From positions 1 through 57,538 of the forward strand of contig NHJO01000006.1 of the NCBI GenBank assembly GCA_002169695.1: a DNA stretch of 57,538 nt, in the 5' to 3' direction. Positions 1-57,538 of the stretch are shown here, one piece after another. The position numbers and the translations under genes were made by a program. The number at the start of each line of letters is the position of its first letter. Position 1 is the first letter of the stretch. The notes beneath the pieces were generated by a model. The model made no database searches and was not told the DNA's origin. It saw only the letters and a program-made list of their open reading frames with translations. Origin of the DNA: a bacterium TMED217 (GTDB taxonomy: Bacteria; Fidelibacterota; Marinisomatia; Marinisomatales; UBA1611).

Positions 1-828
1 GGGGATACGGAGAGCACTGTAGCGGAGAACGGTTCTTCTATTACGATCAATGTTGAGTTAAGCAGGGCAACGGAGAGGTCGGTTACGATCCCATTTACAT
101 TTACAGATTATACTACAATTACACCTGGTGCACGTGGAGCAGATGCAACGGGTGCTTATCCGATAGACTTTTATTATACCGGTGGAGGTACTGGTTATAG
201 TGTAGGTGGATCTGTTACAATCACAGGCGATGGTACGACAGATGATTCTGGAACAAGAGGAACATTTGATATAATTATATTAGCGGATGCTATCGATGAA
301 TGGGATGAGAAGATAATTGTTAATTTAGGTACAATCACCAATGGTCAGAAGGGTACGGCGGAGGCTCATGCGGTGACGATCACGGATGTAAGTAATCCTC
401 CAGTCATTGGGTTTAGTTCGCTGCTTGTTGATGATGGTACGGCGGAAACAGACCAAGCTGCGAATGATTTTAATTTAAATACGATTATTGGTTTAAGTCC
501 TCGGTCTGGACGTAACCTACAGTTTACTTATAAGACTGAAGTTGGTGGTACTGGGGCAACGGCTACAGGAGGTCAAGATTACACTATTATTGATGGAACG
601 TTTACGATTGCTGCTGGTGCAACAGCTCCTGCTGCGGATATGATCTTAGATATTTTAGATGAGAGTATTGATGAGGCGGACAAGCAGACGGTGAAGGTGA
701 CCATTGCTGTTGCTGGAGCAGATCTTGATGGTAATGGAGTTTATGATGAGGTCGCAGATCTAACTACAATTGGTACTGATGGTGATATGGTCTTTACCTA
801 TACGATCAATGATGACGATGATGTTCCG
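1..828 (+). repeat. Copy 1 of a recent A-B module duplication (partner 1273-2118)
   Basis: The DNA here closely matches 1273-2118 at an offset of 1296-1302 nt. For example the LSRATER segment lies at 58 and 1360, and the GGQDYTII segment near 571 and 1867. Many synonymous positions are shared in the A module, so this is the youngest duplication visible in the array. The left end is cut by the window. Confidence 0.8.
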
Positions 829-3800
829 AATGCATATTTTAAGAATGTAGATGCTGTGGATGCGACTGAGACAGGTTCTGTTGAGGAGGGTGAGACGAAG
901 ACGATCACGGTTGCACTTTCTGCTGCTTCAGAACGTAACATTGTTCTATATTACTCTGATAATGGATCCGGGGATGCAACTTCAGGGGCAGATTATACCG
1001 CAATCAATGATTATACAGAACTCACAACGATCACAGGAAATCTAGGTACGACGGAGGTTACTTTTGATGTAGTAACAGCAGAAGATGATATTGATGAAGG
1101 TGCCAATGATCAGAGCAATGATTATCAAACGATAGATATTAAGCTGTATAGTGCAGCAGCAATTTCTGGAGATATGGCCACAGTTAGTAATGCGTTGGCT
1201 TCAAGTGCAAATGCAGGCGAACAGGCAGTTGTGTTATATACATTACAGATCAGTGATGATGATGATCTTCCTGTTGTTAATTTTACAGATGGAAGTGGCG
1301 CAGAGGAGCCTACCAGTGTAGTTAGTGAAAATGGTGTAAAGAAAACTCTAAATATTGAACTTAGTCGAGCAACGGAGCGTACGGTTACGATCCCATTCAC
1401 ATTCACAGATTATACCACAATTACACCTGGTGCACGTGGTGCAGATGCTACGGGTGATTATCCAATAGATTTTTATTATACTGGTAGTGGTACTGGTTAT
1501 AGTGTAGGTGGTTCGGCTGTAGTCGATGGGACATCTGATAATACCCTTACAAAAACCAGTTTTGATATTTTTATTTTGGCAGATGATATTGATGAGTGGG
1601 ATGAAAAGATAATTGTTAATTTGGGCACACTTACCAACGGTCAAAAAGGTGTAACGTCTTCTCATACTGTCACAATAACAGACCAGAGTAGTCCGCCAAC
1701 ATTGAATTTTAGCACGGTAACAGTTGATAACTCTACTGATGAGGAAACTCAATCTACTACTGACTATAATTTGAAAGATATTTTATTGCTAACGCAAGAG
1801 TCTGGGAAGGACATTACATTTACATATGTCACAGAAAAAGCAGATAATGGTCATACGGCAACGGGTGGTCAAGATTATACAATTATCAATGACAAATTTA
1901 CTATCACAGCTGGAAACCTTTCACCTACTGCGGATCTTATTCTTGATATTTTAGATGATGCTTATGATGAGGTCGATAAACAAACGGTTGTTGTTGATGT
2001 TGCCTATGATGGAGCAGACATGGATAGTGACGAGGTATACGACGATACGGGTAATGCCGCTGCGGTAGATGGGACTCTTAACTTTACGTATAATATTAAC
2101 GATGATGAGCCGGCGCCTATTCTTATTTTCAGTTCCTCTACTTACAGTGTTGATGAGAACGCCGCTAATTCAGATGTTGTGAAAATAAAGTTTGATGAAA
2201 CTGGCACAACATTAACAGAAAAAACGGTTACTGGACTTGTAACAGTGAAAAACACTAGTGTAGCAACGAATGGAAGTGATATAACGACAATATCTGATAA
2301 TACTTCTCTGGTTATAACAGATGGTGTTAATGGCACAGCCTTTCCAGGCTTAACAATCACAGATGATGATCGTTGGGAGGTCGCGGAGGATCTTGTTCTT
2401 GAGATTAGTGTTAATGGTGATGGATCGGGAAATGCGACCGTAGATGGTACTAATGATGAAACAACGATTACGATTGCTGACGATCCAGCGGATGAGCCTG
2501 TTATTGAGTTTATTAATGCAATAGGAGCCCAGGCAAATGCAGGTACTGTAAATGAATCTGATCTCTCATATAATGTTAGGGTTGGTATCACTAACAGTAA
2601 AATCAGTGAAAAACAGATTACAATACCTTATTCTATTAACTTTTCTAGTTCTACAGCGAGATTTGATGATGATGACGATGGTACAAGTACTGCTTATCCA
2701 GCAGACTATGTTAAATGGGGTTCAAGTTCAACGACTGATTATACAACAACAGCGCTGAATTACAATACTCCTAATATAAGTGCTAGTGGGACTATCACGA
2801 TATTGGCGGGTGATGCTAATACAACCGCTGCTGAGCAAAGAACATACTTTACAGTTCCTATTAATGTAGATGGTATTGATGAAAATACAGAGTATTTAGA
2901 TTTTGAATTAGGTTCTTTAACAAATGCTAGTAAAGGAAGTAACAGTAGCTTTAGACTTACGATTGAAGACCATGCTAGTGATGCACCTGTAAAATATAGT
3001 TTTGCTACTGCTTCAGCTGGTACGCAGCCATTAGCTTCTGGTGCGGAAAATGATTCTCCAACTTTTATGGTTGTTTTGCTAGATCCAGATGATCAAACGC
3101 AGTTAAAAGAATCAGGTAAGGAAATTACAATTAGCTGGACAATCGATTTAGATGGTAGGAATGGTGATTCTAATAAAGATGTTGCTGAGGCATTGGATTT
3201 TAAATTGCCTGATTTCGGAGTTAACACAACATATACAGCAAATTTAGTATTTACTCCAAGAACTGGCTCTAGTACTTCAGCGCCAACAACGTTAACAATA
3301 GGTACATCAGATATTGATTTTGATGAGGCTGATGTTACCTATGAATCAAAAGAGTATTTTAAGCTATCACTTTCTAATACTGATGGAAATGCTGATATTG
3401 GTAGTAGTGATGGTGCAACAAACGAACACTATTTTGGTATGACAAATATTGATAGTAGGCCCGTTATTTTTCTTACTGATAGTGATGCAGGCGTAAGTAT
3501 TTATGAAAAGTCTAGTCAAGGAGCCAATACTCATGATTTTCAGTTTGAGGTATTGAGTACTGGAACGAAGAAATCAGAGCTTCCTATTTATGCCTATTTT
3601 AAAGTTTCTAGTACCGCCTCGGCATCAGATAATGATGCAGATATATCCTATGCCGGAACTTATGAGGCTGGAGATTTAGACTATACATATAATAGTGGGC
3701 CTTTAGATGATAATCAATTGGTGGTTATTGACGCTCCAATTACGGCTACGTCCACTGGATCAATTACCTTAGCAGCATATGATGACGTGCTCTATGAGCA

Positions 3801-6800
3801 GGATGAGAAACTTGTTCTTGGTATGTATACATATAATTCTGCTCAGTCATCTGCGGCTGGACTTCTTTCAGAGAGTTATGCTACAGCAGAAGATCTTTCT
3901 AATACTGATGACATAGGTTTTGATGAGGTTGAGATTACAATTGTTAAAGATCCTACAGATAAGCCTTTTGTGAATTTTGTTAATGCTGATGGTGATGAAA
4001 TAAATACCGTCACATTTAGAGAGGATACCACGGGATCTAAGGTTACTATTCGTGTAAAAGCAACGACCACTAGCTCTGACGAAATGAAAATTCCATATAG
4101 TGTTACTCTTGATTATGATAATGATGAGAAAACAGCAAGATTGGGAGAGCAAGATAATACATATCCTTACGATTATTGGGTGGCTAATACATCTGAGCCT
4201 AATTTTTCAATCACGGGTGATAAGAGTTCAAATTCTGTTGCTGCTGATGGTTGGTTAGTGATACCAGCTTCAACTACCACAGAAATAAATTTAGAGGCTA
4301 CGTTTGATATAACAATAAACAATGATAAAATATATGAGTTTGATGAAAAAATCATTCTTACTCTAGGTACGACATCAAATGCTACACTGACAAATGCAAG
4401 TCTTGGTACGAGTACTCAGCTTATAATAACGATAGAAAATACTGGTGAAACAGCGCCTGTGCTTACTCTAAAACAGGCACTCACACCCGATGAGTCAGCG
4501 ACAATCACTAGTTCTTCAGCTATTGTATCGAGTTTTTCTGAAGAGGCCGTTGGTGGCAATGAAGATGACAATGATCCGCACTTTGATGTAAAATTAGTTG
4601 ACGCTTCAACAGGCGAAGAGACTGAGGCTGGAATGGATTTAAAGTATGCCTATAATACCACCTCCACTACAGATGCTACTGCTAGTTCTGATTACACAGC
4701 AACAACAGCTGTTGGAATAATTACAAGGGGAAATTCTACCTCTAGATTCTCAATACCTATATTAGATGATGCTATTGATGAATATGATCAGGTGGTTAAA
4801 GTTGCTATTTCTAAGATCGGATATGATGCTAATGGTGATGATAGTGCCGCTGATGCAGGCGCTGGTGATGATTCTGGTGCATTGACAGATGATATTTCTG
4901 CTAATTTGGTCCATACGTTTACTATTTTAGATGATGATGATCCACCAGTAGTTTCATTTTTTGTAGAGAATGGTTCAAATATTATTTCTAATGTAGAAAC
5001 ACAATCTGTTACTGAAAAGTCTTCTGGTGTAGATGGCACGCATACTGTTATTGTTAAAGCAAGCTCAGTTTCAGAAAAATTGATGACAATAAGCTATAGT
5101 CAGCTTACTAGTGATTCGGATTGTCCTTCTGCGGGTAATTGTGCAGAGAGTGATCATGATTTCACAGCGTTAACAGATCTAGCGGTGACACCTTTTACTA
5201 TTGAGATTGGTGAACAGACGAATACCTTCACAATTGCTACTCTAGATGATGATAGAGATGAATGGGATCAGGATATTGTTTTAGTTCTCTCGATAGATGA
5301 TCCAGATGCAAATGCTACAATAAGTTCGACAGAAGCAACGGGACCGCCAACATACAGATTAATAATACAAGACTCTGATGATGAACCTTTTATTAATTTT
5401 CAATCAGATTTAACAACGTTTGAAACTAGTAAGGCAGTTACGGAGGGTAATGCTCTAACTTCAAATGTTTATCTCTCTCATTTATCAGAGAAAACTATAT
5501 CTATCGGATATACTATAGAGGCGACTGAATCAGAATTTGGAATATTTACAGCTACACCTTCTGACGGAGTTGGGACTGTAACATATCCAGAAGATCACGC
5601 GGGGTTAAGTGATGGAAGTGAGCTTTTAACAAATAATCCCCCAAATAATTCAACTTCTGGTGAGCAATACCTCTTTGAACCTCTTTCAATATTAATTGAA
5701 GACGATAACATTGATGAGTGGGACGAAAAATTTAAAATTGTGATAAACGCTATAGATCATGTCAGTAACCCAACTCAGAATGCTCAAATTGGTTCTGATG
5801 CTCCATCCTTGATCGTTACAATAAGTGATAATGATGATCTTGAAATCGTTGTATTTTCAACTACTAGTGCAAGCGATGATGAGAATGATATTACTAATGT
5901 TGCTGGGGCAGATCCTGGAGGTAATTCTATTAATCTACCAATCGCGATTCCGAAAGAAAGTGGTAAAGATATTGTACTAAAATATTCAATTGACCATACA
6001 CTTAATTATCCTGAGGCGGGTGATTTTTATTATGATATTGATTTTCCAAATAATGAGAATACTGCAACGAAGGGCATTGACTATAATTTCGGGTCATCTG
6101 TAACAAAAAATACAGCTGGAGATAGTATCGTTACAATAGAAGCAGGGCAGACAATTGTCTATATACCACTTACTATTGTTGATGATAGCTTTGATGAGTA
6201 TGATCAAAATATTAGAGTAAGTCTGAGTTTTGCGAACACATCTAACTGGCTTGATGATGCATCGAACGTTTACTATGATTCATATGGAGGTACAGCTGGT
6301 GCTGAGGCAGAGTTAGGTGGTGATTATGTTTATACTTTTACAATCACAGATAATGAGCCAGAGCCCTATGTAATGTTTGAGGCAGATGTTGCAGCGAATG
6401 AGACTAACTCTGGTGTTAGTAGTGAAATTATTGCGGTTAATCTTGTTGATGCAGGAGGAAGTGCTATACAATCTGAAAAAACTATTACGGCGACATTTGC
6501 ATTAGATACAGATAAAGGTGAAAGCGAGACAGACTATACCTCTGCATCGATAGATTCTGATGGTATTCAAAGTAAATACAGTGATGATTTTTCATTATCG
6601 AATGATGTGCTAACATTTAATCCTAAATCTTATAATTATGATTCTGGAACTGATTTGTATATAGCTTCGGATGGTGATGAATCAAAAAATATTGCACTTG
6701 ATATATATGGAGATGATCTTTATGAGGTAGACGAATATGTAAATATTGAGTTAACAGAATTCACGAATTCTAAAAACAGTGAATTGGTTTCTGGAGACCA

Positions 6801-9800
6801 TTCTTATGTATATACAATTCAGAATGATGATGGCATGCCATCAGTTACATGGGTAAATAATAATGCTATAATACCGGAAGGTAATCCAGATAGTACAAAT
6901 GGTGGAGATTATCAAAATACAGATATTAAGGTTGCTCTTAGTGCTGAGTCTGGAACAGATATTCTTGTCAGGTTTTCTGAAAAATCTGGTGGAACGGCTG
7001 AGTCTGGGCTTGATGATAATTTTGATTTCTATTTAGGTGTTGATAATACTGATCTAGGTGTAGTTGGTGGAAAGACAGTCATTATTCCAGCTGCAACATC
7101 TTTGCAAACTGAGTGGACGGCTTCTGTTCCGATTGATGTCTGGGATGATGAAGAAGTAGAGCAGACGCTAATAGCTGACAATGAAAATTTCTTTTTACAG
7201 ATCGATCAATATCGTGATAAGGGAGCAGATGATACATGGGCCAATGGAGATGATAATTCTATTGATGTTATTTCCGATAATGTCTTTGAGGTAACAATTT
7301 CTGATAATGATCTGCCTCCTGCTGCTTTTACCGTACAAAGCGTAATAACGAAGACAACTAGTACAGATTCTATAGTTGCTTCTCATTGGGATCCTGTGAC
7401 GCCTGGATATTGGAACTCATATAATTCAGGGTTGGATGTTACTGTACCAATAGAAGATAATGATAACCTGATTGGAGGTACGGTTAGATTGATGGCAAAG
7501 ATAGATGGCTTCAATTATAACTATTTAACAACGCCAATAAAAACACTCACTAGCGATGATATTGGTGGTGATGTTGTTTTTCAAGTTAGCGAAGAAGAGT
7601 TCGAGGGAACTCTTCCTAATAGCCCTACAAATTGGTTTGCTGAGGGCAATGTTGTTTTGATATCTGCGGCTATTTCAGATAATGATTTAAATACAACTTT
7701 TGGAAATGCGAGTGTAACAACCATTACGATTGATCAAACTGCACCGGTGATTTCCGGTTATGAGGTTAGCTCTGTTATTGCAACTGGTGGTACGATTGTA
7801 GATGACTTCTGGAATAGTACAAATACAGGTCTAGATGTTAGCGTAACTATTAAAGGAGATGTCAATGGAGATATCGATGCAACTGTAAGCAATGGTTCGA
7901 TTCGAGTTCTAGCTGGTATAGGTACAAACGCAGATGTAGCCACTTATCACCAACTCGGGGATCCGGTATCTATCAGACCAAATAATAATATTGTAAATGG
8001 AATTGTACTATCTTCAATACTAGGGGGTAGTGTTGAGTCTCAGCTAGAATATGAAGAAACAAAAACAATGAATTTAAAAGCAGAAGTGGTTGATATCGCT
8101 GGGAACAAGGCTATTATTAATGTCTCCACTGATGATAAGATCTATATAGATACGGTCTTGCCTTTATTATCAAGAGTAGAGTCTGTTAACCCTGATGACG
8201 GAACCGCAAACAATGGTCTTTTTGGTATAGATAGTACTATCAATATTAAATTTACTTTCTCAGAGAATATAACACTAACCGATGGTGTGGCTTCTGTTGT
8301 TCTAGATGTAGTAACAGCTCCTGAAATAGAAAAAGTTTCTTTAGATAATGTTAGTGATATTACAATTTCCTATACAGTTCAGCCTGGAGATGCAAGCAGC
8401 GACCTTTCATTATTAGGTTTAAGACTTCCGACTGGATATCTTAGAGATAATGCGGGTAATGATATGGCTACCATTATAGATACTGTAAAAGCTGAGACTG
8501 GTTTTAGTCTTAAAGATTTATCAGAGGTAGAAGTTGATGGTTTTGCTCCAAGTGATTTTCAGATTGACAATCTCTATGTAGTAGCAGGTATAAATGACAC
8601 TGTTAACACCGATACTTCAGCTATAAGTTATTGGAATTCAAACTCAACACATTTAGTCATACCAATCTTTAACGACCCAAGTGATTTTAGTACTGGAGTA
8701 GGTGATACTAGTCTTATTGGTGGTGAAGTTCAAATTATTGGCAGGGTTTATGATGCTGATAATGTTACACCAGGATCTTGGCAAAATGTAGGTCAACCTA
8801 CCGTTTTAGTAGCCGATGTAGCACAAGGCGGGGGGTCAGAGCCTTCAGGTAGTTGGCTTTTAGGAACGCCTAATAGTTATGGCGATTTTAATGGTAAGAG
8901 ACTTCATTTTCAATTAGATGCTTCTGATGTAGAGGCAATGACTGATTTTCCAGATGAATTACTGGCTATTCCAATTCAAAATATAAAAGTTGATTTTGCA
9001 GCAATTATCACAGATAAAGCTGGAAACTCTAAACAGGGAATACCTACGGTTAAAACAGAATTGATTGTTGATCAGGTCATGCCGCTTGACCCTACCAGAG
9101 GCCTTGCAGCTGGGTATGGATATAATATTGAAGAGAATAATTTTATTGCAAAAGATAATTATCAGCAGATAGTAGCAGATACAGTTATTGGCGAAGGTTT
9201 TTCTAGAACTGGTTATTATAACAGTACTAATACAGGAATTACATTCCATGCGTGGATCTCTTTTGATGATGATAATGCAAGTATTACAATTGATAGAGAT
9301 GCTTCTCTTACTGATGGCGGAACTGTTCAGGTTCAAATGTCATCTAGCTCAGATGCTGCAAGTGGAGTCTGGTATTCAATCGGTAGTAAAACACAAATAA
9401 CACCTACAGATTTGAATGAATCTCCAGTTGGATTTGTAGAGATAAATGTAAGTGATGTAGAAATTCGTGCTGTTGCAGAAGTATTTATAGAAGATGCTAC
9501 TATTTACTTTAGAAATATTGTAACAGATAGAGCAGGGAATGTTACTATCCAGTCGGCTGTTAGTTCTAAAAATATTATTATAGACACAAAATCACATGAT
9601 TATGTGAACCTAACGTATTCAAGAAAATATGTTAATGGATCTCACAGTCCTACAGTTACAGCTACATTTGACCCAGATGATTTACCATATAGTACTCCAA
9701 AACTTTCTGCTTATTACAAGGAAAATTCTGGTAGTGACCCTGTAAATATTTTAATGAGTTCTGGTAGTAATGATTATACATTTACTTATACTCTTGATGT

Positions 9801-12800
9801 CCCAGGTTCAAATGATATAAATCCGCCGGATTCGCAATATGATAGTTTGGCTACAATTATTATTGATGCTACTGATATCGCTGGGAACCCTGTGCTGGTA
9901 TCTAGTTTAGTTGATAGTGCATATCTTGTCATTGATAATACACCACCAAACATATTATTTAAATATAAAAATATAGATAATAGTTTGGCTACTTATAGCA
10001 ATGCTGGGAAAGCAGATGATGTAATTAGAGTCTCAGTGTTTCCGGATGAACCAATGTATAATTCGGATGATCCGAATACTGATAATGAAGTTGTAAAACC
10101 TAGTCTAAATGTTGACCCTTGGAAATGGAGCACTATACAGACAAATATCAAAACTGGTGCAGATTTAAGTTATAGTGAGGATGCTGACACAGCATATTTT
10201 GACCTAACTCTACCGGGACTTTCTGAGTTATCAACAGATTTTTCAGAGTATGATGACTTTTTATTAATGACCATTATTGGAACTGATTGGGCTGAAAACC
10301 CTGTCGGCAGTTATATATCTGACATTCCTGGTATTGATTCAAGTAACATATTATTTAAGTTAGATAATGTAGACCCTGTCTTTAGCAATTTTAATATCAA
10401 TGAGGGTGATTTCACGAATTCTGCTCAGCTTGGTTGGAGAAATGTAGAAGATCTTAGCTCTGGTTGGATAAATTTTGAACCAGTTGATGCAAATGCAGTG
10501 CCTGAGGTGTTGACAGAGGGTGACTCAATAGATTTTTCGGGTACGGAGTTAAATAGAGGTATTAAATCTATTGGTAATATTGTAAATCAAGTCACTTTAG
10601 AAAATGCCTTAGCCGACAGTAATAAGTATGATGTTACGTTTCATGGTGTTGATCTTGTTGGTAATGTTAATGAGATAACTATTCCTTCTGTTACGTATGA
10701 CACGAAGATTCCTACGGGAAAAATATTCTATGAGACTACATACATAACATCACTTACTCCTAAAACAGGGACAAAGGTTGATGTGACATTTAATGAGCTT
10801 CAAGATGAACTTAATCCTCCTGTTATAAAATTTTTCTTTGCTGCTTCAGTACCGCAAACAGAGACAACTGCTAATTGGGATAATGACATCGATACATTAT
10901 CTAATTTAGAAACATTAACATATGTAATGACCAAAGATGAAAGTGAACCATTGAAATGGTCTGCTACGATTAGAGAGATTGAGGTTCCTGAAAATGATCA
11001 AGCTCTCGGTCTTTTTTATGATGAATATGTTTGGGCAAAAATCATTAGCTCTAATGATCTGGCTGGTAACCAATTTGATTCACTTGAACATGGTAGCGAT
11101 TTTGAAAACTTTTTATTCTTAGATAACACTCTACCAACTGCGACAATTACATATCAAAATATCAGTAATCCTGATTTGACAATATATGATCCAACAAATG
11201 AAGATGAATCATATTGTTGTTATGCCATTGATGGCGATACGGTGCTTATTAAAGTTGAAATGAATGAAGAGATTAAAAATGCTCAGAATGATAAACCAAA
11301 ATTAAATTTAATATACAATATTAATGGAAACCTCGATCATGGATTTGAGGATGTGACTGGTGATTCAATAAATGGTATAGAGCGTGTAGCGAATCCAAAT
11401 GACGTTATATTTGATTCTACTATTCAGGTATTTCATTTTGAATATATCATTGAGGATGGTACTAATAATCATGGCGTTCTAAGTGTAGAGTTAGACGCTA
11501 GGGATAGAACTGGAACTCCAGTTGCTACGTATGCTAATAGTCTTCAAAAACCAGGTGGTGTTGAGTCTAGATATGCCCTAGAAATTGATAATATCCATCC
11601 GTGGGGTTATCCTTCCGCTCCAGTTTTTAGTGAAGCGCGAGATACAATTACTTTTGCTACTGGTCAATTTACAACAAGTGGTTTTAGGGTTATAGAAAAT
11701 TGGATCAATAGTAAAACTGATAAAATTTATCTTGAAGTACCTTTCCAAAACCAGGACTCGGACCTTTCACTATATGGTAAGGAGTCAGGATGGGGTCCGC
11801 AAGGTAAGATAGATATGCAGGTAAGAAATATAGATCGTAATCCTACGGTTTGGAGGACTATGGGAGCAGAAGATATAATTGAAACTGGATTTCAAACATA
11901 TGGTGATTATTTATCCAAGAGAACAATCTCACGTCCTATAGAAGATCTAATTCCTGCGGATATGCTTAATGTAGGAGATTCGGCATTTAATAGGCTGCAA
12001 TTTAGAGCGAAGATAACAGATGTAAATGGTAACTCTACCAATGGAATGCCAAGTGACATGTTCAGCTTTAATGACGTAACAAATCTATTTGAGATTGATA
12101 GCTTAAATACTGATACTGTCTTTTATGATATTGCTGCGCCTGAAATAGGGATATACAATGCTGGTAATTTTAATGGCGTTGTTGGTTCGCAAGTAATATC
12201 TACGGATACTGTTAGTATTAGTTGGACACCATTTGAAGATCCTGGTGCAACTGCGGCATCTGGTACAGATCTATATGAGATGCAGGTTTTTGTTTATGAA
12301 CCAACATGGACTGGTGGCACACTTGCGGATACCCTTGATGCATTAGATAGTTTATTTACTGTTGACATGGATCAAGATGGGCAAAATGATCTAGGTCATT
12401 GGTACAAAGTATATAAAGAGCAAGCGCCATCATTTGAAGTGCCGCTTGTACTAAATTCTTTAGATAGTATCGTTACGGATTCTGTATCAAATATTGATAT
12501 AGAGTATGTTTATAATGATACGCTGAAACATGAGCAATATTATATTATAGCTGTTAGGGCGTTTGATGTTGCTGGTAACGCTTCAGATACAATATATACG
12601 AATGCAATACAGAGGTATAACTCTGCTCCAATCTTTATTGAAAGTATAACAGATTTAATCTTGTATGAGGATATCGCTTGGGATTATGATACTGTTAAAG
12701 TTTCTGATTTAGATCTTGCTGTTTTACAAAGCGATTCGTTCTCTTATTCTATTGAAACGAATAAAATTGTGACTAATGGTTCTGGAGGAAATGATACTAA

Positions 12801-14709
12801 TTTAGTAGAAATTAATCCTCCTGCTGTTGACCCTACTACTGGACACGTAATATGGACACCAATTCAAGATTCAACATTGACTCTTACTGGACAGGATACA
12901 GTCATAGATCAATCTGGTGATTATTTATTTACATTTTTTGCTGAAGATGCATATGGTTTTAAAGATACAATCACTTATAGTGCTACGGTTAATGCTGTTA
13001 ATGATTCTCCAGCTGTAGCAATATTAGGAGAGGATCGAATAATTACTTGGCAAGAGGATAAGCCTGCGACAGAGGCAGTCCGTATTAATTTAAGTGATTA
13101 TGTTTACGATGTGGACAACGAAGACTCAGAGCTTTCATGGCAGATTGCTATACGGGATACATCTCAATTAGATGAAGATTTTCCATTAGCAAGTGTAGTT
13201 GTAGGTCCAGGAACGCCAAAATCTGTAGAAAACCAATTAATGAAAGATTACATGGGTTTTGATCCGTCTAAAGGACTGGATCTTGAGAGTTTAGCAAAAT
13301 CATCAGATATAATAACAGATAGATTCCATTCTATGGAAAATCCAGCTATTACGGTTGAGATAGATACGATTAATGATACTACGTATGCAATCTTTAATAG
13401 TCGTTCAAATTATTTTGGTTCTAATCATAGAGTTACTTTTACGGCTTATGACCCTGAAGGTGCGTGGTCTGAAGATATGATTATTGTAAATGTAATTCCA
13501 GAGAATGACCCGCCTGTAATGGCAGCGATAGATACTCTTGTTATTGATGAGAATGATTCAATTTGGATTGATTTTTCTCAATTCACAACTGACGTTGATG
13601 ATTCTACATTAACATTTACAATAGAAGGACTTTTAAATTCAGATTCTGTTACATTTAATGCTAGTCCATATCTATCCAATGGTGTTGGAGATACTGTCTT
13701 ATTTACTCCATTTGACCTATGGTCTGGGCATGCAAACTTTAGAGTAACTGCATCAGATGAAGATGCGCAAAGTTCACAGGTGTTTACTTTGAATGTTCTA
13801 CGTGTGCCTCGACCGAATATTGAGGTTTCGCTCGTTCAGAATAATGCGTTCTCAAGCTATGTACATATTATTATTGTTGATAAAGAACAAAAAACGAAGT
13901 TCTTACAACTTGAAGTTCAGAATCAACGAATTGATGTTGACACTGTTGCAGCTTATACCTATACAGGAGATTTTAGTTTTGGTATAGGAGGTGGGTATTC
14001 TTTTGATATTCTAGCGATTGCAGAAGTAGGTAAAACCATTTACACAAATACATTTAATCTTGCACCAGCTCGCGTGGCTAATCGCTGGTATGCAAGTAGT
14101 TCTGATGGGAAATTTAGTATCGTTGGTGAACCTGGTAGTGTTGATATGGATCAGAGTTTTCTAATTGTCGACAGCTCTTTGTTTATTACTAGTTTTACCG
14201 ATGAGGCGTCTTATGTATTAGGTGATGAGTCTTTTGTATTTAACAAACCAATTGAAGTGCAGTTTGGTAGTGCAAGAGAAGATCTCTCTATCTACCAAAG
14301 AGAGAATGGCGTAATTTGGAAAGAGTTGCCTTCAATTAATAAAAATGGGCAAGTATTTTCATTTACTGATAATACAGGTTATTTTAGATTGGGGCCAAAA
14401 ACTATTATTGTTCCAGAGCAGACAGATCTCCATCAGAATTATCCAAACCCATTTAATCCAACTACCACGATTAAATATGATATTGGGTTGTTAGATGGTC
14501 TAGAGCAACAGGTTAGTGTAAATGTTTATAATGTTATAGGCCAGCATGTGGCAATATTAGTAAATAATATTAGTCAAGTCGGGCAGTTTAATGTCAGGTG
14601 GGATGGTGTCGATAAGTATGGAAAAATGTCGCCTTCTGGAGTCTATTTCGTACAGTTAAAAACAAATTCGGGTATTGTTAAAAATAAAAAGATGATGTTT
14701 TTGAAATGA
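1..14709 (+). CDS. Giant Calx-beta/Ig-like repeat surface protein with T9SS-type C-terminal sorting domain (5' end outside window)
   Basis: The frame is open from base 1 to the TGA at 14707-14709, giving 4902 residues without the true start, so no signal peptide can be seen. Order of parts: 16 Calx-beta-like modules (1-7320), most ending in an acidic strand such as 'TINDDDD' or 'TISDNDLPP'; modules carrying a (Y/F)WNSxN motif (about 7321-9590, and again near 11.7 kb); Ig-like modules typified by 'IDTVLP' and 'DNTPPNI' linkers (9.6-11.6 kb); an Fn3-like module ('VSISWTPFEDP', about 12.2 kb); two cadherin-like modules ('NSAPIF', 'ENDPPVM', 12.6-13.8 kb); and a final sorting domain from 14428. 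Calx-beta and cadherin-like folds usually bind calcium, and the many Asp clusters fit this. The likely role is a secreted or surface-anchored adhesin or matrix protein; that is inference. Its stop overlaps the start of the next gene. The first 2.5 kb are clearly more GC-rich than the rest. Confidence 0.9.
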   Translation, partial: GDTESTVAENGSSITINVELSRATERSVTIPFTFTDYTTITPGARGADATGAYPIDFYYTGGGTGYSVGGSVTITGDGTTDDSGTRGTFDIIILADAIDEWDEKIIVNLGTITNGQKGTAEAHAVTITDVSNPPVIGFSSLLVDDGTAETDQAANDFNLNTIIGLSPRSGRNLQFTYKTEVGGTGATATGGQDYTIIDGTFTIAAGATAPAADMILDILDESIDEADKQTVKVTIAVAGADLDGNGVYDEVADLTTIGTDGDMVFTYTINDDDDVPNAYFKNVDAVDATETGSVEEGETKTITVALSAASERNIVLYYSDNGSGDATSGADYTAINDYTELTTITGNLGTTEVTFDVVTAEDDIDEGANDQSNDYQTIDIKLYSAAAISGDMATVSNALASSANAGEQAVVLYTLQISDDDDLPVVNFTDGSGAEEPTSVVSENGVKKTLNIELSRATERTVTIPFTFTDYTTITPGARGADATGDYPIDFYYTGSGTGYSVGGSAVVDGTSDNTLTKTSFDIFILADDIDEWDEKIIVNLGTLTNGQKGVTSSHTVTITDQSSPPTLNFSTVTVDNSTDEETQSTTDYNLKDILLLTQESGKDITFTYVTEKADNGHTATGGQDYTIINDKFTITAGNLSPTADLILDILDDAYDEVDKQTVVVDVAYDGADMDSDEVYDDTGNAAAVDGTLNFTYNINDDEPAPILIFSSSTYSVDENAANSDVVKIKFDETGTTLTEKTVTGLVTVKNTSVATNGSDITTISDNTSLVITDGVNGTAFPGLTITDDDRWEVAEDLVLEISVNGDGSGNATVDGTNDETTITIADDPADEPVIEFINAIGAQANAGTVNESDLSYNVRVGITNSKISEKQITIPYSINFSSSTARFDDDDDGTSTAYPADYVKWGSSSTTDYTTTALNYNTPNISASGTITILAGDANTTAAEQRTYFTVPINVDGIDENTEYLDFELGSLTNASKGSNSSFRLTIEDHASDAPVKYSFATASAGTQPLASGAENDSPTFMVVLLDPDDQTQLKESGKEITISWTIDLDGRNGDSNKDVAEALDFKLPDFGVNTTYTANLVFTPRTGSSTSAPTTLTIGTSDIDFDEADVTYESKEYFKLSLSNTDGNADIGSSDGATNEHYFGMTNIDSRPVIFLTDSDAGVSIYEKSSQGANTHDFQFEVLSTGTKKSELPIYAYFKVSSTASASDNDADISYAGTYEAGDLDYTYNSGPLDDNQLVVIDAPITATSTGSITLAAYDDVLYEQDEKLVLGMYTYNSAQSSAAGLLSESYATAEDLSNTDDIGFDEVEITIVKDPTDKPFVNFVNADGDEINTVTFREDTTGSKVTIRVKATTTSSDEMKIPYSVTLDYDNDEKTARLGEQDNTYPYDYWVANTSEPNFSITGDKSSNSVAADGWLVIPASTTTEINLEATFDITINNDKIYEFDEKIILTLGTTSNATLTNASLGTSTQLIITIENTGETAPVLTLKQALTPDESATITSSSAIVSSFSEEAVGGNEDDNDPHFDVKLVDASTGEETEAGMDLKYAYNTTSTTDATASSDYTATTAVGIITRGNSTSRFSIPILDDAIDEYDQVVKVAISKIGYDANGDDSAADAGAGDDSGALTDDISANLVHTFTILDDDDPPVVSFFVENGSNIISNVETQSVTEKSSGVDGTHTVIVKASSVSEKLMTISYSQLTSDSDCPSAGNCAESDHDFTALTDLAVTPFTIEIGEQTNTFTIATLDDDRDEWDQDIVLVLSIDDPDANATISSTEATGPPTYRLIIQDSDDEPFINFQSDLTTFETSKAVTEGNALTSNVYLSHLSEKTISIGYTIEATESEFGIFTATPSDGVGTVTYPEDHAGLSDGSELLTNNPPNNSTSGEQYLFEPLSILIEDDNIDEWDEKFKIVINAIDHVSNPTQNAQIGSDAPSLIVTISDNDDLEIVVFSTTSASDDENDITNVAGADPGGNSINLPIAIPKESGKDIVLKYSIDHTLNYPEAGDFYYDIDFPNNENTATKGIDYNFGSSVTKNTAGDSIVTIEAGQTIVYIPLTIVDDSFDEYDQNIRVSLSFANTSNWLDDASNVYYDSYGGTAGAEAELGGDYVYTFTITDNEPEPYVMFEADVAANETNSGVSSEIIAVNLVDAGGSAIQSEKTITATFALDTDKGESETDYTSASIDSDGIQSKYSDDFSLSNDVLTFNPKSYNYDSGTDLYIASDGDESKNIALDIYGDDLYEVDEYVNIELTEFTNSKNSELVSGDHSYVYTIQNDDGMPSVTWVNNNAIIPEGNPDSTNGGDYQNTDIKVALSAESGTDILVRFSEKSGGTAESGLDDNFDFYLGVDNTDLGVVGGKTVIIPAATSLQTEWTASVPIDVWDDEEVEQTLIADNENFFLQIDQYRDKGADDTWANGDDNSIDVISDNVFEVTISDNDLPPAAFTVQSVITKTTSTDSIVASHWDPVTPGYWNSYNSGLDVTVPIEDNDNLIGGTVRLMAKIDGFNYNYLTTPIKTLTSDDIGGDVVFQVSEEEFEGTLPNSPTNWFAEGNVVLISAAISDNDLNTTFGNASVTTITIDQTAPVISGYEVSSVIATGGTIVDDFWNSTNTGLDVSVTIKGDVNGDIDATVSNGSIRVLAGIGTNADVATYHQLGDPVSIRPNNNIVNGIVLSSILGGSVESQLEYEETKTMNLKAEVVDIAGNKAIINVSTDDKIYIDTVLPLLSRVESVNPDDGTANNGLFGIDSTINIKFTFSENITLTDGVASVVLDVVTAPEIEKVSLDNVSDITISYTVQPGDASSDLSLLGLRLPTGYLRDNAGNDMATIIDTVKAETGFSLKDLSEVEVDGFAPSDFQIDNLYVVAGINDTVNTDTSAISYWNSNSTHLVIPIFNDPSDFSTGVGDTSLIGGEVQIIGRVYDADNVTPGSWQNVGQPTVLVADVAQGGGSEPSGSWLLGTPNSYGDFNGKRLHFQLDASDVEAMTDFPDELLAIPIQNIKVDFAAIITDKAGNSKQGIPTVKTELIVDQVMPLDPTRGLAAGYGYNIEENNFIAKDNYQQIVADTVIGEGFSRTGYYNSTNTGITFHAWISFDDDNASITIDRDASLTDGGTVQVQMSSSSDAASGVWYSIGSKTQITPTDLNESPVGFVEINVSDVEIRAVAEVFIEDATIYFRNIVTDRAGNVTIQSAVSSKNIIIDTKSHDYVNLTYSRKYVNGSHSPTVTATFDPDDLPYSTPKLSAYYKENSGSDPVNILMSSGSNDYTFTYTLDVPGSNDINPPDSQYDSLATIIIDATDIAGNPVLVSSLVDSAYLVIDNTPPNILFKYKNIDNSLATYSNAGKADDVIRVSVFPDEPMYNSDDPNTDNEVVKPSLNVDPWKWSTIQTNIKTGADLSYSEDADTAYFDLTLPGLSELSTDFSEYDDFLLMTIIGTDWAENPVGSYISDIPGIDSSNILFKLDNVDPVFSNFNINEGDFTNSAQLGWRNVEDLSSGWINFEPVDANAVPEVLTEGDSIDFSGTELNRGIKSIGNIVNQVTLENALADSNKYDVTFHGVDLVGNVNEITIPSVTYDTKIPTGKIFYETTYITSLTPKTGTKVDVTFNELQDELNPPVIKFFFAASVPQTETTANWDNDIDTLSNLETLTYVMTKDESEPLKWSATIREIEVPENDQALGLFYDEYVWAKIISSNDLAGNQFDSLEHGSDFENFLFLDNTLPTATITYQNISNPDLTIYDPTNEDESYCCYAIDGDTVLIKVEMNEEIKNAQNDKPKLNLIYNINGNLDHGFEDVTGDSINGIERVANPNDVIFDSTIQVFHFEYIIEDGTNNHGVLSVELDARDRTGTPVATYANSLQKPGGVESRYALEIDNIHPWGYPSAPVFSEARDTITFATGQFTTSGFRVIENWINSKTDKIYLEVPFQNQDSDLSLYGKESGWGPQGKIDMQVRNIDRNPTVWRTMGAEDIIETGFQTYGDYLSKRTISRPIEDLIPADMLNVGDSAFNRLQFRAKITDVNGNSTNGMPSDMFSFNDVTNLFEIDSLNTDTVFYDIAAPEIGIYNAGNFNGVVGSQVISTDTVSISWTPFEDPGATAASGTDLYEMQVFVYEPTWTGGTLADTLDALDSLFTVDMDQDGQNDLGHWYKVYKEQAPSFEVPLVLNSLDSIVTDSVSNIDIEYVYNDTLKHEQYYIIAVRAFDVAGNASDTIYTNAIQRYNSAPIFIESITDLILYEDIAWDYDTVKVSDLDLAVLQSDSFSYSIETNKIVTNGSGGNDTNLVEINPPAVDPTTGHVIWTPIQDSTLTLTGQDTVIDQSGDYLFTFFAEDAYGFKDTITYSATVNAVNDSPAVAILGEDRIITWQEDKPATEAVRINLSDYVYDVDNEDSELSWQIAIRDTSQLDEDFPLASVVVGPGTPKSVENQLMKDYMGFDPSKGLDLESLAKSSDIITDRFHSMENPAITVEIDTINDTTYAIFNSRSNYFGSNHRVTFTAYDPEGAWSEDMIIVNVIPENDPPVMAAIDTLVIDENDSIWIDFSQFTTDVDDSTLTFTIEGLLNSDSVTFNASPYLSNGVGDTVLFTPFDLWSGHANFRVTASDEDAQSSQVFTLNVLRVPRPNIEVSLVQNNAFSSYVHIIIVDKEQKTKFLQLEVQNQRIDVDTVAAYTYTGDFSFGIGGGYSFDILAIAEVGKTIYTNTFNLAPARVANRWYASSSDGKFSIVGEPGSVDMDQSFLIVDSSLFITSFTDEASYVLGDESFVFNKPIEVQFGSAREDLSIYQRENGVIWKELPSINKNGQVFSFTDNTGYFRLGPKTIIVPEQTDLHQNYPNPFNPTTTIKYDIGLLDGLEQQVSVNVYNVIGQHVAILVNNISQVGQFNVRWDGVDKYGKMSPSGVYFVQLKTNSGIVKNKKMMFLK
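1273..2118 (+). repeat. Copy 2 of the A-B module duplication (partner 1-828)
   Basis: This is the second copy of the A-B cassette, with the intervening C1 module at 829-1272. The A part is near-identical in protein over the IPFTFTDYTTITPGARGAD stretch. The B part is more diverged but keeps GGQDYTII and the DKQTV strand. Confidence 0.8.
14428..14706 (+). other. C-terminal sorting / FlgD-Ig-like domain of the giant protein
   Basis: The last 93 residues begin LHQNYPNPFNPTTTIKYDI, continue with a 'VNVYNVIGQHV' strand and a 'WDGVDKYGKMSPSGVYF' hairpin, and end in 'NKKMMFLK'. This is the classic layout of the type A sorting domain recognised by type IX secretion in Bacteroidota; related domains in Marinimicrobia, Ignavibacteria and Fibrobacteres are annotated as FlgD-Ig-like. 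It indicates export across the outer membrane, with possible removal of the domain at the surface. No T9SS core genes are in the window. Confidence 0.85.
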
Positions 14710-15383
14710 TGAATATCAATATTAAAAAAATGGCTAAAATTTTCTGGTTGGGTTCTTTTATTATTTTTTGCATTAATTGTAGACAGCCTGTAGTGCCTAC
14801 AGAAGAGGATTTAGCAGGATATGGCTGGACATTGTACAAGACGGGTGAATATACAGAAGCAAGAGAATGGTTTTATGATGCAGTCTCTAAAGATTCTTCT
14901 TATGCTGATGGGTTTAATGGTATTGGGTGGTGTTTTGGAAAACTAAGGCAAGCTGATTCAGCGGCAGTTTATTTTCACATCAGTCAAACAAAGACCTATG
15001 ATCCATATGATACACCAGATTTAGATCTTGATCTATATGCAGGACTGACATTCTCGTATAGCGGAATGCATAATGATTCATTGGTCCGTACATATGCTAG
15101 TTATGTATTAGTTGAAAGGCCTGAGCTTGGTCCTTGGTATTTTAGTCATGATAACAATATTAATCATCTTGATGTGCGCCTAGAATTAGCATTAGCTGAA
15201 TTCAATATGGGTTATTTTTCTTCTTGTAGAGATAACCTGCAGTCGATATACAATGATTCTTATTATCAGAGTTTTCCTTCAAATATTGTTAAGTCCCTTA
15301 CAATGAATTTAGATACAGTTTTAGGAAGAGCAGAGTTAGCTCAAGTATTACAGTCTCTGCAGCAGGCCCTGAAAAATATTTAG
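14706..15383 (+). CDS. Probable lipoprotein with TPR-like helical repeats
   Basis: This 225-residue protein starts in an ATGA overlap with the stop of the giant surface protein gene, so the two are probably translationally coupled. The N-terminus has a Lys-rich start, a hydrophobic stretch (IFWLGSFIIF) and a cysteine at 'FCINC', which resembles a lipoprotein signal although Asn precedes the Cys. Residues about 37-90 look like two TPR hairpins ('GWTLYKTGEYTEA', 'GIGWCFGKLRQADSA'). TPR lipoproteins usually act as periplasmic or outer-membrane scaffolds. I do not recognise the specific family. Coupling suggests a role in assembly or anchoring of the giant protein, which is inference. Confidence 0.7.
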   Translation: MMNINIKKMAKIFWLGSFIIFCINCRQPVVPTEEDLAGYGWTLYKTGEYTEAREWFYDAVSKDSSYADGFNGIGWCFGKLRQADSAAVYFHISQTKTYDPYDTPDLDLDLYAGLTFSYSGMHNDSLVRTYASYVLVERPELGPWYFSHDNNINHLDVRLELALAEFNMGYFSSCRDNLQSIYNDSYYQSFPSNIVKSLTMNLDTVLGRAELAQVLQSLQQALKNI

Positions 15384-15400
15384 TTATTTCCAATAATTTC

Positions 15401-15874
15401 ATGTCTGATAATTTTCCTTTAAAAGATGATTCTTTTTGGATGGCAGAAGCATTTAAATTAGCTGAAAAAGCGTTTACAGAAGATGAGGTGCCGGTTGGGG
15501 CTATAGTTGTATGTCATGATAGAATTATAGGAAAAGGATATAATCAATGTGAATCGCTTAATGATGCTACTGCGCATGCTGAGATATTAGCAATCACAGC
15601 AGCCTCTAATACTTTAGACAATTGGAGGCTAGACCAGTGTATAATGTTTGTTACTAAAGAGCCATGTGTAATGTGTGCTGGTGCAATAAATAATGCCAGA
15701 GTAAATAGGGTTGTTTTTGGTGCATATGATGGGGACAAAGGTGCTTGTGATTCTCTTTATCAAATTTGTGGTGATAAAAGACTGGGCTCAAACACCATTG
15801 TTCAAGGTGGTATTATGGAAGATAAATGTGTATCAATAATAAAAGAATTTTTTTCATTGAAAAGAGATAGTTAA
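15401..15874 (+). CDS. tadA: tRNA-specific adenosine deaminase (A34 to inosine)
   Basis: This 157-residue cytidine/deoxycytidylate-deaminase fold protein carries the zinc site HAE at 59-61 (proton-shuttle Glu61) and PCVMC at 88-92. The N-terminal 'FWMAEAFKLAEKAF' and 'DEVPVGAIVV' segments are typical of TadA, which deaminates the wobble adenosine of tRNA-Arg(ACG). Length is normal. No strong Shine-Dalgarno is seen before the ATG, and the start was chosen because the N-terminus aligns with the family. A guanine deaminase is less likely given the TadA-type core. Confidence 0.93.
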   Translation: MSDNFPLKDDSFWMAEAFKLAEKAFTEDEVPVGAIVVCHDRIIGKGYNQCESLNDATAHAEILAITAASNTLDNWRLDQCIMFVTKEPCVMCAGAINNARVNRVVFGAYDGDKGACDSLYQICGDKRLGSNTIVQGGIMEDKCVSIIKEFFSLKRDS

Positions 15875-15940
15875 TATTCGCTTTCCCAAAATCATTCAAT
15901 TTTCAATATTCATAAAAAATTTATTTATAAAGAGGAAGAG

Positions 15941-18820
15941 ATGAAAAATATAATTATTATTATTTTAACATTATTTATTTTTAACTGTGAAAAGCCAGAT
16001 CCACTAGAGGTAGAAACATATAAACTTAATAACGGTTTAACTGTCATCCTTAATGAAGATCATAATGAAACAAAAGTTTTTGGCGCAGTTATTGTTGATG
16101 GAGGTGGGAAGCGTGATCCAAGCGATGCCACAGGTATTGCACATTATTTGGAGCATTTATTGTTTAAAGGTACTACTGAGATGGGCACAATTGATTATGA
16201 GTCTGAGAAAATATTTTTAGATAGTATTGAAGTTTTATATGATAAACTAGGTTCAACAAAGAATGAACAAAAAAGATATACTATTCAAAAAGATATTAAT
16301 AGATTGAGTGTTAAAGCTGCTGAGTATGCAATCCCAAATGAATTTGATAGGCTTATCCAAGGAATGGGCGGGACTGGTATGAATGCTGATACCTGGAATG
16401 ATTTTGTTCGTTATTATAATTCATTTCCAAGTAATGAAATAGAAAAATGGTTAGAGGTTTATAGCCATAGATTTATTAATCCTATTTTTCGTTTATTTCA
16501 AGCAGAATTGGAAATAGTTTACGAGGAAAAAAACAGAGCGATGGATAATCCATTTAGGATATTTTATAATACTTTTAATAAAAGCTTTTTTAAAAAACAT
16601 CCTTATGGGCAGCAAACTATCCTTGGTTCAGTAGAACATTTAAAAAACCCCTCTTTGACAAAGATGAAGCAAAATTTTAATGAATTTTATGTTCCAAATA
16701 ATATGTATTTAATACTAACTGGAGATTTTGAAAAAAATAAAGTAAAGGGCATAATCAAAAGGAAATTTGGAAGGTTAAAGAAAGGGAATGCAATTGAGCC
16801 ATTAAATATCCAAGAAGATCAATTTCCTGGAAGGGAAGTTGTTGATATAAGTATAACTCCATATAGAATTGCTAGGATGGGCTACAGAACAGTCAAGCCG
16901 AATCATCCTGATGCGCTTGCATTGGAGGTTTTAGCAAATATTTTTAATAATTCATCTAAAACAGGCTTGATTGATAAGCTTAACACTGAAAATAAAATAT
17001 TAAGTGCAACTGGGTATAGTGGAATTGGGGGTAAAGACCATGGCGGTTTTGGTTTTGGTTTTATTCCAAAAGATGATTTACAAACTTTTGACCAAGGTGA
17101 ATCTTTAATGCTAGGTGCTATAAATGATGTAAAAAATGGGAGATTTGATGAAGGTGCTTTAGAATCCATCAAATTAAATATGAAAATGAGTCATGAAAGA
17201 AGCATGGAAGGTTCTAGTGGTAGACTATGGAAAATAATGCAAATTATATCAAAAAATCTATCTTGGGAGGAAATTAAATCTTACCCACAAAGGATTGATA
17301 ATATTAGCAAAGATAAAATTGTTGAAGTTGCAAATAGATATTTAAATGACAATTATTTAATTGTTAGGTCTGATAAAGGTGATCCTGAAAAAATTAAATT
17401 AGATAAACCTCCATTTGATCCTGTTGCACCAAAAAACACCGAACAAAAATCAGATTATGCTAAGTCAATAGATAATATAAAATCAAGTAAGATAAAGCCC
17501 CGGTTTGTTGATTTTTCAAAAGATGTGACCTTCGAAGACATCAGAGAAAATATTCATTTTTATCATGTTGAAAATCCAGTTAACTCAATTTTTACGATGA
17601 ATATACAATTTGGTTTAGGTACAGTCGAGAGCTCTGGACTCGAACAGGCATCACAGTTCATTTCTTTAATTGGTACTAAAAATAGAACATTTGATCAGTT
17701 TAAGGATGAATTACAAAAAATCGGTTCGAAGATAGAAACTTATTCCAATAATAATTATTTTGGTTTTATCGTAAGTGGTTTTGATAATTATTTAAATCAA
17801 ACACTTAGTTTGTTAAATGAATTTATGCAAGAGATGCATGTTCGAGAAGATGATGTTAGTAAATTAGAAAAAATTATTGAAGGAAGTAAAATTAGTAGAG
17901 ATAGAGAGAAAAATGACCCAACTACAGCAGGTAGAGCTCTAAGAGAATATGCAATGTATGGAAAAAAATCATCGTATTTAAGACGTCCAACATTGGCTGA
18001 GGTAAAAGCGATGACTCCTGATTTTTTACTAGATCAGGTTAAAAATGCTATGCAATATGAAGTAGACATATTTTACACTGGCACAATAGGTAAAGAGGAA
18101 GTAATCAATCAAATAAATAAAGAATTGAATATTTCAAATAACCTTATAGCATCCAATTCACCCATAAATATTGACTATAAAAGACATACTAGAAATAAGG
18201 TTTTTATAATTGATGATTCAAAAGCAGTACAAAGTCAGATATATTTTATTGCTGAGGGTAAAGTATTAGATGAGAAACAAAGAAATATCGCCTCTGTATT
18301 TAATAATTATTTTGGAAGAGGAATGGGTAGTATCATTTTTCAAGAAATTAGAGAATTTAGATCTCTAGCTTATTCAGCATATGGTTCATATATAAATAGG
18401 TCAGATGTTAATATGGCTGGATATTATTTTGGTTATATTGGTACCCAGGTTGATAAAACAATGGAGGCAATTAAAACATATCTTGACCTATTTAATAACC
18501 TTCCAATTAAAGAAAATAGAATGAGCTCTATTAAATTAGGTTTAACCCAATCTATTAATTCAAGAAAGCCTAACTGGAGAGGGAAGGGGGGATATGTAGC
18601 AAATCTAATAAAACGAGGTTATGATGATGATCCAAATAAAATTTCTTATCAAGTTTATAATGAAGCTGAGTTTAATGATATAATTGAATTCCATAAAAAT
18701 AATATAAAAAAAAATCCAATAGTAATTACTATTCTAACAGATAAATCAAAAATAAATATTGATAAAATATTAGATTATGGCGAGCTGATTGAATTAAAGA
18801 AAGAAAATATTTTTAATTAG
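15941..18820 (+). CDS. M16 family zinc metallopeptidase, fused two-half form, probable lipoprotein
   Basis: The protein has 959 residues. The inverted zinc motif HxxEH is at 68-72 (HYLEH) and the distal glutamate region 'EIVYEEKNR' lies at 191-199, beyond a helical insertion. A second M16-like half follows and contains the conserved 'REFRSLAYSAYGSY' segment that helps close the clamshell. Both halves are in one chain, as in pitrilysin-type enzymes or fused PqqL-like proteases. The N-terminus is a short hydrophobic signal ending in 'FIFNC', so it is probably a periplasmic lipoprotein. A good Shine-Dalgarno (AAGAGGAAG, 15930-15938) precedes the ATG. The likely role is degradation of periplasmic peptides; the substrate is unknown. 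Confidence 0.9.
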   Translation: MKNIIIIILTLFIFNCEKPDPLEVETYKLNNGLTVILNEDHNETKVFGAVIVDGGGKRDPSDATGIAHYLEHLLFKGTTEMGTIDYESEKIFLDSIEVLYDKLGSTKNEQKRYTIQKDINRLSVKAAEYAIPNEFDRLIQGMGGTGMNADTWNDFVRYYNSFPSNEIEKWLEVYSHRFINPIFRLFQAELEIVYEEKNRAMDNPFRIFYNTFNKSFFKKHPYGQQTILGSVEHLKNPSLTKMKQNFNEFYVPNNMYLILTGDFEKNKVKGIIKRKFGRLKKGNAIEPLNIQEDQFPGREVVDISITPYRIARMGYRTVKPNHPDALALEVLANIFNNSSKTGLIDKLNTENKILSATGYSGIGGKDHGGFGFGFIPKDDLQTFDQGESLMLGAINDVKNGRFDEGALESIKLNMKMSHERSMEGSSGRLWKIMQIISKNLSWEEIKSYPQRIDNISKDKIVEVANRYLNDNYLIVRSDKGDPEKIKLDKPPFDPVAPKNTEQKSDYAKSIDNIKSSKIKPRFVDFSKDVTFEDIRENIHFYHVENPVNSIFTMNIQFGLGTVESSGLEQASQFISLIGTKNRTFDQFKDELQKIGSKIETYSNNNYFGFIVSGFDNYLNQTLSLLNEFMQEMHVREDDVSKLEKIIEGSKISRDREKNDPTTAGRALREYAMYGKKSSYLRRPTLAEVKAMTPDFLLDQVKNAMQYEVDIFYTGTIGKEEVINQINKELNISNNLIASNSPINIDYKRHTRNKVFIIDDSKAVQSQIYFIAEGKVLDEKQRNIASVFNNYFGRGMGSIIFQEIREFRSLAYSAYGSYINRSDVNMAGYYFGYIGTQVDKTMEAIKTYLDLFNNLPIKENRMSSIKLGLTQSINSRKPNWRGKGGYVANLIKRGYDDDPNKISYQVYNEAEFNDIIEFHKNNIKKNPIVITILTDKSKINIDKILDYGELIELKKENIFN

Positions 18821-18856
18821 ATTTTTTCTTTTTTATAAAGAATAGAATTGTATAGC

Positions 18857-19303
18857 ATGGTAGATGAAATTGATCTAAAGATTTTAAATTTTTTACAAAA
18901 TGATGGTAGAGAAACGGCGAGTAATATTGCAAAAAAATTAGAGTTAACTGTACCAACTATTACTGATAGGATTAAAAAATTACGACAATCATCAGTTATA
19001 AAGGGCTTCCAAGCAGTTATTGATTCTAAGTCTGTTTCGCTTGATGTTTCTGCTGTTATAACTATTATATCTTCTTCATCAAATAATCATCAAATTGTAA
19101 TTGAAAAAGCAGTCGAATGTCCTGAGGTAGTACAGTGCTTTTCTACAACAGGTATGGGCTCGTTGTTATTATGGGTATCAACAAAAAATTCAAAGTCTCT
19201 TGAAGAATTGTTAAGAAAAATTCAGAGTTGGCCAGATGTTACGAGGACAGAGACACAAATTATCTTATCTTCTTATAAAAATCTTTTAAAACTTCCTTTA
19301 TAA
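18857..19303 (+). CDS. Lrp/AsnC family transcriptional regulator (copy 1)
   Basis: An N-terminal winged helix-turn-helix ('DLKILNFLQNDGRETASNIA', then 'LTVPTITDRIKKL') is followed by a C-terminal RAM/ligand-binding fold ending 'TRTETQIILSSYKNL'. I place the start at ATG 18857 (MVDEIDLKIL) and not the upstream TTG at 18848, because this matches the start of the paralogue downstream (MKIDNTDKKIL). Lrp-family proteins sense amino acids and regulate nitrogen metabolism. The neighbouring glutamine synthetase gene is a natural target, which is inference from position. About half the residues match the second copy. Confidence 0.88.
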   Translation: MVDEIDLKILNFLQNDGRETASNIAKKLELTVPTITDRIKKLRQSSVIKGFQAVIDSKSVSLDVSAVITIISSSSNNHQIVIEKAVECPEVVQCFSTTGMGSLLLWVSTKNSKSLEELLRKIQSWPDVTRTETQIILSSYKNLLKLPL

Positions 19304-19422
19304 AGTAATATTATTTTTAATTTTTATTAATTAAGAAAATTTATATAATTAGTTAATAAAATATGGTAATATATAATTATATTTAATAATATTAAGTATA
19401 TAAAGTTATATATTAATTGTAA
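19304..19422. promoter_or_regulatory. AT-rich intergenic region between the two Lrp-type genes, candidate promoter/operator
   Basis: These 119 bases are almost entirely A and T. They include a perfect 12-bp palindrome ATATAATTATAT at 19371-19382 and several TATAAT-like hexamers. Given the composition, palindromes and promoter-like hexamers are expected by chance. The case rests mainly on position: it is the only sizeable gap between two regulator genes that would be expected to autoregulate. Confidence 0.3.
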
Positions 19423-19884
19423 ATGAAAATTGATAATACTGATAAAAAAATATTAAATCTTTTACAACAAGATGGAAGAGTTTCTGCAAGCCATATTGCA
19501 ACAGAACTTGATATATCTATACCAACTGTGACCGATAGAATTAAAAAGCTTCAAGATTCTGGCATTATTAATGGTATCCATGCGGTTTTAGATCCAAAAC
19601 CATTAGGTCTAGATGTTGCTGCAATCATTACTTTGATTTCAGAATCTTCTATACATTACAAAGAGATTACAAAAGCTGCCGAAGAAGCGCCTGAGGTACT
19701 GCAATGTTTGGCTACTACTGGTAAAGGTTCGCACATGTTATTTGTTGTTACTCTCAATTCCTCTACTTTAGAAGAATTGCTTAGGAAAATTCAAAATTGG
19801 CCTGGTGTTATTAGGACTGAGACTCAAATTATTTTATCAGATTATAAAATGATTCAAAAAATTACTGATTTGACTACTATTTAA
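19423..19884 (+). CDS. Lrp/AsnC family transcriptional regulator (copy 2)
   Basis: This 153-residue paralogue of the preceding gene has an HTH at about 18-45 ('SASHIATELDISIPTVTDRI') and a RAM domain ending 'IRTETQIILSDYKM'. It shares the block LEELLRKIQxWPxVxRTETQ with copy 1, so the pair arose by tandem duplication. It lies 20 nt upstream of the glutamine synthetase start and is probably cotranscribed with it. A regulator of nitrogen or glutamine metabolism is the best guess; the effector is unknown. Confidence 0.92.
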   Translation: MKIDNTDKKILNLLQQDGRVSASHIATELDISIPTVTDRIKKLQDSGIINGIHAVLDPKPLGLDVAAIITLISESSIHYKEITKAAEEAPEVLQCLATTGKGSHMLFVVTLNSSTLEELLRKIQNWPGVIRTETQIILSDYKMIQKITDLTTI

Positions 19885-19904
19885 AATAAAAGGAGATAAT
19901 TATA

Positions 19905-20915
19905 GTGAGTAAAACTAAAGCAGAGTATATATGGATGGATGGTCATGAACCAACGCAAAAACTTCGTTCAAAAACTAAAGTAATTGATGGTAGTATAGAA
20001 GTAGTTGATGAGCTTCCTCTTTGGGGTTTTGATGGATCAAGTACTAACCAAGCAGAAGGTGGAAATAGTGATTGTATGTTAAAACCTGTTTATAAAGTTT
20101 TAGATCCAATTCGTGGAGGTAATGATATTTTAGTAATGTGTGAAGTTATGAATGCAGATGGTTCGGTACATGCATCAAATTCTCGTGCTCATTTAAGAAA
20201 GATTGCAGAAAGATTTTCTGATGAAGAGGCATGGTTTGGAATTGAACAAGAGTATACTCTTTTTGAGGGTCGCAATCCTCTAGGTTGGCCTGAAGGTGGA
20301 TATCCAGCACCTCAAGGTCCTTTTTATTGTGGTGTAGGAGCTGATGAGGTTTTTGGATGGGATATTGTTGAAGAGCATTTACAGTTTTGTATAGACGCAG
20401 GTTTAGAAATCTCAGGTATTAATGCAGAAGTTATGCCGGGACAATGGGAATATCAAATTGGCCCGCTTGGACCCTTAGATGTCGCCGATCAGATGTGGAT
20501 ATCTAGATGGCTTCTTTATAGATTGTCTGAGGAATATGGAATAAGCGCAACTTTGCATCCTAAGCCAATAAAGGGTGACTGGAATGGTGCTGGTGCTCAT
20601 ACTAATTTTAGTACTAAATCAATGCGTGAACCTGGCGGGTTAGCTGTGATTAATGCCGCGTGTGAAAAATTAAGTAAAAAACATGATGAACACATAAGTG
20701 TTTATGGTGCTCATAATGAAGAGCGACTCACTGGTTTGCATGAAACGTGTAGTATCAAAGAGTTTAGATTTGGTGTGAGTGATCGTGGTGCATCAATCAG
20801 AATACCAATGCAAACTTCTAATGATGGTTTTGGATATCTTGAAGATAGAAGGCCATCTGCTAACATGGATCCATACAAGGTTTGCGCTATTTTATTAGAA
20901 ACTACATGTATTTAA
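19905..20915 (+). CDS. glnII: Glutamine synthetase, type II (eukaryotic-type)
   Basis: Catalyses ATP-dependent amidation of glutamate to glutamine. The 336-residue length and the sequence are of the GSII class: 'LPLWGFDGSSTNQAEGGNSD' near residue 38, 'WFGIEQEYTLF' (metal-binding glutamates), 'GINAEVMPGQWEYQIGP', 'NGAGAHTNFSTKSMR' and 'DRGASIRIP'. Bacterial GSI is about 470 residues and lacks these motifs. The start is GTG at 19905, set by AGGAGA at 19891-19896. It follows two Lrp-type regulators in the same direction. There is no adenylylation-type C-terminus, so transcriptional control would be expected. Confidence 0.95.
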   Translation: MSKTKAEYIWMDGHEPTQKLRSKTKVIDGSIEVVDELPLWGFDGSSTNQAEGGNSDCMLKPVYKVLDPIRGGNDILVMCEVMNADGSVHASNSRAHLRKIAERFSDEEAWFGIEQEYTLFEGRNPLGWPEGGYPAPQGPFYCGVGADEVFGWDIVEEHLQFCIDAGLEISGINAEVMPGQWEYQIGPLGPLDVADQMWISRWLLYRLSEEYGISATLHPKPIKGDWNGAGAHTNFSTKSMREPGGLAVINAACEKLSKKHDEHISVYGAHNEERLTGLHETCSIKEFRFGVSDRGASIRIPMQTSNDGFGYLEDRRPSANMDPYKVCAILLETTCI

Positions 20916-21062
20916 TAATAACTCAGATTGTTGATTCTCTGGAGATTTTAGCACGTCTATATAAAATATTTTGATATGTATATTCTGTATTCATTTATAT
21001 TCATATTTACGTTATTAATAAAGGCTGTTGCAATAATATAGTAACCAATTAGATAGATATTA
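20916..21062. other. Convergent intergenic region, no recognisable feature
   Basis: These 147 bases separate the ends of glnII (+) and the adenosine deaminase gene (-). I searched for tRNA, a tRNA-Sec-like fold and GC-rich terminator stems and saw none. Termination of both genes here would have to rely on weak AU stems or on Rho. Confidence 0.5.
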
Positions 21063-22118
21063 TTAAGTATATGATGATGTAATTCCAAAGTCATTTTCTA
21101 GCTTATTTGATAATAGTTTAATTAATCTTTTTCTTTCTTGGTGAGCTATAAATGCACTTTTCATACTCATTATAATTATCTTTCTAATATCATTTAGGTT
21201 TAGGTTAAATAATTGACAAGCTATTAGATATTCTTTTGATAGATTAGTATTTGATATTAGTCTATTATCTGTATTAAGACAGACTCGGACTCCTTTATTA
21301 TAGTAGTATATAAAAGGATGTTCTTTGAGTGATCCTACTGCTCCAGTATGAAAGTTTGAAGTAATACAAATCTCTAAGCATATCCGATGATTATTGACAT
21401 AAGATAATAATTCTGGATCCTCTAGAAGTCTTATGCCATGACCGATCCTATTTGCACCGCAGGTGTGGATAGCTTGATGAATACTTTCTGGTCCGAATGC
21501 TTCTCCAGCGTGGATGGTTGTATTCACATTGTTATTACGAATTATGTAGAAAGCCTCTTTATGTTTTTTTGCTGGATAATTATTTTCTGCCCCAGCTAGA
21601 TCAAAACCAACAACTCCTTTGTTTTTATAAATTACTGCTAACTCTGCAAGCTCTATTGATATCATTGGGTTTATGCTTCTTATACAACATATAATTATTC
21701 CATATTTAGTACCATATGATTTTGATCCTCTTTCAAGACCTTTTTTTACGGCCTTAAGAGCTTCCTCTATAGACATTCCATTTTTTGTATGCAAAATAGG
21801 TGAAAATCTAATTTCGGCATAGTAAATATTATCATTAGCTAGATCTTCCATTAGTTCATAAGAAATACGCTCTAGAGAGGATTCATCTTGCATTACAGAG
21901 AGAGTTATATCAAAAAGAGCTATATATTCTTCTAGGGAAACCTTTTTCTTATCTAGACTAATAACTTTTGATAAAATAGTTGGTTCATATGAAGGGAGTT
22001 TTATTTTATTCTTTTTTGATATGTCTATTATTGTATTAAGACGCAAGCTACCATCAAGGTGGCAGTGAAGCTCAACTTTTGGCAATTTTTTAATTAATTC
22101 GAAAGAAATTGAATTCAT
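21063..22118 (-). CDS. add: Adenosine deaminase
   Basis: Hydrolytic deamination of adenosine to inosine in purine salvage. In this 351-residue protein the zinc ligands are in 'VELHCHLDGSL' (His18, His20), with 'TIHAGEAFG' (His and catalytic Glu), 'NRIGHGIRL' (His) and 'CLNTDNRLIS' (Asp) following. The DN in place of the DD seen in mammalian and E. coli enzymes is common in other bacterial adenosine deaminases, so it is not a defect. AMP and adenine deaminases of the same family are possible but less likely from the motifs. It is the only - strand gene in the window and is divergent from the riboswitch-controlled receptor gene. Confidence 0.9.
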   Translation of the reverse strand: MNSISFELIKKLPKVELHCHLDGSLRLNTIIDISKKNKIKLPSYEPTILSKVISLDKKKVSLEEYIALFDITLSVMQDESSLERISYELMEDLANDNIYYAEIRFSPILHTKNGMSIEEALKAVKKGLERGSKSYGTKYGIIICCIRSINPMISIELAELAVIYKNKGVVGFDLAGAENNYPAKKHKEAFYIIRNNNVNTTIHAGEAFGPESIHQAIHTCGANRIGHGIRLLEDPELLSYVNNHRICLEICITSNFHTGAVGSLKEHPFIYYYNKGVRVCLNTDNRLISNTNLSKEYLIACQLFNLNLNDIRKIIIMSMKSAFIAHQERKRLIKLLSNKLENDFGITSSYT

Positions 22119-22216
22119 AATTATTTGTAATAAATCTGAACATATTCTACAAAAAATTACAAAACTATTTAAAAATTATATTTTGATTTAATTTTAATTC
22201 ATGGTTTAAATTAAGG

Positions 22217-22300
22217 TAGCTCTAGGGGTGCTATAATAAATCTTAGCTGAGAATAAACCCTTATGACTTGATCTGGATAATACCAGCGGAAGGAAAGAGA
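22217..22300 (+). ncRNA. TPP (THI-box) riboswitch
   Basis: The element shows the THI-box signatures in order: AGGGGTGCT (22224-22232), CTGAGA (22247-22252), ACCCTT (22257-22262), GATCTGGATAATACCAGCGG (22270-22289) and AAGGAAAG. Pairings visible by eye: P1 CTCT 22220-22223 with AGAG 22296-22299; P2 GGGT 22226-22229 with ACCC 22257-22260; P3 GCTA 22230-22233 with TAGC 22244-22247; P5 CTGG 22273-22276 with CCAG 22283-22286. The 3' end contains the likely ribosome-binding site (AAGGA, 22290-22294), 8 nt before the ATG at 22303. Control should therefore be translational repression when thiamine pyrophosphate binds. Confidence 0.95.
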
Positions 22301-22302
22301 GT

Positions 22303-24612
22303 ATGTTTTTTAAATATATATTTTATACAGCCATATGCATAGTCACTTTAAATGCTACCAGAATTTCTGGAGTAGTTGTAGATAAAATTAGTAAATCTCC
22401 TGTTAGAGATGTCAATATAGTTGCTGGCGATATTGGAACAATTACAGATAATAATGGAGAATTTGAGCTTCAAACTAATTTAGAATTCATTATTATTAAT
22501 CATGTCGGATATAATGAGCAAAAAGTTTTTATCACAGAAAAATTATATATTGAACTCACTCCAACTGTAATAATAAGTGATGAGGTATTAGTTTTATCAA
22601 GTTTAGAACCAGAATTATATATTAATACAGCAGCTAGTATATCTATCTTTAAACAAAAAGATATTGAACGCTTAAATCAAATTCATTTTCAAAATTTAAT
22701 AGATTTCGTACCAAATTTAAATTGGGCTGGAGGTACTAGTAGGCCAAGATATTTTCAGATTAGGGGTATAGGTGAAAGAAGTCAGTATTTTGGAGAGGGT
22801 TCACCAAATTTTTCTGTTAATTATATTATAGACGATATAGATTTAAGTGGTATTGGTATGATTGGCGGTCTTCAGGATATTAGACAGATAGAAGTTGCAA
22901 AAGGCCCTCAGTCAACTGTATTTGGGAATAATTCTTTAGGTGGTTCAATTTCGTTACAAACAAATGAGCCAGAACATGAAACATCTTATAATCTATCTAC
23001 TAAAATAGGGTCAGATAATTTAAAAAATTATGGTTTTATAGCGAATTTTAAAATAGTGAATGGAACCTATATAAGAATAAATGCATACAATAACAGCCAA
23101 GATGGTTATAGACAAAATAAATTTTTTAATTTAAAAAATACAAATAATAAGGATGAATCTTTTTTCAAAATAAAGTTAAAATTTAAACCAAATCAAAAAC
23201 TTTCTATTTCTAATACAGCGATTTTATCAGAGATGGATAATGGATATGATTCCTGGGCTCCTGATAATAATAAAGATTATGAAACGTACACAGATCAGCC
23301 TGGTGAAGACTCTCAGAAAACAAATGCTTTCTCATCAAAGGTAGAGTATAAACAAGATAAATGGGGTTTGTTAGGAATAGTATCAGGAACATTATCAAAC
23401 CTTATTCATAGCTATGATGGTGACTGGGGTAATAATGCTTTTTGGGAAGATTCCACAACCTATGGATATGAACCATATTACGATGGATATTCATATCAAT
23501 TTTTTGATAAGACATCTCGACAGCGAAAAACTTATACTGCCGAAGGTCGCTTTGTCGCACGTAAAAATATTATTGGATTTTATATTAAAACACTTCAAGA
23601 AGAAGATGATGCAGTGGGTTGGCTATTTGGTGGTGATGCTGCACAAGCTAATAGTCGTTATAATATGAAGATTAAAGCGGTTTACGCTCAAACTGAACTT
23701 AATTTGAATGAAAAGATATCAAGTACTACAAGTATAAGATTTGAAAATAATGAGATTTTATATACTGGAAACTCATATGCCAATTATGGTGATGAGCTTC
23801 CTTTCGTCAAAACAAATAAAACTTATGGCTTATTAGGATTTAAAAGTACGTTATTATATAAAATAAATAATTTTACCCGAGCTTATTCTCACATTTCGAG
23901 GGGATACAAATCTGGCGGAGTTAATCAGCAGCCATATGTATCAGCATATAATAGACATTATAATCCCGAATATTTAAATAATTATGAGATAGGATTTAGG
24001 GCGTTAAGAGATAAGTCATTTATGAGTTTATCTTTATTTTATAGTGATAGAATAAATCAACAAATTTCAGTGTCTGCGCAGCAAGATAATAACAATCCAA
24101 ATAGTTTTTATTATTTTACGGCAAATAGTGGAAAAGGATGGATTAAAGGTGCTGAAATTGACTATAACCGTAAATTGACAAAATATGTTTCCATTACATC
24201 TAGTTTTGGCTTTTTGGACACTTGGATTGATGAATTTGCATATGAGACATCAAAGGGAGATACGATTGGCGGTAATCGTCAAGCACCAATGTCTCCAAAT
24301 TTTACGGTTTCTGTTATTTTAGCTTATCAAAATAATGGGTATTTCTTAACACTCAGTCATTCATATAAAGACGAATATTATTTTTCTGATAGTCATAATA
24401 ATAAAGCCGATGCATATTCATTAAATAATTTATCTTTGGGTAGAAACTTTAATAATATTAGTCTAAGTATTTGGGTTAACAATTTATTTGATAAAAGATT
24501 CCAGACAAGAGGTTTTTATTTTGAACTAAAACCTCCTAATTATGATAAGGAATTATTTGTTAGTTATGGTGACCCTATTCAGTTTGGTTTCGCAATAGAC
24601 TACAGTTTCTAG
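22303..24612 (+). CDS. TonB-dependent outer-membrane receptor, probable thiamine-compound importer
   Basis: In this 769-residue protein a short signal peptide is followed by a carboxypeptidase-D-regulatory-like domain ('ISGVVVDKISKSPVRDVNI', about 21-85), a TonB-box-like 'SDEVLVLSSL', a plug domain ('IDFVPNLNWAGG', 'YFQIRGIGERSQYFG', 'QIEVAKGPQSTVFGNNS') and a long beta-barrel ending in aromatic 'FAIDYSF'. The barrel would import a ligand using energy from TonB-ExbBD. The upstream TPP riboswitch points to thiamine or a precursor as cargo, and TPP-controlled receptors of this class have been predicted in Bacteroidota. No thiamine synthesis or inner-membrane transport genes are adjacent. Substrate is inferred from regulation only. 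Confidence 0.92.
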   Translation: MFFKYIFYTAICIVTLNATRISGVVVDKISKSPVRDVNIVAGDIGTITDNNGEFELQTNLEFIIINHVGYNEQKVFITEKLYIELTPTVIISDEVLVLSSLEPELYINTAASISIFKQKDIERLNQIHFQNLIDFVPNLNWAGGTSRPRYFQIRGIGERSQYFGEGSPNFSVNYIIDDIDLSGIGMIGGLQDIRQIEVAKGPQSTVFGNNSLGGSISLQTNEPEHETSYNLSTKIGSDNLKNYGFIANFKIVNGTYIRINAYNNSQDGYRQNKFFNLKNTNNKDESFFKIKLKFKPNQKLSISNTAILSEMDNGYDSWAPDNNKDYETYTDQPGEDSQKTNAFSSKVEYKQDKWGLLGIVSGTLSNLIHSYDGDWGNNAFWEDSTTYGYEPYYDGYSYQFFDKTSRQRKTYTAEGRFVARKNIIGFYIKTLQEEDDAVGWLFGGDAAQANSRYNMKIKAVYAQTELNLNEKISSTTSIRFENNEILYTGNSYANYGDELPFVKTNKTYGLLGFKSTLLYKINNFTRAYSHISRGYKSGGVNQQPYVSAYNRHYNPEYLNNYEIGFRALRDKSFMSLSLFYSDRINQQISVSAQQDNNNPNSFYYFTANSGKGWIKGAEIDYNRKLTKYVSITSSFGFLDTWIDEFAYETSKGDTIGGNRQAPMSPNFTVSVILAYQNNGYFLTLSHSYKDEYYFSDSHNNKADAYSLNNLSLGRNFNNISLSIWVNNLFDKRFQTRGFYFELKPPNYDKELFVSYGDPIQFGFAIDYSF

Positions 24613-24655
24613 TTTTAGCAATTCAAAAATTTTGTATCCTTTATAATATTACTAA

Positions 24656-24673
24656 CGTATAATCTATTATACG
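24656..24673. promoter_or_regulatory. Perfect 8-bp inverted repeat upstream of ffh
   Basis: CGTATAAT, a 2-nt CT spacer, then ATTATACG. It lies 20 nt before the ffh start and 43 nt after the receptor gene. As RNA the stem would be 7 bp with a 4-nt loop and no following U-run, so a terminator is unlikely. A dimeric-regulator site or a symmetrical pair of TATAAT-like -10 elements is possible. Confidence 0.35.
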
Positions 24674-24692
24674 CTAGAAAATAAAAAATAAT

Positions 24693-26018
24693 ATGTTCGA
24701 TAATATAACACAAAGGTTTGATTCTATTTTTCGCAATCTCAGAGGTCTAGGTAAAATAACTGATGAGAATATTGATAGCACTACTAGAGAAATAAGACGG
24801 GCACTGCTTGAGGCTGATGTCAATTTTATAGTAGCAAAAGATTTTGTAAATAGGGTGAAAAAATCTGCTCAAGGTACAAAAGTATTAAAGTCTATTAAGC
24901 CAGGGGAGCAATTTATTAGTATGATTCACAAAGAACTTATTTCTGTTCTTGGTGAGAATCAGATTGGTTTGAATTTATCTTCAGGTATTAATGTTATTTT
25001 ATTAGTTGGTTTGCAAGGTAGCGGTAAAACAACCACAGCTTCAAAATTAGCTAATAAGATAAATAGTATGGGTAAAAAAGTATCTTTAATTGCTGCTGAT
25101 ACATATCGCCCTGGAGCTGTGGATCAATTAAAACAGCTTGGAAAAAATATTGATGTTCCTGTTTTTTATGATAATTCAAATAATGCAATTAAAATTTGTA
25201 AATATGGAATAAAAGAGTCCCAAGCTCAGAATATTAATACAATAATAATTGATACAGCTGGTAGGTTGCATGTCGATGGTGAAATGATGGTAGAAATTCA
25301 AAAAATATATGATTTAATTAAGCCAAGAGAAGTTTTATTTATAGCAGATAGTATGACAGGGCAGGACATGATTTCATCAATTAAAACTTTTGATGAAGCT
25401 TTAAATTTAACAGGTGTAGTCTTAACAAAATTAGATGGTGATGCTAGAGGGGGAGCTGCCCTTTCAATAAGAGGCGTTACTGGTGTTCCAATAAAATTTA
25501 TAGGTGTTTCAGAAAAAGTTGATGGTTTAGATGATTTTAATCCTAAAAAAATTGCAGATAAAATACTCGGGTTTGGTGATATTGTATCTCTTGTTGATAA
25601 AGTTGAGAAGGTAATAAAAGAGGAAGATGTTCTTAAAATTGAACAAAAAATCGCAAATAACTCATTTGATTTTAACGATTTTAGAGATCAATTATATCAA
25701 ATTCGCAAAATGGGATCAATGACTGATTTAATTAGTATGATTCCAGGAATTAGTCGTAAAATAAAAGGCTTAAAATTTGATGAAAATCAACTTGTTTGGA
25801 ATGAGGCAATAATTAATTCGATGACGCCAAATGAGAGGGTTAAGCCGGATATTATAAATAGTAGTAGGAAAAAGCGAATTGCTTTGGGAAGTGGAAGAAC
25901 TGTTTATGAAATCAATACTTTAATAAAAAAGTTTTCAGAAATGAAAAAAATGATGAAAAAAATGAACAATAAACAATCTAAGTTCTCAGGAAAAAGATTA
26001 TTGAGAAAGTTTAGCTAA
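24693..26018 (+). CDS. ffh: Signal recognition particle GTPase Ffh (SRP54)
   Basis: Targets nascent inner-membrane proteins to the FtsY receptor together with 4.5S RNA. In this 441-residue protein the N-domain is about 1-95. The G-domain has G1 'GLQGSGKTT' at 106-114, 'DTYRPGAVDQL', 'DTAGRLHVD' and 'TKLDGDARGG'. The methionine-rich M-domain follows ('RKMGSMTDLISMIPG', then a basic Met/Lys-rich tail). Heads the ffh-rpsP-khpA-rimM-trmD-rplS cluster, a conserved bacterial arrangement. No clear Shine-Dalgarno. The 4.5S RNA gene was not seen in the window. Confidence 0.97.
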   Translation: MFDNITQRFDSIFRNLRGLGKITDENIDSTTREIRRALLEADVNFIVAKDFVNRVKKSAQGTKVLKSIKPGEQFISMIHKELISVLGENQIGLNLSSGINVILLVGLQGSGKTTTASKLANKINSMGKKVSLIAADTYRPGAVDQLKQLGKNIDVPVFYDNSNNAIKICKYGIKESQAQNINTIIIDTAGRLHVDGEMMVEIQKIYDLIKPREVLFIADSMTGQDMISSIKTFDEALNLTGVVLTKLDGDARGGAALSIRGVTGVPIKFIGVSEKVDGLDDFNPKKIADKILGFGDIVSLVDKVEKVIKEEDVLKIEQKIANNSFDFNDFRDQLYQIRKMGSMTDLISMIPGISRKIKGLKFDENQLVWNEAIINSMTPNERVKPDIINSSRKKRIALGSGRTVYEINTLIKKFSEMKKMMKKMNNKQSKFSGKRLLRKFS

Positions 26019-26029
26019 AGGAGTAAAAA

Positions 26030-26533
26030 TTGGCGACGAAAATAAGACTAAAACGAATTGGACGGCGTAATAGGCCATTTTATCGGTTAATTGTAATCGA
26101 TTCAAGAAAAAGGCGTGATGGAGCTGCAATTGAGCAAGTTGGTTGGTATAATCCAATTGATTCTAATAATTCATATGAAATTAACAATGAAAGAATTTTG
26201 CATTGGCTAGGAGAGGGAGCTATTCCTTCAAATGCTGTAAAAAAAATAATGAAGACCGAAGGATTGGCTTTGCGATGGCATTTAATGCAACAAGGTGTAG
26301 ATGAGAAAGAAATTGATAAGGAAATTAAAAAATGGGAACTAAATCGTGAAAATGTTCTAGCGTCTAGAGAAGCTAAACGGGCTGAGAAAAAAGCATCTGA
26401 GACTGTACCAGATACAGAAGCGGATAAACCAGCTGAAGATGCTGTTTCTACGGAAGAAGAGGCTGCATCAGACGCAGAAACTGAAGAATCAATTGAAGAA
26501 GCATCCAGTGATAATACTGGAGAAGAAGAGTAA
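26030..26533 (+). CDS. rpsP: 30S ribosomal protein S16 with acidic C-terminal extension
   Basis: Residues 1-85 are typical S16 ('IRLKRIGRRNRPFYRLIV', 'DGAAIEQVGWYNP'). The start is TTG at 26030, fixed by AAAGGAG at 26017-26023. The protein is 167 residues, about twice the usual 80-90. The extra C-terminal part is a Lys/Arg-Glu helix followed by an almost neutral-to-acidic Glu/Ala/Ser/Asp tail from about residue 120, probably disordered. Long S16 forms are known in Bacteroidota. The tail's function is unknown. Lies 11 nt after ffh. Confidence 0.96.
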   Translation: MATKIRLKRIGRRNRPFYRLIVIDSRKRRDGAAIEQVGWYNPIDSNNSYEINNERILHWLGEGAIPSNAVKKIMKTEGLALRWHLMQQGVDEKEIDKEIKKWELNRENVLASREAKRAEKKASETVPDTEADKPAEDAVSTEEEAASDAETEESIEEASSDNTGEEE

Positions 26534-26548
26534 AAAAAGGAGTATGTT

Positions 26549-26782
26549 ATGTTAGAGTTTATAGAAATAGCTGTAAAACTACTTGTTGATAAGCCAGATG
26601 AGGTAAAAGTTAATATTGTTGAAACAGAACAGCGTCTTATATATGAATTAACCGTTGGTGAAGGTGACTATGGTAAAGTGATTGGTAAGCATGGTCGCAA
26701 CATCTCAGCTCTACGTACAATTGTATTTGCTGTTAATGCTAAGCAAGGTGGTAAAAGAGCGCGATTAGATGTTATTGATTAA
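26549..26782 (+). CDS. khpA: KH-domain RNA-binding protein KhpA
   Basis: A single KH domain of 77 residues with the GxxG loop GKHG at 46-49, preceded by 'GDYGKVI' and followed by 'NISALRTIV'. KhpA (YlqC) binds RNA, often as a KhpA-KhpB pair, and is encoded between rpsP and rimM in many bacteria, as here. Shine-Dalgarno AAGGAG lies at 26537-26542. Functional detail in this phylum is not established. Confidence 0.93.
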   Translation: MLEFIEIAVKLLVDKPDEVKVNIVETEQRLIYELTVGEGDYGKVIGKHGRNISALRTIVFAVNAKQGGKRARLDVID

Positions 26783-26788
26783 AGTTTA

Positions 26789-27292
26789 ATGTCAAATCAA
26801 TTCCACCCTATAGCGGAGATAACTACTACGTCTGGTTTCAGTGGTGAGGTTAGGCTTAAACCATTTTCTAGATACAGTATTGATTATATTATGAAAAAAT
26901 CATTACAAATAGGAACATCATATGATAATATGAATAATCTTAAATTAGAAAAGACTGTTGGTAATGGGAAAAAAATGAGATTTAAGTTTGAAGGTATTGA
27001 TTCGCATATCAAAGCAAAAGATATGGTAGGTAAAACTATTTATGCGTCTGCAAATAAAGATGATAAAATCAATCTTATTGCTAGTGCCTTAATCGGTTTT
27101 AGAGTAGTTACTGATACTGGAATTAATGTAGGTGTTTTGAAAGATGTAATGTGGTTGCCAGCGAATGATGTTTATGTTGTTTTTAATGGAAAGAAAGAAT
27201 TGTTAATTCCGATTATTCCAGAAATTATTCTTTCTTTAGATTACAAAAATAAAAAAATCCTAATTGCTACTGTAGATGGATTAATTGACTAA
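26789..27292 (+). CDS. rimM: Ribosome maturation factor RimM
   Basis: This 167-residue 16S rRNA-processing factor acts with S19 in 30S head assembly. The N-terminal RimM barrel ('IAEITTTSGFSGEVRLKPFS') and C-terminal PRC-barrel ('WLPANDVYVVFNGKKELLIP', 'IPEIILSLD') are both present. Conservation is modest and the assignment is strengthened by its place between khpA and trmD. The stop codon overlaps the trmD start by one base. Confidence 0.93.
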   Translation: MSNQFHPIAEITTTSGFSGEVRLKPFSRYSIDYIMKKSLQIGTSYDNMNNLKLEKTVGNGKKMRFKFEGIDSHIKAKDMVGKTIYASANKDDKINLIASALIGFRVVTDTGINVGVLKDVMWLPANDVYVVFNGKKELLIPIIPEIILSLDYKNKKILIATVDGLID

Positions 27293-28020
27293 TGAAAATC
27301 GCTGTTATCACATCTGCTCCAGAATTTATTCAGTCTTATTTAGATAATACTATCTTAAGGCAAGCTATTAATAATAATTCTGTTTTATTTCATGTTATTG
27401 ATATTAGAGATTTTGCTAAAGGTGATTATCGTCAAATTGATGATACCCCTTTTGGTGGAGGTGCAGGGATGGTTTTGATGGCTGAACCTTTAATTAAGGC
27501 TATTGATAGTGCTTTTATTAAGTTAGATACTAGTATTGATAATGTAAAAGTTATCTATCCGACCCCGCAAGGCAATACTTGGAGTCATGACCTTGTGATA
27601 GAAAATACTGTAAATGAAAATTTGATTTTTATTTGTGGTAGATATAAAGGTATAGATCAAAGAGTGATTGATAAATATGTAACCCATGAATATTCATTAG
27701 GTGATTTTGTTATATCCAATGGAGAGTTAGGAGCAATGGTCATGATTGATAGTGTGCTTCGTTTTCATCCAGGTACAATGAATAATATTGATTCGGCATT
27801 AAGTGATTCATTCTCTACAAACTTATTAGATCACCCTCATTATACAAAACCTAGAGTTGTAAATGGGGTATCAGTACCTAAGGTTCTTATTGGCGGTCAT
27901 CATGAAAAAATTAGTTCGTGGAGGAAAATCAAATCAGAGGACATTACTAAAAAGAAGCGTCCTGATTTGTGGGAAAAATACAATAAATCAATTAAAAAGT
28001 TGGAGACAAGTCATGAATAA
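27292..28020 (+). CDS. trmD: tRNA (guanine37-N1)-methyltransferase
   Basis: Uses S-adenosylmethionine to methylate G37 next to the anticodon, preventing +1 frameshifting. The 242 residues have the SPOUT-knot signatures '[17 protein letters not shown]', 'PTPQGNTW', '[13 protein letters not shown]', '[19 protein letters not shown]' and '[13 protein letters not shown]'. The C-terminal helical domain contains 'RPDLWEKY'. Starts inside the rimM stop (TAATG) and overlaps rplS by 8 nt, so this is a translationally coupled operon. Confidence 0.97.
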
Positions 28021-28360
28021 AATACATGAGGCTACAAAAATTTTTTTGAACGAAGACTTACCTGATTTTGATTCAGGGGACACATTAGAAGTAAGTGTTC
28101 TAGTTCGTGAAGGTAATAAGGAGAGAGTTCAGAATTTTGAAGGTGTTGTTATTGGAAGAAGAGCTGGCAATAGTCTAGATGCTACTTTTACGGTAAGGAA
28201 GATATCTAATGGTATAGGCGTTGAGAGAATTTTTCCATTGCATTCGCCCATGATATCAAAGATAAATGTAAAAAGAAGAGGAAAAGTTAGAAGAGCTAAA
28301 CTTAATTATCTTAGAGATATTTCAGGGAGCAAAGGAACTAGAATTAAAGAAAAACGTTAA
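28013..28360 (+). CDS. rplS: 50S ribosomal protein L19
   Basis: This 115-residue protein starts at ATG 28013 ([19 protein letters not shown]). An upstream in-frame ATG at 27863 would add residues encoded inside trmD in another frame and is rejected. Motifs: '[20 protein letters not shown]', '[11 protein letters not shown]', '[19 protein letters not shown]' and '[14 protein letters not shown]'. Last gene of the ffh operon, followed by an intrinsic terminator. Shine-Dalgarno GGAGACAAG lies just upstream. Confidence 0.97.
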
Positions 28361-28397
28361 TGATAACGTTTTAAAAATATTATTCTTAGTATGCTTT

Positions 28398-28438
28398 AAC
28401 CCCTGGTTGGATTAATTTTCGTTCTCAGGGGTTTTTTA
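28398..28438 (+). terminator. Rho-independent terminator after rplS
   Basis: The stem AACCCCTG (28398-28405) pairs with CAGGGGTT (28426-28433) across a 20-nt loop and runs into a T-rich tail. It is the clearest intrinsic terminator in the window and closes the ffh-rplS operon 38 nt after the L19 stop. Confidence 0.88.
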
Positions 28439-28452
28439 TTTATATATAAATT

Positions 28453-29814
28453 ATGTCCAGATTAAAATCATTACCATCAGTAAGTCTTATTTTGAAAAAA
28501 GCGGGAAGTAAATTCAGTATTCATGAGAATTATTTGAAATTATTGATTAATAAGGAATTGAAATTTTATAGAAATCAAATTATATCAAAAGATTTAAGTA
28601 TTGATAAAGATACTGTTATTGATACTATTTTAACAAAAATAAATAATAAGGTATCTTCTTCCTTGGTCAACGTTGTTAATGGCACTGGTATTGTACTTCA
28701 TACGGGATTTGGAAGAGCTCCTTTTGACGGTAAAAATCTTAAGAATATAGCAGATAAATTAGACGGCTATATTAATCTTGAGTATGACTTATCAAAGAAT
28801 ATTAGAGGAGATAGACAAACACATATTAATGAACATATAGCTTCAATCTGTGATGTTGAAAGCTCTTTAGTTGTAAACAATAATGCAGCTGCAGTATTAT
28901 TAACAATTAATTCCTTAGCAGATTCTTCAGAGGTAATTTGCTCTAGAGGGCAAATTGTTGAAATTGGTGGGTCATTTCGAATTTCAGAGATTATAAATAA
29001 AAGTGGCGCATTCCTTAAAGAGGTAGGTGCTACTAATAGAACACATATTGCGGACTATGAAAAAGCAATATCAGAAAAGACAAAATTATTACTTTGGGTG
29101 CATACAAGTAACTATGTTATTAAAGGATATAAAAAAGAAGTACCTTTGGAAGATATTGTAACGCTTGGTAAAAAATATAATATCCCAGTATTAGCAGATC
29201 TAGGAAGTGGAACATTTTTATCTTTAGATAAATATAAGATTCCCTCTGAGCTCCCTATTAGTGATATTGTGAAAAAAGGACCAGATATAATACTTTTCTC
29301 GGGTGATAAAATGTTGGGCGGTCCTCAATCAGGCATTATACTTTCTTCGAGAAAGATAATTGATTTAATTAAATCAAATTCAATTTATCGTACAGTCCGC
29401 TGTGATAAAATAACAATTGCAATGCTTGACCATATCATTAAAAGTTACAGGAAGCATGGTTTCTCTAATTTAAATCTTACTCTTAGTTTATTAGCTAGGC
29501 CTAGAGAAGATTTAGAGAAAATTGCTAAAAGTATATTTAATAATATACCACAAAAAAAAATAAATATGCTTGGATTATCTATTGAAGAATCCTTTGTCGA
29601 AGCGGGAAGTGGTTCACTACCTGAAAAAAATATTGAAAGCATTGCTCTTAAGTTTAATTCATCGGTTTTTAGTGCAAATAAGTTATCATTATTATTTAAA
29701 AGAGGGAAAATTCCAATTATTGGTTATATCAATAAAGGTTTATTTTTTATTGATTTAAAAGCTATTCTGCCATCTCAGGTATCAAAAATAATAAAGGCGA
29801 TAAATAACATATAA
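28453..29814 (+). CDS. selA: L-seryl-tRNA(Sec) selenium transferase
   Basis: PLP enzyme that converts Ser-tRNA(Sec) to Sec-tRNA(Sec) using selenophosphate. In this 453-residue protein the PLP lysine is Lys286 in 'FSGDKMLGGPQSGI'. Other SelA blocks are 'VVNGTGIVLHTGFGRAP', 'VVNNNAAAVLL', 'EIGGSFRI' and 'EVGATNRTH'. Length is normal. It is followed after 2 nt by selB, as in many selenocysteine users. The N-terminus is the tRNA-binding domain typical of decameric bacterial SelA. Confidence 0.96.
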   Translation: MSRLKSLPSVSLILKKAGSKFSIHENYLKLLINKELKFYRNQIISKDLSIDKDTVIDTILTKINNKVSSSLVNVVNGTGIVLHTGFGRAPFDGKNLKNIADKLDGYINLEYDLSKNIRGDRQTHINEHIASICDVESSLVVNNNAAAVLLTINSLADSSEVICSRGQIVEIGGSFRISEIINKSGAFLKEVGATNRTHIADYEKAISEKTKLLLWVHTSNYVIKGYKKEVPLEDIVTLGKKYNIPVLADLGSGTFLSLDKYKIPSELPISDIVKKGPDIILFSGDKMLGGPQSGIILSSRKIIDLIKSNSIYRTVRCDKITIAMLDHIIKSYRKHGFSNLNLTLSLLARPREDLEKIAKSIFNNIPQKKINMLGLSIEESFVEAGSGSLPEKNIESIALKFNSSVFSANKLSLLFKRGKIPIIGYINKGLFFIDLKAILPSQVSKIIKAINNI

Positions 29815-29816
29815 TT

Positions 29817-31679
29817 ATGCAGCAGGTGGTCATAGGTACTGCAGGTCATATTGACCATGGAAAGACGTCACTCGTCAAGGCATTAACAGGAACAAATACA
29901 GATACTCTTTCTCAAGAGAAACAAAGAGGTATTACTATAGATTTGGGATTTGCATATTTAAATGATGATATTACAATAGTAGATGTTCCTGGTCATCAAA
30001 AATTCATAAGGAATATGGTTGCTGGTGCATCTACAATACATATAGGGCTTTTAGTAATTGCAGCTGATGATGGTATAATGCCACAAACGATTGAGCACCT
30101 TCATATACTAAATAGTTTGTCAATTGATAGTGGTATTACAGTATTAACAAAAATGGATTTGGTTGATGATGAATGGTCTGATTTAGTTGAAACAGAGATC
30201 ATCGAAATACAGAAAAGAACACTATTTGAAAATAGGCCAATATTAAAAGTTGATAGTCTATCTAAGAAAGGTATTAGTAATTTAAAACAAGCTATTATAT
30301 CCCTAGCAAAGACAATAAAATTTACAAAAAAAACAGAATATTTTAAAATGCATGTTGACAGAGTCTTTAGTAAAAAAGGCTATGGCCCGGTAGTTACAGG
30401 AACTGTAAAAAGTGGTAAAATAGCTGTTGGTAATAAAATTGAAATCTTACCAGGAAAAATAATATCTCAGGTTAGGGGTATACAAACTCATGGTGGTAAT
30501 CTTCAAGAAGTAAAGAGTGGTGATAGGGCAGCGTTAAACTTAACAAAAATAGACATAAAGGTTTTAAATAGGGGAGCTACAATTTCTAATCCAGGGTTGA
30601 TATCTATTACTGATAAATTATTAGCAAATTTATCTATGTCGCCATACACATCTTGGTCTTTGAAAAATAATCAAAGAGTGAGAATCCATATTGGTACTGC
30701 TGAGATATTAGCAAGGATAAGATTTAATAAAAAAATATTAGATAAGAACAAAACAAGCAATGTTATAATTATTTTTGAACGACCTATTGGCGTAACGATA
30801 AATGATTTATTTGTTGTTCGTTCATACTCACCTATGGATACTATCGCTAGTGGTGTTGTTCTGGATATAGATTATTTAGATAACAAAGAGTATATAAGTA
30901 AATGTCCTAAAGAAAATTCTGAAAGAATCAAATTTATGATTTCAAATTTTTCTCATAATCCTAAAACAGTTAAAGAATGGAGTAAAAGATATTTTATTTC
31001 TGACAATGAATTGAATAAGAATTTGAGATTATTAAATGCTAAAGTCACAAAGGATGAGGGTCTTGTCTACTTTGAAAATGATCTTTTATTGTTGAAAAAA
31101 AAAATAATGTCATATATAAAAGAAAAATGTAGCATTGATTCTTTTCATAACTACGTAGAGGTGAATAATATAGTACAGTCGTTTGGTCTATCAGATAAAT
31201 GGGTGAACTTTATTGTAGGGATATTAGCTAAATCAGATGATATCAAATTAAAATCAGGAAAAATAACATTAGTAAATCAATCTTTAAATATTAGCAATAA
31301 AATAAAATTAGATTTGGAAAACATAATTGGTATGATAAAAAATTCTGATTCAGAAATTATTTCAATTAAAAATATTATTTCATTATCTAGCATGAACCCT
31401 AAAAAAGTAAAAGAACTCATATATTTATTAAATAGCCAGAGTAAAATAATTCAGATTAATGATAATATGGTAATGAATGATGATGCTTTTAATAGATTAT
31501 TAACATTGATACAAAAACATTTTGAGAAAAATAAAACACTATCCATATCAGAATTTAAAAATTTATCTAATCTTACTAGGAAAAATGCTATCCCTATTTT
31601 AGAATTTTTTGATAATAGCAATATTACGAATAGAGAGGGTAACAATAGGGTAGCAGGAGAGTCTCTTTTTGTCAAATAA
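29817..31679 (+). CDS. selB: Selenocysteine-specific translation elongation factor
   Basis: Delivers Sec-tRNA(Sec) to UGA codons marked by a SECIS hairpin. In this 620-residue protein the GTPase has 'GHIDHGKT' at 10-17, 'RGITIDLGF', 'DVPGHQKF' from residue 56 and 'LTKMDL'. Domains II-III contain 'VDRVFSKKGYGPVVTGTV'. The C-terminal about 240 residues form the winged-helix array that binds SECIS RNA. Its end overlaps the mutS start by 11 nt. selD, the tRNA-Sec gene and any selenoprotein must lie elsewhere. Confidence 0.97.
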   Translation: MQQVVIGTAGHIDHGKTSLVKALTGTNTDTLSQEKQRGITIDLGFAYLNDDITIVDVPGHQKFIRNMVAGASTIHIGLLVIAADDGIMPQTIEHLHILNSLSIDSGITVLTKMDLVDDEWSDLVETEIIEIQKRTLFENRPILKVDSLSKKGISNLKQAIISLAKTIKFTKKTEYFKMHVDRVFSKKGYGPVVTGTVKSGKIAVGNKIEILPGKIISQVRGIQTHGGNLQEVKSGDRAALNLTKIDIKVLNRGATISNPGLISITDKLLANLSMSPYTSWSLKNNQRVRIHIGTAEILARIRFNKKILDKNKTSNVIIIFERPIGVTINDLFVVRSYSPMDTIASGVVLDIDYLDNKEYISKCPKENSERIKFMISNFSHNPKTVKEWSKRYFISDNELNKNLRLLNAKVTKDEGLVYFENDLLLLKKKIMSYIKEKCSIDSFHNYVEVNNIVQSFGLSDKWVNFIVGILAKSDDIKLKSGKITLVNQSLNISNKIKLDLENIIGMIKNSDSEIISIKNIISLSSMNPKKVKELIYLLNSQSKIIQINDNMVMNDDAFNRLLTLIQKHFEKNKTLSISEFKNLSNLTRKNAIPILEFFDNSNITNREGNNRVAGESLFVK

Positions 31680-34251
31680 TTCTACTACACCGCTAATGAA
31701 GCAATATGCTCAGATAAAGTCTAGCTATCCAGACTCAATATTGCTTTTTCGTATGGGTGATTTTTATGAAACTTTTGGAGAAGATGCAGTAATCACTTCA
31801 AAATTATTAGGGATTGTATTAACAAAGAGAGCAAATGGAAAGGCATCTGATGTCGAATTAGCAGGCTTTCCATATCATTCATTAGATAATTATTTACCAA
31901 AGTTAGTAACAGCTGGGTACAAAGTTGCAATTTGTGAGCAGGTTGAAGATCCCAGATTGGTAAAAGGCATAGTCAAAAGAGAGGTTATAGAAGTTATTAG
32001 CCCTGGGACGATTACATCTGATCAGGTATTAAGCCAAAAAAATAATAATTATATAGCATCAATTGTTAAAATTAAAGATTTAGCAGGTATTTCTATTATT
32101 GATAGTTCTACCGGAGAATTTTTCGTTGGTGAGTGTGCCTATGTTGATCTTTCTGAATATTTAACAATGTATTTTCCTAGTGAAGTAGTCATTTCAAAAT
32201 CTTTGGTCTATAATACTGAAGGATGGTATCAAAAATTCAGACCATTTATTACATCCATAGAAGAATGGATTTATAATTATGATCAGTCATATCGGATTCT
32301 TATTGAGCATTTTATGGTTAAATCGTTAAAAGGTTTTGGATGCGATCATTTTAATGCAGGCATTGTTTCTGCAGGAGCATTATTATATCATTTAAAAAAT
32401 AATTTAAATGCTAGTATAAACCATTTTACCAAATTAACACCAATCCAGAATGAAGGATTTATGGGTCTTGATGGTTATACAATTAAAAATTTAGAAATTT
32501 TTAATTCATTATCTACGCAGGGTACCCATGGAACATTGATTGATACTATCGATTATACAGTTACAGCTGGGGGTGGCAGATTATTAAAGAAATGGTTATT
32601 TAGACCTTTAACTGATAAAAAAGAATTAGAAAATCGTTTAGATATTGTTGAAATATTTTTAAAAGAAAAATCAATTATGACTAATCTAAGGGATAATCTT
32701 AAACAGACAGATGATGTCGAAAGGATTATTACTAAAGTAAACAAGAGAATTGCTTCTCCTCGAGATCTGATTGGATTATCTAATACTTTCAATATATATG
32801 ATGATTGTATTAAAGACATTGGTTCATTTATACAATTAAATATATTAAAAGATACTTATTCTGATTTAAAGAATTTAAAAAAACAGATTAATAATAATAT
32901 AAATGAAGACTGTCCAGTTATAATTAATAAAGGCAATGTAATAAAGACTGGTGTAAGTAAAGAATTAGATGAATATCGTAATATATTGAACAATGGTAAA
33001 GAGTGGATAAATAATTTTCAAAATAGTGAGAGAGAAAAATATAGTATTCCAAGTTTGAAGGTCGGATTTAATAAAGTTTTTGGTTATTATATTGAAATAA
33101 CAAAGACACACCAAGACAAGGTTCCTGAATCCTATATCAGAAAACAGACTCTTGTGAATTCAGAGCGTTATATCACAGAATCATTAAAGATACATGAAGA
33201 AAAAGTATTAAATGCTGAAAGCCATATTTTTGATATAGAGAATAAGCTTTTTCAGGATCTAATTGATGTAGTTATTAAAGAGACTATATATATTCAAAAT
33301 AACGCTATTGTAATAAATAGAATAGATGTGATGTCGAGTTTCTCATATCTAGCTTTATCAAAAAATTATATAAGACCATCTTTGGAAGAAGATTCTACTT
33401 TAGATATAATAAATGGAAGACATCCAGTTATAGAAGATTTATTACCGCCTACAGAAAAATTCATACCAAACGATTTAAAAATGAATATTAAAACTAGTCA
33501 GATTCATTTAATTACTGGACCTAATATGGCGGGAAAATCAACTTTTTTAAGACAGACGGCGATTATAGTCCTATTAGCACAGATTGGCAGTTTTGTACCT
33601 GCTAAATCAGCAAAAATAGGAATAGTTGATAGATTGTTTACAAGAGTTGGTGCAAGTGATAATCTTGCTGGTGGTGAGAGTACTTTTTTGGTGGAAATGA
33701 ATGAAGCAGCAAATATTTTAAATAATGTATCAAGCAGTAGCTTGGTTTTGTTTGATGAGGTTGGAAGAGGGACAGCGACATTTGATGGGCTTTCAATCGC
33801 GTGGGCTATCGTTGAGCATTTACATGAAACTGAGAATATTGCAGCACGAACACTATTTGCGACTCATTACCATGAACTATCAATTCTTGAAAATAAACTT
33901 GATCGATTAAATAATTTCCATGTTGAGGTTAGAGAGCATAAAGACCAAATTGTATTTTTAAGAAAAATTATTAAAGGGTCAGGAGATAAAAGTTATGGTA
34001 TTCAGGTTGCAAAAATGGCAGGACTTCCAAATTCAATTATTAAGCGCGCAAAAGAAATATTATCACAAAAATTTGAAAATAATGATGAATTAATTGAAAC
34101 TTTAATAGATGATGAACCTATAATAGATAATAAGATAAAAGATAATTTCAATTTATTAATAAAAGAAATTCAAGATATAAGGATAGATGAAATTACACCT
34201 ATTGAAGCATTAACAATTTTAAATGATATCAAAAAAAAATATAGTAATTAG
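31669..34251 (+). CDS. mutS: DNA mismatch repair protein MutS
   Basis: The protein has 860 residues. The mismatch-contacting Phe-x-Glu is Phe32-Tyr-Glu34 in 'RMGDFYETFG'. Walker A is 'GPNMAGKST' at 617-625, followed by 'GASDNLAGGESTFLVEM', 'LFDEVGRGTATFDG' and 'FATHYHEL'. All MutS domains are present. The start is TTG at 31669, supported by AGGAGA at 31655-31660 and by the family N-terminus (TPLMKQYAQIK). It begins inside selB and ends 29 nt after the start of the next gene. mutL is not in the window. Confidence 0.97.
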   Translation: MSNNSTTPLMKQYAQIKSSYPDSILLFRMGDFYETFGEDAVITSKLLGIVLTKRANGKASDVELAGFPYHSLDNYLPKLVTAGYKVAICEQVEDPRLVKGIVKREVIEVISPGTITSDQVLSQKNNNYIASIVKIKDLAGISIIDSSTGEFFVGECAYVDLSEYLTMYFPSEVVISKSLVYNTEGWYQKFRPFITSIEEWIYNYDQSYRILIEHFMVKSLKGFGCDHFNAGIVSAGALLYHLKNNLNASINHFTKLTPIQNEGFMGLDGYTIKNLEIFNSLSTQGTHGTLIDTIDYTVTAGGGRLLKKWLFRPLTDKKELENRLDIVEIFLKEKSIMTNLRDNLKQTDDVERIITKVNKRIASPRDLIGLSNTFNIYDDCIKDIGSFIQLNILKDTYSDLKNLKKQINNNINEDCPVIINKGNVIKTGVSKELDEYRNILNNGKEWINNFQNSEREKYSIPSLKVGFNKVFGYYIEITKTHQDKVPESYIRKQTLVNSERYITESLKIHEEKVLNAESHIFDIENKLFQDLIDVVIKETIYIQNNAIVINRIDVMSSFSYLALSKNYIRPSLEEDSTLDIINGRHPVIEDLLPPTEKFIPNDLKMNIKTSQIHLITGPNMAGKSTFLRQTAIIVLLAQIGSFVPAKSAKIGIVDRLFTRVGASDNLAGGESTFLVEMNEAANILNNVSSSSLVLFDEVGRGTATFDGLSIAWAIVEHLHETENIAARTLFATHYHELSILENKLDRLNNFHVEVREHKDQIVFLRKIIKGSGDKSYGIQVAKMAGLPNSIIKRAKEILSQKFENNDELIETLIDDEPIIDNKIKDNFNLLIKEIQDIRIDEITPIEALTILNDIKKKYSN

Positions 34252-35281
34252 TCTGTTATTAATTAGTTCAGCAAAATTGCATTCCGAAGTAAATTTTGTT
34301 AGTTATGGTTGGGAGTTGTTCGAAAGGGTGACTGATTCAAGAACCAATTCATTGGCTAATGCAAATATAGCTTACCCTATAGCAGTTACGGGTGCACCTT
34401 TACTTAATCCTGCACTTTCAAACATATATAATAATAAGATTGGTATTACTCATCAATCTAGGATTGCGGGTATGATTAATAGTGAATTTATTGGATTTAA
34501 TAAAAGTTTACCTGATAGTAATTGGGTAAGTATTTCGTTGTTATACGAAGGTGTAAGTAATATCCCTGACACTCGTAGCGTTTTATTAGACTGGGGCGCT
34601 GATGGGGTTTTCGGAACTTTTGATGTTGGCGAAGGGAATGGGGTTATTGATGAAGGAGAGAGACTTGATATAAATAAAATTGGTTATTTCAGTCAAAATC
34701 AATTTGGATTATATGGCGCGATTAGTAGACCTTACCGTAAATGGCAAGTAGGCCTAGGTGTAAAATTATTATTTCATACTATTGATAATCATTATGGATT
34801 AGGTGCAGGCATTAATATTGGAGCTTATAGAGCCTTTAAAAATTTCCACATAGGTGTTGTTTTAAATAATTCTCCATCTTCAGGTTTAATTTGGGATGAT
34901 GGTAATATTGAACTTTCTCCTGGTTCTTTATCAGTTGGGATGCATCATTTAATTAGTTTGGAAAAGTATAACCTTAAGATTAATCCTATTTACAAAACTA
35001 ATTTTCTTATTAGTGATAGAACAATTGATTCAAAATTGTTATTTAACGAAATACCATTTGAGTTGTTTGGAGCATTGGAAGTCATATATAAAAGAAAAAT
35101 ATTTTTTAGGTTTGGTTTATTCCAATCTGGTTCTTTATCTGCTGGCTTAGGGTTAAATTTTAGAAATATTTCAATTGATTATTCATTTATCATTGATAAC
35201 TCCATTAAAGGTTTAGATAATAATCATTTAATTACAGTTGGATTATCCTCTGATTGGATAAAAGAAAAAGTATTTAATTAA
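34223..35281 (+). CDS. PorV/FadL-like outer-membrane beta-barrel protein
   Basis: A cleavable-looking signal (KKNIVISLLLISSAKLHS) leads into a glycine- and aromatic-rich barrel pattern in this 352-residue protein. The segment 'DSRTNSLANANIAYPIAVTG' followed by 'NPALSNI' resembles the PorV/PorQ family hallmark (small-residue run, then NPA). An insertion with 'DWGADGVFGTFDVGEGNG' is Asp/Gly rich. PorV homologues carry type IX cargo with sorting domains to the attachment complex, and the window does encode such cargo. Whether this is PorV itself or a general barrel cannot be settled by eye. It begins inside mutS. Confidence 0.65.
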   Translation: MISKKNIVISLLLISSAKLHSEVNFVSYGWELFERVTDSRTNSLANANIAYPIAVTGAPLLNPALSNIYNNKIGITHQSRIAGMINSEFIGFNKSLPDSNWVSISLLYEGVSNIPDTRSVLLDWGADGVFGTFDVGEGNGVIDEGERLDINKIGYFSQNQFGLYGAISRPYRKWQVGLGVKLLFHTIDNHYGLGAGINIGAYRAFKNFHIGVVLNNSPSSGLIWDDGNIELSPGSLSVGMHHLISLEKYNLKINPIYKTNFLISDRTIDSKLLFNEIPFELFGALEVIYKRKIFFRFGLFQSGSLSAGLGLNFRNISIDYSFIIDNSIKGLDNNHLITVGLSSDWIKEKVFN

Positions 35282-35338
35282 GTTGATAAAAACAATGTTT
35301 TTGATTGTGTAATATTGAATCATGTTTTTCAGGATTGT

Positions 35339-36199
35339 ATGATAAAAAGTATGACAGGATATGGCCGGGCAAGTGTAAAGGGCCATGGAGAGAAGATTAA
35401 TGTAGAAATTAAATCATTGAATTCACGTTATCTTGATATAAAGTTTCTAGGTATAAATATTAATCCAGTAATAGAACAAAAAATAAAGACTATTGTATCA
35501 GCCAATTTAAAAAGAGGTAACATAAAAATTCATATTGATATAGATAAGATGACAGACGGTCGAAATTTGACATTTAATAAGGATAGATTTAAAACTATAC
35601 ATAATATTGTAAAAGACATAAATAAAAAATATGGAGAAAAAATAAGTCTAAGTGATATTATTAATACAAATGATATAATTACATATCTTGATGTTGATAT
35701 TATTGATGATGAAAAATTATTGAAAGCTGTTGGTGGTGCTTTAAATCAATTAAATAAAATGAGATTGGCTGAAGGGAAGCAAATAAACACCGAGCTTTTA
35801 AGCCGAATAAAACTAATAAAAATAGATTTAGGAAGAATAAAAAAATTGTCTTCTAGAATTCCAAAAAAGAAAAGCAAAGAATTAACTGAAAAAATAAAAT
35901 CTATTACTGAACAAGTAATAATAGATAAAAATAGATTAATGCAAGAAGTAGCATATTTATTAGAGCGCTCAGATATAACAGAGGAGATAGTTAGAGCGAA
36001 TATTCATGTAGAGACTTTTATTGATTATTTAAAATATGATGAACCAGTCGGTAAAAGACTTAGCTTCTTAATACAAGAGCTCAATCGAGAGGTAAATACC
36101 ATTGGATCAAAAAGTATACTGCACGAGGTCACAGGAATGGTTGTAGAGGTAAAGAACGAGATTGAAAAAATCAGAGAGCAAGTACAAAATATATTGTAA
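35339..36199 (+). CDS. yicC: YicC family endoribonuclease-like protein
   Basis: 286 residues from ATG 35339 (MIKSMTGYGRAS), the standard YicC N-terminus, so the upstream TTG at 35315 is not used in this call. The C-terminal DUF1732 block 'RLMQEVAYLLERSDITEEIVRANIHVETF' and 'GKRLSFLIQELNREVNTIGSKS' is well conserved. YicC proteins have been described as endoribonucleases affecting small-RNA turnover in E. coli. It is adjacent to gmk and rpoZ, a conserved neighbourhood. Confidence 0.93.
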   Translation: MIKSMTGYGRASVKGHGEKINVEIKSLNSRYLDIKFLGININPVIEQKIKTIVSANLKRGNIKIHIDIDKMTDGRNLTFNKDRFKTIHNIVKDINKKYGEKISLSDIINTNDIITYLDVDIIDDEKLLKAVGGALNQLNKMRLAEGKQINTELLSRIKLIKIDLGRIKKLSSRIPKKKSKELTEKIKSITEQVIIDKNRLMQEVAYLLERSDITEEIVRANIHVETFIDYLKYDEPVGKRLSFLIQELNREVNTIGSKSILHEVTGMVVEVKNEIEKIREQVQNIL

Positions 36200-36765
36200 T
36201 GAAAAATTTAATTTGTGTATCTGCGCCATCAGGTTCTGGCAAAACTACGTTATGTAAGCATGTTAGAGGATTAAAGCGTGAATTGGTTTGGTCTATATCT
36301 TATACAACACGTAGTCCTAGGTCGAATGAAGTTAATGGCGAAGACTATAACTTTGTTTCTCATAAAGAATTTATTTCATTAAAAGATAATAAACAATTTG
36401 CTGAGTGGGAAAATGTGCATGGCCAGTATTATGGAACTATTAAATCAGAATTAGATAAAGCAATATTAAATGATGAAATAGTACTGCTTGAATTAGATGT
36501 TAATGGAACTCAGTCTATTCAGGAATTATATCCAGAGCATTCTTATTCTATTTTCATAGTACCTCCGAGCGTCGACCATCTAAGAAAAAGATTGATTAAA
36601 AGAGGTAGTGAGTCAAATAAAAGCATTGAAAAAAGATTAGATAGGTTCCAAGAAGAAATGGATTATAAAGATAGATTTGATACTCTCTTAATTAATGATA
36701 ATATTCAAGTTGCAATAAATGATTTTATTATGATTATAAATAAATTAACAAAAGGAAAAAAATAA
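36199..36765 (+). CDS. gmk: Guanylate kinase
   Basis: Phosphorylates GMP to GDP. In this 188-residue protein the P-loop is 'APSGSGKTT' at 9-17, with GMP-binding 'SYTTRSPRSNEVNGEDY', 'GQYYGT' and 'LELDVNGTQSIQ'. The lid and C-terminal helix are normal. Begins one base into the yicC stop (TAATG) and is followed with a one-base overlap by rpoZ, the usual order. Confidence 0.97.
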   Translation: MKNLICVSAPSGSGKTTLCKHVRGLKRELVWSISYTTRSPRSNEVNGEDYNFVSHKEFISLKDNKQFAEWENVHGQYYGTIKSELDKAILNDEIVLLELDVNGTQSIQELYPEHSYSIFIVPPSVDHLRKRLIKRGSESNKSIEKRLDRFQEEMDYKDRFDTLLINDNIQVAINDFIMIINKLTKGKK

Positions 36766-37043
36766 TGGCAATTAAAACCATCCCTTTAAGAAGTATAGAA
36801 GAAAAAGTTGATAATATTTATGAAGCTGTTTGTGTTATGTTTGGACAAGCTAAATTAGTTCTTGATGAACGGATTGTACAAGCTTCGATAAAAGATGCTG
36901 AAGAAGAAGACTATGGTGTTTTTGATGAGATTCAAGAAAAATCCCCAGAGGATTATGTTGAAATGGAAAAAACCACGAGCGTTGCTGTCAATCAATTTAT
37001 TGATGGTGATGTGAAATGGAGGAAAAAAGAAAAGATATCTTAA
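36765..37043 (+). CDS. rpoZ: RNA polymerase omega subunit (Rpb6-like)
   Basis: This 92-residue protein lies directly after gmk, as expected for rpoZ. It has 'LRSIEEKVDNIYEAVCVMFGQAKLVLDERI', a divergent form of the omega/Rpb6 core, followed by an acidic stretch and a basic C-terminus. It resembles the omega proteins of the FCB group more than E. coli omega. The assignment relies on both weak sequence similarity and position. Confidence 0.75.
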   Translation: MAIKTIPLRSIEEKVDNIYEAVCVMFGQAKLVLDERIVQASIKDAEEEDYGVFDEIQEKSPEDYVEMEKTTSVAVNQFIDGDVKWRKKEKIS

Positions 37044-37047
37044 TTAA

Positions 37048-37716
37048 ATGGATAATTCTCTTACCAAAAAATATATAAACCAATATATAGAATTATTTGG
37101 GAAAGAAATTTACTCCGACGTAAATCTAATAAGAGATAGAAAAACTGAAAATTTAAAATCGACCGATCAGATATTATTTGATTATAAATCATTAATAGAA
37201 AGTTCATATAAAGATATAAACGAAACTTCAAATAATAATTTTATTTTTGGTTCTGGTGATTCTAAAGCTGATTTGTTTTTAGTCGGAGAGGCTCTTAGAG
37301 AAAAAGAAAGTTTAAAAGGAGAGATATTTGTTGGTAGTGAAGGTAAACTTTTAGATAAAATATTAAAAGCTATCGGTTACAATCGGAGTAACAATGCCTA
37401 CATAACTAATTTAATCAAATGGAGATTGGACAATGATAGAGATCCACTTCCATCTGAAGTCGAAGAATGTTTACCTTTTTTGATTGGACAGATTAATATA
37501 ATTAAACCAAAGATTATAGTTGCTCTTGGTAAAGTAGTAGGAAAAATTTTATTGGAAAAAGATGTCGCTTTGGAAGAGATGCGAAATAAAAAGTGTTATT
37601 TCAATAATATTCCTTTAGTTGTCACATATCATCCTAATGCATTATTAAGGAACCAATCTTTAAAAAAAAAGGCATGGGAGGATTTTAAATATATTCGTGA
37701 TTTTTTAAAATCTTGA
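37048..37716 (+). CDS. Family-4-like uracil-DNA glycosylase lacking the 4Fe-4S cysteines
   Basis: Removes uracil from DNA in base excision repair. This 222-residue protein has a family-4-type motif 1 'LVGEALREKESLKGEIFVG' (Glu kept, the usual APG changed), 'SEGKLLDKIL', 'TNLIKWRLDNDRDPLPSEVEE' and motif 2 'TYHPNALLRN' with the catalytic-site His. Classical family 4 enzymes have four cysteines for an iron-sulfur cluster: a CxxC near the N-terminus, one in 'NxxKCRPP' and one before 'PfL'. Here only the last remains: the second position is Trp ('KWR') and the N-terminal pair is absent. Likely a cluster-less relative. Lies between rpoZ and dnaB. Confidence 0.82.
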   Translation: MDNSLTKKYINQYIELFGKEIYSDVNLIRDRKTENLKSTDQILFDYKSLIESSYKDINETSNNNFIFGSGDSKADLFLVGEALREKESLKGEIFVGSEGKLLDKILKAIGYNRSNNAYITNLIKWRLDNDRDPLPSEVEECLPFLIGQINIIKPKIIVALGKVVGKILLEKDVALEEMRNKKCYFNNIPLVVTYHPNALLRNQSLKKKAWEDFKYIRDFLKS

Positions 37717-37721
37717 TAATT

Positions 37722-39080
37722 ATGGCTAATGATAATAACAAAATATTAAATGTACAGCCGCATTCTGATGAAGCGGAGCAGGCTGTACTTGGCTCAATGT
37801 TGTCAAATAAAGATGCTGTCAATAAAGTGTTTGAAAAAAAACTTGAGTCAGGTCATTTTTATAAAAATGCACATTCGTTAATTTTTGCAGCAATGGAAAA
37901 ACTTGATAAGGATAATGAACCTATTGATACAGTATCTGTTGTAGAGGTATTAACAAAAAGTAAAGAATTAGATAAAGTTGGTGGCGCATATTATATAAGC
38001 GGTTTAATTGAGGTGGTTCCAACAACAGCACATATCCAACGATATGTAAAAATTGTAATCGAAAAATCAATCTTGAGAAATTTAATATATCTTGCTAATG
38101 ATATATCAAAAGAAGCGTATGATAATATTAAGGAAGTTGATGATATTTTAGAGTCTGTTCAAAAATCTATTTTTGGCATCACTCAAGAAAGGCTTCAAAA
38201 AGGTTTTGAAAAAATTGACCCTATTCTTATAAAAACATTCGAAGATATTGATACTATTGCTTCTCATAAAGGCTCTGTAATAGGTGTGCCAACAGGGTTT
38301 AATGATTTAGATGCAAAAACGACTGGATTCCAAAATGGGGATTTAATAATTATTGCTGGTAGACCAGGAATGGGAAAAACCTCTTTTGCATTGAATATGA
38401 TGAGGAATGCTGCTATTGATTCAAATAAAAAGATAGGTTTTTTTAGCCTTGAGATGGCAAATAATCAACTTGCAATGCGCTTACTTTGTGCTGAAGCTCG
38501 AGTAGATAGCAATTTGGTAAGAGCAGGTAATTTACCAAAATCGCAATATAAAAATTTAAGTTTAGCAGTAGGTCCACTTTCTAATGCAGATATATATTTA
38601 GATGATACTCCAGCGCTTAGCATCCTAGAGCTTAGAGCTAAAGCTAGAAGATTAAAAAATGATATCGATGCAGATATGATTATTGTTGATTACCTTCAAT
38701 TAATGCAGGGGCCTAGAGGCTTAGAAAGTAGGCAACAAGAAATTGCAACAATCTCAAGATCTATGAAAGCATTGGCTAAAGAATTAAATATACCAATAGT
38801 CGCTCTTTCACAATTATCAAGAGCTGTAGAACAGCGTACTGGTTCTAAAAGACCTCAGCTTTCTGACTTAAGGGAAAGTGGTGCGATAGAGCAAGATGCA
38901 GATGTAGTACTTTTTCTTTTTAGACCATGGGTATATTCTAGAGAGGATGAAGATGAAGGGAAAGCAGAAATAATTATAGCTAAACAACGGAATGGTCCAA
39001 CTGGTATTGTAGAGGCAACATATATAAATAGATATACACGATTTGAAAACCTCGCTCATAATCCAGAAGCGCCATTTTAA
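37722..39080 (+). CDS. dnaB: Replicative DNA helicase DnaB
   Basis: Hexameric 5'-3' helicase of the replication fork. The N-terminal DnaG-interacting domain ('PHSDEAEQAVLGSML') is followed by a RecA-like domain with Walker A 'GRPGMGKTS' near 213-221, 'GFFSLEMANNQLAMR', 'DYLQLMQG' and 'SDLRESGAIEQDAD'. About 452 residues, no intein. I chose ATG 37722 (MANDNN) over TTG 37713 because it avoids overlapping the previous stop and gives a normal N-terminus. Confidence 0.96.
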   Translation: MANDNNKILNVQPHSDEAEQAVLGSMLSNKDAVNKVFEKKLESGHFYKNAHSLIFAAMEKLDKDNEPIDTVSVVEVLTKSKELDKVGGAYYISGLIEVVPTTAHIQRYVKIVIEKSILRNLIYLANDISKEAYDNIKEVDDILESVQKSIFGITQERLQKGFEKIDPILIKTFEDIDTIASHKGSVIGVPTGFNDLDAKTTGFQNGDLIIIAGRPGMGKTSFALNMMRNAAIDSNKKIGFFSLEMANNQLAMRLLCAEARVDSNLVRAGNLPKSQYKNLSLAVGPLSNADIYLDDTPALSILELRAKARRLKNDIDADMIIVDYLQLMQGPRGLESRQQEIATISRSMKALAKELNIPIVALSQLSRAVEQRTGSKRPQLSDLRESGAIEQDADVVLFLFRPWVYSREDEDEGKAEIIIAKQRNGPTGIVEATYINRYTRFENLAHNPEAPF

Positions 39081-41275
39081 TGGATAATCCTCTTGTAAAA
39101 CTTGCTCCTCAATTATTTGGTGACTATCCTAAATCTTTTCTGAAATTATTTAATCAGGTATATATATCACCTGGAAATAATAAAGATTACATTAAAGAAT
39201 CACTTTGGAAGGCTTTTGAATATGGTAGTAGGCATCATGAAGGTCAAAAAAGACTTTCAGGTGAGCCGTATTTTAACCATTGTATAGAAGTCGCTAATAC
39301 TCTAGCATCTTGGAATATGGATTATACAACAATAATGGCGGGCTTACTTCATGATGTTATTGAGGATACTAATACAACTATAGATGATCTTGAAAAAGAT
39401 TTTGATAAAGATTTAGCTAATTTAGTTGATGGCCTTACTAAGATTAGTGGGATTGAGTTTAGTACTCGAAAAGAAAAGCAAGTTGGGAATTTTATGAAAA
39501 TGCTTTTATCTGTTGCGAAAGATATCAGAGTTATAATTATTAAGTTTGCGGATAGAATGCATAATATGAAAACAATAGAATATTTGCCAAAAATAAAACA
39601 ACGTCGTATAGCGATTGAAACAAGAGATGTATATTCTCCATTAGCACATAGGTTAGGCATGTCTTCTGTTAAATCTCAATTAGATGATTTGACTTTTAAA
39701 GTTCTAAATAAACTAGAATATAATTTAATTGATTCTAAATTAAAGACAACAAAGAGGCAGCGTAAAAAATTAATAAAAAGCTATATTTCGCCAATTGAAT
39801 CAGGACTAATTAAATATAGTATAAAGTCTGAGATATACGGTAGATCCAAATCTTATTTTTCTATTTATGGAAAAATGATTGCTAGAAATAAAAATTTTGA
39901 AGATATTTATGATTTATATGCTATTAGAATTGTAGTAACAAAACTAGAAGAATGCTATACTGCGCTTGGTGTTGTTCATAATATTTACACCCCAGTTCAA
40001 GAACGTTTTAAAGATTTTATCGCAACTCCAAAATCAAACGGGTATCAATCTATTCATACAACAATAATTGGGACTGATGGTAAAATGGTAGAAATTCAGA
40101 TTAGAACTAAAGAAATGGATAATATCGCAGAGATAGGCATCGCGTCGCATTGGATTTATAAAGAAGGTAGAAAAAAATCAAATGATTTGGGTTCTGATAT
40201 TAAGTGGCTTAGAGAATTGATTGAAATATTGAAAAACGAATCTAGCGATCCAAAAGAGTTTATGGATTTATTGAAAATAGATTTGTTTGATGGTGAAATA
40301 TATGTATTTACTCCAACTGGTGATTTAATTCAACTTCCTATTAAATCAACTCCTGTTGATTTTGCTTTCCAGGTCCATACTCAAATTGGTATGCGTTGCT
40401 TAGGCGCTAAAGTCAATCATAAGCTTGTAACATTAAACGAAGAGCTTAAAAGTGGCGATGTGGTTGAGATTATTACTGGAAAAAAACAAACTCCAAGCAT
40501 AAGTTGGCAAAAATTTGTTGTTACAAGCAAGGCTAGAAATGCTATTCATAAATATTTAAATTTTAATAATAAAACTCAAAGTGTCAAACTAGGTAGAGAA
40601 ATTTTATTTAAAACGCTTAGAAGATTAAAACTTTATAGTCAAAAAACATTATATCTAGATTCATATACTAGTTTTGGTTATTCTGATGAAGATTCCTACT
40701 TATCTTCAATAGGGCATGGGAAATTAACTTTTCGTGAGATTCATAATAAAATAAACCCCGAACAAGCTAAGATAGAACATAGATCAGCATATAAGAAGAT
40801 AGGTGATGCTATAGGGGGTGTTCTTCGTCCTAAAGATGGTATACTTTTAGATGGAATAAATAGTCTAATGATTAAATATGGTAAATGTTGTAGCCCTATT
40901 CCAGGAGATGATGTTACAGGATTTGTTACTAGAGGGAGGGGTTTAACTGTGCATAGATCTAAATGTTATAGTTTGCCTCTTGTAACTAAAGAAGAAGAAA
41001 GGTTAGTTCCGGTGGATTGGAACATACCTCGAGATTCAACTTTTAATTCAAGATTAAAAATAATCGGTGTTGATTATAAAGGACTATTAAAAGATTTATC
41101 TGAATGTATTGGTGGTCAAAATATAAATATTGCAAGTGTGGATATTAAAGTTAATGGTGTTGTAGCAACTGCTTATTTTATTGTCCAAATAAAAAATAGG
41201 CGTCAATTAGATAGATTGATTAAGAAGTTATTGAATGTCAAGCATGTAGATAGTGTAGAAAGAGTGGGTAGATAA
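39080..41275 (+). CDS. Bifunctional (p)ppGpp synthetase/hydrolase, Rel/SpoT family
   Basis: Makes and degrades the stringent-response alarmone. In this 731-residue protein the HD hydrolase domain has 'HDVIED' at 91-96, which argues for active hydrolysis. The synthetase domain has 'GRSKSYFSIYGKM', 'DIYDLYAIRIVV' and 'TPKSNGYQSIHTT'. Then come TGS ('GEIYVFTPTGDLIQLP'), a conserved-Cys region ('KYGKCCSPIPGD') and a C-terminal ACT domain. It overlaps the dnaB stop by one base. The full domain set fits a single Rel-type enzyme; whether a second RSH exists elsewhere is unknown. Confidence 0.96.
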   Translation: MDNPLVKLAPQLFGDYPKSFLKLFNQVYISPGNNKDYIKESLWKAFEYGSRHHEGQKRLSGEPYFNHCIEVANTLASWNMDYTTIMAGLLHDVIEDTNTTIDDLEKDFDKDLANLVDGLTKISGIEFSTRKEKQVGNFMKMLLSVAKDIRVIIIKFADRMHNMKTIEYLPKIKQRRIAIETRDVYSPLAHRLGMSSVKSQLDDLTFKVLNKLEYNLIDSKLKTTKRQRKKLIKSYISPIESGLIKYSIKSEIYGRSKSYFSIYGKMIARNKNFEDIYDLYAIRIVVTKLEECYTALGVVHNIYTPVQERFKDFIATPKSNGYQSIHTTIIGTDGKMVEIQIRTKEMDNIAEIGIASHWIYKEGRKKSNDLGSDIKWLRELIEILKNESSDPKEFMDLLKIDLFDGEIYVFTPTGDLIQLPIKSTPVDFAFQVHTQIGMRCLGAKVNHKLVTLNEELKSGDVVEIITGKKQTPSISWQKFVVTSKARNAIHKYLNFNNKTQSVKLGREILFKTLRRLKLYSQKTLYLDSYTSFGYSDEDSYLSSIGHGKLTFREIHNKINPEQAKIEHRSAYKKIGDAIGGVLRPKDGILLDGINSLMIKYGKCCSPIPGDDVTGFVTRGRGLTVHRSKCYSLPLVTKEEERLVPVDWNIPRDSTFNSRLKIIGVDYKGLLKDLSECIGGQNINIASVDIKVNGVVATAYFIVQIKNRRQLDRLIKKLLNVKHVDSVERVGR

Positions 41276-41584
41276 ATGCGTATAAGAACATATACAAAAA
41301 GAGATATTGCAATTAGACTTGGAGATAAACTAGGCATAAGCACTAGAAAGTCTTTAGTGTATACTGATGAAGTGTTTAATGTCATTAGAGAGCTATTATG
41401 TGAGGATAAGCCTTATGTTAGAATTGAGATAAGAAATTTTGGGGTTATTGAGTCAAAGCCGACAAAGGCAAAACCAAAAGCAAGAAATCCAAAAACAAAT
41501 GAAGAGATTTTTGTACCAGCACATAAAAAGACACATTTTAAGCCAGGGAAAATATTAAAAAGTTATTTGAGAAAGCCTATCTAG
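41276..41584 (+). CDS. HU/IHF family DNA-binding protein
   Basis: This 102-residue protein has the HU arm signature 'RNPKTNEEIFVPAHKKTHFKP' and C-terminal 'GKILKSYLRKP'. The N-terminal helices ('TKRDIAIRLGDKLGIS') carry a basic extension. It bends DNA as a nucleoid-associated protein; HU versus IHF cannot be told from sequence alone. It starts immediately after the rel stop codon. Confidence 0.93.
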   Translation: MRIRTYTKRDIAIRLGDKLGISTRKSLVYTDEVFNVIRELLCEDKPYVRIEIRNFGVIESKPTKAKPKARNPKTNEEIFVPAHKKTHFKPGKILKSYLRKPI

Positions 41585-41588
41585 TCAA

Positions 41589-42002
41589 ATGGGTAGATTT
41601 CTTGGGATAGACTTTGGTGAAAAAAGGGTGGGTTTAGCTCTTTCTGATCGTTCGAAGTTAATTGCTTCTCCATTTAAGACTTTAAATTATTTTAATCAAG
41701 AGGATCTAGTTAACCAATTAAGAGAAATAGTTATTGAACATGATATTGAAAACTTTGTCTTGGGGCTTCCAATTAATATGAAAGGTGAAGATACTAAACA
41801 GACTGAAATAGTTCGTAATTTTAAAAAATCTTTATCTATTCTAGATATTCCTATTATTTATGAAGATGAGAGGTTTAGTTCGGTAAGTGCTAAAAATTCG
41901 CTTATGCTCCAAAATATAAAAACAGGATATAATAAACATGAAATTGATAAAACTGCAGCGGCAATTATATTGCAGCAGTATTTAGATAAAAATTCTAATT
42001 GA
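41589..42002 (+). CDS. ruvX: Putative Holliday junction resolvase / pre-16S rRNA nuclease
   Basis: This 137-residue YqgF/RuvX protein has an RNase H-like fold: 'GIDFGEKRVGLALSD' (catalytic Asp), 'FVLGLPINMKGED', 'YEDERFSSVSA' (catalytic Glu) and 'IDKTAAAIILQQYL' (catalytic Asp). In E. coli the homologue processes the 5' end of 16S rRNA, and a junction-resolving role has also been proposed. The TGA stop overlaps the TTG start of lnt. Confidence 0.94.
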   Translation: MGRFLGIDFGEKRVGLALSDRSKLIASPFKTLNYFNQEDLVNQLREIVIEHDIENFVLGLPINMKGEDTKQTEIVRNFKKSLSILDIPIIYEDERFSSVSAKNSLMLQNIKTGYNKHEIDKTAAAIILQQYLDKNSN

Positions 42003-43504
42003 ATTTTTTTTTTAAATTAAGAGCATGGATTCAAATTATATTATCTGGATTCATCGTTGGGGTGTCATATTATCCATTCAATTTAGGTTTTTTAGCCTGG
42101 ATAGGCTTTATACCATTATTTAATGTTCTTATTTATGGTGATTTAAAAGAAAATATTATTAATGGTTATATTTTTGGTCTTATATATAATTTTACTGCGT
42201 TTTATTGGATTGGTTCTAACTCAGGAGCGGATTTTATTACCGTGCTTGGGAGTCTTGTTGCGGCTGTTTTATATCTATCAATATATTGGTCTTTTGCCGG
42301 CATAATAATTTCAATCATTCCATTTAAACAAAAAGAATTATTAGGTAGTCTTCTGTTACCCTTTTTAATAGTAACCATTGAATGGTTTCGTAGCTTTGGG
42401 CCATTAGGGTTTCCATGGGCAAATTTAGCTCTTACCCAATCTAAATTTATTTATTTATTGCAGATTATTGAGGTGACAGGGACATATGGTGTGACTTTTA
42501 TTATAGTTAGTATCAATGTCATTATTTATAATTCATTAAAGAATGATAACTTAATAAAGGATGGTTTAGTTAAGGTTCTGGTATTGTTAATTACAATATC
42601 TTTAGTAGGATTTGCACGTATGAGATCATTAAATGACACTCAGAAATATATTGATATTGTTGTCGTACAGCCTAATATAGATCCAAATATAAAATGGCAT
42701 GAAAAAAAACGAATCATATCTTTTATGGATTCATTACATCATGAAGCAGTAAAATTGAGACCAGATTTAATTGTCTTTCCAGAAACAGCACTACCTTCAT
42801 ATTTAACTAGAGATAAAAAAACGAGAAAAATGTTACAGAATACAGTAGACAAACACAATATTCCTTTATTAACAGGTACTATTGATATAAAAGTAAATGG
42901 GGGAAAAAAGAATTACTATAATAGTGCAATGTTGCTTAAGCCAAAAAGCGATTATTCGCTTTATTCAAAAATTCATTTGGTCCCATTCGCTGAATATGAT
43001 TTGTTTCCAGAGATTTTTCACCCATTAACTTGGTTAAATATAAATATAGATCGTGGTCGTTTTAAGTCTGGAGAAGATTATAAAATCTTTCAATGGAAAG
43101 ATACAAATCTCTCTACCATTATTTGTTATGAATCAAGTATTCCAAGGATTGTTAGAGAATTTGTAAAAAGAGGGTCAGAGTTATTAATTATTCAAGCAAA
43201 TGATGGTTGGTTGGGAAACTCTTATGGGCCACATCAACATTTTGAATTAGCGAGGTTAAGAGCAATAGAGAATCGTATTCCTGTGCTTAGATCAGCTAAT
43301 ACTGGCATATCGGGGGTCTTTAGGCCTGATGGCAGCATTCAAAAAAAGGTAGGGCTTAATAAAAAATTAATTTTCCAGGAAAAAATAAACATTATTAAAA
43401 GTGGAAGTATTTATACAAAATATGGAGATATATTTGCTATTGTTTGTTTTCTTATTACATTAATTATATCAGTGATTTCATGCAAAAAACGATTTATTTT
43501 TTAA
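41999..43504 (+). CDS. lnt: Apolipoprotein N-acyltransferase
   Basis: Third step of lipoprotein maturation, N-acylating the modified Cys at the inner membrane. In this 501-residue protein an N-terminal membrane region of several helices is followed by a nitrilase domain with the catalytic triad Glu262 ('FPETALPS'), Lys324 ('YSKIHLVPFAEY') and Cys376 ('IICYESS'). The start is TTG at 41999 in a TTGA overlap with ruvX, followed at once by a 10-base T run. The presence of Lnt fits the two probable lipoproteins upstream and a Gram-negative envelope. Confidence 0.96.
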   Translation: MNFFFKLRAWIQIILSGFIVGVSYYPFNLGFLAWIGFIPLFNVLIYGDLKENIINGYIFGLIYNFTAFYWIGSNSGADFITVLGSLVAAVLYLSIYWSFAGIIISIIPFKQKELLGSLLLPFLIVTIEWFRSFGPLGFPWANLALTQSKFIYLLQIIEVTGTYGVTFIIVSINVIIYNSLKNDNLIKDGLVKVLVLLITISLVGFARMRSLNDTQKYIDIVVVQPNIDPNIKWHEKKRIISFMDSLHHEAVKLRPDLIVFPETALPSYLTRDKKTRKMLQNTVDKHNIPLLTGTIDIKVNGGKKNYYNSAMLLKPKSDYSLYSKIHLVPFAEYDLFPEIFHPLTWLNINIDRGRFKSGEDYKIFQWKDTNLSTIICYESSIPRIVREFVKRGSELLIIQANDGWLGNSYGPHQHFELARLRAIENRIPVLRSANTGISGVFRPDGSIQKKVGLNKKLIFQEKINIIKSGSIYTKYGDIFAIVCFLITLIISVISCKKRFIF

Positions 43505-44100
43505 TTTTTTATTTTAGTATTATTTTTGGTGATTCATCAATACATCCGATGGCAAAATCATTATTATTTCCAGGATGGGGAGAATTAGATTTAGGTAATA
43601 AAAAATCATCAAGGTTTTTCATTCAAACTGAAGCAATCCTAGTCGCAAGTTGTTTAACTGCTTATAAATTAGGCGAGGTTAGAGAAAAAGAATACATAGC
43701 TTATGCAAATGAATATGCTGGAGCAAAAAAAACTGGTGATCACAGGTATTGGGTTGATATTGGAAATTATAACTCTAATGAAGATTTTGATGAAGAGCAT
43801 TTAAGAATGCGAGATGGAAAAGAAGGACAGTGGGCTTATTCACCGTGGTATTGGAAAAGTGGTGATACAACTCGTAGAAACTTTGAAAAAATGAGAATTA
43901 ATAGTGATAAGTTTTTTTTTACAGGGAGGTTTATAGTAGGTGGAATAATATTAAATCATATTATTTCAGGCATTAATTCACTTTATTTATCTAGAATAAA
44001 TAATAAAAGTAATCTTTCTTTAGTACCAAAAATCAAATTTCAAAAGTATGACGTTCAATATTTATTTGAATTTCAGCTTAATATAAATAGTAATAATTAA
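43480..44100 (+). CDS. DUF5683-like envelope protein of unknown function
   Basis: 206 residues from ATG 43480. A TTG at 43444 lies further inside lnt and would place 12 residues before a good signal peptide (KTIYFLIFYFSIIFG). The segment 'HPMAKSLLFPGWGELDLGNK' resembles the DUF5683 'PGxGQ' region near small membrane segments, and a second hydrophobic segment occurs near 'GRFIVGGIILNHIISG'. Trp/Tyr-rich centre ('QWAYSPWYWKSGD'). Function unknown; the neighbours lnt and truA do not indicate one. Confidence 0.65.
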   Translation: MQKTIYFLIFYFSIIFGDSSIHPMAKSLLFPGWGELDLGNKKSSRFFIQTEAILVASCLTAYKLGEVREKEYIAYANEYAGAKKTGDHRYWVDIGNYNSNEDFDEEHLRMRDGKEGQWAYSPWYWKSGDTTRRNFEKMRINSDKFFFTGRFIVGGIILNHIISGINSLYLSRINNKSNLSLVPKIKFQKYDVQYLFEFQLNINSNN

Positions 44101-44118
44101 AAGAATAATTCAAAATTA

Positions 44119-44856
44119 TTGTCTAGATTTAAAATAATAGTTCAATACGATGGTTCTTGTTTTAGCGGTTGGCAGCTTCAAAAAGATAAAAAAACTGTAC
44201 AAGGTGAAATCGAGAATGCACTAAAAGTGATATCTGGAATAAAAAATAGAGTCTCTGTCTATGGCTCAGGTAGAACTGATGCTGGAGTCCACGCACATGG
44301 ACAAGTTGCACATTTTGATATTAATACAAGATTGAGTAATAACGAACTTCGTAATGCGATTAATTCTAATACTTCAAAAGATTGTAAAATTATGTCAGTT
44401 GTTGAAGTAAATAAAAATTTTGAAGCACGCTTTAATGCGACTAAAAGATTTTACCGTTATCAAGTATATTTAGGTAGTTCTATTTTATATAAAAATCAGG
44501 CATGGCTTACAGATAATGTTGATTTAGAGCTTTTAAATTCTCTATCAGGGATTGTATTAGGTGAACATGATTTTCTATCATTCTCTAAGTTTAATCCTGA
44601 AAAAAAAAATACAAGGTGTGTTATTTATCATTCAATTTGGGAGAAACATAATAATATGCTTATTTATAATATATCTGGTAATAGATTTCTTCATCATATG
44701 GTTCGTTATATAGTTGGCACGATGATACAGATATCTAGAAATAGGTTTACAATAGATGAGTTTAAAAAATTATTAGGACAACCACGAAAAAATGTACAAA
44801 TACATCGTGCGCCTGCTTGCGGGCTTATACTTATGAAAGTAGAATATGGTAGCTAA
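44119..44856 (+). CDS. truA: tRNA pseudouridine(38-40) synthase
   Basis: Forms pseudouridine at positions 38-40 of the anticodon stem-loop. In this 245-residue protein the catalytic Asp54 is in 'GSGRTDAGVHAHGQVAHFD', with 'FEARFNATKRFYRY' and 'RFLHHMVRYIVGTM' also conserved. Starts at TTG 44119, and the N-terminal 'FKIIVQYDGSCFSGWQ' matches the family. Its end overlaps the next gene by 11 nt. Confidence 0.96.
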   Translation: MSRFKIIVQYDGSCFSGWQLQKDKKTVQGEIENALKVISGIKNRVSVYGSGRTDAGVHAHGQVAHFDINTRLSNNELRNAINSNTSKDCKIMSVVEVNKNFEARFNATKRFYRYQVYLGSSILYKNQAWLTDNVDLELLNSLSGIVLGEHDFLSFSKFNPEKKNTRCVIYHSIWEKHNNMLIYNISGNRFLHHMVRYIVGTMIQISRNRFTIDEFKKLLGQPRKNVQIHRAPACGLILMKVEYGS

Positions 44857-45919
44857 AGTATTTCTTTTCGCTACATGTTTAGTTGCCTCGCTTTTTAGTC
44901 AGCATAGTATTGACGTATCTAGACAAACTGTAATTACAAGCGCGATTAAAAAAGTAGGTCCTTCAGTTGCCTGCATTAATGTACAAAAAAATGTAGCATA
45001 TTCTATGCCAGATCCATTTTTTAATTATTTTTTTCCTCCAGAAATTTATCCAATGCAGAGTTCTGGTAGTGGGGTGGTAATAAGCCCAGATGGTTATGTT
45101 TTAACAAACACACATGTTGTAGAGAATGCTTCAAAAATCACAGTTACATTATCTGGTGGTGATGAATATGATGCGGAAATAATTGGTGTAGATAAAACTT
45201 CAGACCTGGCTTTATTATTATTAGATGGCAACAACTTTCCATTTGCTAAAATGGGCGATTCTGATGATTTAATTATTGGAGAATGGGTTATTGCGTTAGG
45301 CAATCCATTTGAATTATTTAGTATTAGTAACCAACCTACTGCTAGTGTTGGTATTATTAGTGCTAATCATATGGATTTCGGTGTTCAAAAAGAATCAGGC
45401 CGGGTATTACAGAATATGATTCAAACAGATGCAGCTATTAATCCTGGAAATTCAGGAGGACCTTTGGTTAATGCTAAAGGTGAGATCATTGGAATAAATA
45501 CTTTTATCTTTACCGGTTCAAATTATAACAAAGGTTCTATTGGTATAGGTTTTGCCATTCCTATTAATGCTGCAAAACGTATAGCTGAGGAATTAAAAAC
45601 GTCTGGTAGCATTGATAGAAGTTTTACAACTGGTTTGGTTGTACAACCTTTAAATAGGAGTATTATAAGGCATCTAAATGTTCCATTTCGTGATGGTGTT
45701 ATAGTAGTTCATGTAGATAAAAATAGTGCTTCACAAAAAGCTGGAATTATTATAGGAGATATTATTGTTACTGCTGCTGGCAAAAAGGTAAATTCTCCTT
45801 CAGATATAAGAGATTCTATCGCAGAAAAAGATTTGCGCTCGGGAGATAAAATTAAACTTAAAGTATATAGAGATAATGGATATATTAATATTAGACTTAA
45901 ATTGGGGGCATATAAGTGA
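44846..45919 (+). CDS. HtrA/DegQ-like periplasmic serine protease
   Basis: A signal peptide (VAKVFLFATCLVASLFS) precedes a trypsin-like domain with His90 ('LTNTHVVE'), Asp120 ('KTSDLALL') and Ser203 ('NPGNSGGPLVNA'). One PDZ domain follows ('DGVIVVHVDKNSASQKAGI', 'IIVTAAGKKV'). The 357-residue, single-PDZ form is DegS/HhoB-like in layout but has a cleavable-type signal, so I do not assign a symbol. The expected role is envelope protein quality control. It is followed with a 4-nt overlap by psd. Confidence 0.94.
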   Translation: MVAKVFLFATCLVASLFSQHSIDVSRQTVITSAIKKVGPSVACINVQKNVAYSMPDPFFNYFFPPEIYPMQSSGSGVVISPDGYVLTNTHVVENASKITVTLSGGDEYDAEIIGVDKTSDLALLLLDGNNFPFAKMGDSDDLIIGEWVIALGNPFELFSISNQPTASVGIISANHMDFGVQKESGRVLQNMIQTDAAINPGNSGGPLVNAKGEIIGINTFIFTGSNYNKGSIGIGFAIPINAAKRIAEELKTSGSIDRSFTTGLVVQPLNRSIIRHLNVPFRDGVIVVHVDKNSASQKAGIIIGDIIVTAAGKKVNSPSDIRDSIAEKDLRSGDKIKLKVYRDNGYINIRLKLGAYK

Positions 45920-46560
45920 AGTTAGCATCTGAAGGGAATATTATCATTTATCCTCTTATTATTGCTTGGTTTTTCAGTGCTGGTGCTGGTTATATATACA
46001 GAGTAGATTATATTTATATAATCATTGTTTTTTTAACAGTGTTGCTAGTGTTTTGCCTTAATTTTTTCAGAGACCCGATACGTATCATTCCTAAACAAGA
46101 CAATTTAATTTTGTCTCCTGCGGATGGTAAAATAATTAAAATAGAGGATATTATTGATTCAAAAAGTGGTGAAAAATTAAAATTAATATCAATATTCTTA
46201 AGTGTTTTTAATGTACATGCTAATAGAATGCCTATAGATGGAAAATTTAATAGTGTCGATTACGTTAAAGGACAATTTCTTGCTGCTTTTGACCATAAGG
46301 CCTCTGATCATAATGAGAGAGTGGAAATTTCTATTGAAACTAAATTCGGGTTGATAAAAGTAAAACAAATAGCTGGTTTGGTTGCTAGAAGAATTTTATG
46401 CTATGCGGAAAAAGGGAAAAAAATGTCTGCTGGAGATAGGTTAGGTTTTATTAGGTTTGGTTCTAGAACAGATATTATACTTCCAGCTAGAATTAATCTA
46501 AGTATTGAATTGAATCAAAAAGTATTTGGCGGTGAAACTATTTTGGGAGTTTATGAATAA
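45916..46560 (+). CDS. psd: Phosphatidylserine decarboxylase (short, PSD-related type)
   Basis: Makes phosphatidylethanolamine. The 214-residue length is typical of the short class. The chain has two N-terminal hydrophobic segments, 'FFRDPIR', 'LSPADGKIIKIEDI', 'FLSVFNVHANRMPIDG' and the self-cleavage site 'RFGSRTD' (Gly182-Ser183), where Ser becomes the pyruvoyl cofactor. It is paired with pssA just downstream (8-nt overlap), so the two successive steps are coexpressed. Confidence 0.95.
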   Translation: MKLASEGNIIIYPLIIAWFFSAGAGYIYRVDYIYIIIVFLTVLLVFCLNFFRDPIRIIPKQDNLILSPADGKIIKIEDIIDSKSGEKLKLISIFLSVFNVHANRMPIDGKFNSVDYVKGQFLAAFDHKASDHNERVEISIETKFGLIKVKQIAGLVARRILCYAEKGKKMSAGDRLGFIRFGSRTDIILPARINLSIELNQKVFGGETILGVYE

Positions 46561-47287
46561 TAAAAAAAATAAAAAGTCAAAAAAGAGATTTTTCCCTAAT
46601 GCTCTTACAATTCTAAATATGTTTTTAGGTTTTACATCCATTTTATTTATTATGAGAGGGGAATATATTAACGCTGGAATATTAATTCTATTAGCAGGAT
46701 TAATGGATATATTTGATGGAAAAATAGCAAGACTTTTAGGCATCTCATCAAAATTTGGTGTGGAATTTGATTCTTTGGCAGATACAGTATCTTTTTGCGT
46801 AGCACCTTCAATTTTAATTTACAGTCTCTATTCTAATAATCTACATTTCATTCTTGGTTTAATTATAAGTTTTATACCATTAATCTGTGGAACAGTTAGG
46901 TTAGCTAAGTATAATTTAGAAACAGATGAAGATAGTCATAAAAGTTATTTCATTGGCCTTTCCACACCAATTTCAACGGTTACAATTTTAGCGTTTATGT
47001 ATTTTAATAATCAAATTGGTGGAGGGGAATTTTATGGTAATCCAAATATAGCATTAGGCCTCGTAATTTTTCTTGGCATATTAATGTTAAGTCCAATACA
47101 TTTCCCAAAAGTGCCCTTAATAACTTTTAAGTCTAGTTCAGAAAATTCTAAATTATTAATAATATTAATTGTTTGTTCATTCTCTATAATGATTTGGAAA
47201 GGTTTTGCTCTACTTCCTATTTGTTTAGGTTATATAATAGCTAATACTTTTTTATGGTTTTTTAAGATAAGGCCAGGCAACATTTAA
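46553..47287 (+). CDS. pssA: CDP-diacylglycerol-serine O-phosphatidyltransferase
   Basis: Integral-membrane CDP-alcohol phosphatidyltransferase with the full signature DGxxARx8GxxxDxxxD, seen as 'DGKIARLLGISSKFGVEFDS' followed by LAD. Start at ATG 46553 (MNNKKNKK), 8 nt inside psd; an upstream TTG at 46526 would lie deeper in psd. About 244 residues with seven to eight hydrophobic segments. Supplies phosphatidylserine to Psd. Confidence 0.95.
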   Translation: MNNKKNKKSKKRFFPNALTILNMFLGFTSILFIMRGEYINAGILILLAGLMDIFDGKIARLLGISSKFGVEFDSLADTVSFCVAPSILIYSLYSNNLHFILGLIISFIPLICGTVRLAKYNLETDEDSHKSYFIGLSTPISTVTILAFMYFNNQIGGGEFYGNPNIALGLVIFLGILMLSPIHFPKVPLITFKSSSENSKLLIILIVCSFSIMIWKGFALLPICLGYIIANTFLWFFKIRPGNI

Positions 47288-47329
47288 CTTAAATAGTAAA
47301 AATTTTAATAATATCTAATAAAAGTCATT

Positions 47330-47617
47330 ATGCAAAAACGTAAAATACATATAATTGTTTTATCGTTATTTGTTGGTGCTGTTTTTGGCGGTGTTTTTGG
47401 GAGTATTTTTTCATTAGTACTACCGGAAAGTGTTGTTAAAGATTTCTTTTTAACATCAATTAATTTTGACCTTGGAGGTTTAGTTAATAATGATATGGGT
47501 GTATTTATAATTGATCTAAAAGTAATAGTCTTAAAATTCGGTTTATCAATGAATTTTAATTTTACGAGTGTTATTGGTATTGCCGTTGCATACTATATTT
47601 TAAGGTATCTGCGATAA
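47330..47617 (+). CDS. DUF4321-like small membrane protein
   Basis: This 95-residue protein has two hydrophobic segments: near the N-terminus (IIVLSLFVGAVFGGVFGSIF) and at the C-terminus (FTSVIGIAVAYYILRYL). The pattern 'VLKFGLSMNFNFTSVIGIAVA' fits the DUF4321 family. Function unknown. It lies between pssA and tatA and is probably in the same transcript. Confidence 0.75.
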   Translation: MQKRKIHIIVLSLFVGAVFGGVFGSIFSLVLPESVVKDFFLTSINFDLGGLVNNDMGVFIIDLKVIVLKFGLSMNFNFTSVIGIAVAYYILRYLR

Positions 47618-47635
47618 AATAAACTGGAGGAAAAA

Positions 47636-47869
47636 ATGATTGTTAAAAATTTAAATTTAGCATTTTTTAATTTAGGACCCTGGGAAATTTTATTGATTCT
47701 TGTAGTTGTATTAATTCTTTTTGGTGCAAAAAGGCTACCGGAGTTAGCAAGAGGATTAGGGCAAGGAGTAAATGAATTTAGAGATGCTGTTGATTCTAGT
47801 AAAAAAGAAATTATTGACGGTTTAGACTCAGGGCCTAACGCTAAAGAAGAGAGTGATTCTGAGGAATAA
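47636..47869 (+). CDS. tatA: Twin-arginine translocase subunit TatA/E
   Basis: The 77-residue protein has a short N-terminal membrane helix ('GPWEILLILVVVLILFGAKR') with the polar 'LPELARGLGQGVNEFRDAV' amphipathic helix and an acidic tail. The length and 'FGAKRLPELARGLG' favour TatA over TatB. Strong Shine-Dalgarno CTGGAGG lies before the ATG. tatC is not in the window. A 15-residue N-terminal extension precedes the usual start region, so a shorter start is possible but no other ATG is available. Confidence 0.93.
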   Translation: MIVKNLNLAFFNLGPWEILLILVVVLILFGAKRLPELARGLGQGVNEFRDAVDSSKKEIIDGLDSGPNAKEESDSEE

Positions 47870-47966
47870 CGATATTTTAAATAATATTTGTTATTTTTGA
47901 TTTTTTTTGAACAAAATTAATTCTATATCGTTTACATATTATCCTTAAAAAATAGAGTTAAATAAA
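47870..47966. promoter_or_regulatory. Intergenic region before the Bat operon, candidate promoter
   Basis: These 97 AT-rich bases separate tatA from batA, a wide gap in this tightly packed run. A weak AU stem (ATATT/AATAT) followed by a T run near 47895-47908 could help terminate tatA transcripts. No convincing -35/-10 pair can be fixed by eye. Confidence 0.3.
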
Positions 47967-48935
47967 TTGGATTTTCAGCACCCATGGTTTTTACTACTAA
48001 TTGCAATTATACCCTTATTGCTTATTTATTATAAAAAATATGGTAAAAATCAAGAAGGCACAATAATATTTTCATCCGAAAGATATTTTTCAAAAAAAAT
48101 AAAATCTAGAGGAAGGCTTAGACATCGATTATTAATAATTTTAGAATTATGCATTTTATTTTTCCTTGTTACTGCATTAGCTAGACCTCGAAAAGTTGAT
48201 AAGCTTAGTGAAAAAAAGATAAATGTAATTGATATAATACTTGTATTAGATATTTCAAGTAGTATGTTGGCAGATGACTTTTTACCTAATCGTTTAGAAG
48301 TAGTTAAAAACACCGCTAAAGAATTTATCTCTTCAAGAAATGGAGATAGAATTGGTGTTGTTGTATTCGCAGGTCAGTCTTTTATACAATGTCCATTAAC
48401 TATTGATATTGAAGTTTTAAAAACATTGGTTGATGAAATTAGCGTTGCGGATAGAGAGTATGATGGTACAGCAATCGGTATGGCAATAGCGAATGCAACA
48501 AATAGATTGAGAGATAGTGAATCTAAGAGCAAGATTATGATTCTTTTATCTGATGGTAGTAATAATACTGGAGAGATTGATCCTGCTACTGCTGCGATTA
48601 TTGCTAATAATTTTAATATAAAAATATATACAATCGCTGCAGGCACAGATCAATCCTTTTCAAGGATTCCTGGCAGAGGATTGATACGCAATGAGATTGA
48701 TGTTGAAACATTAAAAGAAATAGCATTTAAAACTGGAGGTAAGTTCTTTAGAGCGACTGATAAAGATGCCCTTATGGATATTTATAAAGAAATTGATAAA
48801 CTGGAGCGGTCAGAGATTGAAGTAAAGGATTATACAAAATATAAAGAGCTATATGCTGTATTTCTAATCCCATCTATAGTATTTATGTTTTACCTTATTA
48901 TTTTAAAAAAATATTTATTTAAAGTGAGAGTATAA
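47967..48935 (+). CDS. batA: BatA, von Willebrand factor A domain membrane protein
   Basis: In this 322-residue protein an N-terminal helix pair (to about 70) is followed by a VWA domain with the MIDAS motif 'DISSS' at 95-99, 'GVVVFAGQSFIQCPLT' and 'LLSDGSNNTGEIDP', then a C-terminal membrane helix. Member of the Bacteroides aerotolerance (Bat) cluster, thought to form an inner-membrane complex with a MoxR ATPase. The start is TTG at 47967. The stop codon is followed at once by batB. Confidence 0.94.
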   Translation: MDFQHPWFLLLIAIIPLLLIYYKKYGKNQEGTIIFSSERYFSKKIKSRGRLRHRLLIILELCILFFLVTALARPRKVDKLSEKKINVIDIILVLDISSSMLADDFLPNRLEVVKNTAKEFISSRNGDRIGVVVFAGQSFIQCPLTIDIEVLKTLVDEISVADREYDGTAIGMAIANATNRLRDSESKSKIMILLSDGSNNTGEIDPATAAIIANNFNIKIYTIAAGTDQSFSRIPGRGLIRNEIDVETLKEIAFKTGGKFFRATDKDALMDIYKEIDKLERSEIEVKDYTKYKELYAVFLIPSIVFMFYLIILKKYLFKVRV

Positions 48936-49948
48936 TGTCATTTAATAATATTTGGTTTTTATTGTTTCTTCTACCGCTAATATTTTTTTTTATTAAAGAA
49001 TTATATGTAGATAAAAAGGAAAATATTTTTAAAAATGCTGCAGACAATATAAAAAAACAGAATTATTCTCGCGTTAATCATAGTAAAAATAGATTAAAAT
49101 ATATTTTATTTATAGCCGGTTCTTTTTGTTTGATTCTATCAATATCTGGGCCTCAATTTGGAACAAAGGTCAGGAAAGTTGAAAGGCAAGGAGTAGATCT
49201 TGTAATCGCTTTTGATACATCTACTAGTATGGATGCGCAAGATGTTAAGCCATCTAGAATTGATAAAGCAAAATTTGAAATAAGTAAATTAATTCAAGGC
49301 CTTAAAGGCGATCGTGTTTCCATGATAGTATTTGCTGGTACAAGCCATTTATATTTACCTCTCACCACAGATTATGAGGCCGCTTTGCTTTTTTTAGAAG
49401 CAATTGACACAAAAATGATTCCGAATCAAGGAACTTCTATTAGTTCAGCTATGAAAAAAGCAATAGAGCTTGTCTCTAAAGATGAAGATAAATTTAAAGT
49501 TGTTCTTATCGTGACTGATGGTGAGGATCATGAAGGCGATGCAGTAGAGCTATCTGAACAGGCATTGGAATTAGGTATAGAGGTTCATACAATAGGCGTA
49601 GGGTCAAATGTGGGAAGTTTAATTCCTATTATGTCAAAAGATAAAGTTCAAATTGAATATAAAAGAGACAAAAGTGGTAAATTGATAACATCAGTTCTAA
49701 ATAAGAATATATTAAAAGAAATTGCTAATGCTGGGAACGGTAAATTTTTTCATTTTTCGAATAATGGTCAAAATTATACGGATGTAAATAAGGCAATAGA
49801 TTCAATGCAAAAAAAAGAGATTAATTCGCATGAGTACTCAGAATTTGAAGAAAGGTTTCAGCCATTAGCATTTATTTCATTAATATTTTTTACAACTTCC
49901 TTTGTCATGCCGACAAGAATTAAATATTTAGTAGATGATGAAAAATAA
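48935..49948 (+). CDS. batB: BatB, von Willebrand factor A domain membrane protein
   Basis: This 337-residue paralogue of BatA has two N-terminal helices, the MIDAS motif 'DTSTS' at 94-98, 'MIVFAGTSHLYLPLTTDYEA', 'LIVTDGEDHEGD' and a C-terminal helix. Starts in a one-base overlap with batA and overlaps batC by 14 nt. BatA and BatB probably pair in the membrane; this is inferred from family knowledge. Confidence 0.94.
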   Translation: MSFNNIWFLLFLLPLIFFFIKELYVDKKENIFKNAADNIKKQNYSRVNHSKNRLKYILFIAGSFCLILSISGPQFGTKVRKVERQGVDLVIAFDTSTSMDAQDVKPSRIDKAKFEISKLIQGLKGDRVSMIVFAGTSHLYLPLTTDYEAALLFLEAIDTKMIPNQGTSISSAMKKAIELVSKDEDKFKVVLIVTDGEDHEGDAVELSEQALELGIEVHTIGVGSNVGSLIPIMSKDKVQIEYKRDKSGKLITSVLNKNILKEIANAGNGKFFHFSNNGQNYTDVNKAIDSMQKKEINSHEYSEFEERFQPLAFISLIFFTTSFVMPTRIKYLVDDEK

Positions 49949-50753
49949 ATATCTATATCTCATTTTTATGTTTTGCTATACATTTAGTCAGGATAAAGGT
50001 CAAAAATTATTTAATGAAAAGAAATATGGTCAGGCTCAAGAATATTATAAATCAATATTAATGAATAGAGAGGATGATAAAGCTGCGCGTTATGGTTTCG
50101 GATCTAGTGCATATTATCAAAATGATATTGAGAATGCTCTAAATAGTTTCGGAAGCATATTGGATTCTGAAAATAAAGAATTAAAATCAAAAGCTTATTA
50201 TAATATAGCTAGAATTTTACAGGATAAAAATCAAGCAGAGCAGAGTCTAGCATATTACAAAAAATCGTTAGAGCTAAATCCGAATGATACGGATGCAAAA
50301 ATAAATTATGAGTTGTTAAAAAATTTAATGCGCCAAAATGAAAAAGAAAAAAGTGATGAAAGCGATGAAAGTGATGAAAGTGATGAAAGCGATGAAAGCG
50401 ATGAAAGCGATGAAAGCGATGAAAGCGATGAAAGCGATGAAAGTAATCAGGGGCAGGGTGAAAATAATAAAGATAAAAATGAAGACCACTCTAATAATGA
50501 TGCAAATGAAAGAGAGGAAAATGAAGATGATAAAAATGATTCAGAAGAAAAAAAAACAAATAGTCAAGATAGGCCATTTCAAAATAATAGCGATCAAAGT
50601 AAAGAAGAAAAATCGCAACAGGAGAATGAAAATAAATCTGATGAATTAATCCAAGCCGAGGCAATTTTAAATGCGCTTAAAGATCAAGAAAAAATTAATC
50701 AGAAGCAAAATATTTTAAAAACTAAGTCTTATAAATTTGACAAGGATTGGTAA
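49935..50753 (+). CDS. batC: BatC, TPR protein with a long acidic low-complexity tail
   Basis: A signal peptide (YLYLIFMFCYTFS) precedes two to three TPR units ('GQKLFNEKKYGQAQEYYKSI', 'ARYGFGSSAYYQNDIENALN', 'AYYNIARILQDKNQAEQSL') up to about residue 130 of 272. Then comes (SDE) repeated ten times and a Glu/Asn/Lys/Asp-rich, probably disordered, periplasmic tail. Overlaps batB and shares its stop region with batD (TAATG). The tail suggests interaction with basic partners or cations, which is inference. Confidence 0.9.
   Translation: MMKNKYLYLIFMFCYTFSQDKGQKLFNEKKYGQAQEYYKSILMNREDDKAARYGFGSSAYYQNDIENALNSFGSILDSENKELKSKAYYNIARILQDKNQAEQSLAYYKKSLELNPNDTDAKINYELLKNLMRQNEKEKSDESDESDESDESDESDESDESDESDESDESNQGQGENNKDKNEDHSNNDANEREENEDDKNDSEEKKTNSQDRPFQNNSDQSKEEKSQQENENKSDELIQAEAILNALKDQEKINQKQNILKTKSYKFDKDW
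50352..50441 (+). repeat. 9-nt tandem repeat in batC, ten copies of AGYGATGAA
   Basis: Ten perfect-length units of AGT/AGC-GAT-GAA encode Ser-Asp-Glu repeats. The last six units are identical (AGCGATGAA) and the only variation is the wobble base of the Ser codon, a sign of recent slippage expansion. Unit length is a multiple of three, so copy-number change keeps the frame. Confidence 0.95.
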
Positions 50754-52465
50754 TGCAAGTCTATAAGGTTTTAATTTTTATATTTCTCAATTTTTCATTT
50801 TCTTATTGTCTACAGGTGAAAGCATTCGTCGATAAGAATAAGTGCTCTATAGATGATATAATTAATTATAAGATAGAACTAGAGGATGCAGACTCTTTTG
50901 GTGAAGTAAATATTGAAAAAATCTCTAAATATTTTTCAATTATTAGTGGACCAAGCCAGCAGACTAGTATGCAATGGATAAATGGTAGTGTGACAAATTC
51001 TAGAATAATGTCTTGGTCAATAGCTCCGAAAGAATCAGGAAAATTAATTATTCCAGCCTTGTCAGTAATTGTTGGTAGTAGAAAACTCAAGACGAATCAA
51101 ATCGCGATTCAGGTTATTGGTTCGAATAAAAAAAAATCGAATCTCGATGTTTTTATTTCTGCTGAAATAGATAAGGATGAAGCATATCTTGGAGAGCAGA
51201 TTACTATTATTTATAAACTATATAAAAAAGTTGAGATTTCTTTAGAACCTTTTCAGGTCCCAGAATTTTCTGGTTTTTGGACAGAAGAATTATATAGACC
51301 AAATCAAATTAAATTTAAAAAAGTTGATTTAAATGGTGTTAGGTATGATGTTGGTACGTTATATAAAGTTGCTGTTTTTCCTATATCTGGCACTAATCAT
51401 CTTATCAAACCACTAGTGGTTAAAGTTCAAGTTCAGAAAAAACGATCAAGGAGGAAAAGAGATCCTTTTTTTGATCCGTTTTTTAATTCGTTTTTTACAG
51501 AGACAGAAACAAAAATTTTAAGATCCCCAGAAAGAGAAATAAATATCAAAAAATTCCCAGAACCAAGGCCAGGTGGCTTTACTGGGGCTGTAGGAAAATT
51601 TAAAATTTCAACATCAATTGATAGAGATTCAACTTATGTAAATGAAGCTATCACATTTAGAGTTAATGTTGATGGCACGGGCAATTTAGGCCTTTTTACA
51701 CTCCCTAAATTTAAATTTTCTGATCAGTTAGATCAGTTTCCACCAAAAGAAAATTTTAAAAAAAATGTTTTTAGAGATGCTTTATCCGGTAGCATGAGTT
51801 GGGATTATATTTTAGTTCCGCGTATATCTGGGAAAATTTCTATTCCTCCTATAGTAATGACATATTTTGATCCGATTAAGGAAAAATGGCAAAGAATTAG
51901 TTCTCGTGCTACAAATATACCAGTAATAAAAAGTAATACCCTTGCATTTGACAATAATGGATTATCAAAAAAAGAGGTAAAGCTTTTGAGTAAAGATATA
52001 AATTATATTAGAACAGATAATCCTCAGTGGATTAAGAATGATGACAGCTCGATTCGCGCTATTCTTTTATATATTGCTTCGATTTTGTTAATTCCAATAC
52101 CTTTTATTTTTAACACATTTTTGGGCTATAGACTAAGTAATAAACCTTCACGGATATCGAGAAATGCATTATCGAATGCTATAAAAAAGATCAATGACCC
52201 TATGCAAAATATATTAGAGTCCTCATCAAAAATAATTTTTTCATACCTAAAAGATAAGCTTCAACTAACATCTGATAATCTTGACTCGATTATTGCTAAG
52301 GATATCTTGTATGGCTTAATCGATGATAATTTATTAAATGATTTAGTTGAGCATCTAAAATCATGTGATAGTGTTTACTATAGTCAGCAAAAAGATAGCA
52401 ATGGGACTGATTTTAAAGAAAAGACATTAAATCTTTTACAAGAAATCGATAATCAAATAAAATGA
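50753..52465 (+). CDS. batD: BatD, large periplasmic/membrane protein of the Bat complex
   Basis: 570 residues from ATG 50753. Signal peptide (VLIFIFLNFSFSYC), then BatD-type beta domains: 'VKAFVDKNKCSIDDIINYKI', 'ISGPSQQTSMQWINGS', 'EDEAYLGEQITIIYKLY'-like strand at 143-161 and 'SYVNEAITFRVNVDGTGN'-like strand further on. One C-terminal membrane helix ('ILLYIASILLIPIPFIF') and a helical cytosolic tail follow. An arginine/Phe-rich insertion ('RSRRKRDPFFDPFFNSFF') is notable. Between batC and batE with four-base or smaller overlaps. Confidence 0.9.
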   Translation: MQVYKVLIFIFLNFSFSYCLQVKAFVDKNKCSIDDIINYKIELEDADSFGEVNIEKISKYFSIISGPSQQTSMQWINGSVTNSRIMSWSIAPKESGKLIIPALSVIVGSRKLKTNQIAIQVIGSNKKKSNLDVFISAEIDKDEAYLGEQITIIYKLYKKVEISLEPFQVPEFSGFWTEELYRPNQIKFKKVDLNGVRYDVGTLYKVAVFPISGTNHLIKPLVVKVQVQKKRSRRKRDPFFDPFFNSFFTETETKILRSPEREINIKKFPEPRPGGFTGAVGKFKISTSIDRDSTYVNEAITFRVNVDGTGNLGLFTLPKFKFSDQLDQFPPKENFKKNVFRDALSGSMSWDYILVPRISGKISIPPIVMTYFDPIKEKWQRISSRATNIPVIKSNTLAFDNNGLSKKEVKLLSKDINYIRTDNPQWIKNDDSSIRAILLYIASILLIPIPFIFNTFLGYRLSNKPSRISRNALSNAIKKINDPMQNILESSSKIIFSYLKDKLQLTSDNLDSIIAKDILYGLIDDNLLNDLVEHLKSCDSVYYSQQKDSNGTDFKEKTLNLLQEIDNQIK

Positions 52466-53205
52466 GATATTTTTTAGTTTTTCTTCTATTTTTGTCAAAA
52501 ATCATTTCTCAAAATATTGATGAGCAATTTTTTAGTGCTAACAACTATTATAATAGCTCAAATTATCTAGAATCAATAGAATTATATGAAAAGATATTAG
52601 ATGAAGGCTGGGAAAGTAGTAATCTTTACTATAATCTTGGAAATGCATATTATAGACAAGGTATGATTGGCCAATCTATTTGGTCATATAATAAAGCACT
52701 TAGGATTAATCCAAGAAATTCTGATATTAAACACAATTTAGAAATATTAAATGCTCGCATTAAAGATAGAATTGTACTGCCAGATGAGTTTTTTTTAGTT
52801 AGGATATATATGAAAATTAAGTCGAGATATAATTTAGAAGAGTGGCTTTTTATTGGGAGTACAATGATATTTATTTCAGTCATTTTCTTTTTATTATCAA
52901 AGTTATATATTTTTGATAATTTTATTTTAGATAGGTCATTAATAGTTTTTATCGTTACATCAATTATTATTCATGTTATAATTTTAGATAGGTTTTTAGA
53001 TGAAAATGATAATAGAATTGGTGTTATTATTGATAATAGTGTTGATGCCTATTCTGGGCCTTTTTATGGAGATAATACAATATTATTTAAAATAAATGAA
53101 GGAACAAAAGTAAAGATAGTTCAAGCTCAAAATAATTGGATAGAAATTATTTTACTTAATGGAAATAGCGCTTGGGTACCTTTGGAAAAGATTCGGCAAC
53201 TATGA
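52462..53205 (+). CDS. batE: BatE, TPR and SH3-like membrane protein
   Basis: In this 247-residue protein a signal peptide (YFLVFLLFLSKIIS) leads to TPRs ('FFSANNYYNSSNYLESIELY', 'NLYYNLGNAYYRQGMIGQSI', 'NKALRINPRN'), two central membrane segments ('WLFIGSTMIFISVIFFLL', 'SLIVFIVTSIIIHVIIL') and a C-terminal bacterial SH3-like domain ('DAYSGPFYGDNTILFKINEG', 'GNSAWVPLEKIR'). Start overlaps batD by 4 nt (ATGA). Last recognised Bat gene. Confidence 0.9.
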   Translation: MRYFLVFLLFLSKIISQNIDEQFFSANNYYNSSNYLESIELYEKILDEGWESSNLYYNLGNAYYRQGMIGQSIWSYNKALRINPRNSDIKHNLEILNARIKDRIVLPDEFFLVRIYMKIKSRYNLEEWLFIGSTMIFISVIFFLLSKLYIFDNFILDRSLIVFIVTSIIIHVIILDRFLDENDNRIGVIIDNSVDAYSGPFYGDNTILFKINEGTKVKIVQAQNNWIEIILLNGNSAWVPLEKIRQL

Positions 53206-53639
53206 TTAAAAAAATAGCATTTTTATTCCTGTTATTAATTAGTACTTATGCTCAAAATGATGACTCATTATTTTGGTTTGATTTTAACATTATAAAAGAA
53301 TCACCGCCTAAATTCCCATTGGTTATAAATAAAGTGTTCACGGGGAGTCATATTTTTATTTTAGATTCGATTAAACAGGCAAAGTCAGATATAAATGAAG
53401 GTTTTCGTATACAAATATATGAATCTACTGTAGCCTCTATTGCAAGAGCAGAAGCAAAGCGATTCCAAAATATTTTAGGTGATACTGTTTATATTGATTT
53501 TGAGACTCCATTATATAAATTAAGAATTGGAAATTTTATTGATAGGAAAAGTGCTGAAGGTACAATAAATGCAATATCGCGTTTAGGTGCAAAAGATTCA
53601 TGGATTATTCGATCAAAAATTAATTTAGATAAGGAATAA
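53202..53639 (+). CDS. SPOR-domain envelope protein
   Basis: 145 residues from ATG 53202, in an ATGA overlap with batE; the frame is open further upstream inside batE but the signal peptide (KKIAFLFLLLISTYA) sets the start. The C-terminal half fits a SPOR domain ('GFRIQIYESTVASIARAEAK', 'YKLRIGNFIDRKSAEGTINA'). SPOR domains bind denuded glycan strands in septal peptidoglycan. Its coupling to batE suggests co-function with the Bat complex in the envelope, which is inference. Confidence 0.82.
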   Translation: MIKKIAFLFLLLISTYAQNDDSLFWFDFNIIKESPPKFPLVINKVFTGSHIFILDSIKQAKSDINEGFRIQIYESTVASIARAEAKRFQNILGDTVYIDFETPLYKLRIGNFIDRKSAEGTINAISRLGAKDSWIIRSKINLDKE

Positions 53640-53640
53640 T

Positions 53641-54372
53641 ATGGCTGGACATAGTAAATGGGCGAACATACGACATAGAAAGGGCGCTCAGGATTCTAAG
53701 CGAGGAAAAATATTTACAAAAATCATTAAAGAAATAACTGTTTCAGCTAGGCTTGGTGGAGGTGATCAGGATTCAAACCCTAGATTGCGGAAAGCAGTTT
53801 CTAATGCACGTTCTAATAATATGCCTCAAGATAATATTATTCGTGCAATTAAGAAAGGTACTGGAGAGTTAGAGGGTGTGAAATATGAAGAAATGTCATA
53901 TGAGGGTTATGGGCCTAATGGTATTGCTATTTATATTGAAGTAATTACTGACAATAAAAATAGGACTGTTTCAGAGATTAGGCATATCTTAAATAAGAAT
54001 AATGGTAGCCTTGCAGAGCCAGGCAGTGTTTCTTGGATGTTTGAGAGAAAGGGAGAAATCATAATATCTGACTATAATGGTGATGAGGAAAAATTATTTG
54101 ATGATATTTTAGAAAGTGGAGCAATTGATTTTGAAAGATCTAGTAGCAATGTTTTTGTCACAACGAATCAAAGTGATTTAATGAGTGTCAAAGACAGGTT
54201 AGAAGAAAAAGGATATATTTTAAAAGCTACTGATTTAGTTATGGCTCCTAAATCTACTCAAGAAGTAAATGGAGAAGATCAAGAAAAAATAATTAATCTT
54301 ATGGAGACGATCGATAATCATGATGATGTAAATCAAGTATATTCTAATTTTTCAATATCCTCTGAAAATTGA
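53641..54372 (+). CDS. yebC: YebC/PmpR family (TACO1-like) regulatory protein
   Basis: This 243-residue protein has the family N-terminus 'AGHSKWANIRHRKGAQDSKR', 'NMPQDNIIRAIKKGTGE', 'EGYGPNGIAIYIEV' and 'TDNKNRTVSEIRH'. Members have been described as transcription regulators and, more recently, as factors that relieve ribosome stalling. Commonly adjacent to ruvC, as here. Confidence 0.97.
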   Translation: MAGHSKWANIRHRKGAQDSKRGKIFTKIIKEITVSARLGGGDQDSNPRLRKAVSNARSNNMPQDNIIRAIKKGTGELEGVKYEEMSYEGYGPNGIAIYIEVITDNKNRTVSEIRHILNKNNGSLAEPGSVSWMFERKGEIIISDYNGDEEKLFDDILESGAIDFERSSSNVFVTTNQSDLMSVKDRLEEKGYILKATDLVMAPKSTQEVNGEDQEKIINLMETIDNHDDVNQVYSNFSISSEN

Positions 54373-54854
54373 ATAGTACTAGAATAATTGCTATTGATCC
54401 TGGTATCATTATAACAGGGTTTTGTATTTTAGATTTTTACAAATCATCAACAAAGCTTGTAGCTTACGGTGCAATTAGGCCAAAAAAAAGAGATCGACTA
54501 GAAAAGCGCTTAATGCATCTTCATGAGGAAGTATTATCGATTATTAGTAAATTCAGTCCAGTAATAATGGCAATGGAAGATTCTTTTTATAGTAAAAATG
54601 TGAAATCAGCGGTTACTTTAGGCCAAGCCAGAGCTGTTATGATGTTATCAGGAGCTAAATCTAATTTAGATATATATGAATTTGCGCCAAGGAAAATAAA
54701 GCAGTCATTATGTGGAAATGGTTCAGCAACGAAAGAACAGGTCCAGTTTATGGTTACACAAATTTTACAGTTAAAAGAAACACCAAAACCGATTGATATC
54801 ACAGATGCAATGGCGGTTGGATTATGTTTTATTAATAATTATCAAATCATATGA
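54369..54854 (+). CDS. ruvC: Holliday junction endonuclease RuvC
   Basis: Resolves Holliday junctions after RuvAB branch migration. In this 161-residue protein the catalytic acids appear in 'IAIDPGIIITGF' (Asp), 'MAMEDSFYSKN' (Glu) and 'PIDITDAMAV' (two Asp). Starts at TTG 54369 in a TTGA overlap with yebC and overlaps ruvA by 4 nt. Confidence 0.96.
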   Translation: MNSTRIIAIDPGIIITGFCILDFYKSSTKLVAYGAIRPKKRDRLEKRLMHLHEEVLSIISKFSPVIMAMEDSFYSKNVKSAVTLGQARAVMMLSGAKSNLDIYEFAPRKIKQSLCGNGSATKEQVQFMVTQILQLKETPKPIDITDAMAVGLCFINNYQII

Positions 54855-55447
54855 TTTATCAAATAAGTGGTAATTTAATATCTAAACACAAAGATTTTGT
54901 TGTTTTAAAAGTAGGAGAATTTGGTATTAAAGTATCCTGTACTGTGAATACAATTAACTCAATTAAAACTGATGATAAAATACAACTTTATACGTATTTA
55001 CATGTAAGAGAAGACGCTCTTGATCTTTATGGTTTTTATTCAATATTCGAGAGGGAAATTTTTTTATTTCTAATTGGTATAAGTGGCATTGGTCCAAAAT
55101 TAGGAGCTACGATTTTAAGTGGAATTTTACCTAATGAATTTAAAGAAAAAGTAATCTCAGGTGATGTAGGGGCATTAACTGAAATTTCTGGGGTTGGTGC
55201 AAAGACAGCAAAGCGAATTATTATAGAGCTAAAGGATAAATTTATAAAGATCGGAGATGACAATATAGGGTTCAAAGACGATATTAGTCCTAAATTATAT
55301 GATGATGCTTTAAATGCACTTTTATCTCTTGGATATAGTTCGCAACAATCAAAAAAAGCATTGACTCAGATATTTAAAGCTGAAAGTAATCAAGGCAATA
55401 ATATTGAGAGCATAATTAAAGCGGCATTAAAAAATATTAATGGATAA
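54851..55447 (+). CDS. ruvA: Holliday junction DNA helicase subunit RuvA
   Basis: This 198-residue protein has an N-terminal OB fold ('QISGNLISKHKDFVVLKVG', 'TYLHVREDALDLYGF'), two helix-hairpin-helix motifs ('LIGISGIGPKLGATILSG', 'EISGVGAKTAKRIIIELK') and a C-terminal RuvB-binding domain ('DALNALLSLGYSSQQSKKAL'). ruvB does not follow; gcvT starts 8 nt inside the gene end. Confidence 0.96.
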   Translation: MIYQISGNLISKHKDFVVLKVGEFGIKVSCTVNTINSIKTDDKIQLYTYLHVREDALDLYGFYSIFEREIFLFLIGISGIGPKLGATILSGILPNEFKEKVISGDVGALTEISGVGAKTAKRIIIELKDKFIKIGDDNIGFKDDISPKLYDDALNALLSLGYSSQQSKKALTQIFKAESNQGNNIESIIKAALKNING

Positions 55448-56543
55448 TAATGTAGAAAAAACATCTCTCTATAATTGGCACAGAGAGAATAGTAATAACA
55501 TTGTGTCTTTCTCAGGGTTTTTATTGCCAGTATACTATAGCGGTATAGTAGACGAACATCTTAGTGTAAGAAAAAGTGCTGGATTATTTGATGTTAGCCA
55601 TATGGGTGAGTTTATCATATCAGGAAAAGCAGCAGATAAATTTCTTCAATTAGTTACAGTTAATGATGTTTCCAAGTTGAGAAAAGGTCAGGCCCAATAC
55701 ACTGCTATTTGTGATGATAACGGTGGTATCATTGATGATATAATTATTTATAAAAAAGAGCATACTTTTATGATGGTTGTGAATGCTTCTAATATTGATA
55801 AAAATTTCCAATGGTTAAAATCTGTTATAATTGATGGTGTCGAAATAGATGATATAAGTCAAAATTGTGATATGATTGCAATCCAGGGGCCTGCTTCTCG
55901 AAAAATTTTACAATCAAATATTAATGAAGACATATCCTCATTAAAATTTTATCATTTTATTGATAAAATAGATATTCTAGGGCATGAAATTTTATTATCT
56001 CGTACTGGATATTCTGGTGAGCTCGGATATGAGATATATTGTTCTCTGGATGCTACAAATGATATTTGGAGTGCATTGATTGAATATGGTAAAAGCTATG
56101 GGTTGGTGCCTGCTGGCTTAGGTTGTAGAGATACATTAAGACTTGAAATGAACTATTTGCTTTATGGGAATGATATTAATCAAAAAATAAGTCCTATAGA
56201 AGCTGGGTTAAGTTGGATTACTAAATTAGATAAGGATAATTTTATAGGAAAACATAAAATAATTGAAAAGAATAATAGTATTAATAGATATCTATTTAGT
56301 TTTATAATGCTAGATAGAGCTATACCTAGGCATGGATACAATATAATTTATAAAGATGAATTAGTTGGTAATGTAACTAGTGGAACGATGAGTCCTAGCT
56401 TAAACCAAGGTATAGGCATGGGCTATATAGATAAAACATGCAATGTAATAGGTAAAAAAATTAATATAGACGTCAGAGGAAAATTAAAAGAAGCGGAAAT
56501 AATCAAGCCTCCATTTTATAAAAATGGGAGTTTGCATAGTTAA
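55440..56543 (+). CDS. gcvT: Glycine cleavage system T protein (aminomethyltransferase)
   Basis: Transfers the aminomethyl carbon from lipoylated H protein to tetrahydrofolate. In this 367-residue protein the signatures are 'GLFDVSHMGEF', 'DDNGGIIDDIIIYK', 'AIQGPASRKIL', 'SRTGYSGELGYEIY', 'GCRDTLRLEMNYLLYGNDI' and 'GNVTSGTMSPSLNQGIGMGY'. These match GcvT well and favour it over YgfZ, which lacks most of these folate-site residues. gcvH and gcvP are not in the window. Confidence 0.95.
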   Translation: MDNNVEKTSLYNWHRENSNNIVSFSGFLLPVYYSGIVDEHLSVRKSAGLFDVSHMGEFIISGKAADKFLQLVTVNDVSKLRKGQAQYTAICDDNGGIIDDIIIYKKEHTFMMVVNASNIDKNFQWLKSVIIDGVEIDDISQNCDMIAIQGPASRKILQSNINEDISSLKFYHFIDKIDILGHEILLSRTGYSGELGYEIYCSLDATNDIWSALIEYGKSYGLVPAGLGCRDTLRLEMNYLLYGNDINQKISPIEAGLSWITKLDKDNFIGKHKIIEKNNSINRYLFSFIMLDRAIPRHGYNIIYKDELVGNVTSGTMSPSLNQGIGMGYIDKTCNVIGKKINIDVRGKLKEAEIIKPPFYKNGSLHS

Positions 56544-56609
56544 AATAAAATAGAAAATATCTTGCTATAAATATTCGTTATTTTTTCTTATTATCAGCTT
56601 TAATTCCAC

Positions 56610-57538
56610 ATGAAAAAAAAAACTTCAATAAAAGAAGATAGACGATTAGAAATATTAGGTATACTTTTACTAGCTATATCTGTATTTATTTTTGTTAGTT
56701 TATTAGGTTACAATCCAAGTGAAGAGCCCTCTATAAGTCCATCTGTAGTAATTAATAATCCGATGGGTATTTTAGGTGTATTTGTTTCACATCTATTGAT
56801 AAAATTGGGTTTTGGTTATGTTTCATTAATATTTCCAGCACTTGGAATTTTTTGGGGTTGGGTTTTCTTTTCTAAAAAAGATAAAGAACACCCAATAAAG
56901 GTCACAATATATGCTCTTCTGACAATATTTTTATTGTCTATCTCAATAGGTATTGTATCTATTCATTATGATATTAGTCCATCTAAGTTTCATTACTCTG
57001 GATTATTAGCTGGGCTCGTTTCTGATTTGTTTATAGATATGTTTAGTATCTATGGATGCATATTATTTCTTGTAACTAGCTATTTGATGCTCATTAGAGC
57101 TTATTTTGATCTTGACTACTATAAGCCAATAATTGCGTCTAAGGAAAAATTTAATTTATGGAAATCTGAATATTTGCAAAATCGTGAAAAATTTCGTAAA
57201 GAAGATGAAAAGAGAAAACATACACAAGAGTTAAAAGCAAAAATAAAAATTGATGAAGCTGACAAAGGTTTTAATAATGATCTAGTTGAAAAAAATGATG
57301 ACGAGGTTGCTCAAAATAGTAAAAAAGAGTCCTTATATAATAATCAAAATTTAGAAGGAAAATCGTTTGGAACTAGTCTTGTTGATGATTCTAAAAATAA
57401 AAATTCAAAAGAGAATATTAACCTTCATGAAACAACTGAAACAACTGAAACAGCTGAAACAGCTGAAACAACTGAAACAACTGAAACAGCTGAAACAGCT
57501 GAAACAGCTGAAACAACTGAAACAACTGAAACAACTGA
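56610..57538 (+). CDS. ftsK: DNA translocase FtsK, N-terminal part (cut by right edge)
   Basis: Open frame from ATG 56610 to the window end (309 codons seen). Four to five membrane helices with the FtsK/SpoIIIE N-terminal pattern: 'LGILLLAISVFIFVSLLGYN', 'GFGYVSLIFPALGIFWGWVF', 'VTIYALLTIFLLSISIGIVS' and 'IYGCILFLVTSYLML'. These anchor it at the division septum. A basic/acidic linker follows from about residue 185 and passes into an ETT/ETA repeat. The RecA-like motor is outside the window, so the call rests on the membrane domain. The ATG is followed by ten A bases. Confidence 0.82.
   Translation, partial: MKKKTSIKEDRRLEILGILLLAISVFIFVSLLGYNPSEEPSISPSVVINNPMGILGVFVSHLLIKLGFGYVSLIFPALGIFWGWVFFSKKDKEHPIKVTIYALLTIFLLSISIGIVSIHYDISPSKFHYSGLLAGLVSDLFIDMFSIYGCILFLVTSYLMLIRAYFDLDYYKPIIASKEKFNLWKSEYLQNREKFRKEDEKRKHTQELKAKIKIDEADKGFNNDLVEKNDDEVAQNSKKESLYNNQNLEGKSFGTSLVDDSKNKNSKENINLHETTETTETAETAETTETTETAETAETAETTETTETT
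57429..57538 (+). repeat. 9-nt tandem repeat in the ftsK linker, at least 12 copies of GAAACARCT
   Basis: Units GAA-ACA-ACT and GAA-ACA-GCT alternate in blocks, encoding Glu-Thr-Thr or Glu-Thr-Ala. Twelve full units are present and the array runs off the edge. The final bases tga of the window are out of frame with the ATG at 56610, so they are not a stop codon. Confidence 0.93.

Follow-up and report, generated by a model that had tools for sequence, protein, structure and literature searches.

Repeat proteins commonly expand by copying several domains at once, as illustrated by the seven-domain units of nebulin (PMC1553488), and in titin, super-repeats tied to module position stand out only in the central units (PMC10665226). 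BapP of Pseudoalteromonas tunicata, a large surface protein whose domains include the Calx-beta and Big_9 types, has been shown to act as a biofilm adhesin that depends on Ca2+ (PMC12153261). A literature search found no description joining Calx-beta domains with type IX secretion (T9SS). Here, we analysed a window (the whole stretch of DNA under study, 57,538 nucleotides) in which one giant gene appears to join the two. Its Calx-beta array has a period of three modules, which is real but had been overstated by the initial annotation.

The giant gene and its conserved C-terminal half

The window starts at base 1 of its contig (C25) in a source genome of 1.1 Mb that is 64% complete, and the giant ORF is open at its 5′ end (Table 1). 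The array in the window is thus a fragment, since the ORF is open at the contig end; its missing upstream modules were not found on the other contigs of the assembly. Nucleotides 1-7314 (+) are filled by 16 Calx-beta-like modules of 127-174 aa each (132 aa in A1, which is cut). The whole array scored 41.8 bits against Pfam Calx-beta (PF03160; cut-off 27), with most single modules lying below detection. A triplet profile matched the CBD1-CBD2 tandem of NCX1 by sequence (8e-10), and an AF2 model of A4-B4-C4 (mean pLDDT 70) gave a Foldseek match to NCX1 CBD12 (3us9; E 1.9e-11), the structure models being of moderate confidence (pTM 0.56 and 0.62). Consecutive modules of the window therefore match NCX1 CBD1-CBD2 in both sequence and fold; unlike that tandem, the array is bacterial and putatively extracellular, and it has at least 16 modules, each of the above length, with longer loops. 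Elsewhere in the same genome (G000), a 1165-aa ORF on contig C27 (C27:20502-21530) carries three Calx-beta modules above the Pfam cut-off. The G+C content is 0.41 at the array start (nt 1-2000 of the window) and falls to about 0.30 farther along.

Table 1 Features of the giant gene and its Calx-beta array (positions in the window)
Feature	Position (nt)	Strand	Description	Basis
Giant ORF	1..14709	+	Predicted T9SS-type surface protein, 4902 aa, 5′-truncated by contig end	ORF list, full-length relative
Module A1	1..396	+	5′ end cut by contig end; classified A with its own unit held out	
A1 stretch	49..354	+	Closely similar to A2 (nt 1351-1650); recent inter-module copying	
Module B1	397..822	+	Classified B	
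Module C1	823..1266	+	Not classified as C	
Module A2	1267..1692	+	Classified A	
Module B2	1693..2112	+	Classified B	
Module C2	2113..2493	+	Strongest Pfam Calx-beta match of any single module in the array; classified C weakly	
Module A3	2494..2982	+	Classified A	
Module B3	2983..3456	+	Orphan, unlike the other B modules	
Module C3	3457..3960	+	Classified C weakly	
Module A4	3961..4452	+	Classified A	
Module B4	4453..4941	+	Classified B	
Module C4	4942..5382	+	Classified C	
Module A5	5383..5838	+	Classified A	
Module B5	5839..6360	+	Classified B	
Module C5	6361..6834	+	Not classified as C	
Module 16	6835..7314	+	A slot, not A-like	
Ig-like region	7315..10260	+	Follows the array and precedes the conserved C-terminal half	
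C-terminal region	10261..14706	+	Conserved among orthologs of the order (start approximate)	
T9SS sorting domain	14440..14691	+	C-terminal	TIGR04183, 36.6 bits, cut-off 23

The giant protein is a predicted T9SS cargo. Its sorting domain is one of 37 matches in the genome, and the secretion machinery is represented by SprA_N on contig C6 (110.8 bits). The last 469 aa found matches in 126 of the 130 genomes of the order, about 65 of them long as counted from the match listing, the weaker matches corresponding to the T9SS sorting domain that is common to many proteins. Because several orthologs are without any Calx-beta array, the array can be regarded as a changeable front of a conserved protein. 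A 225-aa ORF at 14706-15383, without a Pfam match, overlaps the giant gene by 4 nt.

A period of three modules

The similarity between modules was found to depend strongly on their spacing. The mean pairwise Z reached 13.5, 6.0, 8.6 and 7.0 at lags 3, 6, 9 and 12, respectively, but only 1.6-3.6 at lags 1, 2, 4 and 5. With profile-profile scores, 12 of the 16 modules had their nearest neighbour in the period-3 register (4.7 expected, p 0.002), and a rank test of period 3 gave p 0.0002. Permutation tests over periods 2-7 showed no excess similarity at periods 2, 4, 5 and 7, while period 6 gave a weak echo. In a held-out test, where the type models were built without the unit of the module being classified, 12 of 15 modules fell into the predicted type (the exceptions being B3, C1 and C5), compared with a mean of 5.2 for permuted orders, of which 1 in 160 reached 12. 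It could be argued that such a period is chance, or a selection artefact of viewing a divergent array, for the pattern was chosen by eye and none of seven other Calx-beta arrays tested showed a significant period 3. However, the permutation tests (p 0.0002-0.002) and the held-out classification both argue against this, and the signal persisted when A and B of the first unit were removed (p 0.005), which makes an artefact very improbable.

The three positions do not contribute equally to this signal. Type A is solid, with all five modules recovered when held out and a same-position similarity of p 0.0002; type B is solid for four of five modules (p 0.005), B3 being an orphan. The similarity within C did not exceed that of five modules drawn at random (p 0.58), and profile comparison linked only C1 with C4 and C2 with C4; 'C' is not a demonstrable family. 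The strict fivefold A-B-C order proposed initially therefore holds for the period and for the recurrence of A and B, but not for C as a type nor for B3. Its additional sixteenth module occupies an A slot but has no similarity to A, and the count of five units plus one reflects the contig edge, since the window starts at contig base 1 and a full-length relative has eight further upstream modules. Same-position modules are thus more alike than neighbours, as seen for A, for B, at lag 3 and in the held-out tests, but not every position of the unit recurs (the C position, B3 and module 16 do not). These results indicate that the array is a partial, not a full, domain super-repeat of the titin or nebulin type.

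The sequence markers assigned to the types were compared by eye with the translation. All five A modules (A1-A5) carry YPxD, and the B and C modules of the window are without it, but it is not the insertion it had been taken for: it replaces the canonical [GA]xDY motif at its site, where the adjoining loops are longer. DExD fails as a marker of B, with DEWD also occurring in A1, A2, A5 and C4, and the SGK(D/E)I-like strand is not common to all five B modules, as B1 has SGR and B4 has EAGMDL in place of SGK. The C modules do lack YPxD; they are not uniformly free of both markers, however, because C4 carries DEWD.

The initial annotation had concluded that triplets, rather than single domains, were duplicated. 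For A and B, the closest relatives are same-type modules of different units, and held-out units were classified correctly, which supports the copying of multi-module blocks for these two types. Unit-to-unit similarity is incongruent across the positions: between units 3 and 4, A3-A4 scores high but B3-B4 and C3-C4 do not rise above background, and between units 1 and 2 the similarity is strong for B1-B2 but not for C1-C2. The copying of whole triplets can therefore not be reconstructed as a clean history. Neighbouring modules are not each other's closest relatives, with lag-1 scores at background; the one departure is C3, whose best match is A4, but at a background score. Three separate clades for A, B and C had also been expected in a module tree. 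In a tree of 40 modules, poorly resolved with its signal too low, no type formed one clade in the best topology, and the AU test rejected none (p 0.18-0.45).

The weakness of the third position invites a different history, in which copying involved only single A modules and A-B pairs, the spacing of three arose when unrelated Calx-beta modules were inserted at C, and an ancestral triplet never existed. This would agree with C modules that are mutually no more alike than random ones and with the two profile links being the only ones among them. On the other hand, C2, C3 and C4 still came out as C when their own unit was held out, although with modest margins, and five insertions at the same place are less simple than block copying. 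We consider this history rather unlikely, though the most probable of the alternatives. In the preferred reading, part of the array would have grown via the copying of blocks of about three modules each; strong divergence would then have left A and B recurring at every third module, while the third position drifted or was replaced.

The array in a full-length relative and in the phylum

A full-length relative of 5975 aa was found in a genome of the same genus (MED-G177, G004), with an N-terminus that looks by eye like a signal peptide. All 16 window modules have positional counterparts there in the same order, with 61-76% identity from C2 on, and the counterpart pairs from A3 on were each joined with 100% bootstrap. 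In the eight extra upstream modules of G004, as well as in its full 24-module array, period 3 was weak or absent, and the 16-module stretch alone gave only p 0.10 with simple pairwise scores. Since G004 keeps the 16 modules in order and has eight upstream modules without the period, the array is older than the species split and only locally triadic.

A1 departs from this orthology. It is 76% identical to A2 of its own array and only 36% identical to its G004 counterpart (gA1), indicating that A1 was overwritten by a copy of A2 later, in the window lineage. In agreement with this, the A1 stretch aligns with the corresponding A2 segment (Table 1) at high DNA identity, and such A1-A2 copying is absent in G004. 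Later intragenic recombination has probably placed A2 over A1, so that the array preserves clear traces of one of its modules having recently been copied onto another.

Across the 245 genomes of the phylum, full-length matches to an A-B-C profile were confined to the window genome and G004, and matches in other genomes ran mainly from late A onward. Because both matching genomes supplied the rows of the profile, this result documents absence elsewhere and not an independent discovery. The Calx-beta arrays of five related proteins in the same order (G033, G034, G037, G042 and G050) are also long, and four of the five ORFs carry the C-terminal region of the window protein; in contrast to the window array, their modules average 110-122 aa, are mostly much alike and show no significant period 3. 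Sister arrays within one order thus exist without this period.

Calcium, export and comparison with known systems

Judged by motif, putative Ca2+ ligands are widespread: nearly every module has an acidic DExD/E-type loop and most have an xDY motif. An acidic linker of DDD type is found in B1, B2, B4 and C1 and is absent at the A-to-B junctions of A1-A4. As a periodic marker this linker was dropped, because it is missing from only four of the five A junctions, and from B3 and C3 as well. The initial annotation had suggested that neighbouring modules may form a functional unit, such as a rigid superhelical turn. In its full form, this reading would have the whole A-B-C triplet kept in register by selection, with the interfaces between its modules conserved. 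The register is indeed kept in two species at about 65% identity, and the junctions of A1-A4 are set apart by the missing linker. However, the third position is not conserved as a type, the linker pattern is broken by A5, B3 and C3, the register is absent from the eight upstream modules of G004, and the pTM of the models is only 0.56-0.62, so that we regard a functional triplet as improbable. Equally doubtful is a mechanical version, in which B-C and C-A junctions would be Ca2+-stiffened at acidic linkers and A-B junctions would be without the acidic triad; if true, it would make the array a chain of Ca2+-rigid three-module rods with regular hinges between them.

Taken together, the explanation that we find probable is that of a T9SS-exported giant protein with a block-copied Calx-beta array, in which A2 has overwritten A1 and which would serve as a stalk or adhesin stiffened by Ca2+. 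Acidic loops close to the module junctions would bind Ca2+ and thereby stiffen the chain, and the C-terminal domain would direct export through the T9SS. The array would then project outward from the cell, most likely as a long spacer, or as a stalk for adhesion, made stiff by Ca2+. The analogy with BapP makes such a role at the cell surface the likeliest one. The two proteins differ in that BapP has about 1600 aa, seven Calx-beta repeats and probable T1SS export, whereas the window protein combines a period-3 array with a T9SS sorting domain.

The organization of the array most resembles that of the giant muscle proteins. As in the A-band super-repeats of titin and the units of nebulin, same-position modules are more alike than neighbours, and, as in titin, where the pattern is clear only mid-zone, it is local. 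In contrast to these systems, the window array is bacterial, consists of Calx-beta instead of Ig/FnIII or nebulin modules, has a unit of three modules and includes one position without recognisable similarity. It suggests that, in a bacterium too, a Calx-beta array can be extended in blocks of about three modules and keep their order while species diverge, much as happens in animal titin and nebulin. The finding is thus a modest bacterial Calx-beta example of the multi-domain copying that is a known habit of repeat proteins.
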